From NCBI RefSeq assembly GCF_007994985.1, contig NZ_VOQF01000007.1:186001-250000 (forward strand): a DNA stretch of 64,000 bases, written 5' to 3'. Of the stretch, positions 1-64,000 are shown piece by piece. This stretch comes from Metabacillus litoralis (lineage in GTDB: Bacteria; Bacillota; Bacilli; Bacillales; Bacillaceae). The notes below the pieces were generated by a model, which worked only from the letters and a program-made list of their open reading frames with translations, was not told the DNA's origin and made no database searches. The first letter of the stretch is position 1, and each line of letters opens with the position of its first letter. The position numbers and the translations under genes were made by a program.

Positions 1-136
1 GTTCCATCTCTTTTTTAGATTCACGATCAATTGAGACTTTTTGTGACCGTTGATTTTTTAATAGGTTCCAAAAATACATTCCTATAATAATTCCAAAGAA
101 CAATTGAATAAACAAAGCAATACTTGTCCAACTCAT
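1..136 (-). CDS. lonB: LonB ATP-dependent protease, N-terminal fragment (cut by window edge)
   Basis: Only the first 45 codons are in the window; the gene runs off the left edge. The peptide starts MSWTSIALFIQLFFGIIIG and continues into a basic stretch (NLLKNQRSQK). This is a single N-terminal membrane anchor followed by a cytosolic start, as in LonB of Bacillus, a membrane-anchored Lon-type AAA+ protease tied to sporulation. ATG at 136 has a strong AGGAGGG ribosome site just upstream (about 143-149). Next to clpX on the same strand, as in B. subtilis. The ATPase and protease domains cannot be seen here, so the call rests on the N-terminus and the neighbour. Confidence 0.85.
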   Translation of the reverse strand, partial: MSWTSIALFIQLFFGIIIGMYFWNLLKNQRSQKVSIDRESKKEME

Positions 137-654
137 TGTCGTCCCTCCTACTAAGATGCTTATTACCACAAAGGTGAAAAATAAATTAAATCTAAATACT
201 TTAAGTCTTTGTTAAAGATTAATGGTAATCTTTAACACATGTTGCTTCTAGAGATACTTTTAAGAGATTTTTGGTTATGTTTTCATTTTGATTTACACTT
301 TCCATAAAACAAATTACGAACCAAGAAGGTTAATACACACAACATAAGCCTCGTACCTTTACAAACAACATTCTTTCAGATAAAAAACTTACTAAATGAA
401 CAAATAAACAGTCTGTAGTTATTCCCAATAAAAAAAATCGAATAAAAATCGTTATGTAGTTAGGGGAAATATCCTGATAGCTAACAAAAGACAAGCTACT
501 ACTTGTCATTCTAAAGCAACACTATTTTTTAACTATTTTAGAAGCGGTTATTTATAGCTAGTATCTCCTAGCAATGGAAGGATTAAACATCATTTAAAGA
601 TTCTATCGAAGAATTTCCTTTGATTATGATTCAGGTCTTACTCATTATGCATTC
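137..654. other. lonB-clpX intergenic region, no gene seen
   Basis: About 520 bases without a credible reading frame. It holds a perfect inverted repeat at 211-236 (arms GTTAAAGATTA/TAATCTTTAAC, 4-base loop) without a U-run, and a small hairpin at 490-507 (GACAAG/CTTGTC). The lonB promoter should lie here, but no clear consensus was found by eye. Confidence 0.5.
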
Positions 655-695
655 AAAAAAGGGATGAGAGCTGTAAACAGCTTTCATCCCTTTTT
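655..695 (-). terminator. Terminator after clpX, possibly bidirectional
   Basis: GGGATGAAAGCTG/CAGCTCTCATCCC stem with a TAAA-type loop, followed by T6 on the minus strand and T5 on the plus strand. It closes the clpX transcript. Confidence 0.85.
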
Positions 696-708
696 AATAA
701 ATATGCAA

Positions 709-1974
709 TTAAGCAGAAGTCTTTTTATCTTCTTGTATAACAGTTCCGTCTTTTAAGACAAGTTTAGGTGGCATTTCACCTTTTACTGCTTCATCCGTAA
801 TAATTGTCTTAACAATATCATCTCTTGATGGTAAGTCAAACATCATATCTAACATGATTCCTTCGATGATCGAGCGAAGTCCACGAGCACCTGTTTTTCT
901 TTCAATTGCTTTTTTCGCAATTTCTAACAGTGCACCATCTTCAAATTCCAGTTCCACTCCATCTAAATCAAGCATTTTCTGATATTGCTTAACTAATGCA
1001 TTTTTTGGCTTAGTTAATATTTCAACTAAAGCCTCTTCATCAAGCGGCTCCAAGCTTGCAATAACAGGTAAACGTCCGATAAATTCAGGAATTAAACCGA
1101 ATTTAAGTAAATCTTCGGGTAATACCTGTGAAAGAAGTGCTTTTTTGTCTAGATCAGCATTTTTATTATCAGATCCAAAGCCAATTACTTTTCTGCCTAG
1201 ACGACGCTTGATGATTTGTTCAATACCATCAAATGCCCCACCACATATAAACAAAATGTTCGTTGTATCAATTTGAATAAATTCTTGATGTGGATGTTTT
1301 CTTCCGCCCTGAGGTGGAACACTTGCCACAGTACCTTCAAGAATTTTTAATAAAGCTTGCTGAACTCCCTCACCTGAAACGTCACGTGTAATCGATGGAT
1401 TTTCAGACTTTCGAGCAACTTTATCAATTTCATCAATATAAATAATGCCTTTTTCAGCTTTTTCAACATCATAGTCTGCAGCTTGGATAAGCTTTAGTAA
1501 GATATTTTCAACATCTTCCCCAACATAACCAGCTTCAGTTAATGACGTAGCATCAGCAATTGCAAATGGTACATTAAGTATACGAGCTAATGTTTGTGCA
1601 AGTAGAGTTTTACCACTACCAGTTGGACCAATCATTGAGATATTACTTTTTGATAATTCAACATCGTCAATTTTGCTATTGGAATTGATTCTTTTATAAT
1701 GATTGTAAACAGCCACTGCCAATGATTTTTTCGCATTATCTTGACCAATTACATACTCATCAAGGATATCATTAATTTCTTTTGGTTTTGGTACATCCTT
1801 AAATTCTACTTCTTCTTCAGTACCAAGTTCTTCTTCTACGATTTCTGTGCAGAGTTCAATACACTCATCACATATATATACTCCAGGTCCTGCAACTAAT
1901 TTACGAACCTGATCTTGAGTTTTACCACAAAACGAACATTTTAGTTGTCCTTTTTCGTCGTTAAATTTAAACAT
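709..1974 (-). CDS. clpX: ATP-dependent Clp protease ATP-binding subunit ClpX
   Basis: AAA+ unfoldase that recognises substrates and feeds them to the ClpP chamber in the cytosol. The 421-residue length is normal. An N-terminal zinc-binding domain has Cys13, Cys16, Cys35 and Cys38. Walker A is GPTGSGKT (116-123), Walker [10 protein letters not shown] (176-184), and the pore loop GYVGED (149-154). The VIGFGSD stretch near 265 fits the IGF-type ClpP-docking loop. ATG start with an AAGGGGTG ribosome site. Lies between tig and lonB, the standard Bacillus order, with its own terminator downstream and a 476-base gap upstream, so it is probably monocistronic. Confidence 0.98.
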
Positions 1975-2410
1975 TGTTTCACCCCTTATATCTTTATCTC
2001 AATCAATCCGAGCTACCCAAATCTCTCCATGTAGGTAGTAGTTCCTCAAACAGAAATTGTAAAACAGGTATGTATTGCATTTTACCATAAGTAGAGCAAT
2101 GAGAGGTAGTGATACTACTTTTGTCACCTGAAAAAGGTTACAAAGATGAAGATTGACAAAACAAATAAGCCTCAACTACCCTATCCTGCAAGTGTTCATG
2201 ATTTTTTAGTAAGAACGGTGATGCATGTTATCTTATTTTATGTATGTAATGGCTTTCTTATATCATTCCCAAAGGAATATATTTAAAACATGGTTATTAA
2301 AAGTGATCTATTATATGCAAACTTAAATTTCATACTATGTATAAAATGGAACTCCAGACTTAACGAGTTAGCAATATGTAACTGAACTATTAACAGCCTT
2401 ATTTGTACAA
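1975..2410. other. clpX-tig intergenic region, no gene seen
   Basis: About 435 bases upstream of clpX. No frame with a ribosome site was found. A -10-like TAAAAT occurs on the minus strand near 2083-2088 but without a good -35, so the clpX promoter is not assigned. Confidence 0.4.
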
Positions 2411-2439
2411 AACAAGGCACGATCTACTCGCGCCTTGTT
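2411..2439 (-). terminator. tig terminator
   Basis: 12-bp stem (AACAAGGCGCGA/TCGTGCCTTGTT with one G-U pair) and a 5-base loop, followed by TTGT on the minus strand, directly after the tig stop. Confidence 0.8.
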
Positions 2440-2450
2440 CTATAATTATA

Positions 2451-3740
2451 TTATGCAACAACTTTGCTATTTTCTACAAGGAAATCAATTGCTTTACGAA
2501 CTTTTAGATCTTCCTTAAGTCCATCAGCTGATCCACCTAATGCTTGTTTAACGTTTTCAACAGGCATGTTATACATTTCAGCCATTTTAGCGATTTCTGC
2601 TTCTACATCTTCATCAGAAACTTCAATGTTTTCTGCTTTTACAATTGCTTCAAGAGTTAAGTTATATTTAACGCGTTTTTCAGCATCATCTTTCATTTGT
2701 GCTTTTAGTGCTTCTTCATCTTGTCCAGAGAACTGGAAGTAAAGCTCTAAATTCATACCTTGCATTTGAAGACGTTGTTCAAACTCCTGCATCATTCTTG
2801 AAATTTCATTTTCAATCAATGCATTTGGAATGTCAACTTCAACACTTGCAGCAGCTTTTTCTACTAATGTATCACGTAAGTGGTTTTCAGCTTCTGTCTT
2901 TTTAGCTTCTTCAAGACGAGTTCTTGTTTGAGCTTTAAGTTCATCAAGAGTTTCAACTTCTTCGTTAACATCTTTAGCAAATTCATCATCTAAAGCTGGA
3001 AGCTCTTTTGTTTTAATTTCGTGAATTTTTACTTTAAATACAGCTGGCTTACCTGCAAGATTTTCTGCATGGTATTCTTCTGGGAAAGTTACTTCTACTT
3101 CCTTCTCAGCACCTGTTTCTAGACCAATAAGCTGTTCTTCAAAACCTGGGATAAATGATCCTGATCCAATTTCTAACGAGTAGTTTTCTGCAGCTCCGCC
3201 TTCAAATGCTTCACCATCTACATATCCGTCAAAATCGATAACAGTTGTATCACCATTCTCAATTGAACCTTCTTCTTTAACAACTAACTCAGCATTGCGC
3301 TCTTGAAGTTGTTTTAACTCATTTTCAATATCTTCATCTGTTACAGTATCGTCAAGTTTTTCAACTTCTAGACCTTTGTATTCACCTAATTTAACTTCAG
3401 GCTTTACTGTAACCTTAGCAGTGAAGATTAAGCTTTTGCCTTTTTCGATTTGTTCAACATCAATTTCAGGACGATCAACAGGATCGATTCCAGCTTCGTC
3501 AACTGCATTTGGATATGCTTTTGGTAAGATAATATCTAAAGCATCTTGATATAATGATTCAACACCAAAGCGTTGTTCGAACATGCCACGTGGGATTTTG
3601 CCTTTACGGAATCCTGGAATAGATACTTGTTTTACTACTTTTTTGAATGCTTCATCAAGTGCTTGTGTGAAGTCCTCTGCAGATACTTCAACCGTAAGAA
3701 CGCCTTCGTTCCCCTCAAGTTTTTCAAATTTTACTGACAT
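2451..3740 (-). CDS. tig: Trigger factor, ribosome-bound chaperone and prolyl isomerase
   Basis: Meets nascent chains at the ribosome exit tunnel. The N-terminal ribosome-binding signature GFRKGKIPR is at about 43-51. The central FKBP-like domain (roughly 150-245) contains [20 protein letters not shown]-type sequence. The C-terminal part is a long helical, acidic domain with conserved [14 protein letters not shown]. 429 residues, the usual length. ATG with a GGAGGG ribosome site. Upstream of clpX in the standard order but separated from it by a terminator. Confidence 0.98.
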
Positions 3741-3895
3741 ATGTTGTTCCCTCCAAAGATCTATTATGATGTGCGAATAAGTGATAGGTAATTTTTGGCT
3801 GCTTGTCCAGTTTGAACAAACTGCCTAGATCATATACCTGTTTTTATGTACGGTAAACAATAACCGGATACTAACCATGCTCAGGATTTCGTAAT

Positions 3896-3935
3896 AAAAA
3901 AGAAGGCCTATTTTGCCCACGATAAAAAAGACCTA
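3896..3935 (-). terminator. Probable terminator after the TPR gene
   Basis: On the minus strand AGGTCTTTTTT pairs imperfectly with AAAATAGGCCT around a 9-base loop, followed by a T-rich tail. Weaker than its neighbours because the stem has a wobble pair and a bulge. Confidence 0.5.
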
Positions 3936-4003
3936 ATTTACGATGATCACTATTTTGCAACCATTTAATTATAACATAGAATATATACCTTTCAACATTT
4001 AGC

Positions 4004-5014
4004 TTATATTTGCATATAAGAAATTTCTTCTATTTGATATATTTTTTGACAGGCTTCCTCTAGATGAGCAATTGATTTATCATACAATTTCTCTATTTCT
4101 TCTTCTTCTAACCCAATTCCATGCATTTCATAGCCAACAATTTGTAGAGCTGCTGCCCATAGTTTTGCTTCAGTTGGTTTTGGTAAAAATGGATATAGTA
4201 CATATAAATGCCTAATCCAGATTTCTTTTACAGCTTCATAAAGAGTAGGATTTTCTATTCCTAGTGTATCGTCTAATATATTTAATACCTTTTTTGTGAA
4301 AAGATGATCTGAAATATCTTTCAGATCAGAAGGTATTATACTCATTGATTCTCCAAACTTCGTTACTGTTACTTCTTTGCTTATCTCATTTTCAATCATC
4401 AAATGCAATATCATTGTTTTAACCATAGGGTGAGTCATAGGATTTTCCAACAATATCTTTAGTGAGGAAAAGTGTTTATTAATATTTCGATCTCTTAAAG
4501 ACTCAATATAGGACATTTGCTTTGAGACATCTTCAAGAATATCTTCTATGTACATCGTAGGTTCCTGGTTTTCTTCTAAATCCTCAACGATATCATCTTG
4601 ATTTTGTGTCATTTTCCTACTGAACTCTAATAATTTGTAAAAATGTTCAGCACTTTCAGCAGGAAGGTTATTTTCTTCTAAAACAGCCTCTATTGTTGCT
4701 TGTACTTCTTGATACTCTCTTAATTGAATCAAGATTGTTAAATAAATTTGTAGAACAGTAAAATAATGCCCAATATCTTCTTGAAGCATTTTTTTACAAA
4801 CATCTTTTGCTTCATTTAACTCACCAAGCTCCATCAAGCAAATGGCCATCCCTAAATAAATTTCTGCCTTATCCTCATTTAATGCTTTTGCTTCTGAAAA
4901 CATACCAAGTGCTTCAGTGTATTTCTTTTCCTTTAATAGTGCCATTCCTTTATCCAAAAATTTCTCTTTTAAATTCGGAAAAGGGATAACATTTGATCGT
5001 TTATCTTCTTTCAT
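4004..5014 (-). CDS. ysoA: TPR-repeat protein, YsoA-like
   Basis: 336-residue soluble protein, highly charged, no signal peptide or membrane segment. The N-terminal half carries tetratricopeptide-like helices: residues about 19-60 (MALLKEKKYTEALGMF, then DKAEIYLGMAICLMELGE) and 65-100. The acidic middle (about 133-145) is probably a linker. The function is not known; TPR folds mediate protein contacts. Position next to tig and the leu genes matches ysoA of B. subtilis. The ATG at 5014 lacks a strong ribosome site (GGAGTTGACC is closest). Confidence 0.85.
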   Translation of the reverse strand: MKEDKRSNVIPFPNLKEKFLDKGMALLKEKKYTEALGMFSEAKALNEDKAEIYLGMAICLMELGELNEAKDVCKKMLQEDIGHYFTVLQIYLTILIQLREYQEVQATIEAVLEENNLPAESAEHFYKLLEFSRKMTQNQDDIVEDLEENQEPTMYIEDILEDVSKQMSYIESLRDRNINKHFSSLKILLENPMTHPMVKTMILHLMIENEISKEVTVTKFGESMSIIPSDLKDISDHLFTKKVLNILDDTLGIENPTLYEAVKEIWIRHLYVLYPFLPKPTEAKLWAAALQIVGYEMHGIGLEEEEIEKLYDKSIAHLEEACQKIYQIEEISYMQI

Positions 5015-5225
5015 ATGTGGTCAACTCCAGCAACCTTTGTATGCATACAAGTGTAACAATCCAAGACTTGGAAAACAAGCGCAAGTTCTAACAGTAAATT
5101 TAATTTAATTTTTATAACGGTAAACTAAATATATTTTTTAGAAACAAAGTCAGCGATAGTGCTTAATGATGCTTATTATGTAATTTGTTGATTGAAGTTA
5201 ACAGGCTTGCATAGAGTCTATCGAT

Positions 5226-5256
5226 CCTAGTATAAAAAATACTATTTTATACTAGG
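5226..5256. repeat. 12-bp perfect inverted repeat
   Basis: Arms CCTAGTATAAAA and TTTTATACTAGG flank a 7-base loop. There is no U-run on either side, so it is not a standard terminator. The gap is about 600 bases long and lies between leuD and the TPR gene. Confidence 0.6.
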
Positions 5257-5396
5257 AGGTATTTCTTTCTGAAATGAGTTTTGGGTTAATTTATTTTCTT
5301 AATAATTATATTTTGTTGTTTAATATTCATTACATGCATTTGATTTTTCACAAAAGTATTTTGAAAGATTTTATTGCAGTTGGATACATTATAGTG

Positions 5397-5527
5397 GAAT
5401 TGAGCGGAAGACACTTGACTCCTGCGGGTGTAGAGGAAAGGGTGAGACCCCACAGGCGAAGCCAAGGAGACTCGAGCTTCCTCCCAGGCGAATCTTGTGT
5501 CTGGAGCGAAATGGAACGAACTTGTTA
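5397..5527 (+). repeat. Dispersed Bacillaceae intergenic repeat, imperfect inverted repeat
   Basis: GC-richer than its surroundings. It contains GAGCGGAAGACACTTG, CTCCTGCGGG, GTGAGACCCCACAGGCG, AAGGAGACTCGAGC and GTGTCTGGAGCG in that order. The ends are complementary (AGACAC/GTGTCT), so it can fold as one long structure. From memory, near-identical elements are scattered through many Bacillaceae genomes and are often mis-annotated as short proteins. The open frame running through it has no codon signature of a gene. Whether it is a miniature mobile element or a structured RNA cannot be decided here. Only one copy is in this window. Confidence 0.7.
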
Positions 5528-5539
5528 ATAGTCACAAAC

Positions 5540-5575
5540 AAAAAAATTGAGCTTCATTTTTAAGAGAAGCTCAAC
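5540..5575 (-). terminator. Terminator of the ilv-leu operon
   Basis: TTGAGCTTC/GAAGCTCAA stem followed by T7 on the minus strand, about 40 bases past the leuD stop. Confidence 0.9.
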
Positions 5576-5611
5576 AATTAATGAATATCCTTTATTAAAT
5601 TAACTTTACGC

Positions 5612-6208
5612 TCATAGAAATGTTGCTTTTCTAGTATCTTCAAATTTCGTGATATTTTCACCATAATTTAACGTTAAATCTATTTCATCCTTACCATATA
5701 AAAGCATATCTTTCCAATAAGGATCAACAGAAAAATCTTGTGATAATCCATCATTATCTAAAATCTCTTGATTCTGTAAATCAATTTTCAATTCATAGCC
5801 TTCAACATGTGATTTCTGACGTATTAAATCTAAAACAGATTGATCTAAAGCTATAGGTAGAATTCCATTTTTCAAACAGTTTTGATGAAAGATATCAGCA
5901 TAAGAAGGTGCTAAAATCACTTGAAATCCATAATCTGATAGAGCCCATGGTGCATGCTCACGAGATGATCCACAACCAAAGTTCTCACCAGCAAGTAGAA
6001 CAGAGGCACCTTTACTTTTTTCTTGATTTAATTCAAATTCTGGATTTTCACTTCCATCTGGAAGGTATCTCCAATCAAAAAACGCAAATCTACCATATCC
6101 TGTTTTCTCTATCCTCTTTAAAAATTGCTTTGGAATGATTTGATCTGTGTCAACATTTGCACGATTTAATACAGCTACTTTCCCTGTATGTGTTGTAAAA
6201 GGTTTCAT
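5612..6208 (-). CDS. leuD: 3-isopropylmalate dehydratase small subunit
   Basis: With LeuC, isomerises 2-isopropylmalate to 3-isopropylmalate in leucine synthesis. Starting at ATG 6208 (MKPFTTHTGKV) gives 198 residues, the normal length, and places AGGAGGGG 6 bases upstream; a longer frame exists but lacks this site. Conserved swivel-domain features are NRANVDTDQIIP, GENFGCGSSREHAPWAL and FHQNCLKNGILPI. Last gene of the operon, before a strong terminator. Confidence 0.97.
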   Translation of the reverse strand: MKPFTTHTGKVAVLNRANVDTDQIIPKQFLKRIEKTGYGRFAFFDWRYLPDGSENPEFELNQEKSKGASVLLAGENFGCGSSREHAPWALSDYGFQVILAPSYADIFHQNCLKNGILPIALDQSVLDLIRQKSHVEGYELKIDLQNQEILDNDGLSQDFSVDPYWKDMLLYGKDEIDLTLNYGENITKFEDTRKATFL

Positions 6209-6346
6209 ATTTCCCCTCCTAAAGTTACTCATTCATAATATAGCTTCTATTTTAGTTTATTTTCGAAAGTCAACAGCAAAGTATATAACATGGTGGCAAT
6301 TTTTCTTCTTAGATGGATATCCTTCATTCTATACTGCTTCCACAAA

Positions 6347-7780
6347 TTAAAAGGACATTGCACCTTCCTTGATATGACGGACATCTACAAATCTGCCATG
6401 TAGAGCCGCGGCTGCTGCCATTGCTGGACTAACTAAATGAGTTCTAGCACCTTTACCTTGTCTTCCTTCGAAGTTTCGGTTAGATGTTGAAGCACAACGT
6501 TCTCCGTCTGGTACAACATCGTTATTCATACTTAAGCACATACTACAGCCTGATTCTCTCCATTCAAAGCCAGCTTCTTTAAAAATCACATCAAGACCTT
6601 CTGCTTCTGCTACCTTTTTAACCTTTTGTGATCCTGGTACAACCATCGCACGAACAGTTGAAGGAACTTTTAATCCTTTTAGACTTGTAATCACTTCTGC
6701 CGCTTGTCTTAAGTCTGTTATACGTGAATTTGTACAAGACCCTATAAATACATGCTCAACTGTAATTTTCTCAATTTGCGTGTTAGGCTCAAGTCCCATA
6801 TAGCTGTATGCACGCTTAGCTTCATCAACTTCTTCTTCATTAGTAAAGCTAGCAAGATCTGGTGTTTTCTCATCAACACCAACTGACATTCCAGGATTTG
6901 TTCCCCAAGTTACCATTGGTGGAATATCTTCACCTTTTAGTGTAATAACTTCATCATACTCTGCACCTTCATCAGTCTTCAACGTTTGCCAATACTCTAC
7001 TGCTTTATCAAACTCTTCACCTTTTGGTGCATATTTTCGACCTTTAACATAAGAATATGTTGTTTCGTCAGGTGCAATTAATCCAGCTCTAGCTCCTGCT
7101 TCAATTGACATATTACAAATAGTCATACGCTCATCCATAGAAAGATTCTCTATAACTTCACCTGTATATTCAATGATAAATCCTGTTCCAAAGCGAACAC
7201 CATATTTACCAATAACAGCTAAAATAACATCCTTTGCAGTAACTCCTTTTTGAAGCTTACCAGGCACATGAATATTAAGTGTTTTTGGACGCTGTCTCCA
7301 TAAAGTCTGCGTTGCTAAAACATGTTCTACCTCACTCGTTCCTATACCAAAAGCAATTGAACCAAATGCTCCATGTGTAGATGTATGACTGTCACCACAA
7401 ACAATTGTTTTTCCTGGTAATGTCAATCCAAGCTCAGGCCCTATAACATGAACAATTCCTTGATCTTCACTTGTTAAGTCTGCTAAGCGAATACCAAATT
7501 CTTTACAGTTTCGTTCTAATGCACTAATTTGATTTTTGGCAACCTCATCTTCTATAACAAAACGATTAACAGTTGGAACATTATGATCCATTGTCGCAAA
7601 CGTTCGGTCTGGTCTTCTTACTTGACGGTTTTTTTCACGTAATCCTTCAAATGCTTGTGGTGAGGTAACCTCATGGATTAAATGTAAATCTATATATATT
7701 AGATCTGGTTTGCCTTGTTCTTGTTGAACAATATGCTCATCATAAATTTTTTCAATTATAGTTCTCGGTTTCACGGTCAT
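6347..7780 (-). CDS. leuC: 3-isopropylmalate dehydratase large subunit
   Basis: Aconitase-family [4Fe-4S] subunit, partner of LeuD. The cluster ligands fit Cys in GSCTNSR and the CSMC pair in [21 protein letters not shown]-type substrate-binding motifs are present, and the start PRTIIEKI is typical. 477 residues. ATG with GAGGGGG upstream. A strong hairpin lies between leuB and this gene, which may set their relative expression. Confidence 0.98.
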
Positions 7781-7810
7781 GGTCTAAAAACCCCCTCTTT
7801 GATTGAAAAA

Positions 7811-7844
7811 TGAGGGGCTGACGAAGTAAGTGTCAGGCCCCTCA
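7811..7844 (-). terminator. Intercistronic hairpin between leuB and leuC
   Basis: On the minus strand TGAGGGGCCTGAC pairs with GTCAGCCCCTCA (one bulged C), followed by TTTTT. Inside a conserved operon it is likely a partial terminator or an mRNA-processing boundary rather than a full stop. Inference. Confidence 0.7.
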
Positions 7845-7927
7845 TACAAAATAGGTTTTATAAAAACACTATATTACTTACATTCGTTCGAATAATTAAA
7901 AACTACCTTCTTCATTATATCTAAGGT

Positions 7928-9040
7928 TTACGAATAAGCTTCCATAATGTTTAATATAGCATGGTCATCTGCAAGTGCATTTTTAATTTCTTCAGCCATT
8001 TGTTTTGTTGAGGCAGCTTTATTTCCTTGAGCAAGATCTGCTGTACGAGTTCCAGAGTTCAATACATTATCAACAGCTTTTTCAATGGCTTTTGCTTCTT
8101 CCTCTAAACCAAATGATTGGCGAAGCATCATCGCTGCAGACAGAATAGTCGCTACAGGATTTGCTATGTTTTTCCCAGCAATATCAGGAGCTGAACCATG
8201 AATTGGTTCGTATAAATGTAAACCTGTAGAAGAAAGACTTGCAGATGCTAACATACCAAGTGATCCAGTAATCATTGACGCCTCATCACTTAAAATATCT
8301 CCGAACATATTTTCAGTCACAATAACATCAAACTGTTTTGGTGAACGTATTAGCTGCATTGCTGCATTATCCACTAACATATGTTCAAGTGTAACTTCAG
8401 GATAGCGTTTTGCTACCTCCTCAGCTACTTCTCTCCAAACACGACTAGATTCTAATACATTTGCTTTATCAACTGATGTAATATGTTTTCGACGTCGTTT
8501 TGAAGCAATTTCAAATGCTGATTCAATAATTCTCTCAATCTCAGAGCGCTTATAAAGAAGTGTATCAACAACAGCCTCTTGACCTTCATACGTTATGCGT
8601 TCACTCGGTTTACCGAAATACAACCCACCTGTTAGTTCCCGTACGATAACAAAGTCTACTCCATTAACATACTCCTTCTTTAAAGGGGAAGAATCTAGTA
8701 AGCTATCGAACGTTGTAATCGGGCGAAGATTCGCAAATAAATCAAGCTCTTTTCGGAGTGCTAATAGTCCACGTTCAGGGCGAAGCTCCATTGGATTTTG
8801 ATCCCATTTTGGTCCACCAACAGCACCTAGAATAATTGCGTCTGCCTGCTTGCAAATAGCAATTGTTTCTTCTGGCAATGGATTGCCCTTTTGATCAATT
8901 GCATCTCCACCGATAAGTCCATAATCAAACTGAAATTGATGGTGAAAATGTTCAGCTACTGTTTTTAATACTTCAACTGTTACATCCACTACCTCTTTGC
9001 CTATTCCATCACCCGGTAATAATGCAATTCTTTTCTTCAT
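7928..9040 (-). CDS. leuB: 3-isopropylmalate dehydrogenase
   Basis: NAD-dependent oxidative decarboxylation of 3-isopropylmalate, third committed step to leucine. 370 residues with the [11 protein letters not shown] start, [39 protein letters not shown] and [15 protein letters not shown] signatures of the isocitrate/isopropylmalate dehydrogenase family. ATG with GGAGGGGG upstream. Follows leuA by 22 bases. Confidence 0.98.
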
Positions 9041-9062
9041 GTTCTAACCCCCTCCGAGTAAT

Positions 9063-11655
<2,593 letters not shown>

Positions 11656-11730
11656 TTATGATTTTTATAGTAGATCTATTGCTTTATATGAATCTTTAAA
11701 CCTGGTTTCAGGCAAGATTACTAACTGAAT

Positions 11731-12246
11731 TTAGACGATTGAAATTGGCACTTCTTTGGTTGTTCTTTGAGTTCCACGAGTAAAAGCAGTTGTACCAGTT
11801 CTAGCAATTTCTTTTATGCCATAAGGCTTTAATAAATCAATTAGAACTTCAATTTTTTCAGGCTCTCCTGTCACTTGAACAACTACACTTTCACGACTAA
11901 CATCAATGACTGATGCTCTAAATGGTTGAATAAGACCTTGAAGCTCCATCCTTGTAGCAGCAGTTGACATTACTTTTATTAAAGCAAGCTCTCTAGAAAC
12001 AATTGATTGTGAAGTAATATCCGTTACCTTTAATACATCAATTTGTTTATTGAGCTGTTTTGTAATTTGTTCAACTTCTTTTTCCTCTGAAACATTTACC
12101 ACAACTGTCATTCTAGAAACACCTTCTGTTTCAGCATGACCAACAGTGATGCTTTCAATATTGTAATGCCTTTTTGTAAATAAACCTGTAATTCTATTTA
12201 AAACACCAGTTTGGTTTAAAACTGTTAAAGAGAGAATTCTTTTCAT
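11731..12246 (-). CDS. ilvH: Acetolactate synthase small (regulatory) subunit
   Basis: 171 residues. N-terminal ACT domain ([20 protein letters not shown], about 7-26) for valine feedback on IlvB, and a conserved C-terminal domain ending in [12 protein letters not shown]. The start overlaps the ilvB stop as ATGA, the usual coupling of the two subunits. A 99-base gap separates it from ilvC. Confidence 0.97.
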
Positions 12247-13964
12247 AATTTCACACCTACCATTTCATGTAACCCTTTGCCAGAAGCAACCATTGGATAG
12301 ACGTTTTCATCCTTAGCAACATGAATATCTAGTAATACTGGCTCATTAGAAGTGATGGCTTGCTTTAACTTCTCTTCCCAACCTTCACTATTTTCAATAC
12401 GAACACCAGTTATACCGTATGCTTCTGAGATTTTCACGAAGTCAGGTTGTGTAACAAACTTAGAATGAGAGTATCGTTCTTCGTAAAATAACTCCTGCCA
12501 TTGTCTTACCATACCTAGTGCACCGTTATTTAAGATAACAATCTTAATAGGTAGGTTTAATTCATGAATTACTGACAATTCCTGCAGTGTCATTTGGAAT
12601 CCACCATCACCTAAAATAGCAACAACTGGTGTTTCTCTATCTGCTAGTTGTGCACCAATTGCTGATGGTAAGCCAAATCCCATTGTACCTAAACCACCAG
12701 ATGTAACCCATTTGTTAGGATTATTAAAATTGTAATATTGTGCAGCCCACATTTGGTGTTGCCCTACATCGGTAGTTACAATTGCTTCACCATTCGTCCA
12801 TTTATGAATAAGCTCTAAAATATATTGAGGCTTTAATTCTGTATCACTTTCTTTATAAACCAATGGAAATTCCTTTTTATTAGATGAAACAAGTTCATTC
12901 CATTCTTCATTATCACCTTGTTTGCCATCCTGCTTTATTAGTTGCTCTAAAGCAAGCTTTGCGTCACCTACAATCGGGATTGCCGTCGGTACATTTTTCC
13001 CAATTTCAGCAGGATCGATATCAATATGGGCAATCGTTGCTTTTTTGGCAAAATGCTCTAAATTACCTGTTACACGATCATCAAACCTTGCACCAACACT
13101 AATTAATAAGTCACAGTCATAAAGTGCCATATTTGCTGAGTACGTTCCATGCATACCAGCCATTCCTAAAAACAATGGATGATCAGATGGAAAGCCTCCT
13201 AATCCAAGAAGTGTATTAGCAACTGGAATTTGCTGTTGCTCCGCAAATTTTGTTAGTTCATTAGATGCATCAGCATGTAAAACACCTGCACCAGCTAAAA
13301 TTACTGGCTTTTTCGCTCTACTTACTGCTTCTACTAATTTACGAATTTGTAAATAATTCGGTTCACTATTTGGTTGATAGCCTGGTAGATTAACAGGCAT
13401 ATCATAACTAAATTCACCTTCAAATATTGCAATGTCTTTTGGAATATCTATTAAGACAGGACCTGGTCTGCCTGTAGTCGCAATATGAAATGCTTCTTTT
13501 ATAATTCTAGGAAGTTCACTTACTTCACGAACTTGGTAGTTATGTTTCGTGATAGGAGTTGTAATTCCTATAATGTCAGCTTCTTGGAAAGCATCTGATC
13601 CAATCACAGATGTTGCAACTTGACCTGTAAAAACAACCAATGGTAAGGAATCAATCATTGCATCTGTTAAGCCAGTCACTAAATTTGTCGCACCTGGTCC
13701 ACTTGTTGCGATAACAACACCAGGCTTTCCAGAAACACGTGCATATCCTTCAGCAGCGTGTATACTTCCTTGTTCATGTCGGGATAATACGTGAAACACT
13801 CCTGAATCATAAAGACTATTATAGATTGGTAAAACAGCACCACCAGGATATCCGAAAATTACCTCTACCTTTTCCTGCTTAAGTGCTTCTATTAGCATCA
13901 AAGACCCCGACATTGTGTTTGTACATTTGGCAGCTGAGTTATTCAACTGTACATTTGTACCCAT
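12243..13964 (-). CDS. ilvB: Acetolactate synthase large (catalytic) subunit
   Basis: Thiamine-diphosphate enzyme at the head of branched-chain amino acid synthesis. 573 residues in the three-domain POX-like order. Catalytic Glu lies in [15 protein letters not shown]; the ThDP-binding GDGGFQMT...NNGALGMV motif is at about 455-485. First gene of the operon. ATG with AAGGGAGG. Preceded by a leucine T-box leader. Confidence 0.98.
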
Positions 13965-14022
13965 TTTCTTTCCTCCCTTAGCAGGCTCTTAGCCTTTGTT
14001 TTTTTTGATATAAACTGCATAT

Positions 14023-14316
14023 AAAAAACCTTCCCACCCCTCATAAGACTCCACATTATTTTGTGTGCCAAAGGGGCAAAAAGGTTAATAAACTTTTCGC
14101 GGTACCACCCTTCTTCATGGTCAAATCATATGACCACCTTACGAACAGATAACCTGTTCCCTTTTGTAACGAGTACCGAAGAATGGGACTCGGTCAATCC
14201 TACTAAAAATTCGGATTAACACTCAGAGGTGAGTTCACCTATGGGAGTATCACCGGCTTCCACCTTTACCGGCTCTCTGTAGATACTTGACCAAAGACTA
14301 CTTATCCTCTTCATCG
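14023..14316 (-). promoter_or_regulatory. T-box leader of the ilv-leu operon, leucine specifier CUC
   Basis: tRNA-sensing riboswitch. The T-box sequence GGGTGGTACCGCG is at 14098-14110 (minus strand). The specifier region reads GAA-CUC-ACC with CUC (Leu) at 14231-14233; the same GAA-xxx-ACC frame gives UUC in the pheS leader of this window, which supports the reading. The terminator (AACCTT...AAGGTT with T6) is at about 14023-14083. Uncharged tRNA-Leu should favour the antiterminator and switch the operon on. Confidence 0.95.
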
Positions 14317-14320
14317 TTTT

Positions 14321-14349
14321 ACTATATGATAGCTGTTAGCTTACATGAA
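14321..14349 (-). promoter_or_regulatory. Candidate sigma-A promoter of the ilvB T-box leader
   Basis: TTCATG (14344-14349), 17-base spacer, TATAGT (14321-14326), placed so transcription would begin just before Stem I. It overlaps the 3' end of ilvE. The -35 is poor, so readthrough from the ilvE promoter is an alternative. Confidence 0.45.
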
Positions 14350-15241
14350 GATTTTGTGGGATATTCTCCACCTTAACGCCTTCTTTAACAACTTTTTTAC
14401 GAAATGCCTCCAAAAGCTTCTTGGTTTGTTCACCTGGTATTCCTTCACCAATGATTCGACCATCCACTTTTACTACAGCAATTACTTCTGCGGCTGTTCC
14501 AGTTAAGAAAACCTCTTCAGCTGTATAAACATCATGTCGAGTAAATGGCTCTTCACATACCTCGTAATCCATTTCTTTCGCAATATCAATGATCGCATTA
14601 CGTGTAATTCCTTCAAGAGCACCTATATATCCAGGGGGCGTTAATAACCTCCCGTTTTTAAAAATAAAGACGTTATCAGCAGATCCCTCTGCAACATAAC
14701 CTTGATCATTTAACATTAACGCTTCACTTACGTTTGCTAAATGTGCTTCAATCTTAACTAACACATTGTTCAAATAATTTAGAGATTTAACCTTTGGACT
14801 TAAGACATCAGGTCTGTTTCTCCTTGTAGCAACTGTCACAATGTCAATCCCGGTCTCATAAAGATGTTTAGGGAAAATTGAAAGTGGCTCAACGATAATT
14901 ACCGTATTTGCTCGTTTACAGTTATAAGGATCTAAACCTAAGTCACCTGTTCCACGAGAGACAACTAACCGAATATACGCATCGCTTAAACCATTTTTTT
15001 CAACAGTTTTAACGACTAATTCTGTGAGTTCATCTTGTGTGTATGGAATAGTTAACAAAATTGATTTAGCTGATTGATATAATCGGTCCATATGTTCCTT
15101 CATCCGAAATATATTCCCACTGTAAACTCGTATTCCTTCAAATACTCCATCACCATATAAAAAACCGTGATCATAAACTGATATTTTTGCATCTTCTTTC
15201 TTTACAAAATCATCGTTTAGAAAGATCCACTGATCACCCAT
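14336..15241 (-). CDS. ilvE: Branched-chain amino acid aminotransferase
   Basis: Class IV PLP aminotransferase for the last step of leucine, isoleucine and valine synthesis. 301 residues, the compact type. YDHGFLYGDGVFEGIR is at about 23-38, the probable PLP lysine is Lys152 in KSLNYLNN, and GYVAEGSADNVF and TGTAAEV follow. ATG at 15241; the upstream ribosome site is modest (GGAAGGCG). It lies directly ahead of the T-box leader of ilvB, and a strong promoter precedes it. Confidence 0.95.
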   Translation of the reverse strand: MGDQWIFLNDDFVKKEDAKISVYDHGFLYGDGVFEGIRVYSGNIFRMKEHMDRLYQSAKSILLTIPYTQDELTELVVKTVEKNGLSDAYIRLVVSRGTGDLGLDPYNCKRANTVIIVEPLSIFPKHLYETGIDIVTVATRRNRPDVLSPKVKSLNYLNNVLVKIEAHLANVSEALMLNDQGYVAEGSADNVFIFKNGRLLTPPGYIGALEGITRNAIIDIAKEMDYEVCEEPFTRHDVYTAEEVFLTGTAAEVIAVVKVDGRIIGEGIPGEQTKKLLEAFRKKVVKEGVKVENIPQNLHVS

Positions 15242-15370
15242 AAGAGCACGCCTTCCTTTATATAAGTTGGATCTGTTAGATCATTGAACATTATGATAGT
15301 TAAAAGAAAACTTTTACTTCAAAGAATTTTCTACACTTTTTCAAATGTTCGTATAACTTTATTTGAACTT

Positions 15371-15399
15371 ATATTACGCTCAATAAATCTAAGTGTCAA
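15371..15399 (-). promoter_or_regulatory. Sigma-A promoter of ilvE
   Basis: TTGACA (15394-15399), 17-base spacer, TAATAT (15371-15376), about 130 bases before the ilvE start. A CodY-like AATTTTC half-site lies downstream near 15325, too degenerate to call. Confidence 0.8.
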
Positions 15400-15734
15400 C
15401 AGTGTTTTACGAATTATTTGACTATTTAGATTTATTGATTATTTTGTATACGCTTTCATTGTTGGTATGATGGGAAGAGCTCTATTTTTAAAAAAATAAA
15501 GAATTTTTTAAAATCCGCACGTGTGGAGAATTGCAGATAATGGAATTATATTGAGGGATTTCTTTGGGGTAATAAAAGAATACACAAAACAGAATTCTGA
15601 TATCCATATATTACAACTGAATGGGCAACAAGAAAACAAACTTGGCATAAAATCTAACATGAAATATTCAACCAAACATAGGACATCCAAATAAGTATAG
15701 TTTCATGCACTTTTTAGTTTTCGGTTTAGATCAA
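15400..15734. other. ilvE-tRNA intergenic region, no gene seen
   Basis: AT-rich. A 60-codon open frame exists on the minus strand (15508-15690) but has no ribosome site and an unusual Cys/Phe-rich composition; not called. Confidence 0.5.
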
Positions 15735-15768
15735 CAAAAAAACCTTCTATTTTTCCAATAGAAGGTTT
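15735..15768 (-). terminator. Terminator of the tRNA-Arg transcript
   Basis: AAACCTTCTATT/AATAGAAGGTTT stem followed by T7 on the minus strand. Confidence 0.9.
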
Positions 15769-15782
15769 GAGTATGTAATATG

Positions 15783-15859
<77 letters not shown>

Positions 15860-15907
15860 ATTTAATATTGCCTTATTAATATCTGATGATTTTCATCGAC
15901 ATTTATT

Positions 15908-15936
15908 ATTATATTTCTCCTTCATATAAAAGTCAA
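15908..15936 (-). promoter_or_regulatory. Sigma-A promoter of tRNA-Arg
   Basis: TTGACT (15931-15936), 17-base spacer, TATAAT (15908-15913), about 50 bases before the tRNA 5' end. Confidence 0.8.
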
Positions 15937-15979
15937 TACTTTAAAGAATTTTTATTAAATTGTTTTTAAAACTTATTTA

Positions 15980-16012
15980 CCTGGGAGAAAACGAACTACA
16001 CTTTCACCCAGG
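15980..16012 (-). terminator. Hairpin after the phosphoesterase gene, weak terminator
   Basis: CCTGGG-T-GAAA/TTTTC-T-CCCAGG stem on the minus strand. The following sequence is AT-rich but lacks a clean U-run. Confidence 0.45.
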
Positions 16013-16054
16013 TAGAAACGGTAAAAGATCCACAACCAAGCATTAAAACAGCCA

Positions 16055-16564
16055 CTAGATCATAAAATCATTTGACAATTCTTGTATCTCTTCTCCGCTT
16101 ACATCAAAAAATTTAACATTTGCATGAGAATCCTCAACTTCAATTATTACATAGGTTTTCTGTCTCCGTTGTATTGGAAGCCTAATACTACCCGGATTGA
16201 TAAATAAAATCCCATCAATTAATTCAGCAGCAGCAACATGAGAGTGTCCATAGCAAACAATCTTAGCATTTACCTCTTCTGCTCGATATTTCAAGCTCAT
16301 AAGGGTAACTTTTACATTGTATAAATGTCCATGTGTCATATAAAGCGTTTGGCCATTTAGATCTTCAATTATTTCATTTGGTAAATCAGATCCAAAATCA
16401 CAATTTCCTTTTACTCCTTTGAATGAACTTAATTGTGGACTTGTTGAAGATAACTCTGAATCTCCACAGTGTAGCATTAATTCCACTTCATCCTCATGTC
16501 TCTTTTTAATGATATCAACTTCTGAAGTTAAACCATGACTATCACTTAATAGTAAAACCTTCAT
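16055..16564 (-). CDS. ysnB: Metallophosphoesterase, YfcE/YsnB family
   Basis: 169-residue calcineurin-like phosphoesterase. Metal-binding motifs appear in order: LLSDSHG (5-11), HCGDSE (32-37), GNCD (about 54-57), THGH (about 77-80) and YGHSH (about 104-108), then INPGS. The physiological substrate is not known; homologues hydrolyse phosphodiesters in vitro. Follows rdgB by 22 bases, probably co-transcribed. The ribosome site is weak (GGCGGGG). Confidence 0.92.
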   Translation of the reverse strand: MKVLLLSDSHGLTSEVDIIKKRHEDEVELMLHCGDSELSSTSPQLSSFKGVKGNCDFGSDLPNEIIEDLNGQTLYMTHGHLYNVKVTLMSLKYRAEEVNAKIVCYGHSHVAAAELIDGILFINPGSIRLPIQRRQKTYVIIEVEDSHANVKFFDVSGEEIQELSNDFMI

Positions 16565-16586
16565 GAAATTCCCCGCCTTATTTAAT

Positions 16587-17174
16587 TTAGCTTATCAGTT
16601 CGATAAGCTTCTTAAGTGCATCTGAGCGATGACTAACTTTATTTTTTTCTTCTTTAGAAAGCTGTGCCATCGTTTTATTTGAATTTTGCAAAATAAAAAT
16701 AGGATCATAACCAAAGCCATTTTCACCTGTTGGGGTTTCAGCTATAAAGCCTTCACATGCCCCTCTTACAGTTTGAACAACATGTCCAGGGGTAGACAAT
16801 GCTAATGCACAGATGAATCTAGCTGATCGTTTTTCCAATTCAGTAATAGCACTTAATTCTTTCAGTACCTTTTCCATATTAGCTTGATCACTTTTGTCAG
16901 TACCAGCATAACGTGCTGAGTAAACACCTGGTTGACCATTTAAATAGTCAACTTCTAAACCTGAATCATCAGCTATTGTTACCATCCCATATTGCTTTGA
17001 AATAGCTTCTGCTTTTAATATTGCGTTAGCTTCAAACGTACTACCTGTTTCTTCAACATCTATTGCATCAGGATAATCTAAAAGAGATTGTACTTGATAA
17101 CCTAAAGGAGCTAGCAATGCTTCAAATTCGTTTACTTTACCTTTATTTTTTGTTGCAATAATTATTTTGTTCAC
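16587..17174 (-). CDS. rdgB: dITP/XTP pyrophosphatase (RdgB/HAM1 family)
   Basis: Cleans the nucleotide pool by hydrolysing non-canonical purine triphosphates. 195 residues. [12 protein letters not shown] at the N-terminus, then [30 protein letters not shown] and a SHR-type C-terminal motif, all diagnostic. GTG start in a GTGA overlap with the rph stop. B. subtilis name ysnA. Confidence 0.97.
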
Positions 17175-17938
17175 TTGTTTTCGCCCTGCTTTTTTATATT
17201 TTCTTCAACAATTAGGGAAAGATCTCCAAGTGCTTCTTTTTGAATTTCAATAAGTGACTTAATGCCATTTTCCGCCAAATCGAGCATATTATTTAATTGT
17301 TGACGTGTAAATGTTGCTTCCTCTCCAGTTCCTTGTACTTCAACAAGTTCTCCCTGAGAAGTCATAATAATATTCATGTCCACTTCCGCTTTTGAATCTT
17401 CTTTATAATTCAGGTCTAATATTTCACCATGCTCCCGATCAACACCTACTGAAACTGCTGCAAGATAATCAGTTATAGGTAAAGTCTTCAATTTACCTTC
17501 ATCAAGTAATTTTCCAAGTGCAATTGTCATGGCCACATACGCACCAGTTATTGATGCTGTTCTTGTTCCACCATCAGCTTGAATCACATCGCAGTCGATC
17601 CAAATCGTTCTTTCACCAAGCTCTTTTAAGTTCACAACTGAACGTAATACTCTCCCAATTAAACGCTGTATTTCCATTGTACGTCCTGTTATCTTACCTT
17701 TAGATGATTCTCTAATTGTTCGTTGTTCTGTTGCTCTAGGGAGCATAGAATATTCTGCAGTGATCCACCCTTTACCCTCACCACGCATAAATGGAGGAAC
17801 TCTGTCCTCAATACTAGCGTTACATATTACTTTCGTTTCACCTACGGATATTAAAACCGAGCCTTCTGGATGAATAACAAAATCCTTACGAATATCAACT
17901 TTTCTTAACTCATCATCACGTCTTCCATCATGTCTCAT
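17171..17938 (-). CDS. rph: Ribonuclease PH
   Basis: Phosphorolytic 3'-5' exonuclease that trims tRNA 3' ends. 255 residues. [12 protein letters not shown] start, [22 protein letters not shown] and [18 protein letters not shown] are diagnostic. The C-terminus is slightly longer than in B. subtilis. ATG with GGAGGAA. Starts the rph-rdgB-ysnB unit. Confidence 0.98.
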
Positions 17939-18131
17939 TTAAATTCCTCCAAAAATTCAATTTGTTTTTATATGTATGTCTCGCACTATTAAATCTAACA
18001 ATTGATTAAAACAAATTAGTGAAATTACAGATCATGGTGTTCAAAAAAACTACAATAGTCATCAGCTTCTCAAGACCGTAATTGGGTTTGGATTAATCTT
18101 TGGATTCAATATTGCAATAAAAATTAAATAA

Positions 18132-18163
18132 GAGGTAGCTTTTTATAAGCATACCTCTCTTTA
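18132..18163 (-). terminator. Terminator after gerM
   Basis: AGAGGTA-T-GCTT/AAAGC-TACCTCT stem, then a T-rich tail with breaks (TTATTTAATTTTT) on the minus strand. Confidence 0.6.
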
Positions 18164-18194
18164 CCCTCTATATAGTATATCAAAAACAAGTAAA

Positions 18195-19274
18195 TTAAAA
18201 ACTACCTGTATTTACTTTTGCTGGTCTTGTTACAGGTTCTGTTAGTTTTTCACCGTTTTCGTTAATTAACTCTGCCTTTCCATTAACTGTAACTGCAACA
18301 CTTTCAATTCCCTGTTGCTCTGTTAATGTTAAAACAAGTGATTGAAGTGCTTGAGATGAAACAATTTTTTGTTCTTCATCAAAACTACCATAAATAGATT
18401 CATTAAAATCAAGAGTAACTTTTCCATCAGCATATTTTGGTGCACTTAGCAGCTTTACGCCTTCTTGAAAATCACTCATTAAACCTAAAGATTGTGAAGG
18501 ACCCTCTACAAGCTCTTCTACTGCTGATACAATTGGATCTGTTTTTTCGTTACTCACTCGTTTTGTTACAGGTACATAATATTGCTGACCATCAGACTCT
18601 GACATATAATAAACAGTTAAAGGATGAGTATTCGTTATATCAACAATGTCACTTGAATCATGGTTAATTCCATCAGCTCTACTAACACCTTCACCTATTG
18701 GCGTACTATTAACAGGCATTTCCTTTTGTTCATGTCCATTCACCCAAATCTTCACTTTTTTCACTGAATCAAATTGAGTCAATGTCCAAGTAATAGCTTG
18801 AAGAATTTTTGCTTCATCCTCTTTGTTATAATTGTTAAACTCTTTAGAGAAATCTGCAATTGCTGTGCCATCTTCTTTAATATTTACTCCTAGCACTATA
18901 GTATCTTGAGGTAATACAGCTTTAAACCCATTTGGTAGTACATTAGAAACAGGCCCACCTTCAACTAAATATTCTAAAGATTGTTTAGCAATACTGTCTG
19001 TTTTAGGCAAATTCATTGTATAAGGCACAACAAAACCACTTTTATCAAATAAAAACAATTGACTAGAAATTGTTTCTACTGCAGCATCCTCTTTTCCATC
19101 TTCTCCTACAGCTGTTCCTTCACCCTCAATAAGTTCCCCATCTTCCGTAAAGGTTACATCCTGTGGTGGATCAATTTCCTTTGTTGCTTTATCTGCATCA
19201 AATAAACCACAACCAGATAGTAACATAGATGAAGCAAGAACAGTAACAGCAATCTGTTTGTTGTATTTAATCAT
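18195..19274 (-). CDS. gerM: Germination/sporulation lipoprotein GerM
   Basis: 359 residues from ATG 19274 (MIKYNKQIAV); GGAGGG lies 8 bases upstream. A TTG five codons earlier would overlap that ribosome site and is rejected. The signal peptide ends in lipobox LSGC, predicting lipidation at the Cys. Two GerMN repeats follow (about 70-200 and 215-345), each with a conserved hydrophobic and LDFNESIYG-like segment. In B. subtilis GerM takes part in engulfment and germination. Lies between racE and rph, the standard order. Confidence 0.95.
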   Translation of the reverse strand: MIKYNKQIAVTVLASSMLLSGCGLFDADKATKEIDPPQDVTFTEDGELIEGEGTAVGEDGKEDAAVETISSQLFLFDKSGFVVPYTMNLPKTDSIAKQSLEYLVEGGPVSNVLPNGFKAVLPQDTIVLGVNIKEDGTAIADFSKEFNNYNKEDEAKILQAITWTLTQFDSVKKVKIWVNGHEQKEMPVNSTPIGEGVSRADGINHDSSDIVDITNTHPLTVYYMSESDGQQYYVPVTKRVSNEKTDPIVSAVEELVEGPSQSLGLMSDFQEGVKLLSAPKYADGKVTLDFNESIYGSFDEEQKIVSSQALQSLVLTLTEQQGIESVAVTVNGKAELINENGEKLTEPVTRPAKVNTGSF

Positions 19275-19429
19275 TTCCAATCCCTCCAAAGGCAGTTTGT
19301 ACTACTATGTATACGAGCTATTATTCAAATTAGACCGATTTTTTGTACAAACTTTTAGAGAACAGAAAATTAGCGTAAATAAATAAAAGCACAGTGCTAT
19401 TACACACGGTACTTTTTATAATAATCATA

Positions 19430-20245
19430 TTAATAGTTTTTAGTAGATTCTAACGATATCGACTTTACATGTAGGATCGGTTGTTCAAATAATTTAGAGG
19501 CAATCTTTTCAAATAGTTGCTTAGGACCTGTTGTCAGAAATTTATGTTCTTTTTGACTAGTATCTTGATTGAGTAACTTTTTAAACGACAATATCGTACT
19601 CACTTCTCTAGCCGTTTCATCTCCTGAACAGATGATTTTTACTGCTTGTCCCATATATTCTTCTATTTGCTTTTGTAAGATTGGATAATGTGTGCATCCT
19701 AAAATAAGTGTATCAATATTACTTTGCTTAAAGCTAACCAAAGAATTCTCAACAATATCGTTTGCCTTTTGACCTTCAAAATTGCCACTCTCAACAAGAG
19801 GTACAAATTCTGGACAAGCTAATCCTTCAACACTTAATCCATTGTTTAACGTTTTAAGAGCTGTTTCATATGCTGCACTCTTAATTGTATTAACTGTTCC
19901 AATTACACCAATATGATCATTTTTAGTTACTTTTATAGCTGTTCTAGCTCCTGGTAAAATAACTCCGATAACCGGAATATCTATTGTGTCCTGAATTTCT
20001 TGAAGTGCAATAGCTGTTGCTGTGTTACATGCAATTACCAGCATTTTTATATGATGATGTTCAAGTAAGTAGTTCGTCATTTCCCAAGTAAACCGAAGAA
20101 CTTCATCAGCTTCTCTTGGTCCATAAGGACAACGAGCTGTATCACCTAAATAGATGATCTCTTCTTTTGGTAACTGTCTCATGATTTCTTTTGCGACTGT
20201 TAAACCACCCACTCCAGAATCAATAACACCAATCGGTCTTTTCAA
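19430..20245 (-). CDS. racE: Glutamate racemase
   Basis: Makes D-glutamate for peptidoglycan. 271 residues. The two catalytic cysteines are in VIACNTATA and LILGCTHYP; the start is [20 protein letters not shown] start at 20245 with GAGGCGA upstream. Nine bases after the MarR gene, likely co-transcribed with it. Confidence 0.97.
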
Positions 20246-20254
20246 ATTATCGCC

Positions 20255-20707
20255 TCATTCTTCTCTCATATCATGCTGTAGCTTTATTAATGACCTTTCA
20301 AGCAATACAATTTCTTTATCTTCAAAATTAACAAGCTTATCTCTTAAATAATTTTGACGTTTTTCAATTACTTCTTCTATTATACGTTCGCCTTCTTTTA
20401 ATAAATGTATTTGGACCACTCTTCGATCATGAGGATCTTTAACTCGAACAACAAGCTCATTCTTCTCCATTCTATCCACTAAATCAGTTGTTGTACTACA
20501 AGCTAAAAACATTTTATTCGAAAGCTCACCAATTGTTAAGTCACCATTTTCCCATAGCCATTGTAGAGCAATAAATTGCGGTGGTGTGATGCTATAGTCG
20601 CTTAATATTTCTCGACCCTTTTGCTTTATAATAGCTGAAATATGACGAAGTGCCTTTTCAAGATCAGCTACTGTTTCATTCGTAACATCTGCACGTTCTA
20701 TTGTCAC
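20255..20707 (-). CDS. ysmB: MarR-family transcriptional regulator, YsmB-like
   Basis: 150 residues, winged helix-turn-helix. The DNA-binding core is LTIGELSNKMFLACSTTTDL and the wing DPHDRRVVQIHL. The target is unknown. GTG start with GAGGG seven bases upstream. Sits between gerE and racE as in B. subtilis. Confidence 0.9.
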   Translation of the reverse strand: MTIERADVTNETVADLEKALRHISAIIKQKGREILSDYSITPPQFIALQWLWENGDLTIGELSNKMFLACSTTTDLVDRMEKNELVVRVKDPHDRRVVQIHLLKEGERIIEEVIEKRQNYLRDKLVNFEDKEIVLLERSLIKLQHDMREE

Positions 20708-20807
20708 TTATAAACCCTCACTAACATTTTACTTATATATTTCACTAGCTATTTTCCCTGTTTTTTTAATAAAATGCAAGTTACATATAATAATATAAAA
20801 TAAATAT

Positions 20808-20842
20808 AACCGGCTCCCTTTACTTAAAAGGATAGCCGGTTT
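20808..20842 (-). terminator. Terminator of gerE
   Basis: AACCGGC...GCCGGTT stem with an inner ATCCTTT/AAAGGGA pairing, followed by an AT-rich tail. Confidence 0.7.
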
Positions 20843-20845
20843 TGA

Positions 20846-21070
20846 TTAGAGCTCTAGTTCACCCATTCGAAGGAGCTCAACAACCGCCTGAGAACGTCCC
20901 TTAACACCAAGCTTTTGCATCGCATTCGAGATGTGATTTCGAACCGTTTTTTCACTTATGAAGAGCTCACTAGCAATTTCCTTAGTTGTCTTATCTTGAA
21001 CTAACAATTCGAAAACTTCTCTCTCTCTTTTCGTGAGTAGTGGTTTTGATTGAAATTCTTTCTCTTTCAA
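20846..21070 (-). CDS. gerE: Late mother-cell transcription factor GerE
   Basis: 74-residue LuxR-type helix-turn-helix protein, essentially only the DNA-binding domain ([22 protein letters not shown], then [18 protein letters not shown]). In Bacillus it controls sigma-K-dependent spore coat genes. TTG start at 21070 with AAGGAGGG nine bases upstream. A sigma-K-type promoter lies upstream. The ysmA gene found between sdhB and gerE in B. subtilis is absent here. Confidence 0.97.
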
Positions 21071-21137
21071 GTATTGTAACCCTCCTTGCTAAGGTGAGAG
21101 CTGATCTACCAGATGGGTATAATATATTTAGTCAACA

Positions 21138-21166
21138 TATACTATGTGCTAATGAGAACTACTGTG
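21138..21166 (-). promoter_or_regulatory. Sigma-K-type promoter of gerE
   Basis: CAC (21164-21166), 17-base spacer, CATAGTATA (21138-21146), fitting the mAC-N16/17-CATAnnnTA consensus, about 65 bases before the gerE start. Confidence 0.75.
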
Positions 21167-21582
21167 ACAGAATACTTATAGGAAAAGTTGCATTACTGCG
21201 TCCAATTTCTACTGTTGTATAAAATAAGCTATTAGTTATCCTTTTTAGTATACGAACATTCTCCGATTTCCATTTAATACATCTGCACACATTGTTCCTC
21301 ACTAAAAAGTCTCTCCCTAAATTTAAATGAAAGTGTTAGTAATCACTATTCATTTACAATATTGTTCAAAATCTAACTAAACATCCATAGCAGCTGTGGT
21401 TTATCACTTTGAAGGTACCATGCTATGTACAATCATTTCTCCAACTATATTGATATAAAATTGTGAAAGTAACAGCCTTTTCTTCAAAGTATGTAAAAAG
21501 TGAAAACATTGTTCATCATTATAGGGAATTTACTTTTACTAATTTAAACCTAAATAATAAATCAGAATAATCAAATGCACAT
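21167..21582. other. gerE-sdhB intergenic region, nothing identified
   Basis: AT-rich, no frame with a ribosome site. This is where ysmA would be in B. subtilis; no remnant was recognised. Confidence 0.4.
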
Positions 21583-21618
21583 AAAAAGGCTGACCCAAAT
21601 TCATATAAGGTCAGCCTC
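21583..21618 (-). terminator. Terminator of sdhCAB
   Basis: GAGGCTGACC/GGGTCAGCCT stem followed by TTTTT on the minus strand. Same stem core as several other terminators in the window. Confidence 0.9.
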
Positions 21619-21637
21619 ATTTTCTAAACATATATTC

Positions 21638-22399
21638 TTATCCTTGGTCACTACCAAAGAAATTACGGAATGACTGTATAGCAGTATCACGGTTTAGTGC
21701 AGCAATTGAAGTTGTTAAAGGGATTCCCTTCGGACAAGATTGCACACAGTTTTGTGAGTTACCACAATTCGCTAATCCACCATCACCCATAATCGACTCT
21801 AAACGCTCTGATTTATTCATCTCACCTGTTGGATGTGCATTGAATAAACGCACTTGAGATAATGGAGCAGGTCCAATGAAGTTAGATTTACTATTAACGT
21901 TAGGACATGCCTCTAAACATACACCACATGTCATACATTTCGATAATTCATAAGCCCATTGACGTTTTTTCTCTGGCATACGAGGTCCTGGTCCTAAATC
22001 GTACGTACCATCAATTGGTACCCATGCTTTAACCTTCTTAAGAGAATCAAACATACGCTTACGATCAACCTGTAAATCACGAACAACTGGGAAGGTACGC
22101 ATTGGCTCAAGGCGAATAGGCTGCTCAAGCTGATCAACAAGTGCTGTACATGATTGACGTGGTTTGCCGTTAATAACCATAGAACAAGCACCACATACTT
22201 CTTCAAGACAGTTCATATCCCAGTTAATAGGTGTTGTTTCCTTACCAGCTGAATTGACTGGATTTCGGCGTATTTCCATTAATGCCGAAATAACATTCAT
22301 ATTAGGACGGTAAGGAATCTCAAATTTCTCATCATAAGGAGCTGCTTCAGGCGAATCTTGACGGGTAATAACAAACTGAACTACTTTATTCTCGCTCAT
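21638..22399 (-). CDS. sdhB: Succinate dehydrogenase iron-sulfur subunit
   Basis: Electron-transfer subunit of complex II. 253 residues. The [2Fe-2S] ligands are in CLEEVCGAC; the [4Fe-4S] and [3Fe-4S] ligands are in CMTCGVCLEACP and CGNSQNCVQSCPKGIP. The ATG shares one base with the sdhA stop; the ribosome site (AAAGGGGG) lies inside sdhA. Closes the sdhCAB operon. Confidence 0.98.
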   Translation of the reverse strand: MSENKVVQFVITRQDSPEAAPYDEKFEIPYRPNMNVISALMEIRRNPVNSAGKETTPINWDMNCLEEVCGACSMVINGKPRQSCTALVDQLEQPIRLEPMRTFPVVRDLQVDRKRMFDSLKKVKAWVPIDGTYDLGPGPRMPEKKRQWAYELSKCMTCGVCLEACPNVNSKSNFIGPAPLSQVRLFNAHPTGEMNKSERLESIMGDGGLANCGNSQNCVQSCPKGIPLTTSIAALNRDTAIQSFRNFFGSDQG

Positions 22400-24162
22400 T
22401 ATTTATCCCCCTTTTTGCTTTTAGAATAATCTCGCTTACGTGGTTTAATTAAAGACACATCTACATCATCATACGTAAATTCTGGAGCTGTAAGATTCCC
22501 TGTAAATTTAGTCATTGTTGTTTTTAACCATTCTTCGTCATTTCTCTCAGGGAAATCTGGTTTATAATGTGCTCCACGACTTTCATTACGATTATAAGCA
22601 CCAAGTGTAACCACTCGTGATAAATGTAGCATATTTTTCAATTGACGAGTAAATGCAGCACCTTGATTACTCCATTTCGCTGTGTCATTGATATTAATGT
22701 TATCAAATCTTTCAATTAGCTCTTGAATTTTCTCATCTGTCTTTAGAAGCTTATCATTATGTCTCACAACAGTTACATTGTCAGTCATCCACTCTCCTAA
22801 TTCCTTGTGGATTACATAAGCATTTTCTTTACCGTCTAAATTCATAATGTTGTTCCATTTATCTTCTTCCTGTTTAACATGGTTATCAAACACAGAAGAT
22901 GATAAATCCTCAGCACTCTTTTCAAGACCGTTTATATACTTAACAGCATTAGGTCCAGCTACCATTCCTCCGTATATAGCAGAAAGAAGTGAATTAGCTC
23001 CTAGACGATTTGCACCGTGCATAGAATAGTCACACTCTCCGGCTGCAAACAAACCAGGAATGTTCGTCATTTGGTCATAATCAACCCATAATCCACCCAT
23101 TGAATAGTGAACTGCAGGGAAGATTTTCATCGGAACTTTACGTGGATCATCACCCATGAATTTTTCATATATTTCAATGATACCACCAAGCTTAATATCA
23201 AGCTCTTTCGGATCTTTATGAGATAAATCTAGATACACCATGTTTTCTCCGTTAATACCTAGCTTTTGCTCTACACATACATCAAAAATTTCACGTGTAG
23301 CAATATCACGAGGAACAAGGTTTCCATAAGCAGGATATTTTTCCTCAAGGAAATACCACGGCTTACCATCTTTATATGTCCAAACTCGTCCACCTTCCCC
23401 ACGAGCTGATTCACTCATTAATCTAAGCTTGTCATCTCCTGGTATTGCTGTTGGATGAATTTGTATGAACTCACCATTTGCATAATAAACTCCTTGTTGG
23501 TAAACAATAGAAGCAGCAGATCCTGTATTGATAACAGAATTTGTTGATTTCCCGAAAATAATTCCAGGTCCACCAGTTGCCATAATTACTGCATCTGCTC
23601 TAAATGACTCAATTTTCATAGATGTTAAATTTTGCGATGTGATGCCTCGACACACATTATCATCATCAATAACGGCACCCAGGAATTCCCATCCTTCATA
23701 TTTAGTAACAAGGCCAGCTACTTCATAACGTCTAACTTGCTCGTCTAATGCATAAAGAAGCTGTTGTCCTGTTGTTGCACCTGCAAAGGCTGTACGATGA
23801 TGCTGAGTTCCACCAAAGCGTCTAAAGTCAAGTAACCCTTCTGGTGTACGATTAAACATTACACCCATTCGGTCTAATAGGTGAATGATTGCTGGTGCTG
23901 CTTCTGTCATAGCTTTAACTGGTGGTTGATTCGCTAAGAAATCTCCACCATAAACTGTATCATCAAAATGTTCCCAAGGTGAATCTCCTTCACCCTTTGT
24001 ATTTACTGCACCATTAATTCCACCCTGTGCACACACTGAGTGAGATCTTTTAACAGGTACTAATGAAAATAAATCTACCTGAACACCTGCTTCAGCAGCT
24101 TTAATTGTTGCCATTAAACCAGCTAATCCGCCACCGACAACGATAATTTTACTTTTACTCAT
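22399..24162 (-). CDS. sdhA: Succinate dehydrogenase flavoprotein subunit
   Basis: Catalytic FAD subunit oxidising succinate to fumarate. Starting at ATG 24162 (MSKSKIIVVGGGLAG) gives 587 residues; an earlier GTG lies inside the ribosome site AAGGGAGTGGGG. GGGLAG is the FAD-binding fold, the His in RSHSVCAQGG is the covalent flavin site, and HPTAIPGDDKL and HGANRLGANSLL are active-site motifs. Confidence 0.98.
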   Translation of the reverse strand: MSKSKIIVVGGGLAGLMATIKAAEAGVQVDLFSLVPVKRSHSVCAQGGINGAVNTKGEGDSPWEHFDDTVYGGDFLANQPPVKAMTEAAPAIIHLLDRMGVMFNRTPEGLLDFRRFGGTQHHRTAFAGATTGQQLLYALDEQVRRYEVAGLVTKYEGWEFLGAVIDDDNVCRGITSQNLTSMKIESFRADAVIMATGGPGIIFGKSTNSVINTGSAASIVYQQGVYYANGEFIQIHPTAIPGDDKLRLMSESARGEGGRVWTYKDGKPWYFLEEKYPAYGNLVPRDIATREIFDVCVEQKLGINGENMVYLDLSHKDPKELDIKLGGIIEIYEKFMGDDPRKVPMKIFPAVHYSMGGLWVDYDQMTNIPGLFAAGECDYSMHGANRLGANSLLSAIYGGMVAGPNAVKYINGLEKSAEDLSSSVFDNHVKQEEDKWNNIMNLDGKENAYVIHKELGEWMTDNVTVVRHNDKLLKTDEKIQELIERFDNININDTAKWSNQGAAFTRQLKNMLHLSRVVTLGAYNRNESRGAHYKPDFPERNDEEWLKTTMTKFTGNLTAPEFTYDDVDVSLIKPRKRDYSKSKKGDK

Positions 24163-24194
24163 TAACCCCACTCCCTTTTATAGCTATTTCTGGA

Positions 24195-24803
24195 TTATAC
24201 GAATGCGAAAATTGCGCGAACACCAACATATGAAAGAGCAATAAAGATTGCTAGAGTTACATATGTGGAAATAACTTGTGAGCGAGGAGTAACAGTAATT
24301 CCCCAGCTTACTGCAAATGACCATAGTCCATTAGCAAAATGGAAAATAGTAGAGATAACTCCGATTAAATAGAATGCTAGCATAAATGGACTACTTAAAA
24401 TGGAAGCCATCATGTCATAGTTTACTTCTGCCCCTAGTGCAGCTGCAATTCTTGTTTCCCATACATGCCAAGCAATAAATATAAATGTAACTACCCCTGA
24501 AACACGCTGTAACATAAATAGCCAGTTTCGTAAATATCCATAGTTACTCACATTGTTCTTTGCTGTAAATGCGATGTAAACTCCGTAAATAGCATGGTAG
24601 AGAAGTGGTAGAAAGATAATGACAATTTCTAATACATACCTAAATGGAAGCATTTCCATAAAATGTGCAGCTTCATTAAACGCTTCAGCACCTCTTGTTG
24701 CAAAATGGTTAATAACTAAATGCTGAATCAAAAAGATCCCTACCGGAATTACTCCCAATAATGAGTGCAGTCTACGATTCATAAACTCTCGGTTTCCAGC
24801 CAT
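24195..24803 (-). CDS. sdhC: Succinate dehydrogenase cytochrome b558 subunit
   Basis: Membrane anchor carrying two haems and the menaquinone site, in the one-anchor (type B) complex II of Bacillus. 202 residues from ATG 24803 (MAGNREFMNRRLHS), with AGGGGGT upstream. Five hydrophobic segments, and conserved His in IQHLVINH, LYHAIYG, AWHVWET and IFHFANGLW that suit haem ligation. First gene of sdhCAB. Confidence 0.97.
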   Translation of the reverse strand: MAGNREFMNRRLHSLLGVIPVGIFLIQHLVINHFATRGAEAFNEAAHFMEMLPFRYVLEIVIIFLPLLYHAIYGVYIAFTAKNNVSNYGYLRNWLFMLQRVSGVVTFIFIAWHVWETRIAAALGAEVNYDMMASILSSPFMLAFYLIGVISTIFHFANGLWSFAVSWGITVTPRSQVISTYVTLAIFIALSYVGVRAIFAFV

Positions 24804-25004
24804 GTACTTACCCCCTAGTATCAATAATGCGCTCACGATTCAAAAACAAATACAATTCTCAATCCAATAATTCTTTCCTAATAAAATTTACCTTTATCAC
24901 TGATGGTCTTTTAGTGAATGTTAGAAAATAGACTATTGGAATCAAACTTACAGACTATTAAAATCCCATCTGTATGTTATTCGAGATAAATTTGTGACAA
25001 ATAC

Positions 25005-25033
25005 ATTTTACTCCCATAAAGAATTAGCGTCAA
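25005..25033 (-). promoter_or_regulatory. Sigma-A promoter of sdhCAB
   Basis: TTGACG (25028-25033), 17-base spacer, TAAAAT (25005-25010). It leaves an untranslated leader of about 190 bases before sdhC in which no clear regulatory fold was recognised. Confidence 0.8.
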
Positions 25034-25324
25034 GAAAACGCGTTCATAAATTAAAATTTTTTGAAAAATAACTAATCCTTATAAAATTTATTTTATCAGT
25101 ATACTTAAAATTCAAGCAAGTATAGAAAGCCTCTTTTCCCTCAAGTACCTTAATTTTCCTTGCAATAGAAATCTTTCTCGTACCACTCATTTGATCCATA
25201 AACTATATCAATTTATTCAAGCGGTAGTGAATCCAAAATTAGCCTTTCATATCATTTTACTTAATATTACATGTGTTTCAACAAGTATGTTGTTATATAA
25301 TAAACGAAGAAAGAGGGGAATATC

Positions 25325-25819
25325 GTGAATAAACAATCTACAATCATTAACTTAGAAGAACTACAAGATATCTCAGTTCCTGCATTTGGTTTTGAATTAT
25401 TAAGAGAAGTCCTTATTCCTGATATACTAGGACAAGACCATCCTCAAATGCTTTACTGGGCAGGAAAAGCATTAGCTCGCAAATATCCTGTTTCATCACT
25501 AGATGAATTAACAGCATTTTTTGAAAAAGCTGGATGGGGAAATCTTTCACTAGTACATAATAAAAAGACTGAAATGGAATTTGAGCTAAGTGGAGAGCTT
25601 ATCTCCATTCGTTTTAAAAAATCAAACGAGCATACATTTCAAATGGAAGCTGGTTTTATTGCTGAACAACTTCAAACTTTAAATAATCAAATAACTGAAA
25701 CATATGAACAATTAAAAAAACGAGCAAATAAAGCTGTTTTTACAGTAAAGTGGGATCAAAAAGATCCGATTCAAGCTGAAGAAAACTCAATTGGAAAAAG
25801 AAGTGAACGAAAACTTTAA
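25325..25819 (+). CDS. yslB: YslB-family protein (DUF2507), function unknown
   Basis: 164-residue soluble protein on the opposite strand to its neighbours. The fold is not evident from the sequence; the segment around 25-75 (FGFELLREVLIPDILGQDHP, then YWAGKALARKYP) is the conserved part. The C-terminus is basic. GTG start with GAGGGG upstream and a TATAAT -10 near 25297. Position between sdhC and lysC matches B. subtilis. Confidence 0.88.
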   Translation: MNKQSTIINLEELQDISVPAFGFELLREVLIPDILGQDHPQMLYWAGKALARKYPVSSLDELTAFFEKAGWGNLSLVHNKKTEMEFELSGELISIRFKKSNEHTFQMEAGFIAEQLQTLNNQITETYEQLKKRANKAVFTVKWDQKDPIQAEENSIGKRSERKL

Positions 25820-25833
25820 TTTCCTTAAAAACA

Positions 25834-25856
25834 AGGGGCTTTTCTTAAAAGCCCCT
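25834..25856. terminator. Bidirectional terminator between yslB and lysC
   Basis: AGGGGCTTTT/AAAAGCCCCT stem with T-rich tails on both strands, shared by the convergent genes. Confidence 0.85.
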
Positions 25857-25903
25857 ATGTTTTACTACATATGCATTAATAAAGCTAAAAATTATAAGGA
25901 AGT

Positions 25904-27133
25904 TTATACAATAACCGCTACTTTAGATAGCTCAAAAGCATTATGAAGGATATCTACAGCATTCACCATATGAGCTTGATCAATAACAGTTGAAACTTTA
26001 ATTTCAGAAGTACTTACCATTTTGATAGCTATACCTTCATTTGCTAATACGTCAAACATCTCAGCAGCAACACCTGGATTTGATACCATACCAGAACCAA
26101 CAATTGATACTTTTGCTAACCCAGTTTCTGATTCAACTTTTTCATATTGTAATACAGACTTATGTTGCTCTAGAATGGTTATCGTATCTTCTAAGTCACT
26201 CGTTTTAACAGAGAAGGATATTGATGTCCGATCATCACTTGTTGTGTTTTGAATTATAATATCTACATTCAGACCATTTTTAGCCAAAGTTGAAAAAATT
26301 GTTGATAATGTTGTTAGTTCATTAGGTAATCCTAAAACAGATACTCTTGTTACTTGATCTTCAAATGCAATTCCTCTTACGACTAAATTTTGCTCCATGT
26401 TTGTTGCCTCCTCAATAATTGTTCCACGCTCGTTTACCATACTAGAACGAACTTCTAACGGCACATTGTAATTTTTTGCAAATTCCACAGCACGAGGATG
26501 TAACACACCCGCTCCTAAATTAGCCAACTCAAGCATCTCATCATATGAAATAGCAGCTAGTTTTCTTGCTTCTTTGACAAATCTAGGATCTGTTGTAAAA
26601 ACACCAGTAACATCTGTGTAGATATCACATTTATCTGCTTTTAGTGCAGCTGCTAAAGCTACAGCAGTAGTGTCTGATCCGCCACGCCCCAATGTTGTAA
26701 TTTGTTGATCACTTGAGATTCCTTGGAAACCAGCTACAACGATAATTTTACCTTTTGTTAATTCATTTTTAATTCTGTCTGTATTAATATTAGTTATTCT
26801 CGCATTACCGTGAGCAGCTTCTGTTTCAATTCCGGCCTGCCAGCCTGTAAAGGACACTGCATCATATCCCTTTTCCGTTAGTGCCATAGTAAGCAGTGAG
26901 ATCGTTATTTGCTCACCTGTGGTCAGCAACATATCCATTTCTCTTTTACTTGGCTTCGCAGTAATTTGAGCTGCTAAATCAACTAACTGATCAGTGGATT
27001 TCCCCATTGCTGAAACGACAATCACAACATCATTACCATTTTCTTTTTCTTGAATAATTCGATTTGCCGCATTTAGAATTCTTTCAACTGAACCAACAGA
27101 AGTACCACCAAATTTTTGAACGATTATACTCAT
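25904..27133 (-). CDS. lysC: Aspartokinase (lysine-sensitive type)
   Basis: Phosphorylates aspartate at the entry to lysine, threonine and methionine synthesis. 409 residues from ATG 27133 (MSIIVQKFGGTSVG), with GGTGAGG upstream; an earlier GTG overlaps that site. Kinase motifs are KFGGTSVG and TLGRGGSDTTAVALA; two ACT domains occupy about 265-400. In B. subtilis the ACT part is also made separately from an internal start. A lysine riboswitch precedes it. Confidence 0.97.
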   Translation of the reverse strand: MSIIVQKFGGTSVGSVERILNAANRIIQEKENGNDVVIVVSAMGKSTDQLVDLAAQITAKPSKREMDMLLTTGEQITISLLTMALTEKGYDAVSFTGWQAGIETEAAHGNARITNINTDRIKNELTKGKIIVVAGFQGISSDQQITTLGRGGSDTTAVALAAALKADKCDIYTDVTGVFTTDPRFVKEARKLAAISYDEMLELANLGAGVLHPRAVEFAKNYNVPLEVRSSMVNERGTIIEEATNMEQNLVVRGIAFEDQVTRVSVLGLPNELTTLSTIFSTLAKNGLNVDIIIQNTTSDDRTSISFSVKTSDLEDTITILEQHKSVLQYEKVESETGLAKVSIVGSGMVSNPGVAAEMFDVLANEGIAIKMVSTSEIKVSTVIDQAHMVNAVDILHNAFELSKVAVIV

Positions 27134-27350
27134 GAGTAACCTCACCCTTCAATTGTTTTAGATGATGGCTGTTTTCTCAAACTTTGTTGCTTTGACACTG
27201 TTTTGATTACATAGCAACAATTTTTCAGAAAAGAGCCTAGATAATCGATCATTGTCTGCTAAAGGTAGCGCCCAAAGTTATCACAATAAACCTGCTAAAC
27301 GTCCATTCTCCATATGTTCTTAAAGGATTTTAGAAGCTTAAAAAGTGCAA

Positions 27351-27390
27351 TAAAAAAAGCAATGGGATAAAAAATACCCCATTGCTTTTA
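27351..27390 (-). terminator. Terminator of the lysine riboswitch
   Basis: AAAAGCAATGGGGTA/TATCCCATTGCTTTT stem followed by T7 on the minus strand, about 220 bases before lysC. Confidence 0.92.
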
Positions 27391-27605
27391 AAACGAAAAA
27401 ATAAATTCGTTCTTTACAATGAGATAGCTCTCCAAGAATATAAAAACTCTTGACAATTTTACATTTTTTAAATGTAAAACCAGCAATTAAAACAAATGGT
27501 GCTTTAATCACTTCGGCGAATATTCCTTTCACCAGCCTTCATCGGAAACCATTTCTCCTCAAGCAGGTTACTAATAATGTTCGCACCTCTACCTTCATTT
27601 AACAA
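27391..27605 (-). promoter_or_regulatory. Lysine riboswitch (L box) of lysC
   Basis: Minus strand shows the conserved aptamer pieces in order: GGTAGAGGTGCGAAC, AGTAACC, GAGGAGAAATGG, GGTGAAAGG, CGCCGAAGTG, then TTGGAGAGCTATC before the terminator. Lysine binding should favour the terminator and shut lysC off. An open frame across it (27338-27532) is coincidental. Confidence 0.95.
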
Positions 27606-27634
27606 ACTAACGATCATATATCAAATTACTTACT

Positions 27635-27663
27635 AGATTATCAGACTTCTATTATGCATGCAA
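27635..27663 (-). promoter_or_regulatory. Sigma-A promoter of lysC leader
   Basis: TTGCAT (27658-27663), 17-base spacer, TAATCT (27635-27640), about 25 bases before the aptamer. Confidence 0.7.
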
Positions 27664-27682
27664 GCACATTTTTATCTAACTG

Positions 27683-29455
27683 CTACTCCTTTAAATATTC
27701 GTATATCGTACTTGCAAGACTATTGGGCATTCCTGCCTCAATAAAGTCATCCAAGCTAGCTTCCTTCATCTTTTTTAACGAACCAAAATGCTTCAATAAC
27801 AATTTCTTTCTTTGTGCACCCACTCCAGGAATATCATCTAAGATTGATTGAAAAGCTGTTTTTCCCCGCAACTGCCTGTGGAATGTAATGGCAAATCGAT
27901 GAACCTCATCTTGAATTCGCTGTAAAAGATAAAACTCCTGACTATTCCTCTCTAATTGTATAAACTCTGGAGGAGATCCTATTAAAAGCTCTGATGTACG
28001 ATGTTTATCATCCTTAACAAGTCCAACAACTGGGATATCAAGTGTTAATTCATTAACTAATACATCCTGTGCTGCTGCTAAATGCCCTTTTCCACCATCA
28101 ATGATCACTAAGTCTGGTAAAGGTAGTTCATCCTTTAACACACGGCTGTAACGTCTCCTTACAACCTCTCTCATTGATTCATAATCATCAGGACCTTCAA
28201 CACCCTTAATTTTATATTTACGATAATGCTTTTTAGCAGGTTTACCATCTTCAAACACAATCATTGCAGACACTGGATCTGTTCCTTGAATATTAGAATT
28301 ATCAAAAGCCTCAATACGATGTGGTGTTGCTATTCCTAAAATGTCTCCTAAATTTTCAACAGCTTTAATTGTTCTTTCTTCGTCTCTTTCTATAAGAGCA
28401 AATTTTTCTACAAGTGCATTTTTTGCATTCTTATGGGCAAGTAGTATTAAATCCTTCTTCTTCCCTCTTTTCGGTTGAATTGTTGATACCTCTAGCAGTT
28501 GCTCGATCACATCAACCTCAATGCTGTCAGGTAGTACAATCTCTTTGGGAACAAAGTGACTTGATTTTGAATAAAACTGTCCAAGAAATGTTAAAAATTC
28601 CTGCTCTGGACTATCATAGATGGGAAACAATGATACATCACGCTCAATTAGTTTTCCTTGACGAATAAAAAATACTTGTACACACATCCAGCCTTTGTCA
28701 TATGCATAACCAAACACATCACGATCAACAAAATCATTTAATGTCATTTTTTGTTTTTCCATTGTGGCTTCAATATGAAGAATTTGGTCGCGATATTCTT
28801 TAGCTCGTTCAAAATCTAATTCCTCAGATGCTTTCCCCATCTTCTCAGATAACTCTTCTTTAATTTTTTTAAATCCGCCATTAAGAAACTTAGCTATTTC
28901 TTCAACCATTTGACGATTTGTTTCCTCTGAAACGTCTTTCACACAAGGTGCCAGACATTGTCCCATATGATAATACAAACAAGCTCTGTCAGGTAATGTA
29001 GAACACTTTCGTAATGGATATAATCGATCTAATAGCTTGATTGTTTCTCGTGCAGAAAAAACATTGGGATAAGGACCAAAATATTTTGCTTTATCTTTGT
29101 TCACTTTTCGAGTTACAAGTAATCGAGGATGACGCTCATTTGTAATTTTAATAAACGGATATGTTTTATCATCCTTGAGCATGACATTATATTTTGGGTC
29201 ATATTTTTTAATCAGATTTAATTCTAAAATGAGTGCTTCAAGATTAGAAGATGTAATGATATATTCAAAATCAACAATTTCATTGACTAATCGTAATGTT
29301 TTAGCATCGTGAGAACCTGTGAAATAAGATCTAACACGGTTTTTTAATACCTTTGCCTTCCCAACATATATAACTGTCCCTTGTCTATCTTTCATTATAT
29401 AACAGCCAGGTTGATCAGGAAGAAGTGCGAGCTTTTCCTTAAAATGTTCTCTCAT
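27683..29455 (-). CDS. uvrC: Excinuclease ABC subunit C
   Basis: Makes the dual incisions in nucleotide excision repair with UvrA and UvrB. 590 residues from ATG 29455 ([13 protein letters not shown]). GIY-YIG nuclease domain at 13-90 (GCYIMKD...VIYVGKAK), UvrB-binding UVR motif at about 200-235, RNase H-like nuclease in the middle ([27 protein letters not shown]), C-terminal helix-hairpin-helix ([16 protein letters not shown]). A GTG three codons earlier sits in the ribosome site. Confidence 0.98.
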
Positions 29456-29792
29456 AGCAAACACTCCCCATTATCTTATTTATATGTGATAGGCAGTAAT
29501 CTACCATTTTATAAGTACTGTCTACAATTTAAGTTACTTAAAAGCAACAAAGTTCATGAAAACAGACTTGATAAAAAAATGACACATTACTGCCTACTAA
29601 CAAACTATTTTATCATGACAGATCATGTTTCGTCTTATGTTAAAATGTCGAAATATATACAATTATTTCCGGAGAAATGATTGCTAAACCGATGTTGACT
29701 TATCGTAGTGAGATGATGTGAAGTTTGATAGGTGATAGCTCTCTGGAACTAAACACCAAATCTAAGTAAAAGTTGGATCCTCTTGATCTAAG
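29456..29792. other. uvrC-trxA intergenic region with an 11-bp inverted repeat
   Basis: No credible gene. TAGGCAGTAAT at 29490-29500 and its exact complement ATTACTGCCTA at 29586-29596 are 85 bases apart. The uvrC promoter is not assigned. Confidence 0.45.
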
Positions 29793-29823
29793 AAAAAAGG
29801 ACTGACATATGTCAATCCCTTTT
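29793..29823 (-). terminator. Terminator of trxA
   Basis: AAAAGGGATTGACA/TGTCAGTCCTTTT stem with T6 at the end on the minus strand. Confidence 0.85.
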
Positions 29824-29852
29824 GTGTATGAAAAATAACTTTTTTTTAGAAA

Positions 29853-30167
29853 TTAAAGGTGCTTGTTCAAAACTTCTGCAAGTGCTTCTTTTGGTTGATA
29901 TCCAACAGCTTTGTCAACAACTTCGCCATCTTTTAATACTAATAAAGTTGGGATACTCATAACACCAAATTTACCAGCTGTTTCTTGGTTTTCATCAACA
30001 TCAACTTTAACAATCTTCACTTTATCTCCCATATCTGTATCAAGTTCTTCAAGAACTGGAGCAATCATCTTACATGGTCCGCACCATGGTGCCCAAAAAT
30101 CTACTAATACTACACCTTCGTTTGTTTCACCTGAAAAAGTTTGATCTGTTACATTTGTTATAGCCAT
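29853..30167 (-). CDS. trxA: Thioredoxin
   Basis: General dithiol reductant. 104 residues, classic fold. Active site WCGPC with the redox pair Cys29 and Cys32; cis-proline in SIPTLL. ATG with AGGAGGA. Monocistronic: own promoters and terminator. Confidence 0.98.
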
Positions 30168-30205
30168 TGAAATTCCTCCTAATATGTTGGTTAAAATATG
30201 TTTAA

Positions 30206-30235
30206 ATTATAGCATTCACATAGTAAGTAAGCGAA
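30206..30235 (-). promoter_or_regulatory. Sigma-A promoter of trxA, extended -10
   Basis: TGCTATAAT (TATAAT at 30206-30211) with a weak -35 TTCGCT about 18 bases upstream; the TGn extension compensates. Confidence 0.6.
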
Positions 30236-30255
30236 CAATTTGCTTCTACTTTACT

Positions 30256-30280
30256 TTTCCCTATGATTCACGATTAAAAC
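30256..30280 (-). promoter_or_regulatory. Sigma-B-type promoter of trxA
   Basis: GTTTTA (30275-30280), 13-base spacer, GGGAAA (30256-30261), fitting the general-stress consensus GTTTAA-N12/15-GGGTAT with W changes. B. subtilis trxA is known to have both sigma-A and sigma-B promoters. Confidence 0.55.
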
Positions 30281-30324
30281 ATAGTTTTTTTACTCTTAAT
30301 TTTTCAAGCAAACCATCTAATTGA

Positions 30325-30855
30325 TTTTTTCAACCATCCTTTTGTATTTGTCGACCATCAAACCCAGTTTATCGACCATTCTCCTGTATTTATCGATCAT
30401 GCTCTCAACTTTGCGCGCCATCCGCTCTCTTTCCGACCATCAAACCAAATTTATCGACCATTACCCCGTATTTGTCGATCATAGTCTCAACTTTGCGCTC
30501 CTGCTGCTCTCTTTCCGACCATCAAACCTAGTTTATCGACCATTCTTCTGTATTTGTCGATCATGCTCTCATCATTGCGCTCCTGCTGCTCTCTTGTCGA
30601 CCATCAAACCCAGTTTATCGACCATTCTCCTGTATTTATCGATCACGCTCTCAACTTTGCGCGCCTGCTGCTCTCTTACCGACCATCAAACCCAGTTTAT
30701 CGACCATTCTCCTGTATTTGTCGACCATGCTCTCATCTTTGCGCGCCTGCTACTCTCTTACCGCTTCAAAGCGAAAGTTCAGTTTATCGACCATTCTCCT
30801 ATACTACATACTGACCATGATCTTAACTTTGCGCTCCAATTGCTCTCTTTAAGAC
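30325..30855. repeat. Tandem array with exact 82-bp period, about six copies
   Basis: The motif TTTATCGACCATT begins at 30368, 30450, 30532, 30614 and 30696 (spacing 82 each time) and at 30783 (spacing 87, a 5-base insertion in the last copy); a shortened copy precedes the first. Each unit has three related sub-motifs: TTTATCGACCAT, TTTATCGATCAT 21 bases on, and CCGACCATCAAA about 40 bases further. The middle of the unit is CTCAACTTTGCGC. 82 is not a multiple of 3, so the unit changes reading frame every copy. Open frames of up to 183 codons cross it but lack conserved starts; not called as protein. Confidence 0.9.
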
Positions 30856-30902
30856 TTTCACACCTTCTTTAGCGAATTTCAACAATTCTTAAATACACAA
30901 AT

Positions 30903-30945
30903 AAAAAAAAGGTAAAAGCACACTTAAAGCGTGCTTTTACCTTTT
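30903..30945 (-). terminator. Terminator of the fad-etf operon
   Basis: AAAAAGGTAAAAGCACGC/GTGTGCTTTTACCTTTTT stem and T8 on the minus strand, directly after the etfA stop. Confidence 0.92.
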
Positions 30946-31923
30946 TCATGCGTGTACGTTTAACTTTTTAAACTCTTCTGTTAGTAACGGAACTACTTCG
31001 AAAAGATCGCCTACGATTCCGTAATCAGCAACTTTGAATATATTTGCTTCTGGATCTTTATTAATAGCCACTATAACTTTAGAATTTGACATTCCAGCTA
31101 AATGTTGGATCGCACCGGAAATTCCACAAGCAATGTACAAATCAGGTGTTACAACCTTCCCTGTCTGGCCGATTTGTAAAGAATAATCACAATATTCCGC
31201 GTCACATGCACCACGCGATGCCCCAACTGCTCCGCCAAGAACGTCAGCTAATTCTTTCAATGGTTCAAAACCATCCTCACCCTTTACTCCACGACCACCT
31301 GCAATAACTACCTTTGCTTCTGATAAATCGACACCTTCAGTAGCTTTGCGGACTACTTCTTTAACAATTGTACGTAAATCCTTGATCTCGACAGATAAAG
31401 CACGAACATCACCTGTTCTAGACTCATCTTTTTCTAATGAACTAATATTATTTGGACGTATCGTAGCAAAAATGATTCCATCTGTTACGATTTTCTTTTC
31501 AAAAGCTTTACCTGAATAAATTGGACGTGTAAACACGACATTCCCACCAGCAACTTCAATGGAGGTTGCATCAGAAATTAGTCCTGAGCTTAGCTTTGCC
31601 GCTACTTTTGGTGATAGATCTTTTCCTAACGCTGTATGTCCAAACACAATACCCTCGGGATTTTCCTCTTTAATTACAGCTAAAACTGCTTGAGAATAAC
31701 CATCAGGAGTGTATGTGCTAAGTTTTGCATCCTCCACTATTATTACACGATCTGCTCCATAGTGGATTAACTCCTTACCAAGCGATTCAACCTGGTCACC
31801 TAGTAATACAGCGATTACTTCTCCACCCTCAGAGATGGTTTTACCTGCTGCAATTGCTTCAAAAGATACATTTCTTAATGATTGATCACGAGCTTCACCT
31901 AATACAAGTACTTTTCTAGCCAT
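30946..31923 (-). CDS. etfA: Electron transfer flavoprotein alpha subunit
   Basis: FAD-binding subunit that takes electrons from acyl-CoA dehydrogenases. 325 residues from ATG 31923 (MARKVLVLGEARD) with CAGGGGG upstream; the longer frame is rejected. The C-terminal FAD motif PDLYIACGISGAIQHLAGM is intact, as are VIAGGRG and VVAINKD-like segments (IVAINKDPEANIF). Last gene of the operon. Confidence 0.97.
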   Translation of the reverse strand: MARKVLVLGEARDQSLRNVSFEAIAAGKTISEGGEVIAVLLGDQVESLGKELIHYGADRVIIVEDAKLSTYTPDGYSQAVLAVIKEENPEGIVFGHTALGKDLSPKVAAKLSSGLISDATSIEVAGGNVVFTRPIYSGKAFEKKIVTDGIIFATIRPNNISSLEKDESRTGDVRALSVEIKDLRTIVKEVVRKATEGVDLSEAKVVIAGGRGVKGEDGFEPLKELADVLGGAVGASRGACDAEYCDYSLQIGQTGKVVTPDLYIACGISGAIQHLAGMSNSKVIVAINKDPEANIFKVADYGIVGDLFEVVPLLTEEFKKLNVHA

Positions 31924-31977
31924 GATTATTTCCCCCTGTTCAAATATTTTTCTCCCTATCACTCTATTAATCTATGA

Positions 31978-32751
31978 TTAAACAACCTTTGCTTCATTAC
32001 GAAGTAGTGTTACAAGCTCTTTTACTTGATCCTCAAGCTCACCTGCTAACACTTTTCCTGCTTCTTTTTTCGGTGGTAAATATATTTCAATCGTTTTTGT
32101 TTTTGGCTCTACATCATCTTCTTCTAAATCAAGATCATCGAGTTCTAACTCATCCAGTGGTTTTTTCTTTGCTTTCATGATTCCAGGTAAAGATGGGTAT
32201 CTCGGTTCATTTAGACCTTGTTGAGCTGTTACTAGCAGGGGTAATGTTGTCTCAATTACTTCTGAATCACCCTCAACATCTCTTGTAACAGTTGCTTTAT
32301 CTCCATCGATTTCAAGCTTTGTTATTGTTGTTACGTATGAAATATTAAGTAACTCTGCTAAACGCGGACCAACTTGACCTGATCCCCCATCAATAGCAAC
32401 ATTTCCACCAATAATTAAATCAGCATTTTTATCTTTAAAAAATTCTGCTAATATTCTCGAAGTTGTATATTGATCACCTTCATCAAGATCATCTTCAATA
32501 TTAATCAAAACAGCTTTATCACACCCCATTGCTAATGCTGTTCTTAATTCTTTCTCAGACTCTTCTCCACCAATTGTTACAACTGTAACTTCCCCATCAT
32601 TTGCATCACGAACTTGAATTGCTTCTTCTATCGCATATTCATCATAAGGATTGATAATAAACTCTGCTCCATCCTCACTAATCTGTCCATTTTGTACAGT
32701 GATTTTTTCCTCAGTGTCAAATGTTCTTTTCATCATTACAAAGATATTCAT
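31978..32751 (-). CDS. etfB: Electron transfer flavoprotein beta subunit
   Basis: 257 residues from ATG 32751 (MNIFVMMKRTFDTEEKI), the B. subtilis length, with GGGGGAATGGGAA upstream. AMP-binding-type motif VAIDGGSGQVGPRLAELL is present. 54 bases separate it from etfA. Forms the heterodimer with EtfA. Confidence 0.97.
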   Translation of the reverse strand: MNIFVMMKRTFDTEEKITVQNGQISEDGAEFIINPYDEYAIEEAIQVRDANDGEVTVVTIGGEESEKELRTALAMGCDKAVLINIEDDLDEGDQYTTSRILAEFFKDKNADLIIGGNVAIDGGSGQVGPRLAELLNISYVTTITKLEIDGDKATVTRDVEGDSEVIETTLPLLVTAQQGLNEPRYPSLPGIMKAKKKPLDELELDDLDLEEDDVEPKTKTIEIYLPPKKEAGKVLAGELEDQVKELVTLLRNEAKVV

Positions 32752-32839
32752 TTCCCATTCCCCCATGTTCATTAAGTAGTTTTAAAAAGGAAAAAACAGA
32801 TCTCTTTTACCTCTATATAACACAATATGTTATTAGTAA

Positions 32840-33613
32840 TTATTTACCTGTAAAGTTTGGTTTTCGCTTCTCAATGAATGCTGTAATACCTTCTTTCGCA
32901 TCATTACTACCAAACAAACCACCAAATAGTTCTGCTTCTTTTTTCATTCCATTTTGGTAAGTTTCAGTTTTGGCAATATTTAAAAGCTCTATAACAGCTT
33001 TTACTGAATTGGGACTTTTTTGAGCAAATTTACTTGCTAACGCTTTGGTTTCCTCTAAAAGTTTTTCTTCGGGATGTGCATGATTAGCAAGACCTAACTT
33101 TACAGCCTCTGAGCCTAAAATCGGTTCACTTGTTAGCATCATTTCTAATGCACGGCCTGTACCTACATATTTTGGTAATCGTTGAGTACCACCAAAACCT
33201 GGTATGATGCCTAATTGTAGTTCTGGTAATCCTAACTTTGCGTCATTAGTTACAAGTCGAATATGACAGGACATCGCTAGCTCTAATCCACCGCCTAATG
33301 CTGCACCATGAATCGCAGCTATAACAGGCTTGCTATAATTCTCAACACGTTCAAATAGATCTTGACCATTAGATGCTAATTTAGCAAACTCTTCACCAGA
33401 TGGTACTTGTACAAATTCTTTAATATCTGCGCCAGCTGAGAAGAATCTGCCTTCACCATGTAAAATGATCACTCTAACAGCTTCATTATTCTCAAATTCA
33501 TCCAAAAGGTTTGAAAGCTCTTTCAAAACTCCTGATGCTAAAGCATTTGCTGGTGCATTATCAATTGTTACAATTGCTATGAAATCAGATATATTTACTT
33601 TTAAAAGTCCCAT
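32840..33613 (-). CDS. fadB: Enoyl-CoA hydratase (beta-oxidation)
   Basis: Crotonase-family enzyme hydrating 2-enoyl-CoA. 257 residues. Oxyanion-hole segments FSAGADIKEF and IHGAALGGGLELAMSCHIRL; catalytic Glu positions in ALGGGLELA and LGLPELQLGIIPGFGGTQ. ATG with AGGAGGA. The B. subtilis orthologue is ysiB (fadB). In the FadR-controlled operon. Confidence 0.95.
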   Translation of the reverse strand: MGLLKVNISDFIAIVTIDNAPANALASGVLKELSNLLDEFENNEAVRVIILHGEGRFFSAGADIKEFVQVPSGEEFAKLASNGQDLFERVENYSKPVIAAIHGAALGGGLELAMSCHIRLVTNDAKLGLPELQLGIIPGFGGTQRLPKYVGTGRALEMMLTSEPILGSEAVKLGLANHAHPEEKLLEETKALASKFAQKSPNSVKAVIELLNIAKTETYQNGMKKEAELFGGLFGSNDAKEGITAFIEKRKPNFTGK

Positions 33614-33700
33614 ATTCTTCTTTCCTCCTATGACTAGACTAGTATCAATCCTTTTACTATATTTTTTATCATGTAGGAAAATGACTATATTTTAAACACC

Positions 33701-33742
33701 TTATCTTTAGAAATAGAGATGAACTTCAACTTCTAAAGATAA
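33701..33742 (-). repeat. 12-bp inverted repeat between fadR and fadB
   Basis: TTATCTTTAGAA and TTCTAAAGATAA flank an 18-base loop. No U-run follows, so it is more likely an RNA processing or stability hairpin than a terminator. Confidence 0.65.
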
Positions 33743-33756
33743 AATGTTTCTTATAC

Positions 33757-34338
33757 TTAGTTTGCAAAACCGTTAATAAATAAACTATGAACTTTTGCGG
33801 TTTGTTTCGGTAAATTGTATTTTTGTTCATTCATAACCCATGTTGTTACGGTTTCATCGATTGTACCAAAAATCATTTGTCTAGCTATCCTTGTATCTAG
33901 CTCTGCTTTAAATTCTCCTGTTTCTTTACCAGCAGTTATGATTTTGTCTACAACATTTAAATATCCTTTTAACACTTCATTGATCCTTAATCTTAGCTCT
34001 TTGTTTGATTGTCTAAGCTCAAGTTGTGTTACAATGGCTAAATGATGATCTTCTGATAATAAAGAAAAATGCTTTTCTATAAGAGAGTAAAGCTTTTCAG
34101 CAGCTGTTTGCTTTAACTCAATTTCCTCTTCAATTTTTTCTATAAAGTTTCCCATTTTCTCTTGAAAAAGAGATACGAGAATATCTTCCTTATTTTTAAA
34201 GTAGAGGTAAATGGTTCCATCAGCTACACCAGCCTGCTTTGCAATTTTCGAAACCTGTGCTTGATGGTAGCCATTTTCAGCAATTACAATAACTGCTGCA
34301 TCAATTATTTGTTTGTATTTTGGTTTTTTCTGTTTCAA
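33757..34338 (-). CDS. fadR: TetR-family repressor of fatty-acid degradation, FadR
   Basis: 193 residues from TTG 34338 (translated MKQKKPKYKQIIDAA), chosen because GGAGAG lies six bases upstream and the protein then matches the family start. The TetR helix-turn-helix is VSKIAKQAGVADGTIYLYFKNKEDIL. In B. subtilis FadR (ysiA) represses beta-oxidation genes and is released by long-chain acyl-CoA. An intact FadR-type palindrome lies just upstream, so autoregulation is likely. Confidence 0.96.
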   Translation of the reverse strand: MKQKKPKYKQIIDAAVIVIAENGYHQAQVSKIAKQAGVADGTIYLYFKNKEDILVSLFQEKMGNFIEKIEEEIELKQTAAEKLYSLIEKHFSLLSEDHHLAIVTQLELRQSNKELRLRINEVLKGYLNVVDKIITAGKETGEFKAELDTRIARQMIFGTIDETVTTWVMNEQKYNLPKQTAKVHSLFINGFAN

Positions 34339-34357
34339 TCTAAACTCTCCTTTTGAA

Positions 34358-34377
34358 ATGAATGAATCATCATTCAT
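34358..34377 (-). promoter_or_regulatory. FadR operator
   Basis: ATGAATGA-ATCA-TCATTCAT, perfect 8-bp arms, matching the TGAATGA-n4-TCATTCA FadR site. It starts 6 bases downstream of the -10 (34384-34389), so bound repressor would cover the start point. Confidence 0.85.
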
Positions 34378-34383
34378 AATTTA

Positions 34384-34412
34384 ATCATAGTTTTTCCTTT
34401 CTATTATGTCAA
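34384..34412 (-). promoter_or_regulatory. Sigma-A promoter of fadR-fadB-etfB-etfA
   Basis: TTGACA (34407-34412), 17-base spacer, TATGAT (34384-34389). Confidence 0.85.
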
Positions 34413-34600
34413 TACTATTTCATAAAAAAATAGATTTTATTCGTAACTATAAAGGCTATGTTCGGAGACTTGGTTGCGTAAGTAAATCCTCTAATATAAA
34501 ATTACTGTTTAGTTAGGTCAATATTAATCAACAAAAGAGTCTACTATTGATCTTAGATTGAAAACAAATTAGCATGATACAATTTCAGTAAAAGAAAATG

Positions 34601-34624
34601 AACCATGCTAAACCAAATGGTTCT
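34601..34624 (-). terminator. Terminator of lcfA
   Basis: GAACCAT/ATGGTTC stem around a 10-base loop, then ATTTTCTTTT on the minus strand. Separates lcfA from fadR. Confidence 0.65.
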
Positions 34625-34633
34625 CTTATTTAT

Positions 34634-36325
34634 TTAGTTAGCATTTTTCATTTTTTCTTTTTCTTCATCAACTAATGCACGTCTAAGTATTTTCCCAACT
34701 GCTGTTTTTGGAAGTTCGTCTCTAAATTCATAGATGCGCGGTACTTTGTATGCTGCTAAATGCTTACGAGCATATTCATTAAATTCTTCAGTTGTAGCAT
34801 CTTGCCCATCTTTTAAAACAATATAAGCCTTTACTGTTTCTCCTCGATACGGATCAGGTACACCTGCAACAACAACCTCTAGTACTTTCTCATGCTCGTA
34901 TAATACTTCCTCAATTTCACGAGGATATATATTATAACCACCTGCAAGGATCATATCCTTTTTACGATCAACAATGTAAAAATAGCCAGCTTCATCCATA
35001 TAGCCAATATCTCCAGTAAGTAACCAGTCATCTTTAAAAGTGGCTTCTGTTTCCTCTTTTTTATTCCAATATCCTTTCATAACCTGAGGCCCACGAATAG
35101 CTATTTCTCCTAGCTCGTTTGGTTCAGCTATCCCATCGCGTTCATATGAATAAACGATTGCCTCTGTATTTGGCCATGGTACACCAATACTGCCTTTTTT
35201 TCTTTCCCCCCATATAAAATTTGCATGTGTAACAGGAGAGGTTTCAGATAATCCATATCCTTCGACTAAACGTCCACCAGTAACTTGCTCAAATTTCTCT
35301 TGAACCTCAACTGGTAGTGGTGCAGATCCACTAATGCAGCATTTAATTGAAGACAGGTCATATTTTTGAATGTCTGGATGATTTAATAATGCAATATAAA
35401 TTGTAGGTGCACCTGGAAATAAAGTTGGCTTTAATTTTCCTATTGTTTTTAGTGCATCCTTTGCATCAAACTTCGGTAAGAGAATCATTTTATAGCCCTG
35501 CATAACAGAGAGATTCATAACAGTAGTCATTCCATACACATGGAAAAATGGGATAATTCCTAAAATCGATTCTTCTCCTCTTTTACATTTATACATCCAG
35601 GTTGAACACATTTTTGTATTTGATGCAACATTATGATGAGTTAACATTACCCCTTTAGGAAATCCTGTTGTTCCACCCGTATATTGAAGAAGTGCAATAT
35701 CGTTAATCGGATCACAATCATGTATCTCAATATCAGGTTGTGCTATTTCCATGATTTTTTTAAACTGATGTGTTGTTCCTTCATGCTCAACTTTTACAAC
35801 TAATTGATTCTGCTTTTTCTGTATCATTGGATATAAAAGATTCTTAGGGAAAGGTAAATAGTCTTTAATACTTGTTACAATAATATGTTTAATTTTTGTT
35901 AACGCTTTCATTTTAGAAACTCTCGGATATAACAAATCCAACGTAATAATAAATGTGGACTCGCTATCTTTTAGCTGATATTCAAGCTCTCTTTCCATAT
36001 AAAGTGGATTTGTTTGAACAACAATTCCTCCAGCTAACAAAACCCCATAATATGCAATCACTGCTTGAGGACAGTTAGGTAACATAATTGAAACACGTTC
36101 ATCCTTTTGTAAACCAAGAGATTGGAAATAATTAGCCAGCTTCAAAGATTGATTGTAAACCTCTGAATATGATAGCTCTTTCCCTAGAAAATGTATCGCC
36201 GTTTTTGTTGGGAATTCTAATGCAGATTGCTTAAGATAATCATGTAATGACTTACCATCATCAAGCAATAATTCGTGAGGAATTTCTTCTGGATATAAAG
36301 TTAACCAAGGTTTTTGCACTTCCAT
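34634..36325 (-). CDS. lcfA: Long-chain fatty acid-CoA ligase
   Basis: AMP-forming activation of fatty acids to acyl-CoA. 563 residues. P-loop-like YTGGTTGFPKGVMLTH, then GYGLSETSPVTH, WLLTGDIGYMDE, DRKKDMILAGGYNIYP and the C-terminal lysine in PKTAVGKILRR. ATG with AGGGGGAGA. In B. subtilis it heads the FadR operon; here it has its own terminator and no FadR palindrome was seen upstream. Confidence 0.96.
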   Translation of the reverse strand: MEVQKPWLTLYPEEIPHELLLDDGKSLHDYLKQSALEFPTKTAIHFLGKELSYSEVYNQSLKLANYFQSLGLQKDERVSIMLPNCPQAVIAYYGVLLAGGIVVQTNPLYMERELEYQLKDSESTFIITLDLLYPRVSKMKALTKIKHIIVTSIKDYLPFPKNLLYPMIQKKQNQLVVKVEHEGTTHQFKKIMEIAQPDIEIHDCDPINDIALLQYTGGTTGFPKGVMLTHHNVASNTKMCSTWMYKCKRGEESILGIIPFFHVYGMTTVMNLSVMQGYKMILLPKFDAKDALKTIGKLKPTLFPGAPTIYIALLNHPDIQKYDLSSIKCCISGSAPLPVEVQEKFEQVTGGRLVEGYGLSETSPVTHANFIWGERKKGSIGVPWPNTEAIVYSYERDGIAEPNELGEIAIRGPQVMKGYWNKKEETEATFKDDWLLTGDIGYMDEAGYFYIVDRKKDMILAGGYNIYPREIEEVLYEHEKVLEVVVAGVPDPYRGETVKAYIVLKDGQDATTEEFNEYARKHLAAYKVPRIYEFRDELPKTAVGKILRRALVDEEKEKMKNAN

Positions 36326-36429
36326 CTTATCTCCCCCTTGAAATCTAATAACTAAAAACTGTTATCTCCCCTTGTGAAAAGTATAGCAGATTTTTCTTTT
36401 TTCAGAAATATAAATATTTTTAAATAATA

Positions 36430-36464
36430 CAAAGGCCTGACTCCATAATGGGTCAGGCCTTTGT
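36430..36464 (-). terminator. Terminator of the mutS2-yshE unit
   Basis: CAAAGGCCTGAC/GTCAGGCCTTTG stem, 12 bp, with T-rich but interrupted tail. About 105 bases past the small ORF and upstream of lcfA. Confidence 0.75.
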
Positions 36465-36570
36465 ATATAGACTTTCCTTTTTATTACAATACTGAAAATA
36501 CTATTTCAGAAAAGGCTGTTTTTGTGAACTTTTATTTTTTAGCATTTAGAGATAATAAATGATAAAAACG

Positions 36571-36651
36571 TTAGAAAAAAACTAAAAAAATAACTCCTAT
36601 TAAAATAAAGACCCCACAAAGGCCGAACATGACTTTAGCTAATGTTTCCAC
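36571..36651 (-). CDS. Small single-pass membrane protein, 26 residues
   Basis: Not recognised. GTG start at 36651 with AAGGAG eight bases upstream; ends in TAA at 36571. Sequence begins METLAKVMFGLCGV and ends in a hydrophobic run of Ile, Val, Leu and Phe, long enough for one membrane helix. It begins 12 bases after yshE, which is also a membrane protein, on the same strand and before the shared terminator, so co-expression is likely. The good ribosome site and composition support translation; the short length limits certainty. Confidence 0.6.
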   Translation of the reverse strand: METLAKVMFGLCGVFILIGVIFLVFF

Positions 36652-36663
36652 ATTACACTCTCC

Positions 36664-37068
36664 TTACAGACTAGCCCCAATAACATATGACAAACCTATT
36701 GAAATAACGAGTGATATAAAACCTACAGCTCGATTATCTTTTCGAATTTCTTCATCGATTTTAAATTTGGGTGTCATAAATTCGTAAATAAAATAACCTA
36801 ACAATAACAAAATAAAACCAAATAATCCCGAACCCATCATTTCCAACACACTGTCGTGTTGGTTTATTGAAAAACGAAAGATATTAGCTATTCCGAAAAT
36901 TTTCCCACCTGTTGCCATTGCCACTGCCATATTTCCTTTTTGAATCTCGTCCCAGTTTTTATATTTAGTAACAAGCTCAAAAATTGTTAAAAATACGATT
37001 ATACATAAAACAACAACGCTGTAATAAGCAGCAGTCTGAACTAAGTCATTTTCCCAAAATGTATTCAT
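36664..37068 (-). CDS. yshE: YshE-family membrane protein (DUF350)
   Basis: 134 residues with four hydrophobic segments (about 12-33, 45-65, 77-95, 112-131). The QKGNMAVAMATGGKIFGIA motif and a second RKDNRAVGFISLV repeat show the DUF350/UPF0719 duplication. Function unknown. ATG with GGGAGAGG. Fourteen bases after mutS2. Confidence 0.9.
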   Translation of the reverse strand: MNTFWENDLVQTAAYYSVVVLCIIVFLTIFELVTKYKNWDEIQKGNMAVAMATGGKIFGIANIFRFSINQHDSVLEMMGSGLFGFILLLLGYFIYEFMTPKFKIDEEIRKDNRAVGFISLVISIGLSYVIGASL

Positions 37069-37082
37069 TATTCCTCTCCCTG

Positions 37083-39443
37083 CTATTTGAGTTCAACAAC
37101 TGTTACACCAGAGCCACCTTCTCCTGCTTCTCCAAAACGTGTACTCTTCACACTTCGATGATTTTTAAGCAGCTCTTTAACACCTGTGCGAAGAGCCCCG
37201 GTTCCTTTACCATGAATAATAGAAACTCTAGGGTAACCAGCTAAAACAGCATCATCTAAATATTTTTCAACTCTTAACAACGCATTATCATACCGTTCAC
37301 CACGTAAATCTAGTTCTAGTGACACATGATAATCCTTACCCTTTACAGTTGCTAAAGGCTTTTCCTGTATTTCCTGTTTAGGCCTTTTTATATATTGAAG
37401 ATCTTTTTCCTTCACCTTCATTTTCATAATACCCATTTGTACCTGCCACTCATTATCACTTACTTTTTCAATTAAATGACCTTTTTGATCAAAACTTATT
37501 ACTTTCACTTCATCTCCAGGTTGTAAGGATTGTGTAACAGGTTGACTTTTATCAATTTTTTTACTTTTTTCAAATTGTGGTAACGCATCTTCCAGCCGTT
37601 TTTTTGCATCAATAAGCTCATGCTCTTTCACTTGTGCATGTTGCTCTTTTCTCATTTTTCGTAGATCATGGATTATTTTCTGAGCCTCTTGTGAAGCTTC
37701 CTCTACTTTTTCTTGTGCTTTACGCTCTGCTTTTTCATACAAAGCATCTCGTTGTGAATTAAACTCTAGTATTTGCTTCTGTAGCTCTTTATGGAGCTGT
37801 TCTGCTTCTTTACGGATTTTTTCAGCTTCTATTAACTCATTTTCAGCTGTTTTTTTACTAGTTTCTAATGAAGCAATCATTGTATCTACTTCATTATGCT
37901 CATCAGTCATTTGTGCTTTTGCTTTATTGATCACTTTTTCCTGCAACCCTAATCGTTTGGATATTTCAAAAGCATTACTTCGGCCAGGCACCCCTATTAA
38001 CAGCTTGTAAGTTGGACTTAATGTTGCAACATCAAATTCAACACTTGCATTAATAACCCCACTACGGTTATAACCATATGCTTTAAGCTCTGGATAATGC
38101 GTAGTTGCCACAACACGAGCTCCTCTGTTATACACTTCATCTAAAATAGAAATAGCAAGTGCAGCTCCTTCTTGAGGATCGGTTCCAGCTCCTAGCTCAT
38201 CAAATAACACCAAACTTTTATGATCAACTTTATCAAGAATATCGACTATATTCACCATATGTGATGAAAAGGTACTTAAGCTTTGTTCGATTGATTGCTC
38301 ATCACCAATATCTGCGTATACAGCTTGAAATACAGCAATTTCAGAGCCATCCATTGCAGGTATTTGTAATCCAGCTTGTGCCATTATCGTACAAAGACCT
38401 AGCGTTTTTAATGCTACTGTTTTACCACCTGTGTTAGGACCTGTTATAACAATCGTAGTAAAATCTGTACCTAGCTCAATATCATTAGGAACAACTTCAT
38501 TTTCAGCTAATAAAGGATGACGAGCCCTTACCAACCTAACAATTCCATTTTCATTAACATCAGGTCTAGTGCCCTTCATTTTCTTAGCATACTTAGCTTT
38601 TGTAAACATAAAATCCAACTCAGCAAGACAATACACATTTTGTAATATGTCATCACTAAATTCAGCCACTTCATTAGATAAAATCGTTAAAATTCGTTCA
38701 ATCTCTACCTTTTCTTTGACCTTCGCTTGTTGAAGTGTGTTGTTCAAATCAACGATAACTTGAGGCTCAATAAATAATGTTGCTCCAGAGCTTGACTGAT
38801 CATGAACAATTCCTCCATAAGAGGCACGATATTCCTGTTTAACTGGTAACACAAATCGTTCATTTCTTATCGTAATAATGGCATCTGATAGCATTTTTGA
38901 TGCGGATGACGAACGAATCATTGACTCTAATTTATCTCTAACTCTTGCTTCTGTTGTTCGTAATTGCTGACGAATGCCTTTTAATGCAACACTTGCACTA
39001 TCTAGAACATAGCCATTATCATCAATACATTCAGAAATTTTCCTTTCTACTTCTTGTAAGACGACAATTTTATCAGCAAAAACTGGTAAATGAAAAAGCT
39101 CAATCTCTTCCTCCACCATCTTTTCAATAAATCTCTTCATTTGCCTAGCTGCATATAGTGTTCCTGAAACTTCATTTAATTCAACTGCATTCAAAATCCC
39201 GCCGATTTTAGCTCTTTTCATTGTTGTTCTTATATCAACAAGTCCACCTAGTGGGACATTTCCTTTTAAGCGTAATACTTTAGCTGCTTCATCTGTTTGC
39301 TCCTGAGCAATCACCACTTCTTGAAAATTAGTTGAAGGAATTAACGCCTTTGCTTTTTCCTTCCCTAAAGAAGAAGATGCATGCTGAACAAGCTGATCTT
39401 TTACTTTTTCAAACTCTAATACATGTAGTACTTTTTGCTGCAA
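37083..39443 (-). CDS. mutS2: Endonuclease MutS2
   Basis: MutS paralogue without the mismatch-reading domain; in Bacillus it acts on collided ribosomes and recombination intermediates. 786 residues. ATPase motifs [15 protein letters not shown] and [15 protein letters not shown], then a long coiled coil (about 510-630). C-terminal Smr nuclease domain has [12 protein letters not shown] and [14 protein letters not shown] start at 39443 with AGGAGG nine bases upstream. Confidence 0.97.
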
Positions 39444-39554
39444 AACGATAAACCTCCTATGAAATGCAATGTACTTTTTCTAAATAGCACTAGCACCATT
39501 TCCCTTTATCCATGTGTTCATTAATATTTCTTATCTTCACAATAGTTGATCATT

Positions 39555-41282
39555 TTAATGATGGTGCCTATCTAAGAAGGCTTGTAATTGGTTCATATCC
39601 CATGTATTTATGACATTTTCACTTTTAATCCAGCCTTTTATTGCAGTTGATACACCGATTGTCATATGTTCAAGCATATCAATATTATGAGCATCAGTGT
39701 TAATGACTAGTTTTACTCCCGCTTCCTGAGCCTTTTTAATATATTCTGAGCTTAAATCTAAACGATTAGGATTTGCATTTAACTCAAGAGCGGTATTCGT
39801 TTCTTTTGCCAGCTCAATAAGCATATCTATATCTACGTCATATCCTTTTCTTTTGCCAATAATTCTTCCTGTTGGATGTGCAATGATATCAACATGATTG
39901 TTCTTTAAAGCTGTTTTTAATCGGTCCATAATCACTTCCTGCGATTGTGAAAAACTCGAATGGATAGAGGCAATGACGAGATCCATCTCTTGTAATAATT
40001 CATCATCATAATCTAATGTAGCATCAGGTAAAATATCCATTTCTACACCTGCTAAAATGGTTATATCACTATACTCTTCGTTTAAAGCATCTATTTCTTT
40101 ACGTTGTGCTCTTAATCGTTCTGATGTTAGTCCATTTGCAACCTTTAAATATTGCGAATGATCAGTAATAGCTATATATTTATAGCCTTTTTTTCTGCAT
40201 GCCTCAACCATTTCTCTAATCGTGTATGCCCCATCACTCCAGGTAGAGTGCATATGAAGATCGCCTTTTATATGATCTAAAGTAATTAACTTTGACTTTG
40301 TTTCATGATGGAATAATTCAACCTCAGTTCCATCTTCTCTTAATTCAGGTGGAATATGTGGTAATTGAAAATACTCATAAAAGTCTGCCTCTGTTTCAAA
40401 CGTTTTCACTTCGTTTGTTTCAATATTTTCAACTCCATACTCGCTTATTTTTTCTCCACGCTCTTTAGCTAACTGCCTCATTCTAACATTATGGTCTTTT
40501 GAACCAGTAAAATGATGAAGTGTTGTGGCAAATTCTTCTGGCTTCACTAATCTAAAATCAACACTAACACCATATTCATAGCTAAGTTGGATCGAAACCT
40601 TTGTGTCACCACTTGCGATAATTTCAGAAAGCTTTGGTATCGCTAATAACTGATTCCTTACTTTTTCAGGATGATTTGTTGCAATAATAAAATCTAAGTC
40701 TTTTATTGTCTCTCTCATTCTTCTAAGACTTCCGGCTTTGGAGAATTTGTCTATCCCTTCACATTGCTGCAAATAATGCTCAATATCTTCTGATATCGGT
40801 AGCATAAAAGCTAACGGTAAACGATCTGGTCTATTTCCCATTTCAGCTATAGCAGCTAATATTTTTTCTTCTGATTTTTTGCCAAAGCCTGCTAAAGCTT
40901 GAATTTTATTGTCTTCACATGCTTGCTTTAAGGAGTCTACACAATCGATATTTAGTTCTTTATATAACTTAGCAATTTTTTTACCGCCAAGACCTGGTAG
41001 CTTTAGTAGAGGTAATAACCCTGAAGGAACTTCCTCTTCCAGTTGCTCAAGAACTTCAGATTTTCCCGAATCAACAAACTCTTTAATAACAGCAGATGTT
41101 CCTTTTCCAATTCCTGCGATTTTAGTAAAATCATCTATTTGTGATAAGCTTCTATCATCAACTTCAAGTGCATTTGCCGCTTTTCTAAATGCTGATATTT
41201 TAAAGGGATTGTCTCCTTTTAACTCCATTAATACTGCAATCTTTTCTAATAGACGAATTACGTCCTTTTTATGTAATTCCAT
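39555..41282 (-). CDS. polX: DNA polymerase X family protein with PHP domain
   Basis: 575 residues from ATG 41282 (MELHKKDVIRLLE), with AGAGGTG upstream. Order: helix-hairpin-helix DNA-binding part (KIAGIGKGTSAVI, LPGLGGKKIAKLY), palm with GSLRRMRETIKDLDF (about 187-201) carrying the catalytic Asp residues, then a C-terminal PHP phosphoesterase domain (GDLHMHSTWSDGAY, DHSQYLK, IAHPTGR, NTDAHN). Likely gap-filling repair polymerase with 3'-5' exonuclease activity. Follows the CvpA-type gene across a 549-base gap. Confidence 0.96.
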   Translation of the reverse strand: MELHKKDVIRLLEKIAVLMELKGDNPFKISAFRKAANALEVDDRSLSQIDDFTKIAGIGKGTSAVIKEFVDSGKSEVLEQLEEEVPSGLLPLLKLPGLGGKKIAKLYKELNIDCVDSLKQACEDNKIQALAGFGKKSEEKILAAIAEMGNRPDRLPLAFMLPISEDIEHYLQQCEGIDKFSKAGSLRRMRETIKDLDFIIATNHPEKVRNQLLAIPKLSEIIASGDTKVSIQLSYEYGVSVDFRLVKPEEFATTLHHFTGSKDHNVRMRQLAKERGEKISEYGVENIETNEVKTFETEADFYEYFQLPHIPPELREDGTEVELFHHETKSKLITLDHIKGDLHMHSTWSDGAYTIREMVEACRKKGYKYIAITDHSQYLKVANGLTSERLRAQRKEIDALNEEYSDITILAGVEMDILPDATLDYDDELLQEMDLVIASIHSSFSQSQEVIMDRLKTALKNNHVDIIAHPTGRIIGKRKGYDVDIDMLIELAKETNTALELNANPNRLDLSSEYIKKAQEAGVKLVINTDAHNIDMLEHMTIGVSTAIKGWIKSENVINTWDMNQLQAFLDRHHH

Positions 41283-41714
41283 TCTTTTCACCTCTATATG
41301 TAACTTGTTATTAAAAATGATACAAATAAAAAATACAAATGTACAATTTTTTACCGGTATTGATGTATTCTATTTTCAACATATATATCAAAACTATTTA
41401 TTGAACCTTAAGTAAGTAAAGACCTATCAATAATTTACGTTACGTTTAAAATCCGCTCCATTATTATGAATTTAACAGAATCATTTCCGAAAAAAATTGT
41501 CTTATAATGGGGAAACCCTTTAGAACTCTTCATCTATTTTATCATAGAATGACCTTTATCTTTTACGTCAATACTTGGTTACAAAGATCACTATATAAGT
41601 TAATCTTATCATTTTAGAATTAAAATCAGAAAAGCAGATCAATTCGTCTTCAAGAGTTGGTCTACTGTTGATCTGTTATGCATTTTAACTGTCTCCCACC
41701 TTAAATTGTAACTA
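41283..41714. other. polX-cvpA intergenic region, no gene seen
   Basis: AT-rich, includes the upstream region of polX. No strong promoter and no frame with a ribosome site. Confidence 0.4.
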
Positions 41715-41833
41715 GAAAAAAGAGGTTGACTTAAAAAAACATTTTCCTCCGTACAACACTAGTAATGAATGATTTATGACACTCAAACCAATATTGATTA
41801 TGAGGAAGCATTGTTTCATTAAGTCAGCCTCTT
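41715..41833 (-). terminator. Long-looped terminator after the CvpA-type gene
   Basis: AAGAGGCTGACTTAA pairs with TTAAGTCAACCTCTT (one mismatch) across about 85 bases, with a second inner pairing (CTTCCTC/GAGGAA), followed by TTTTTC. The 5' arm overlaps the stop codon. Confidence 0.7.
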
Positions 41834-42374
41834 ATGATGATATGTATTGAATCCAGAGCTCATTAACTTTATCAGAGAAGTATGGAGTATGATTAACAAT
41901 TAAATCTGCAAGTACAGATTGATCTAAGGCAAGTTGGATTTGTTCAATTGGTAGTAACGCGCCTATAAAAAGGAGTATGAATAAAACCAGATATGATTCC
42001 AGAAATCCCAAAATTGAACCAGCCCAACGATTTAATTGCTTTAAAATTGGTAATAATGCAACAAAATCTAACATAGAACCAATGATTTGCATAACAATTT
42101 TTGTTCCTATAAATAATATAACGAACGCTACCGCTCGATAGAAAGCTCCTTCGAGATCTTCCCCACTTAATAATGTGAGTATTGCTGGTCCCTCACTTGT
42201 TACAGGGTATGGAATCCAAAGCTTTAATTTCGGTGCAAGATCATCAAAATACTGGTATGCTACTATATAGGCTACAACAAACCCAGTTAAATGGATAAAT
42301 TGAAGGATAAATCCGCGTTTTAAGCCGACTAGTATCCCAAACATTAAAATAATAAATAATACGAAATCTAGCAT
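41832..42374 (-). CDS. yshB: CvpA-family membrane protein, YshB-like
   Basis: 180 residues with four hydrophobic segments: 3-22, 25-42, 82-105 and 118-145. The start MLDFVLFIILMFGILVGLKRGF is typical of CvpA (colicin V production) proteins, whose role is still unclear. Ten bases after zapA, the conserved pairing in Bacilli. The ribosome site (AAAGGAT) is unusually far from ATG. Confidence 0.92.
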   Translation of the reverse strand: MLDFVLFIILMFGILVGLKRGFILQFIHLTGFVVAYIVAYQYFDDLAPKLKLWIPYPVTSEGPAILTLLSGEDLEGAFYRAVAFVILFIGTKIVMQIIGSMLDFVALLPILKQLNRWAGSILGFLESYLVLFILLFIGALLPIEQIQLALDQSVLADLIVNHTPYFSDKVNELWIQYISS

Positions 42375-42383
42375 TTCTTGGCT

Positions 42384-42641
42384 TCAATCCTTTTCTATTA
42401 ATTGTTTCTCTAATTTTTCATAGTCTTCTTTTAGTTTCAGATAGTCATGCACAACATTTACCGCTGTTAACACAGCTAGCTTATTTATATCAAGAGAAGG
42501 GTTTTTACTATTAATCTCTCGCATTTTATCATCAACAATTGAAGCAACAGCCCGAATATGGCTCGTACTTTCTGAACCAATAATTGAATATTGTTGACTA
42601 TATATATCTACTGTTGTTTTCGATTTAGGGCGATTTGACAA
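42384..42641 (-). CDS. zapA: Cell division protein ZapA
   Basis: FtsZ-ring-associated bundling protein. TTG 42641 is chosen because GGAGGA lies seven bases upstream and gives 85 residues, the B. subtilis length; ATG-like frames further out have no better site. Motifs: [12 protein letters not shown], then [16 protein letters not shown] and [16 protein letters not shown], ending in a coiled coil. An extended -10 (TGTTATGAT) lies upstream. Confidence 0.95.
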
Positions 42642-42762
42642 CGATAAATCCTCCATTTCCTGCAAATCCTATTCCTTATCATAACACGAAGCTTAATGAT
42701 ATGGGAAGAAGTTCAATAGACTCTTAAAAGAGTAAAATCAAGTACTAGAAAGGATGTCCCTA

Positions 42763-43695
42763 TTGGCAAACTCTGTTATTAAAGTAAATCAATCTATTAT
42801 TAATAAAATGGATGCTCATTACTCAATTCATAAAACAGCAAAAATACCTCCAGGAGCTGTTTTCTCTGCGAAAATAGATGGATGTACAATTACTGCATAC
42901 AAATCAGGTAAGGTCTTATTCCAAGGTGGATCTGCAGAAGCGGAATCAACAAAATGGGGAACTAAATTAGAGCAAAAAGAAAAGCCAGCTTTATCTAGTA
43001 AAACGCCAACAAGTTATCAACCACCTTCAAATATTGCAAGTTTATCAATTATTGGTTCAGATGAGGTAGGAACTGGAGATTTTTTTGGACCTATAACAGT
43101 AGTTGCTGCTTATGTGCAAAAAGAGCAAATTCCTTTGCTTAAAGAACTAGGTGTAAAAGATTCAAAAAATATAAAAGATCCACAAATTATCGAAATAGCG
43201 AAAAACCTTATTAATACAATTCCTTATAGTTTACTTGTGTTACATAATGAGAAATATAATGAACTTCAACAGCAAGGTATGTCACAAGGTAAAATGAAAG
43301 CTTTACTACATAATCAAGCAATTAATAATTTATTAAGTAAAATTGCACCACAAAAACCTGACGGACTATTAATTGATCAATTTGTTGATCCTACTATATA
43401 CTTTAAACATCTAGCTGGAAAAAAACTCCCTGATGAAAAAACCTATTTCTCAACAAAAGCTGAAGGCATTCATTTGGCAGTTGCAGCAGCTTCCATTATT
43501 GCAAGGTATTCATTTGTAAAAGAGTTTGATCGATTATCAGAAATTGCTGGTGTAACGATACCAAAAGGTGCAGGAGCTCACGTAGATCTAGCTGCTGCGA
43601 AGATTATAAAAAGAAATGGCGGGGAATTTTTAGCATCGATTACGAAAAAGCATTTTGCTAATACCGAAAAAGCACTTAAGATTGCGAAAAGGTAA
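42763..43695 (+). CDS. rnhC: Ribonuclease HIII
   Basis: Removes RNA from RNA-DNA hybrids. 310 residues from TTG 42763 (MANSVIKVNQS), with AAAGGATG upstream; the in-frame ATG nine bases earlier is inside that ribosome site. N-terminal TBP-like substrate-binding domain (1-85), catalytic domain from about 90 with GSDEVGTGDFFGPITV, LLIDQF and STKAEGIHLAVAAASIIARY. Plus strand, divergent from zapA. Confidence 0.96.
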   Translation: MANSVIKVNQSIINKMDAHYSIHKTAKIPPGAVFSAKIDGCTITAYKSGKVLFQGGSAEAESTKWGTKLEQKEKPALSSKTPTSYQPPSNIASLSIIGSDEVGTGDFFGPITVVAAYVQKEQIPLLKELGVKDSKNIKDPQIIEIAKNLINTIPYSLLVLHNEKYNELQQQGMSQGKMKALLHNQAINNLLSKIAPQKPDGLLIDQFVDPTIYFKHLAGKKLPDEKTYFSTKAEGIHLAVAAASIIARYSFVKEFDRLSEIAGVTIPKGAGAHVDLAAAKIIKRNGGEFLASITKKHFANTEKALKIAKR

Positions 43696-43779
43696 ATACA
43701 ACAGCTTGTGAGGTCTTAATAAGGGGGTAAATCCCTAGAATGCAGTCTAATTTTCAGTCATGTTAAAGGATTGGTTCAG

Positions 43780-43846
43780 TTTATCATCGATTTTAATGAT
43801 TTATCGACGATTTTCCAAATTTATCAGCGATTCTGCAAATTTCGAC
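43780..43846. repeat. Tandem array with exact 20-bp period, 3.5 copies
   Basis: TTTATCATCGATTTT (43780), TTTATCGACGATTTT (43800), TTTATCAGCGATTCT (43820), then a partial TTTCGAC (43840). Same core as the arrays at 30325 and 52203. Lies between rnhC and the pheT terminator. Confidence 0.85.
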
Positions 43847-43887
43847 AAAACAGAAGCTATACATTACGTTAAAAAAGTCAAACAAAA

Positions 43888-43920
43888 AGGAATCATCTCT
43901 AAAATTGAGATGATTCCTCT
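43888..43920. terminator. Bidirectional terminator between rnhC and pheT
   Basis: AGGAATCATCTC/GAGATGATTCCT stem with T5 on both sides, shared by convergent rnhC and pheT. Confidence 0.9.
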
Positions 43921-43932
43921 TTTTAATTACCT

Positions 43933-46347
43933 TTAGCCACGTAAAGAAGCATTCACTTTTTCTTCAACAGCTTTTAGCACTTTATCATGCACTTTTGTCA
44001 CATCTTCATCTGTTAAAGTTCTTTCCGGATCGAAATAACGTAATGAGAATGCAACAGATTTTTTACCTTCTTCAAGACGATCTCCTTCGTATAAATCAAA
44101 AACAGATACATCTTTTAACATTTTTCCACCAGCTTCAGTGATCACCTTCTCAATATCACCTGCGATAACATTCTTATCTACAACAAGAGCGATATCTCTT
44201 GTGATAGAAGGGTGACGTGGAATAACCTCAAAGCGTGTTTCTTCAATATCAAAAGTTAATAGATCTTCTAAAGATAACTCAAAGACATATGTTTCATTTA
44301 AATCTAATTCTTTTTGAACCGTAGGGTGAATTTGACCTACAAAACCAACAAGCTTATCACCTAAATATACCTCTGCTGTGCGACCAGGGTGCATACCTTC
44401 ACGCTTTGCTTGCTTATACTCAATTTGATTTGTTAAGCCTAATAGTGAAACAAGACCATCAACTATTCCTTTAGCAACATAAAAATCAACTGGCTTCTTT
44501 TCGCCTTGCCAAGAATGTGAGTGCCATAATCCTGTAATTGCAGCTGATAATCTTTCTTTTTCAAGTGGTTGAGTATCTTTTCCTTGTGATAGAAAAACAG
44601 AACTCACTTCATATAAAGCTACTTGATCAATTTGTCTTGCTACATTATATCTTAGTGCATCTAATAAATGAGGAAGAAGACTTAAACGTAGAACACTTCG
44701 TTCTTCACTCATTGGTAAAGAAAGCTTTGTTAATTCTGCAGATTCTAATGCATATTTAGCAGCTTTTTCTTCACTTGTTAGTGAATATGTGATTGCTTGA
44801 TATAAACCTGTTCCTTCTAGATAACGACGTACTTTACGACGTTTTTCTTGATAAGAAGTTAATTTACCTGGAATCGCTTGACCTACTGGTAATGTAGTTG
44901 GAATATTGTCATAACCATATAGTCTTGCTACTTCCTCAACTAAATCCTCTTCTATTGTTATATCTCCACGGCGAGTTGGAACAGTTACAGTCAATGTAGA
45001 TCCATCAAGCTCAACACCAAACTGCAGTCGGTCGAAGATAGATTTCATTTCTTCAGCAGAAATATTCATTCCTAAAATTCTGTTAACCTTCTCAACTGTA
45101 GTTTGCACAACAGCAGGTTCAAATGAAGCTGACTGAACTTCAACAGATCCTTCTAAAACTTCTCCCCCTGCATATAAAGAGATCAGTTGTGCTGCACGTT
45201 CTGCTGCAGCTTGAACACGATTTGGATCTACACCTTTTTCATAACGAGCACTAGCTTCACTTCTTAAACCATGATCTTTTGAAGCCGTTCGTATTCGTTG
45301 ACCATTAAATAATGCAGATTCTAATAAAATGGTTTTTGTATCATTTTGAACCTCTGAATTTGCTCCACCCATCACACCAGCTAATGCTACTGGTTCTGTT
45401 CCATTTGTTATCACTAAATGGTCAGATGTTAATGTACGTTCTTGATCATCTAATGTAACGATCTTCTCACCATCATTAGCTCGACGAACAAGAACTTCTT
45501 TTGAACCAAAACGATCATAATCGAACGCATGTAGTGGTTGACCGTATTCTAGAAGAACAAAATTTGTTATGTCGACAACATTATTGTGTGGACGAATTCC
45601 TGCTGCCATTAATTGTGTTTGCATCCATAGTGGAGATGGAGCAACTGTTACATTTTTAATTACTTTAGCAATGTATAATGGGTTATCTTCTGTTGCATCA
45701 ACCTTAACACTTACTTCAGATGAAGCTTTTTCCGAAGATTTGTCATAAGAAATCTCAGGATATTTAACTTCACGACTTAAAATGGCTGCCACTTCATGTG
45801 CAACACCTAACATGCTTAAAGCATCTGAGCGATTTGGCGTTAACCCTAGCTCAAGAACCGCATCATCTAAATTTAATTGTGCTAATGCATCTTTTCCAAC
45901 TTCAACATCACTCGGGAAAACAAAAATACCTTCAGAATATTCTTTGGCAACTAGCTTTGATTCAATGCCAAGTTCTTGTAGCGAACAAATCATTCCATTA
46001 GAAACCTCACCACGAAGCTTAGCTTTTTTTATTTTAAAATTGCCAGGTAACACAGCTCCAACTGTCGCAACAGCTACTTTTTGACCTTTATCAACGTTTT
46101 TTGCTCCGCAAATAATTTGGACAAGTTCACCATCACCGAGGTCAACCTGACATTTATTGAGTTTATCTGCATCCGGATGTTGTTCTTTTTCAACAACATG
46201 CCCGATCACTACACCCTTCATGCCTTCATTTAAGACATCTACACCTTCAACTTCAATTCCGCTACGTGTAATTTTTTCTGCCAATTCATCTGGAGTAATG
46301 CCTGATAAATCAACATATTCTGCTAACCATTTATATGAAACAAACAT
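43933..46347 (-). CDS. pheT: Phenylalanyl-tRNA synthetase beta subunit
   Basis: 804 residues. N-terminal tRNA-binding domain (about 40-150), B3/B4 editing domain (about 200-400, [15 protein letters not shown]), B5 domain (about 410-480), and C-terminal ferredoxin-like anticodon-binding domain ([13 protein letters not shown]). ATG with AGGAGGA, 16 bases after pheS. Confidence 0.98.
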
Positions 46348-46363
46348 GTTTAAATCCTCCTAT

Positions 46364-47401
46364 TTACGCTCGTTTAAATTGTTTTAAGAAACGCACATCA
46401 TCTGTGTAGAAATGTCTAATATCATCAATACCATATTTCAACATTGCGATTCTCTCAGGACCCATTCCAAATGCAAAACCACTATACTTCTTAGAATCAA
46501 AGCCTGCCATTTCTAGAACATTAGGATGAACCATTCCTGCTCCTAAAATCTCGATCCAGCCAGTTTTTTTACATACATTACAGCCTTTTCCTCCGCATGA
46601 GAAGCAAGACACATCAACTTCAACTGAAGGCTCTGTAAATGGGAAGAAGCTTGGACGTAGGCGAATTTCACGTTCTTCACCAAACATTTTCTTCGCAAAC
46701 ACTTCAAGTGTACCTTTAAGGTCACTCATGCTAATGTTTTCATCTACCACAAGTCCTTCGATTTGTGTAAATTGATGTGAATGTGTTGCATCATCATTAT
46801 CACGGCGATACACCTTACCAGGACAAATGATTTTCACTGGTCCCTGACCTTCATGTTTTTGCATTGTTCTAGCTTGTACTGGAGAAGTATGTGTACGTAA
46901 AAGCAATTCTTCAGTTATATAAAAGGAATCCTGCATATCGCGAGCTGGATGACCTTTTGGAAGATTTAATGCTTCAAAGTTGAAATAATCTGTTTCAACT
47001 TCAGGTCCTTCTGCAATTTGATACCCCATGCCAAGGAACAGGTCCTCTATTTCTTCTACAACTGCTGTTATTGGGTGATGATTTCCTACTCTTACAGGTC
47101 TCCCCGGTAAAGTAACATCAATTGTTTCGTTTGCTAGTCTTTCTTCTACTGCTAGCTGTTCTAAATGCTCTTGTTTACCTGAAATAGCATTTGCAATCAC
47201 TTCACGAACTTCATTTGCTAGAGCTCCCATTACTGGTCGTTCTTCAGCAGACAATTTCCCCATTCCACGTAGCACTTCTGTAATAGGGCCTTTCTTTCCT
47301 AAGTATGCAACACGTATATCATTCAACGCTTTTAGTTCCTGCGCTTGTTCAATCTTTTCAAGCGCTTCTTGTTGCAGCTGTTTTAATTGCTCCTGCATCA
47401 T
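46364..47401 (-). CDS. pheS: Phenylalanyl-tRNA synthetase alpha subunit
   Basis: Class II catalytic subunit. 345 residues from the first of two adjacent ATGs; AGGAGG is correctly placed for either. Coiled-coil N-terminus, then [21 protein letters not shown] (motif 2) and [14 protein letters not shown] (motif 3). Controlled by a phenylalanine T-box. Confidence 0.98.
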
Positions 47402-47486
47402 TTTTTCCTCCTTATTTTAGGCTTTCTGTTTTACTTCATTTGTTTAGTTACTAAAGCCATTCTAAAAGTAGCTTTTTTTGCAAAAT

Positions 47487-47756
47487 AAAAAACCCATCCC
47501 AGAAAGGGACGAGTTTGAATTCGCGTTACCACCCTTGTTAATCGTACATAGAAAAACTCATACGACTCACTTCATTTCCATAACGGTAAAAACCGGAACA
47601 CCTTTACATATTTATCATATGGTCTAAGTGTCAACTCGAGAGGTGAATTCATTTATCTCTATCATAAAAGTGCTTTCAGTCTAAGGCACTTTATCCCTGA
47701 ATGAACGAATGATAAATTACTATGCTCTGTCATCGTTTTGTTTCATATGTAATTTC
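47487..47756 (-). promoter_or_regulatory. T-box leader of pheST, phenylalanine specifier UUC
   Basis: T-box sequence GGGTGGTAACGCG at 47522-47534; specifier UUC (Phe) at 47645-47647 in GAA-UUC-ACC; terminator AACTCGTCCC/GGGATGGGTT with T6 at 47487-47518 (minus strand). Confidence 0.95.
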
Positions 47757-47762
47757 TATCTT

Positions 47763-47791
47763 ATTATAATCAAAACAAAATGTTACTGCAA
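47763..47791 (-). promoter_or_regulatory. Sigma-A promoter of pheST
   Basis: TTGCAG (47786-47791), 17-base spacer, TATAAT (47763-47768). The -35 lies three bases after the end of the methylase gene. Confidence 0.8.
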
Positions 47792-47793
47792 GG

Positions 47794-48546
47794 CTACCCA
47801 CGTAAATGATATAAGAGAATTCCTGTTGCGATAGCAACATTTAATGATTCAGCACCACCATATATTGGAATAAATAAATTTTTATCTGTTTTCTCAAGTA
47901 GATCAGCGTTAACTCCACTACCTTCATTACCAATGATTAAGCAAAATTGCTCAGTAGATTTTACTTCATTGTAACTTATCCCGTTTTGTAGAGAAGTTCC
48001 ATAAATCGGAATTTGCTGCTCCTTATAATCCATTACCTTTTCTAGCAAGTTTCCCTTAACAATTGGCAAGTGAAAAATGGAGCCTTGACTAGATCGTATA
48101 ACCTTTGAATTATAATGATCCACTGTTCCTTCTCCTAAAATAACACCATCAATTCCTGCAGCATCAGCTGTACGAATAATTGTACCCAGATTACCCGGAT
48201 CTTGAACACTATCAACTAAAAGAATTTTCTTCCATGTGTTTGGTGTATGCTGATTTTGAAATTCACAAATTGCCGCTACACCTTGTGGAGCTTCTGTATC
48301 ACTTATAGCCTTCATGATCTCATTTGTCACTAAAATTATATTTAAGCCATCTACATTCCAATGTGTTGGCATCGTGATATCTTCACACAGTATTAAATCC
48401 TTAATGATGTCTTTCGTTTTTAATGCTTCTTCAACTAAATGTAATCCTTCTATAATATATGTGCCTGTTGCTTCACGTTCTTTTTTTGTGTGCAACTTAC
48501 GCCATTGTTTTACTTTAGAGTTTTTTACTGATTCAATTCGGTCCAC
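47794..48546 (-). CDS. ysgA: SpoU-family RNA 2'-O-ribose methyltransferase
   Basis: 250 residues from GTG 48546 (MDRIESVKNSKVKQW): AAAGGAG is six bases upstream, whereas the ATG two codons earlier would sit on it. SPOUT fold motifs: DPGNLGTIIRTADAAG, GNEGSGV and ESLNVAIATGILLYHLR. The exact RNA target is not known from sequence. Upstream of pheS and divergent from sspI. Confidence 0.93.
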   Translation of the reverse strand: MDRIESVKNSKVKQWRKLHTKKEREATGTYIIEGLHLVEEALKTKDIIKDLILCEDITMPTHWNVDGLNIILVTNEIMKAISDTEAPQGVAAICEFQNQHTPNTWKKILLVDSVQDPGNLGTIIRTADAAGIDGVILGEGTVDHYNSKVIRSSQGSIFHLPIVKGNLLEKVMDYKEQQIPIYGTSLQNGISYNEVKSTEQFCLIIGNEGSGVNADLLEKTDKNLFIPIYGGAESLNVAIATGILLYHLRG

Positions 48547-48662
48547 ATTCATACTCCTTTTAAGTGCATTTACATTTTCTCTTTCTCATCATACATAATA
48601 TTTTATCGTTTAACAAATGCTATAGGATAAGTAGTAACATTTCTGCAAAGGAGTTGATATTA

Positions 48663-48872
48663 ATGAATTTAAATCTTCGTCATGCTGTTATTTCAAATGT
48701 TTCTGGAAACGATCAAGGTCAGCTACAAGATACAATTGTTGATGCCATTCAAAGTGGAGAAGAAAAAATGCTACCAGGTCTAGGAGTTCTTTTCGAGGTA
48801 ATCTGGCAAAATGCAAATGATCAAGATAAACAAGAAATGTTGGCAACTTTAGAACAAGGATTAAAGAAATAA
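48663..48872 (+). CDS. sspI: Small acid-soluble spore protein SspI
   Basis: 69 residues starting [16 protein letters not shown]; conserved core [21 protein letters not shown] minor spore protein made in the forespore. ATG with AAAGGAGTTG; a longer frame upstream has no ribosome site. A sigma-G promoter is expected but could not be fixed by eye. Confidence 0.95.
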
Positions 48873-48885
48873 TACAAAACTTTAA

Positions 48886-48917
48886 AAAATGCTGGGTACT
48901 TATGTCCCAGCATTTTT
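48886..48917. terminator. Bidirectional terminator between sspI and the M42 gene
   Basis: AAATGCTGGG/CCCAGCATTT stem with T-runs both ways, between convergent genes. Confidence 0.9.
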
Positions 48918-48920
48918 TTG

Positions 48921-50006
48921 TTATTCAAATGTAATTTTATTCACAGTATCGCGATCTAAACGTTTTACAACCTCAGTAATTAATTTCACGGCATTTTCAT
49001 AATCATCTCGGTGAAGCATTGCTGCATGTGAGTGAATATATCGAGTAGCAATTGTTATTGATAAAGCAGGCACACCATTTGCTGAAATGTGAATAGCACC
49101 TGAATCAGTTCCACCACCAGCAATCGCATCAAATTGATAAGGTATATCTAATTCATCAGCTGTATCTGTTACTAAATCACGTAACCCTTTGTGAGATACC
49201 ATTGAGGCATCATAAAGAATGATTTGTGGACCTTTACCCATTTTGCTCGCAGCTTCTTTTTCAGAAATTCCTGGTGTGTCCCCAGCTATTCCAACATCAA
49301 CGCCAAATGCAATGTCTGGCTGAATTACGTTTGCAGATGTACGAGCTCCACGTAGTCCTACCTCTTCTTGAACAGTTCCAACACCGTACACAACATTAGG
49401 GTGATCTACTTCTGTAAGATTTTTAAGCACATCAATTGCAATTGCACACCCAATGCGATTATCCCATGCTTTTGCAAGAAGCATCTTTTCATTTTGCATA
49501 ACAGTAAATTCAAAATATGGAACAACTTGATCTCCAGGTTTTACACCAAATTCAATAGCTTCTTCTTTACTTGATGCCCCAATATCAATAAACATATCTT
49601 TAATATCAACTGGTTTTTTGCGAGCTTCTGGAGGTAAAATATGTGGTGGCTTCGAACCAATAATCCCAGTTACATCACCTTTATTTGTTACAATCGTCAC
49701 TCGTTGTGCAAGCATAACCTGTGACCACCAGCCACCTACCGTTTGAAAACGCAAGAAACCTTTGTCATCAATTTGGGTAATCATAAACCCAACTTCATCT
49801 AAATGACCTGCAATCATGATTTTAGGTCCGTTTTCTTGACCTACTTTTTTAGCAATTAAACTTCCAAGATGATCTGTTGTAACTTCATCAGAATAACTCG
49901 ATATGTATTTTTTCATAACATCACGAACTTCACGCTCGTTTCCTGGAATCCCTTTTGCATCTGTTAAATCTTTAAGCATTGTTAATGTTTCATCTAGTTT
50001 AGCCAT
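48921..50006 (-). CDS. ysdC: M42-family metallo-aminopeptidase, YsdC-like
   Basis: 361 residues. Two-metal site signatures: AGHLDEVGF (His and Asp), [15 protein letters not shown] (catalytic Glu pair), DVGIAGD and [13 protein letters not shown]-like insert lies at about 75-165. Forms large oligomeric shells in characterised relatives. Called glucanase in old annotations; aminopeptidase fits the motifs. ATG with AGGAGGA. Confidence 0.93.
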
Positions 50007-50201
50007 TATGTAAATCCTCCTTAATTAACAATCTTCTTCATTATACATGAAAGAACTATACCTGAACGAACTTCTGATATGGTTGTCTTAATTAACCTTG
50101 CTGTTGTCTCTTATATGATTTACTTCATTTTTAGAAACATACGCTTCTTCTACTTGCTGAACTGACATATTTTATTTTGCCGGGTAATACCTGAATACAT
50201 T

Positions 50202-50639
50202 TCACTTCAAACCAGATGAACCAAATCCACCTTCACCTCTTGCAGAGCCAGATAATTCTTCAACTTGAACTAATTCAACTTTCGGAACTGGAGCAATAAC
50301 CATTTGTGCAATTCTTACGTGCTTTTCTACTTTAAACTCATCTTTTCCATGGTTTATTAAGATCACTTTAATTTCTCCTCTATAACCCTCATCAATTGTT
50401 CCAGGACTGTTCAATACAGTTACTGAATGCTTTAATGCTAAACCACTTCTTGGTCTAACTTGTGCTTCAGTTCCTTCAGGAAGCTCAATACTAATACCTG
50501 TGCTTATCAACTCAGCCTCCCCAGGCATAATTACTTTTTCCTCATTAGAATACAAATCTAATCCAGCATCTCCTTTATTAGCTTGAAGTGGTAATAAAGC
50601 ATCTTTATTTAATAACTTTACCTTCAACTTATATTTCAA
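50202..50639 (-). CDS. dut: Deoxyuridine 5'-triphosphate nucleotidohydrolase (dUTPase)
   Basis: 145 residues, trimeric type with all five motifs: [42 protein letters not shown] and [13 protein letters not shown]. Keeps uracil out of DNA. TTG start at 50639 with AAGGGAGAG upstream. In B. subtilis dUTPases are phage-linked; here the gene is in a housekeeping spot between ysdB and ysdC, and no phage genes are near. Confidence 0.96.
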
Positions 50640-50906
50640 ATTTAGCTCTCCCTTGATTTAGTATAAGTATCTTCTGTTTTTTTTTTTTTGAAAAAATATT
50701 CCTAATTCTTTTTATTGATCTATCATTTTCTCATTCATGACAAAACACCAGTATTTTCGCTCTATTGTTTTACCTTTTCTAACTAATGCTGTGTTTCAAT
50801 TCTTAGATCTAATTGTTATTGCATTTGATATAAACTTGAAATAACCGTCAATTTTGCCTCCAATAAAAATATCCTACTAAAAAATTATAACAAATTGAAA
50901 AAAACT
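50640..50906. other. dut-ysdB divergent intergenic region
   Basis: AT-rich. A run of 13 T at 50677-50689 lies upstream of dut. A weak sigma-A candidate for dut (TTGACG, 17 bases, TCAAAT, minus strand) lies at about 50831-50859. No gene seen. Confidence 0.4.
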
Positions 50907-50933
50907 TGAAACCTTTTCGCTTCCTAAATCGTA
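50907..50933 (+). promoter_or_regulatory. Sigma-W-type promoter of ysdB
   Basis: TGAAAC (50907-50912), 17-base spacer, CGTA (50930-50933): an exact ECF envelope-stress consensus 33 bases before the ATG. ysdB is a known sigma-W target in B. subtilis. Confidence 0.85.
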
Positions 50934-50966
50934 AATAAGGAAAAATACCCTCAGGAGGGGTTAAAA

Positions 50967-51362
50967 ATGTTTGTTATATTATTAAGGCTGCTTTTAATCA
51001 TTTTCATTCTATTTCTTATTTATTCTGGATTCAAATATTTATTTAATCCAAAGCGTAAACTTGAATTAGCTCATGAACAAAAACAATTTCATTTCTTAGA
51101 TGATAAAGAAAATGTCCGAAAAAATTTTTTATTAACCTACAAAGGTGTATTATTTGAAGGAGAAAAATACTTAGGTACAACAACACATTCGTTTGAGGTT
51201 GTCTCCATTTTTATATGGGCAAAAAACACTAGTTCACTACAAGGATTAACATTAGAAGATTTTTCATATGTAGAGAACCAAATAAAAAAACGTTATCCAC
51301 ACGCAAAGATTGATTGGAAAAGTCCAATTAAAGAGCTTCTTGTGAAAAAACGTGAGAAATAA
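50967..51362 (+). CDS. ysdB: YsdB-like protein with N-terminal membrane segment
   Basis: 131 residues. Hydrophobic segment at 3-25, then a basic, soluble domain with no known motif (LTYKGVLFEGEKYLGTTTHS). Function unknown. ATG with AGGAGGGG. The sigma-W promoter suggests a role in the response to cell-envelope attack. Confidence 0.9.
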   Translation: MFVILLRLLLIIFILFLIYSGFKYLFNPKRKLELAHEQKQFHFLDDKENVRKNFLLTYKGVLFEGEKYLGTTTHSFEVVSIFIWAKNTSSLQGLTLEDFSYVENQIKKRYPHAKIDWKSPIKELLVKKREK

Positions 51363-51392
51363 GAAACTTAAATCAAAGTCTAATTCGTAATA

Positions 51393-51422
51393 AAAGGTAC
51401 AGTTCATTGTCGAGCTGTACCT
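51393..51422. terminator. Bidirectional terminator between ysdB and the VTT gene
   Basis: AAAGGTACAG/CTGTACCTTT stem, T5 on the plus side, T4 on the minus side. The VTT gene stop lies inside it. Confidence 0.8.
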
Positions 51423-52018
51423 TTTTCTTTTAAAAAGAAATCTTCCCACTTGATAAAGACCTGTTTCTCTCTTAAAAAATAAATAAGAAATAGCAAGGTT
51501 AACAAGATTGAACCAATCAATATTGGTGACAAATTTTGAATTGATGCCCCTAAAAAGGTAAAACATAGTGATGAAGGTATATGAGTGATAAATGAAAGCC
51601 TCACATATCTCATAAATCCTTTTGTTTTTTCTAAAATGCAAAGAGAGATAAGTGAAAAGTTTACAAGTGGAATCAAGCGTAAAACCATAATTTGGCCAGT
51701 TGAAAAATAGGTGTACGCACCTATCCATTTTTCTTTCATTTTCACAAATCGATGTAATAATTTAGGAAACAGCCTGGAAAACAAATAAAAAGTAATACTT
51801 GCACAAGTAAGGCCTACAACTGAATATAGCGATCCTAATTCGGTACCAAATAAAATACCACCAGCAACACAAACAACAGCTACTGGAATAAACAGAAATT
51901 GTCTAATGATATGAAATAGAATAAAGAATAGCGGTGCAAATAATCCTGTAGTTTGGATGGCAGTTAAAACAGTAGACGTCGCAAGCTCGATTTTAATCAC
52001 CACTTTCTTGTTTGTCAT
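51404..52018 (-). CDS. VTT-domain membrane protein (TVP38/TMEM64, DedA-like)
   Basis: 204 residues with five to six hydrophobic segments. The VTT core is VAVVCVAGGILFGTELGSLYSVVG, followed by FYLFSRLF, then RLIPLVNFSLIS (the conserved R-x-x-P) and a hydrophobic end. Relatives affect membrane lipid translocation or homeostasis. The ribosome site is very weak for ATG 52018, so the start is uncertain. Its place between ysdB and ysdA is not part of the B. subtilis order; neighbouring DNA is repeat-rich. Confidence 0.8.
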   Translation of the reverse strand: MTNKKVVIKIELATSTVLTAIQTTGLFAPLFFILFHIIRQFLFIPVAVVCVAGGILFGTELGSLYSVVGLTCASITFYLFSRLFPKLLHRFVKMKEKWIGAYTYFSTGQIMVLRLIPLVNFSLISLCILEKTKGFMRYVRLSFITHIPSSLCFTFLGASIQNLSPILIGSILLTLLFLIYFLREKQVFIKWEDFFLKEKGTARQ

Positions 52019-52202
52019 TCTGGCAGGTTAGTAGTGTTTATACATTTTACGAGAATTTTTGTGATTTATGCTAATTCATTGGACGGATAACTTCTTGAGT
52101 ATATGGAATCAGTTTTGCAGAAGGTGGCAATCTAAGGATGTGGTGGCTTTCTTTGTAAGTGGGCTTTTTCTCAATAGAGGTGTATTTTGTCGAAAAATGT
52201 CT

Positions 52203-52296
52203 AATCGACGATAAATCCGAAAAATCGCTGATAAATTTGCAGAATCGACGATAAATCGAGAAAATCGACGATAAATTCAAAAAATCGCTGATAAAT
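52203..52296. repeat. Tandem array with exact 20-bp period, five copies
   Basis: AATCGACGATAAAT or AATCGCTGATAAAT begins at 52203, 52223, 52243, 52263 and 52283. The two variants run GACGAT, GCTGAT, GACGAT, GACGAT, GCTGAT. Reverse complement is ATTTATC(GT/AG)CGATT, the same core as the other two arrays. Lies between ysdA and the VTT gene. Confidence 0.9.
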
Positions 52297-52319
52297 TTTT
52301 TCTATAACTCTTGTTAGCT

Positions 52320-52341
52320 AAAAAAAACCTATATGTAGGTT
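52320..52341 (-). terminator. Short terminator-like hairpin
   Basis: AACCTA/TAGGTT stem with 4-base loop and T8 on the minus strand. Possible end of the ysdA transcript. Confidence 0.55.
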
Positions 52342-52352
52342 GGAAAAAGCAT

Positions 52353-52366
52353 TTGAAAACGTTCTC
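52353..52366. promoter_or_regulatory. Candidate cre site (CcpA)
   Basis: TGAAAACGTTCTCA fits the cre consensus TGWAANCGNTNWCA at all positions. It lies downstream of ysdA and about 335 bases upstream of the VTT gene start; the controlled gene is unclear. Confidence 0.45.
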
Positions 52367-52402
52367 AAATAATATTACTCAAACTTACTTGCTGCTTCAC
52401 AT

Positions 52403-52480
52403 ACTATTACAGCTTTTTTAGCTGTAATAACATCCAAATCTGGTCGGGAAGTCACTCCCGCACCATGAAAATTGCTCAGA
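52403..52480. other. Pair of hairpins and 36-codon open frame after ysdA
   Basis: ATTACAGC/GCTGTAAT hairpin at about 52403-52425 and GGTCGGGA/TCCCGCACC hairpin at about 52441-52463. On the minus strand, an in-frame stretch reads HGAGVTSRPDLDVITAKKAV and runs to a stop near 52383, but without a start codon. Could be a decayed gene end or chance. Confidence 0.35.
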
Positions 52481-52495
52481 TCCTCAAATCACCAT

Positions 52496-52759
52496 TTAAA
52501 ATACAGCTAGATATAAAACTAAACCAAAATGTAAAGAAACTAGCAAAGGCAAGCCAACTTTAAATGAAGTATGCTTTGTTTTATGACGATATAACCTCAT
52601 TCCAATATAACTCCCAAGTGCACCACCTATTAGAGATACAGACCACAATGTAGATTCTTTGATTCTCCATTCCTTGCGTTTAGCTCTCCCTTTATCAGTA
52701 GCCATTAAAGCTAGACCAATAACATTTATTATTATGTAGTATAAAAATATAAAGATCAT
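52496..52759 (-). CDS. ysdA: YsdA-family membrane protein (DUF1294)
   Basis: 87 residues, three hydrophobic segments. Conserved DKGRAKRKEWRIKE, then GGALGSYIGMRLYRHKTKH. Function unknown. ATG with AAGGAGAG. Downstream of rplT as in B. subtilis. Confidence 0.92.
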   Translation of the reverse strand: MIFIFLYYIIINVIGLALMATDKGRAKRKEWRIKESTLWSVSLIGGALGSYIGMRLYRHKTKHTSFKVGLPLLVSLHFGLVLYLAVF

Positions 52760-52813
52760 TTAATATCTCTCCTTTTCTCTCTATATAGTAACATTCATTT
52801 CCCAACACGAAGC

Positions 52814-52850
52814 TAAAAAAGAGCTGATCCACTTAGGAATCAACTCTTTT
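52814..52850 (-). terminator. Terminator of infC-rpmI-rplT
   Basis: AAAAGAG-T-TGAT/ATCA-G-CTCTTTT stem, T6 tail on the minus strand. Confidence 0.88.
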
Positions 52851-52861
52851 ATGTTTATCTA

Positions 52862-53221
52862 TTATTTGCTTAGTTGAGCTTTTGCAGCGTCAGCTAATTG
52901 AGCAAATGCTTTTTCATCTGTTACAGCTATATCAGCAAGCATTTTACGGTTTACTTCGATACCAGCAAGCTTTAAGCCATGCATTAAACGGCTATAAGAA
53001 AGACCATTCATACGTGCAGCTGCATTGATACGTGTAATCCAAAGCTTACGGAAGTCACGTTTTTTCTGGCGACGGTCACGGTAAGCATACATTAATGATT
53101 TCATTACTTGTTGGTTAGCAACTTTGTATAATGTATGTTTAGAACCGAAATAACCTTTAGCTAATTTTAATACTTTTTTACGACGTTTACGTGAAACGAT
53201 ACCGCCTTTTACTCTTGGCAT
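52862..53221 (-). CDS. rplT: 50S ribosomal protein L20
   Basis: 119 residues, very basic; typical start [19 protein letters not shown] and core [21 protein letters not shown]. In B. subtilis L20 also represses its own operon by acting on the leader. ATG with AGGAGGG. Last gene of the unit. Confidence 0.98.
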
Positions 53222-53252
53222 GTAAATTCCCTCCTATATTACGATGTTCCGA

Positions 53253-53453
53253 TTATTTAATATTGTCTAATAAGTGACGAATACGTTTGAAATCGCCTTT
53301 GCTTACTACAGTTGATTTACGTAGTTTACGTTTAGCTTTTGTAGATTTGTTAGCAAATAAGTGACTAGTGTAAGCATGTGAACGTTTAAGTTTACCAGAT
53401 CCGGTCTTTTTGAAACGTTTCGCAGCTCCACGGTGTGTTTTCATTTTTGGCAT
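53253..53453 (-). CDS. rpmI: 50S ribosomal protein L35
   Basis: 66 residues, basic: [20 protein letters not shown] start and [15 protein letters not shown] with AAGGAGGA. Between infC and rplT as in nearly all bacteria. Confidence 0.98.
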
Positions 53454-53473
53454 AAGGGATTCCTCCTTAAGAA

Positions 53474-53995
53474 TTATTGCTTTTCGTTTTTCGGTGCTAA
53501 TACTAAGAACATGCTACGACCATCCATTTTTGGATGAGACTCAATTGTACTTAAATCTGCACATTCGCTTGAGAATCGATCAAGCACCTTTTGACCAATT
53601 CCTTTATGTGTAATGGCACGGCCTTTGAAACGGATAGAAGCTTTTACTTTATCGCCTTTTTCTAAGAACTTACGTGCATTTCGAAGCTTAGTGTTAAAGT
53701 CATGCTCATCAATAGTTGGGCTCAAACGAACCTCTTTTAAATTAATGATCTTTTGATTTTTACGAGCCTCTTTGTCTTTCTTTTGCTGTTCAAAACGGAA
53801 TTTTCCGTAATCCATGATGCGACATACAGGAGGCTTTGCATTTGGTGCAACTAAAACTAAATCTAAGTTAGCTCTAGTAGCAATTTCTAACGCCTCTTGA
53901 CGAGATTTAATTCCAAGCTGATCTCCATTGGCACCGATCAGACGAACCTCACGTGCGCGGATTCCGTCATTTACCATCATATCTTTGCTAATAAT
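53474..53995 (-). CDS. infC: Translation initiation factor IF-3 with an AUU start
   Basis: 173 residues, the B. subtilis length, when started at ATT 53995 (decoded as Met, then [16 protein letters not shown]). TTGGAGGTGG is six bases upstream. Longer frames from ATG run through that ribosome site, and no ATG fits. AUU starts are known for infC in E. coli and B. stearothermophilus and let IF-3 limit its own synthesis. Motifs: [22 protein letters not shown] and [13 protein letters not shown]. Confidence 0.95.
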
Positions 53996-54082
53996 TAGCC
54001 ACCTCCAAGGTTTTATCAAACTGAATAGTAGTTTTTCAAATCCGTTTAATTGTAGATAGATCTTGGTTTTTTTATTGTAAAA

Positions 54083-54222
54083 TAAAAAAGTGCGGATGTA
54101 TAAACACCCACACTACGATTGTATATAAAAATTCATCGCAACCTGTCAACTACAAACGGATGTGTCAATCAGGTGAGAAGCGGGTGCTTCTACTTGTATA
54201 TATGAAAGACTATTCAATTACC
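54083..54222 (-). promoter_or_regulatory. L20-type leader of infC-rpmI-rplT
   Basis: On the minus strand AGAAGCACCCGCTTCTCACC and paired segments precede a terminator (AGTGTGGGTGT/ACATCCGCACT with T6, 54083-54115). CACCC in the 5' part can pair with GGGTG of the terminator as an antiterminator. This agrees with the L20 autoregulatory leader of Firmicutes. Confidence 0.8.
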
Positions 54223-54228
54223 TTGAAC

Positions 54229-54257
54229 ATTATAACATCGAACAAAAGATATTGCAA
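54229..54257 (-). promoter_or_regulatory. Sigma-A promoter 1 of the infC operon
   Basis: TTGCAA (54252-54257), 17-base spacer, TATAAT (54229-54234), just ahead of the L20 leader. Confidence 0.8.
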
Positions 54258-54292
54258 GTAGATGCTATATGTTTATTTCAACAACATATGTT

Positions 54293-54321
54293 ATTCTATC
54301 AGACCAAGAATCATTCTGCAA
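54293..54321 (-). promoter_or_regulatory. Sigma-A promoter 2 of the infC operon
   Basis: TTGCAG (54316-54321), 17-base spacer, TAGAAT (54293-54298), in tandem upstream of promoter 1. Confidence 0.6.
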
Positions 54322-54397
54322 CACTTTTATTTAAAAGCTCTTATTAGTGTTAAAATCAAATTATTTCTGCTTCAACTCATTTTACTGAAAACTATAC

Positions 54398-56335
54398 TTA
54401 TCTTTTTACTTCATTTGTTATGCTCTGTAAAAACTCAGTAAACGCAAGTGTTTCAGATTTTTGCTCACCATATTTACGAACATTAACAGCTTTTTCTGCG
54501 ATTTCGTTATCACCTACAACAAGCATGTAAGGAATTTTTTGCATTTGTGATTCACGAATTTTGTAGCCAATTTTTTCATCACGAGCATCTAACTCAACAC
54601 GTAATCCAGCTTCTTGAAGCTCTTCCTGTACTTGTTTAGCATAATCAAGATGGATACCAGGAGACACTGGAATGACTTGAACTTGAGTTGGTGCAAGCCA
54701 AGTTGGGAATGCCCCTTTGTATTCTTCAATAAGGAAAGCAACAAAACGTTCCATTGTTGATACAACTCCACGATGGATGACTACTGGTCGATGCTGCTTA
54801 CCATCTTCACCTACATATGTTAAATCAAAACGTTCTGGTAGTAAGAAATCCAGTTGAACAGTTGAAAGAGTCTCATCTTTACCAAGTGCTGTTCTTACTT
54901 GAACATCAAGCTTAGGGCCATAAAATGCAGCTTCTCCTTCTGCTTCAAAATAATCATGACCTAACTCATCCATTGCACCTTTTAACATGCTTTGTGCTTT
55001 TTCCCACATGCTATCATCGTCAAAGTATTTTTCTTTGTCTTCAGGGTCACGATACGACAATCTAAATGAGTATTTCTCAATACCAAAGTCTTTATAAACC
55101 GCTTCGATTAAACGAACAACACGGATGAACTCGTCTTTGATTTGATCTGGGCGTACAAAAATATGTGCATCATTTAATGTCATTCCTCTAACACGCTGTA
55201 AACCTGTTAAAGCACCTGACATTTCATATCTGTGCATCATTCCCAATTCAGCAATTCTAATAGGTAATTCACGGTAGCTATGAATATCATTTTTATAAAT
55301 CATCATATGATGAGGACAATTCATTGGGCGAAGTACTAGATCTTCATTATCCATCTCCATTTTCGGAAACATATCTTCTTGGTAATGCTCCCAGTGACCT
55401 GATGTTTTATAAAGCTCTACACTTCCTAGAACTGGAGTATATACATGCTGATAGCCTAGTCGCTCTTCCTTATCAACTATGTAACGTTCTACAATTCGTC
55501 TAATAGTTGCACCTTTTGGAAGCCATAATGGTAAACCTTGCCCTACCTTTTGTGATGTAGCAAACAAGCCTAACTCCTTACCAAGCTTACGATGATCACG
55601 CTCTTTTGCTTCTTCAAGAATACGTAGATGCTCATCTAAATCAGCTTTCTTAAAAAAGGCTGTTCCGTAAATACGTTGTAGCATTTTATTTTTACTATCT
55701 CCACGCCAGTAAGCACCAGCGACACTAAGTAGTTTAAATTCCTTGATTTTCCCTGTTGAAGGAAGATGTACTCCACGACATAAATCAAAAAACTCACCTT
55801 GCTCATAAATAGATACTGCTTCTCCTTCTGGAATTACTTCTAGCAGCTCAAGCTTTAGTGGATCTTCTAATTCTTCATATCGACGCTTAGCTTCTTCACG
55901 AGTTACTTCAATTCGTGTAATATCTAAGTTTTCATTTACAATCTTTTTCATTTCCTTTTCAATTACTGGTAAATCTTCTGGTGTTATTGCATGCTCCATG
56001 TCAATGTCATAGTAGAAACCATTTTCAATAACAGGTCCAATACCAAGCTTTACAGATTGATCTTTATATATCCTCTTTATTGCTTGGGCCATTAAATGTG
56101 CAGTTGAATGACGCATGATTTCAAGCGCTTCTCCGCTATCTTGTGTAACAATTTCAATCGCACCATCTTGTTGAATAGGTGTACGTAAATCGATTACTTG
56201 TCCATCTAATTTTCCAGCTAAAGATTTCTTTTTTAGACCTGGGCTTATGGATGCCGCAATATCTTCAGTTGTGGTACCTTTAGCAAACTCCTTAACAGCT
56301 CCGTCTGGGAACGCAATCTTTATAACGTCTGACAT
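54398..56335 (-). CDS. thrS: Threonyl-tRNA synthetase
   Basis: 645 residues. N-terminal TGS domain (1-62), editing domain with [13 protein letters not shown] (about 76-88), class II core with motif 2 ([18 protein letters not shown]) and motif 3 ([18 protein letters not shown]), C-terminal anticodon-binding domain. Zinc ligands fit MNCPHHM, HIF and HRG. ATG with GAGGAGTG. Controlled by a threonine T-box. Confidence 0.98.
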
Positions 56336-56399
56336 CCTTGTTCACTCCTCTATCATCTTAAATTAGTTGTGCCTCTTGAATTAGATCCGTTGTATAAGA

Positions 56400-56448
56400 C
56401 ACTTATAAATAGAAAGGAAAGCAAATGTTTACATTCTATTTATAAGTG
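56400..56448 (-). repeat. 15-bp perfect inverted repeat in the thrS leader
   Basis: CACTTATAAATAGAA and TTCTATTTATAAGTG around a 19-base loop, downstream of the T-box terminator and upstream of the thrS start. A T-box-like AGGTGGTAC (minus strand, about 56457-56465) lies just before it. No U-run follows. Confidence 0.8.
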
Positions 56449-56535
56449 GCTCATAGCCGTACCACCTAAAACACGGCAAAAGTATCTTTTAAAATTATCA
56501 GCTATTGGAAATTTCTAAAATCCCCTTAAAAACAA

Positions 56536-56839
56536 ATAAAACCCGCCCCTATAAAAGGGACGAGTTATACTCTAGTCAATGGATCGTGGTTCCACCCTTA
56601 TTCCCAATATCTAATTAAATCATTGATCTTGCATTTAAAAAAAATGCAAAAAAATTAGATATGGCTTTAAATCGATAACGGGAAGACCGTCAGCTATTAC
56701 TAAACATGTGTTCACAGCTGAAGTTTAAAGGTGGTAAAATTGTTTATCGTGTTAGGAAGTTTTCAGCATATCCTTCCCTCTCTGTAAAACCGTATAAACA
56801 AGCTCATGTCCTTATCAATACTGATGATTTTTTCAATTA
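56536..56839 (-). promoter_or_regulatory. T-box leader of thrS, threonine specifier ACC
   Basis: T-box sequence GGGTGGAACCACG at 56585-56597; specifier ACC (Thr) at 56733-56735 followed by ACC as in the other leaders; terminator AACTCGTCCCTTTTA...GGGGCGGGTT with a broken T-run at 56536-56567 (minus strand). Confidence 0.93.
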
Positions 56840-56845
56840 ATTCGT

Positions 56846-56874
56846 ATTATAAATTGTTTTGGTTCTAAAATCAA
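56846..56874 (-). promoter_or_regulatory. Sigma-A promoter of thrS
   Basis: TTGATT (56869-56874), 17-base spacer, TATAAT (56846-56851). Confidence 0.8.
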
Positions 56875-56898
56875 GCAGACATTTCACTATAATAGTTA

Positions 56899-57720
56899 TT
56901 ATGTAAATTCAGCTAAGCTATGTATTCTCACTTTTTCTTGAAAGATATTTTGAATTGTTTGAATCATACCATCTATTGAGTCATTTGTATAAACGAAAAT
57001 TTCTTTTGGTGCAATTGATACTAAAGGAGCCAATAAATTCGAATCAATATACATTGGATGTTGATAAATAAACCCTTGATCTACATAAGCAGTTAGTTGA
57101 TCATCACTTAAATGTTGTTTATTATCATCATAAACTACATAGCCCTCTTTATGTACAATTGAAATCCTCTCTAATTTAGATTTCTGTTCACATTGATAAT
57201 CTCGTAAGCTTTGGATAAAGGATTGATATTCTTGCTCTAGCTTGTACTCCTCAATGGCCACTTCAACATACTCTCTTAATCTAGCAATATATTGATGAAG
57301 ACGGAATTTTTGAAACGAAGCAAATGAGAAATTCAACTCAGGCTTTAAAAACATCCCCAAAGTCTCCTTGAGCACTTCATCACGGGGGCATAACCCTTGA
57401 ATTCTTGGTATGTCTGTTCTTTCCCCGTCAATGATTGAATTGGCAATTTGTAAAATCTGTTGCTGTTCTATTTCTTCTACAAAATAATATTCTTCTTTTA
57501 GTATTGAAAGCATGAATTGATGTTCTTTATATTCTAAGATAAATTGAATAAATCCAGGAATTACAATTTGCTCTAATGATACATCCCATGATTTAGGGCT
57601 AATTTTTATAAGCTCGTCATTAATAAGTTGTAATTCTGAAAGGAACTCTTTACGAATGGAACGAAAAATAGCGTAAATTGTTCTTGCCTCTTTCGGAGAC
57701 GAAAATAAAATCTCAAGCAT
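56899..57720 (-). CDS. ytxC: YtxC-like sporulation-associated protein
   Basis: 273 residues, soluble, rich in acidic and aromatic residues, no recognisable catalytic motif. The C-terminal part (PLVSIAPKEIFVYTND) is the most conserved-looking. Named from position upstream of thrS and from overall resemblance to YtxC; function unknown. ATG with AAGGGGGG. Confidence 0.85.
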   Translation of the reverse strand: MLEILFSSPKEARTIYAIFRSIRKEFLSELQLINDELIKISPKSWDVSLEQIVIPGFIQFILEYKEHQFMLSILKEEYYFVEEIEQQQILQIANSIIDGERTDIPRIQGLCPRDEVLKETLGMFLKPELNFSFASFQKFRLHQYIARLREYVEVAIEEYKLEQEYQSFIQSLRDYQCEQKSKLERISIVHKEGYVVYDDNKQHLSDDQLTAYVDQGFIYQHPMYIDSNLLAPLVSIAPKEIFVYTNDSIDGMIQTIQNIFQEKVRIHSLAEFT

Positions 57721-57845
57721 GTTTGTCCCCCCTTTTTACCAATACCTGGTTCTATGTATATGGGGAAACATTTAAAATTAGAAGTAAAGAATGTAGAGAA
57801 AACAAAATTCACATGTTAATTTATTGTTTATTATTTATAACCATA

Positions 57846-57872
57846 AAAAGACCAAATCAATTTTCGATTTGG
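57846..57872 (-). terminator. Terminator of dnaI
   Basis: AGACCAAATCGA/TTGATTTGGTCT stem with TTTTT on the minus strand. Confidence 0.88.
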
Positions 57873-57918
57873 TCTACATTATATTATTTAGATATTTTTC
57901 ATCATAAGTGTTAATCTT

Positions 57919-58857
57919 CTAGCCTCTTCTATTTTTCCCAATTAACTCAATAGGAATCGCCATATGTTTAATCCGTTCTAGAATCCTTGCTGCTTTAACT
58001 GGCTCCTCTTCACCACGCTGTGATACAGATAAATGATGTTGAAGCTGCTTCAAATTAAAGTTAGATGAAAAGAACGTTGGTAAATTTTCTAGCATTCGAT
58101 ATTGTAAAATTGTTCCTAAAATTTCATCACGCATCCAGCTTGATACAGATTCAGCACCTATGTCATCTAACATCAGCACAGGTATTTTCTTTACAGCTTC
58201 CAATTTTTCATCTAAAGAAGAATCTTGGAAAGATCCTTTTAACTCTCTCATAAACTCTGGAACATAAACGAGCATCGACGAAACTCGATGTGAAGCCAGT
58301 TCATTTGCAATCGCTCCTAAGATATATGTTTTACCAATCCCGAAGGAGCCATATAAATATAAACCTTTTGGACGTTTACCTTTATTGTATTCCTCGACAA
58401 AGTCTTGTGCGATACCTATTGCTTTTAATCTACTTGTTTCTTCTACATCAACATCAATATTATGAAATTGAGCTTCTAAAATATCTTTCGGAATATACAT
58501 ACTCTTTATCAAAGACTCATGTTTCTTGCGCTCATCATGAGTTTCCTTTGTTGGGCATTTATCATATTGAACATCAATCATTCTTCCAACAATCATTAGT
58601 CGTGGGTGATATCCTTGCAATAAATTTTGACATTGTGATAAAGAAGGACATTTCTTGCAGTTTTTACTTTGATTCGTGAATTCATATAATTTCCCGATAC
58701 TTCGATCAATCATCCCACTCTCAATTTCAGATGAATGATTGGTTATAAAAGCTTGTACATCTGGATCATTTAGAACTTGTTTTCTTAGATCGTTATAGCG
58801 ATCTTTAAAATCTGGTCTACTTTGTAATTTTTTAAGAGATTTACTCATATGTTCCAT
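57919..58857 (-). CDS. dnaI: Primosomal protein DnaI, helicase loader
   Basis: Loads DnaC helicase during replication initiation and restart. 312 residues. N-terminal zinc-binding part with Cys67, Cys70, Cys76, His84 and Cys101; AAA+ domain with Walker A GSFGIGKT (170-177) and Walker B VLMLDDIG. ATG with GAGGTG. Downstream of dnaB but across an unusual 178-base gap. Confidence 0.97.
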   Translation of the reverse strand: MEHMSKSLKKLQSRPDFKDRYNDLRKQVLNDPDVQAFITNHSSEIESGMIDRSIGKLYEFTNQSKNCKKCPSLSQCQNLLQGYHPRLMIVGRMIDVQYDKCPTKETHDERKKHESLIKSMYIPKDILEAQFHNIDVDVEETSRLKAIGIAQDFVEEYNKGKRPKGLYLYGSFGIGKTYILGAIANELASHRVSSMLVYVPEFMRELKGSFQDSSLDEKLEAVKKIPVLMLDDIGAESVSSWMRDEILGTILQYRMLENLPTFFSSNFNLKQLQHHLSVSQRGEEEPVKAARILERIKHMAIPIELIGKNRRG

Positions 58858-59035
58858 TCTTTTTCACCTCAGTTCTTTCTTTAAGTGAGGCTCTTTTCTG
58901 GAAGATTGTTGATCTATGTGGTGGAGAAAGTTTTTTCACTTAAAGGGTACAATCTATGAAGAAAAGATGCCGCTAAATTCATTCCTATTTATTTCAACTT
59001 CCAAATCGTAAAAAAGCTTTTGAAAACAGCTTTGA

Positions 59036-60484
59036 TTACTCTTTTGTTTTATTATCCTTGTAATTCTTTATTCGATCAAATAATTTCTTTTTCTCAAGCT
59101 CAAATTGTTCACGCTCAAGATCTGTTTTCTCATCTGGTTTTTTTGACTCGATTTTTTTATTTGGACTTTCTTGTTCTTGATCAAGCCAAGCTGGCAACTG
59201 CTCTTTTCGAACTGGAGCTTTTTTATAATTTGTTTTTTTCTTATTAGCATTTTCCTCTGCCCATTGTTGATATTGGCGATGCTCACTTTTAGCTAAGTCC
59301 ATCGCTGCTTTTACAGTCTTTATTTCTTTTCTTTTCCAATGACTAGCAATTTTTTCTACATAAGATTTGGTTAATTTCATATCCGTTTTTAGCAAAACAT
59401 AATAGATCAATACATTTATAACACCAGGATGAAGTTTTTGGTTAATCATAACTTCCTCAATAATCTTCAAATCTCCAGCACTAGGTGGAACTCCCCCAGA
59501 AACATCGATTAAAAATTTCCTTGGTGTAATAGATTCTAACTGTAGAATTAATTCTTCATCCTTTGTAAGGTTTTCTTTTTTCATTTCAGACCTTAACGGA
59601 AGAGGTTGATGTTTATCTAACAATCCAGGTAGTTCATCACCATGTTGAAATTGATACCAATCACGTGCTGACTTTCGTAAAATTTCAATATCAATAGAAT
59701 CATTTTGATCAATGCTATTCATGACGACATTTTTCATATCTACAGCATTAATTCCATAAAGGTACGATAATTTCTTTATAACATCCTTCACATTAGCCGT
59801 AATTGATTTTGAAGGAATAATCACATTCGAAATACCTGATAAAAACAAGTCAAAATCAAAAGCATGATCTGATACTTCCATTGATGCTCGGGTTTCAGTT
59901 TGCATATATTCTTTGTCTACTTGCAATGTTAAATCTTCCAATGTCTCATTGTTCAATTTTGCAATCATCTCAGCAGATTGCCCAGAATCAAAAACCTCAT
60001 CGAAGGATTTCGTGATCTCACCCATCTCTGTATCAATTCGATCATCTGAGAAAAATTGCTTTAAGTGTAGGAAAGTATTTTTACCTACTCGATTATACAA
60101 ATAGACATTTAAAACACCATCTTGAAAGAATTCATTAGGTTTTAACGGTGCATGAAGCTCGTATACGTATCGTTTACACCCCTCTGATTCATTCATATAG
60201 GTTTTTAATAAACCTAATCCTTCAAGCTTTATACGTTCAAGATAAATGTCCCTAAGATTGCTTTGCATGATTGTCATCAAACTATGATGTGTTTTTTCTA
60301 CACTCCATACCCTGCTTTGTTCAAGCTCTCCCCAAAGTGTCATGTAAAGACTAAAACATTTTGAACCAATCAAAGGTTGATATAATAATGTTAAAATCTT
60401 ACGATCAAGATCGTTAAGAACCGAATTACTTTTCACTTTGTAACGATCAATTGCAAGAATTTCTTTCCAATGATGCTGATCCAT
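59036..60484 (-). CDS. dnaB: Replication initiation and membrane attachment protein DnaB
   Basis: Helicase-loading co-factor of Bacillus (unrelated to E. coli DnaB helicase). About 482 residues from ATG 60484 (MDQHHWKEILAIDRYKV), aligned with the family start; an upstream TTG frame adds six residues. Two conserved DDBH-type regions: LYQPLIGSKCFSLYMTLWGELE at the N-terminus and the C-terminal domain around KIIEEVMINQKL...HWKRKEIKTVKAAM, then a charged tail. Confidence 0.95.
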   Translation of the reverse strand: MDQHHWKEILAIDRYKVKSNSVLNDLDRKILTLLYQPLIGSKCFSLYMTLWGELEQSRVWSVEKTHHSLMTIMQSNLRDIYLERIKLEGLGLLKTYMNESEGCKRYVYELHAPLKPNEFFQDGVLNVYLYNRVGKNTFLHLKQFFSDDRIDTEMGEITKSFDEVFDSGQSAEMIAKLNNETLEDLTLQVDKEYMQTETRASMEVSDHAFDFDLFLSGISNVIIPSKSITANVKDVIKKLSYLYGINAVDMKNVVMNSIDQNDSIDIEILRKSARDWYQFQHGDELPGLLDKHQPLPLRSEMKKENLTKDEELILQLESITPRKFLIDVSGGVPPSAGDLKIIEEVMINQKLHPGVINVLIYYVLLKTDMKLTKSYVEKIASHWKRKEIKTVKAAMDLAKSEHRQYQQWAEENANKKKTNYKKAPVRKEQLPAWLDQEQESPNKKIESKKPDEKTDLEREQFELEKKKLFDRIKNYKDNKTKE

Positions 60485-60579
60485 CCCCTTCAAACCTTTC
60501 AAAACATATTCGCTCTTTGCTTCACTTTCTAAGGTATTGGTTAACTTTTGTTGACCATTTCATCCCTAGCTCACTGAAA

Positions 60580-60614
60580 AAAGAGCTATAAGAAATTTTT
60601 CTTTACTAGCTCTT
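60580..60614 (-). terminator. Terminator after nrdR
   Basis: AAGAGCTA/TAGCTCTT outer stem with an inner pairing, followed by TTTT on the minus strand. Suggests that dnaB may use its own promoter or readthrough. Confidence 0.75.
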
Positions 60615-60620
60615 CCTTTT

Positions 60621-61079
60621 TTATCTTACTTTTTTAATTAAATCTGTTAATTCATCAATAAATACATTTATATCTTTAAATTGTCGGTACACTGAAGCAA
60701 ACCTAACGTAAGCAACTTCATCGATTACCGCAAGGCGATTCATGACCATCTCACCGACATGCTCACTGTTTATTTCAGATACACCTTGGTTTCTTAATTC
60801 TTTTTCTATATCATGAACAAGATCTTCTAATACTTGCAATGGAACAGGTCTTTTTTCACATGCTTTAATAAGACCTCTTAATATTTTTTCTCTACTGAAT
60901 TCTTCACGAGTCCCTTCTTTTTTTACCACAATTAAAGGGATTTCTTCAACTTTTTCGAATGTAGTAAAACGATACTGACATTCTTCACATTCACGTCGAC
61001 GTCTTATCGATTTACTTTCGTCAACTGGTCTAGAATCTAATACCCTTGTCCCATTATGTTGACAGGAAGGACATTTCAT
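60621..61079 (-). CDS. nrdR: Transcriptional repressor NrdR
   Basis: Controls ribonucleotide reductase genes in answer to nucleotide levels. 152 residues from ATG 61079 ([19 protein letters not shown]); GGAGTTGGG upstream. Zinc ribbon Cys3, Cys6, Cys31 and Cys34, then the ATP-cone domain ([20 protein letters not shown]). Between speD and dnaB as in B. subtilis. Confidence 0.97.
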
Positions 61080-61172
61080 AAAACCCAACTCCAATCAATT
61101 TCTCAAATAATTACATTCATTGGAATAACAAAATTTTTCTTAGTATGTACCAGTATAAAACAAAATGTTTAT

Positions 61173-61571
61173 TTATCTTCCACTTTTACCTGTTCCTACA
61201 AATGTTTCTTTTTTATCAAGCTTTTTATATAGCTCAAGAATTACCTTTTTACTATATCCAAAATCTGTTGGTAAGACGGTATTTGTAGTTGCTGTAAAAT
61301 CAACTGCTGTTTCAAAAGGACGAACAGATATTATTGTTACAATTAAGAAACCTTTTTTTGGTCGATCGATATTTACACTCATTTCACCACGGTCTTCAGA
61401 TACCGATGTTATTGTCATTCCAGGTGTTTCTTCGATAATTGATTTAACAGATTGTAAAGCAGTTTTATACGTTGTTTTATAATAATGACTTTTCAGATCT
61501 TCGTTGTAATGATTTTCACGCGTTTCTTGATGTGTACTAAAAATATCTTTAAGCTTGTTTACAAAACTCAT
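61173..61571 (-). CDS. Conserved cytosolic protein of unknown function
   Basis: 132 residues, no signal peptide or membrane segment. The middle (MTITSVSEDRGEMSVNI, then KGFLIVTIISVRPFETAVDF) looks like a beta-rich fold, with ALQSVKSIIEETPGM as a preceding helix. Not recognised with confidence. ATG with AAAGGGG. Lies between speD and nrdR with a terminator upstream, so it may be co-transcribed with nrdR. Confidence 0.75.
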   Translation of the reverse strand: MSFVNKLKDIFSTHQETRENHYNEDLKSHYYKTTYKTALQSVKSIIEETPGMTITSVSEDRGEMSVNIDRPKKGFLIVTIISVRPFETAVDFTATTNTVLPTDFGYSKKVILELYKKLDKKETFVGTGKSGR

Positions 61572-61653
61572 TATGTTTAAACCCCTTTATCATAATTTTC
61601 ACTTGTCGTGTCCAAAGTATTCTACCTACTATCATACTGAAATTTCACAATAA

Positions 61654-61690
61654 TAAAAAGAGGTGTGGATTAAATAAATCCACACCTCTT
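61654..61690 (-). terminator. Terminator of speD
   Basis: AAGAGGTGTGGATT/AATCCACACCTCTT perfect 14-bp stem and TTTTTATT tail on the minus strand. Confidence 0.92.
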
Positions 61691-61717
61691 AACTAAATGT
61701 TCAATATTAGTCGAAAA

Positions 61718-62098
61718 TTAAAGAACTTTTGCTTGAGCTTGTTTAACTTGAACAGGACCCATGCCTCTAGGAATTTCGATATTTTCACGAGTTTGAGCAC
61801 CTAAAGATTCAGCAATATGATCTGCTGCTATATTCGGATTTAAATCACCGCATGTATAAACATCAATACTTGCATAACCATGCTCAGGAAAGCTGTGAAT
61901 TGTTAAATGCGATTCAGAAATGATTACTACACCACTTACTCCTTGTGGAGCAAATTTATGAAAAGCAACCTCTCTTACTTCTGCACCAGACTTTAATGCC
62001 GCATTTACAAATGTTTTTTCAATGTAATCCATATCATTCAACTTATCAAAATCGCATCCCCATAATTCTGAGATAACGTGTCTACCCATTGTTTCCAT
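61718..62098 (-). CDS. speD: S-adenosylmethionine decarboxylase proenzyme
   Basis: Makes decarboxylated SAM for spermidine. 126 residues, the short prokaryotic (1b) class. Self-cleavage at Glu62-Ser63 in [10 protein letters not shown] gives the pyruvoyl group. [13 protein letters not shown] follows. ATG with AAAGGGGG. Downstream of gapB as in B. subtilis. Confidence 0.97.
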
Positions 62099-62377
62099 AT
62101 TAATGGATCCCCCTTTAACTATTTTTATACATGAATTCTCTGCTTAATGGTATATGTGTAACTACCACGGGGGAAAGTTAGTCCAAAGAGGTCCTAACCC
62201 TTTAAGTAGCCTTTAACACCTTGGCTTTTTATAAGAAGTTCACGAAAAATAGTATACTTTGTTTATATATCTTTTGCAACAAACTTTTTTAAAAAGTTTT
62301 GTTAACCATTAAAGTAAAGGGGCAATCACTTACTATTTTTCTCATGTTTTTTTATTCTATTCACCCTGCTTTTCACG
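62099..62377. other. gapB-speD intergenic region, nothing identified
   Basis: AT-rich upstream region of speD; no gene or clear promoter consensus found. Confidence 0.4.
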
Positions 62378-62430
62378 AAAAAAGAACCGTCCAGGTTGTG
62401 AATTTTTTATCACGACCATTTGGACGGTTC
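62378..62430 (-). terminator. Terminator of gapB
   Basis: GAACCGTCC/GGACGGTTC outer stem with an inner GGTCGTG/CACAACC pairing, followed by TTTTTTCG on the minus strand. Confidence 0.9.
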
Positions 62431-62449
62431 GCATACAAAAGGTAAACGT

Positions 62450-63469
62450 TTAAACCTCAATCATGGAACTCATTTTCTTCTCAACCATCATCGTAAGATC
62501 TGTTACACGACATGAATATCCCCATTCGTTATCATACCAAGCTAGAACTTTTATTTTATTTCCCGCCATAACAATTGTCGATAAACCATCAATGATTGCT
62601 GAAAAAGGGTTTGTATTAAAATCTATTGATACTAAGGGTTCATTTGTATAATCAAGAATTCCTTTTAGAGAGCCTTTTGCTGCTTGCTGAAAGGCTAAAT
62701 TCACATCATCTACAGAAACAGATTTCTCTACATCTACCACTACGTCAACTAAAGAGACATTCGGTGTTGGAACACGCAATGCCATTCCATGCATCTTCCC
62801 CTTTAATTGTGGTAACACCAATTCTAAAGCTTTAGCAGCACCCGTTGAGGTTGGAATAATTGATTGCCCACAGGCTCTTGCTCTTCGTAAATCTTTATGT
62901 GGATTATCAATGTTTCTTTGATCATTTGTATATGCGTGTATTGTTGTCATTAAGCCATTTTTGACGATGAAATTTTCATCAATTACCCTCATTACCGGAG
63001 CTAAACAATTTGTCGTGCAAGATGCATTTGAAATAATACTATGTTGATCTGATTTATACTTATTTTCATTTACTCCCATAACAACTGTTAGATCTTCCTT
63101 CTTACCTGGTGCCGTTAAAATAACTTTTTTAGCACCAGCCTTAATATGAAGAATTGCTTGATCTCTATGATTAAATTTACCTGTTGCTTCAATGACAATA
63201 TCAATCCCCAATTGTTTCCATGGGAGATTTTCAGGATGTCTTTCATTAATTAAAATTACTTTGCTACCGTTTACAATTAAATGACCTTCTTCTACAATCA
63301 CATTTCCATCGAATTTACCGTGATTTGTGTCATACTTTATTAAATGTGCCAACGTTTCTGCTGGATAACTCGCATTAATGACCTTTATATTCATACCTTG
63401 CATCATTGCATTACGAAAAACCATTCTCCCAATACGACCAAAACCATTTATTGCAATATTGGCTCTCAT
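62450..63469 (-). CDS. gapB: NADP-dependent glyceraldehyde-3-phosphate dehydrogenase (gluconeogenic)
   Basis: 339 residues from the second of two adjacent ATGs (MRANIAINGFGRIGR), the better distance from GAGGGG. Catalytic Cys151 in SNASCTTNC. The segment after the Rossmann motif (NASYPAETLAHLIKYD) follows GapB rather than glycolytic GapA. Used in gluconeogenesis. Two CcpN-type boxes upstream fit glycolytic repression. Confidence 0.96.
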   Translation of the reverse strand: MRANIAINGFGRIGRMVFRNAMMQGMNIKVINASYPAETLAHLIKYDTNHGKFDGNVIVEEGHLIVNGSKVILINERHPENLPWKQLGIDIVIEATGKFNHRDQAILHIKAGAKKVILTAPGKKEDLTVVMGVNENKYKSDQHSIISNASCTTNCLAPVMRVIDENFIVKNGLMTTIHAYTNDQRNIDNPHKDLRRARACGQSIIPTSTGAAKALELVLPQLKGKMHGMALRVPTPNVSLVDVVVDVEKSVSVDDVNLAFQQAAKGSLKGILDYTNEPLVSIDFNTNPFSAIIDGLSTIVMAGNKIKVLAWYDNEWGYSCRVTDLTMMVEKKMSSMIEV

Positions 63470-63490
63470 CATATTACCCCTCTCGCTATA

Positions 63491-63501
63491 TATGTTATAC
63501 T
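63491..63501 (+). promoter_or_regulatory. CcpN-type box II of gapB
   Basis: TATGTTATACT on the plus strand fits TRTGHYATAYW at every position. It lies between the -10 and the gapB start. Confidence 0.65.
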
Positions 63502-63522
63502 AATTATTCTATTTTCGTATTA

Positions 63523-63533
63523 AGTATAACACA
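63523..63533 (-). promoter_or_regulatory. CcpN-type box I of gapB, overlapping the -10
   Basis: TGTGTTATACT on the minus strand fits TRTGHYATAYW at every position and includes the TATACT -10. Inverted relative to box II. In B. subtilis CcpN represses gapB from such sites on sugars. Confidence 0.7.
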
Positions 63534-63575
63534 TATAGTGATATATTTAACTCTTTTATTAACTTTTTTCCATTC

Positions 63576-63598
63576 AAAAAGAGACTATTTCTAGTCTC
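63576..63598 (-). terminator. Terminator of coaE
   Basis: GAGACTA/TAGTCTC stem, GAAA loop and T5 on the minus strand. Confidence 0.85.
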
Positions 63599-63634
63599 CT
63601 GCTTCTCGAACTTTTATATTGTTAAATTCTGCAC

Positions 63635-64000
63635 CTAGAGAATCTTCTCTAGTAGGTCATTTAACTGTTTCTTCGTTGATTCAATTGATCCATTATTATC
63701 AATAATGTAATCTGAAAGTTCTCTTTTCTCATATAATGGCAGCTGTGAGTCCATTCTCATTTTAGCTTCTTCTTCATTGTATCCATTTCTTTTCATTAAC
63801 CTTTTCATCTGTGTTTCTTGATCTACGTATACAAGTAGTGTTTTATCAACTATATGTGTTAGTTTACTTTCGAATAATAAAGGAATATCTAAAACAACAG
63901 CATTAGATTGCTTGTTTTTTTCTTCTTCTACTTGTTTTAGCATTTCTTTCCTTACAGCTGGGTGAACAATGCTGTTTAACGTTTGGCGCTTATTCTCATC
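63635..64000 (-). CDS. coaE: Dephospho-CoA kinase, C-terminal part (cut by window edge)
   Basis: Last step of coenzyme A synthesis. The frame stays open to the right edge; the part before the internal Met reads NKRQTLNSIVHPAVRKEMLK, typical of CoaE. DIPLLFESK and VDQETQMKRLMKRNGYNEEEAKMR-type lid sequence follow. The N-terminal P-loop is outside the window. Upstream of gapB as in B. subtilis. Confidence 0.95.
   Translation of the reverse strand, partial: DENKRQTLNSIVHPAVRKEMLKQVEEEKNKQSNAVVLDIPLLFESKLTHIVDKTLLVYVDQETQMKRLMKRNGYNEEEAKMRMDSQLPLYEKRELSDYIIDNNGSIESTKKQLNDLLEKIL

What the first reader, a model, noticed from the sequence alone, without database searches (positions are those of the whole stretch)
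30325..30855. Intergenic tandem array with an exact 82-bp period
TTTATCGACCATT recurs at 30368, 30450, 30532, 30614 and 30696, always 82 bases apart, with a last copy at 30783 shifted by 5. Each unit carries three versions of a (T/C)CGA(C/T)CAT core at offsets of about 0, 21 and 61, close to multiples of two helical turns. This suggests phased protein-binding sites rather than coding repeats. Because 82 is not divisible by 3, the frame shifts each copy, and the long open frames crossing it are by-products. No known Bacillus element of this form comes to mind.
Basis: partly seen in the sequence, partly recalled or inferred. Interest (0 to 1): 0.75.

Follow-up and report, generated by a model that had tools for sequence, protein, structure and literature searches.

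The report
Helix-phased repeat arrays behind genes
The 82-base repeats between two genes of this Metabacillus appear to be a variant of a large, apparently undescribed set of non-coding arrays, found in many Bacillus-like bacteria, in which a short DNA word recurs every two turns of the helix, most often five times, usually just behind the end of a gene; they likely act as docking platforms for an unidentified DNA-bending protein that would help seal one gene off from the next.

Summary
In detail: an 82-bp tandem array (30352-30763, five units, no indels) between trxA and etfA in a Metabacillus close to M. crassostreae. It is non-coding. The unit is itself four sub-sites about 20.5 bp apart. 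The same genome carries at least 31 dispersed arrays (two in this window) of a related 13-bp core, TTTATCNNCGATT, every 20 bp, most often five copies, with a conserved end motif. A model of that element hits 19/21 genomes of the genus and 134/299 of the order (E 0.01), but 0/298 other genomes drawn across the phylum (E 1e-4); it does not hit the 82-bp array, whose best sub-site does match the core. Each lineage has its own core word. The arrays face the 3' end of a neighbouring gene (79/98), lie in no long gene (0/99), show no supported RNA structure, keep the core between species (2-4% change; spacers 26-45%), and alternate GC- and AT-rich half-turns at 10 bp. Best reading: phased sites for an unidentified sequence-specific, DNA-bending protein that assembles behind terminators and probably acts as a transcription/supercoil boundary. 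Gyrase sites and a mobile origin are the main rivals. The protein and the function are inferred.

The parts
30312..30872 (-). 82-bp-unit array (class B): units of four ~20.5-bp sub-sites; the strand given reads away from the etfA terminator
30352..30763 (-). five gap-free 82-bp units
30905..30947 (-). terminator-like hairpin of etfA, directly before the array
30946..31962 (-). etfA (electron transfer flavoprotein alpha), 3' end faces the array
29853..30167 (-). trxA (thioredoxin), next gene behind the array
52203..52295 (-). class A array: five cores TTTATCNNCGATT at 20 bp
52183..52202 (-). end motif of that class A array (AGACATTTTTCGACAAAATA; reverse complement contains TTTTGTCGAAAA)
43780..43832 (+). 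shorter class A array, three cores at 20 bp, between convergent rnhC-like and pheT genes
43833..43853 (+). end motif of the 43780 array, facing the pheT 3' end

Best explanation
The array appears to be a higher-order form of a genome-wide set of non-coding, helix-phased repeat arrays placed mostly behind gene ends, and each array is likely a docking platform on which an unidentified sequence-specific protein would bind one core per two helical turns, bend or wrap the DNA, and so form a boundary between neighbouring transcription units. Shown by sequence: the ~20-bp period, the conserved core, the 10-bp GC/AT alternation, the orientation bias to a neighbour's 3' end, the inheritance at the same sites in related species, and core words that differ between lineages. 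Inferred: that the 82-bp form and the 20-bp form are one family, that a protein reads the core, that it assembles along one face of the DNA, and that the result stops read-through RNA polymerase and/or pins supercoils behind the terminator.
For: Core against spacer in the 26 of 55 orthologous array pairs of three species that have equal copy number: core 1.8-3.8% changed, NN 33-60%, spacer 26-45%, flanks 14-28%; positions 3, 6, 9, 12 and 13 of the core show no change. Recognition is by base, not only by AT/GC: most core columns of repeats 2-5 are near-invariant in 53 elements. GC/AT power at 10 bp exceeds that at 20 bp in all eight groups, and at most 4 of 300 column permutations reach it (51 Metabacillus arrays and 38 of the 40 other loci). 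The two most phased 120-bp stretches of the 64-kb window are the arrays at 30363 and 52175; the most phased stretch of a locus overlaps the array in 44/52 Metabacillus and 37/38 other loci. The leader-side gene points to the array in 79/98, the far-side gene is random (49 to 50), and 0/99 lie inside an ORF over 200 aa. The 21 own-genome genes that point at an array include eno, prfB, clpP, hisIE, pheT and etfA (of the 19 given to NCBIfam 4 had no match at E 1e-10). RNA: consensus folds of -0.6 (43 elements, core strand) and -6.1 kcal/mol (24 elements, sense strand), no pair changed on both sides in either; the 82-bp array folds no better than shuffles (z -0.5 and 0.4). Link of the two forms: the class A core matrix scores 10.8 bits at all six TTTATCGACCATT sites (0 of 200 shuffles reach the top-ten mean). 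Relatives without the array have the etfA end close to the trxA upstream region.
Against: The class A model R1 does not hit the 82-bp array even at E 10; it finds only the two class A arrays of the window. The shuffles break the repeat, so the six identical sites count as one. No binding protein was found and no gene family recurs specifically beside the arrays. Five is only the mode: 54 of 82 arrays have five, 29 of 55 ortholog pairs differ in number, and by a strict core pattern M. crassostreae has four (11 arrays) more often than five (7). 19 of 98 arrays have the leader-side gene pointing away, among them the one at 52203. At that same array the spacers are nearly as conserved as the core (0 of 20 and 2 of 20 changed against the two relatives, flanks 14-32%). 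The family is patchy: no hit in 12 of 30 named genomes, e.g. M. idriensis, Priestia koreensis, Cytobacillus firmus DS1, Mesobacillus campisalis, so it is dispensable. Arrays were found by their core, which inflates core conservation. Counts include orthologs, and ORFs were called by length only.
Confidence: 0.42

Rival explanations
1. The arrays are strong DNA gyrase sites: the 10-bp GC/AT phasing would let about 120 bp wrap around gyrase where positive supercoils gather behind transcription units, as E. coli BIME-2 elements do.
For: 10-bp phasing and placement behind genes. In E. [quoted passage not shown]
Against: That motif is described as degenerate G/C phase, whereas specific bases of the core are near-invariant here. 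The core word differs between lineages, although gyrase is conserved (recalled). The same paper reports that attraction to downstream regions seems not hard-wired in motif score.
Confidence: 0.2
2. The arrays are non-autonomous mobile elements, or one-ended remnants with ~20-bp transposase sites, that were inserted in one orientation next to terminators.
For: Discrete element with a defined end motif, dispersed copies, orientation to gene ends, patchy distribution, and loci where a relative lacks the element.
Against: No inverted end was noticed in the 60-80 bp flanks (by eye), no shared neighbouring transposase, and most arrays are old: 27 of 31 fetched G000 arrays have an ortholog in one or both relatives. 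The core is kept while spacers diverge, which a dead insertion would not do.
Confidence: 0.18
3. The arrays act as RNA: read-through transcripts carry repeated protein- or sRNA-binding motifs.
For: Orientation bias to the upstream gene.
Against: In 39 of 99 arrays a terminator-like hairpin lies on the leader side, as at etfA; no compensatory base changes on either strand; no Rfam match at the window's arrays; 10-bp GC/AT phase concerns double-stranded DNA. Unstructured RNA sites are not excluded.
Confidence: 0.09
4. The arrays are neutral products of slippage, with no function.
For: Copy number differs between orthologs, in one case in 20-bp steps; one genome (G181) has arrays of 32 and 37 copies.
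Against: Core kept against faster-changing spacers and flanks, five-copy mode in several genera, orientation bias, phase beyond column-permuted controls.
Confidence: 0.11

Closest known systems
REP / BIME extragenic repeats
   Same: Dispersed, intergenic, several families species-specific, mostly downstream of genes (PMC3733652, abstract and distribution section)
   Different: REPs are 20-40 bp palindromes; these are direct repeats without hairpin, helix-phased, mostly in one orientation to the gene
E. coli gyrase motif / BIME-2 strong sites
   Same: ~120-130 bp, phased 10-bp G/C variation, behind genes (PMC6379681, passages)
   Different: Here a base-specific core recurs every 20 bp and differs between lineages
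TAACTGA intergenic direct repeats (Beggiatoaceae, Cyanobacteria, Bacteroidetes)
   Same: Short intergenic direct repeats of unknown reader (PMC4679880, abstract)
   Different: Heptamers, in one genome mostly just upstream of start codons; here 13-bp cores at 20 bp behind gene ends
Pneumococcal BOX elements
   Same: Interspersed repeats of a Firmicute chromosome (PMC3049150, abstract)
   Different: BOX, RUP and SPRITE have extensive secondary structure; none is supported here
Plasmid iterons
   Same: Direct repeats of about 20-22 bp read by a protein (recalled)
   Different: Many chromosomal loci, no recurrent replication gene beside them

Membership tests
REP / BIME | palindromic hairpin unit | tested here: not met
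   no inverted repeat reported inside the 82-bp array; class A consensus folds -0.6 and -6.1 kcal/mol without compensatory changes
REP / BIME | intergenic, downstream of genes | tested here: met
   79/98 behind a gene, 0/99 inside a long ORF
REP / BIME | tyrosine transposase (RAYT) associated | not tested
   no neighbour family recurs, but RAYT was not searched genome-wide
gyrase strong site | ~130 bp with 10-bp phased G/C content | tested here: met
   array plus end motif about 113 bp; the published motif itself was not scored
gyrase strong site | cleaved or bound by gyrase | not testable with these tools
   needs Topo-Seq or EMSA
Spo0A box (end motif only) | TGTCGAA core (PMC3485338, passages) | tested here: inconclusive
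   TTGTCGA in the leader of 31/60 Metabacillus arrays, 0 and 1 of 60 in control windows; 2/6 in f11, 2/7 in f28, 0 in the other eight groups, e.g. 0/11 in f21
known RNA family | Rfam match | tested here: not met
   five Rfam matches in the window, none at an array
protein-coding repeat | conserved reading frame or domain | tested here: not met
   unit not a multiple of 3; no Pfam match; two look-alike hits only
CRISPR array | near-identical repeats with unique spacers of ~30 bp (recalled) | tested here: not met
   13-bp core with 7-bp spacer; cas genes were not searched
Tn7-like transposon end | ~20-bp transposase sites at both ends of a mobile unit (recalled) | tested here: inconclusive
   one-ended element, no second end noticed in the flanks printed; no transposase search made
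class A element of this report (for the 82-bp array) | hit by the class A model R1 | tested here: not met
   R1 hits only 52184-52295 and 43767-43850 in the window
class A element of this report (for the 82-bp array) | shared core, ~20-bp pitch and 10-bp phase | tested here: met
   core matrix 10.8 bits at six sites, 20.5-bp pitch, phase

The most novel reading that the evidence does not exclude
Much of the order Bacillales carries a hidden chromosomal punctuation system: each lineage has its own private 20-bp DNA word, written about five times on one face of the helix behind dozens of genes, read by an undiscovered, fast-evolving DNA-wrapping protein with which the word co-evolves across the whole genome, much as satellites and their binding proteins do in animals.
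Probability: 0.35. Interest if true: 0.87.

Novelty: new variant of a known kind. Interest (0 to 1): 0.72.

Why it matters
A repeat family in a third to almost half of the sampled genomes of an order (93 of 299 at E 1e-4 by hand count, 134 at 0.01), with a core kept between species and a place behind gene ends, would point to an unknown layer of chromosome organisation or transcription insulation in Firmicutes. Because lineages use different words, it is a natural test of how a DNA-binding protein and dozens of dispersed sites change together. It may also account for some spurious 'hypothetical proteins' and assembly breaks in these genomes.

Tried and rejected
Rfam scan: no match at the arrays. 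Coding: rejected. Chromosome position: G015 looks lopsided but G013 differs and the G015 origin was not located, so dropped. Curvature from a wedge model: mild for Metabacillus class A (mean z -1.6, flanks -0.5), stronger for five overlapping stretches of the 82-bp array (-2.6), near flank level in other genera (-0.5, flanks -0.2); so bendability phase, not static curvature, is claimed. GC enrichment of spacers (57% against 34% in flanks) holds for Metabacillus only. Spo0A-box reading of the end motif: suggestive, not universal. Species difference of NN words (chi-square p 3e-11, copies treated as independent) rests on arrays fetched by a pattern that favoured A/G at the first N, alike for the three genomes. 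Literature; one search searched six core strings and listed 19 papers, none about such a repeat going by titles and abstract openings; they were not opened. Confidence of the best explanation was lowered from 0.45 to 0.42, and small shares moved to rivals, after one search showed that the class A model does not hit the 82-bp array.

Full report
OBSERVATION. The array is as described: six exact TTTATCGACCATT at the stated places, TRF period 82, five units, 0% indels, score 642. Self-match peaks at 82 (0.70), 164 (0.65) and then 21 (0.42). Listing the cores shows four sub-sites per unit: CGACCA, CGACCA, CGATCA and GCGC(G/T)CC, spaced 21, 21, 19 and 21 bp (one core of the last full unit reads CGACCA instead of CGATCA), so 82 bp is four sub-sites of about 20.5 bp each. 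No inverted repeat is reported inside the array.

PLACE. The array lies between etfA (30946-31962, minus) and trxA (29853-30167, minus). The etfA terminator-like hairpin at 30947-30905 comes directly before it. Of the 80 named EtfA loci fetched, trxA was found on 78. M. crassostreae (L047) has core matches in the gap; of the other 77, 76 have none and one (L122) was not properly examined because its contig is cut. In the nine other loci printed the etfA end or its flank runs into the trxA upstream region without the array. Its array lacks about one unit relative to the window.

NOT CODING, NO SUPPORTED RNA. The 183-aa plus-strand frame has no Pfam match. Its only two hits among 5.8 billion proteins are unnamed and resemble translations of other 82-bp-type arrays. 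No Rfam family matches here, and neither strand folds better than shuffles.

A GENOME-WIDE SET. With the array as query three genomes of 60 match, all of this genus, with three places in the own genome. A looser core pattern found 67 places in the own genome (six of them in 82-bp-type arrays) and none for the reversed-pattern control. The rest are a second form, class A: TTTATCNNCGATT every 20 bp, most often five times, then an end motif AGACAATTTTCGACAAAA. Two are in this window, 52203-52295 and the shorter 43780-43832. In the family, 20 of 80 genomes have a pattern match, but only three have many (67, 58, 51); in the most sampled other genus (g6) four genomes have one hit each against two reversed-control hits.

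ARE THE TWO FORMS ONE FAMILY? The class A core matrix scores 10.8 bits at the six TTTATCGACCATT sites and 0 of 200 shuffles reach the observed top-ten mean; pitch, phase and place agree. But the whole-element model R1 does not hit the 82-bp array, so the link is an inference from core and design.

DISTRIBUTION. A sequence-only model of 43 class A elements hits 19 of 21 genomes of the genus and 134 of 299 of the order at E 0.01, from 59 of 117 genera (stricter filters; my hand count is 93 genomes at 1e-4). Of 299 genomes drawn across the phylum only the own genome matches at 1e-4 (the rows shown include two of the family and one of the order, 278 rows are not shown). I also searched the genomes of 30 of the 80 named loci: 18 matched at E 0.001 and 12 did not. 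Carriers include M. halosaccharovorans, M. kandeliae, Neobacillus kokaensis and mesonae, Bacillus infantis, Cytobacillus oceanisediminis, Rossellomorea aquimaris and two Sutcliffiella species; some of the 18 have only one to four hits.

LINEAGES HAVE THEIR OWN WORD. Read away from the leader the core is TCGCGGATA(T/A)A in one family, TGGCAGATAAA, ACGTCGATA, TCGCCGATAAA, TCGCAAATA or TCGTTGATATA in others. In 40 loci from 17 genomes outside the genus, picked from the best model hits, the copy number is five in 21, six in 8, seven in 4, four in 2, eight in 2, and 11, 32 and 37 once each; a few counts include a leader box, and L242 is weak.

SELECTION. Among 82 class A arrays of three species, 54 have five copies; 72 of 82 carry CGAC of the end motif within 22 bp. 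55 ortholog pairs were found; the 26 with equal copy number were compared: core 13/528, 21/550 and 6/330 changed in the three species pairs, NN 43/96, 60/100 and 20/60, spacer 53/190, 90/200 and 31/120, flanks 14-28%. The 29 pairs with unequal copy number were left out. A smaller, earlier set gave the same order, but at the window's own array (52203) the spacers are conserved too (0 of 20 and 2 of 20 changed). In one locus the three species have five, four and three copies. NN composition differs between the three species.

HELICAL PHASE. AT/GC content alternates every 10 bp. Power at 10 bp exceeds that at 20 bp in all eight groups, and at most 4 of 300 column permutations reach it. The strongest phased 120-bp stretches in the window are 30363-30482 and 52175-52294; the next two lie inside clpX- and cvpA-like genes (names recalled). 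Static curvature is not a general feature.

PLACE RELATIVE TO GENES. In 99 arrays none lies inside an ORF over 200 aa; the gene at the end-motif side points to the array in 79 of 98 (45/59 Metabacillus, 34/39 others), while the far gene is on the same strand in 49 and the other in 50. A terminator-like hairpin was found on the end-motif side in 39 and on the other side in 15. The 21 genes of the own genome that point at an array include eno, prfB, clpP, hisIE, rnz, pdp, cls, pheT and etfA (abbreviations mine). The array at 52203 does not follow the rule.

MECHANISM. A base-specific core kept every two turns, on DNA whose half-turns alternate in GC content, is what a protein that reads the core and bends or wraps the DNA would select. 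Position behind gene ends suggests a boundary: stopping read-through polymerase or holding supercoils. This step is inference. Gyrase explains the phase and the place well (PMC6379681) but not the base-specific, lineage-specific core. A mobile origin may explain spread and orientation, but most arrays are old and their core is kept.

WHAT REMAINS OPEN. The reader protein, transcription of the arrays, and whether the 82-bp form shares its reader with the 20-bp form.

Noticed in passing
window 27417-27599, 14069-14323, 47502-47742, 54078-54201: Lysine riboswitch before an aspartokinase-like gene, two T-box leaders and an L20 leader, all ordinary.
   Followed up: no
G003 contigs C5, C18, C28, C34 (matches at bases 120-254): Model hits lie within about 250 bases of contig starts, so the arrays may break assemblies.
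   Followed up: no
G000:C56:177866-178604: Another tandem array with about 90-bp spacing appears as side matches.
   Followed up: no
L232 and L233 (genome G181): Very long arrays, 37 and 32 copies at 20 bp, with a different core.
   Followed up: no
G015 chromosome: By hand count about 20 of 24 merged array loci lie beyond 2.3 Mb of 5.23 Mb; origin not located.
   Followed up: partly
end motif, e.g. window 52183-52202: Reverse complement TTTTGTCGAAAA contains the Spo0A box TGTCGAA; similar leaders in several genera, sometimes two boxes 10 bp apart.
   Followed up: partly
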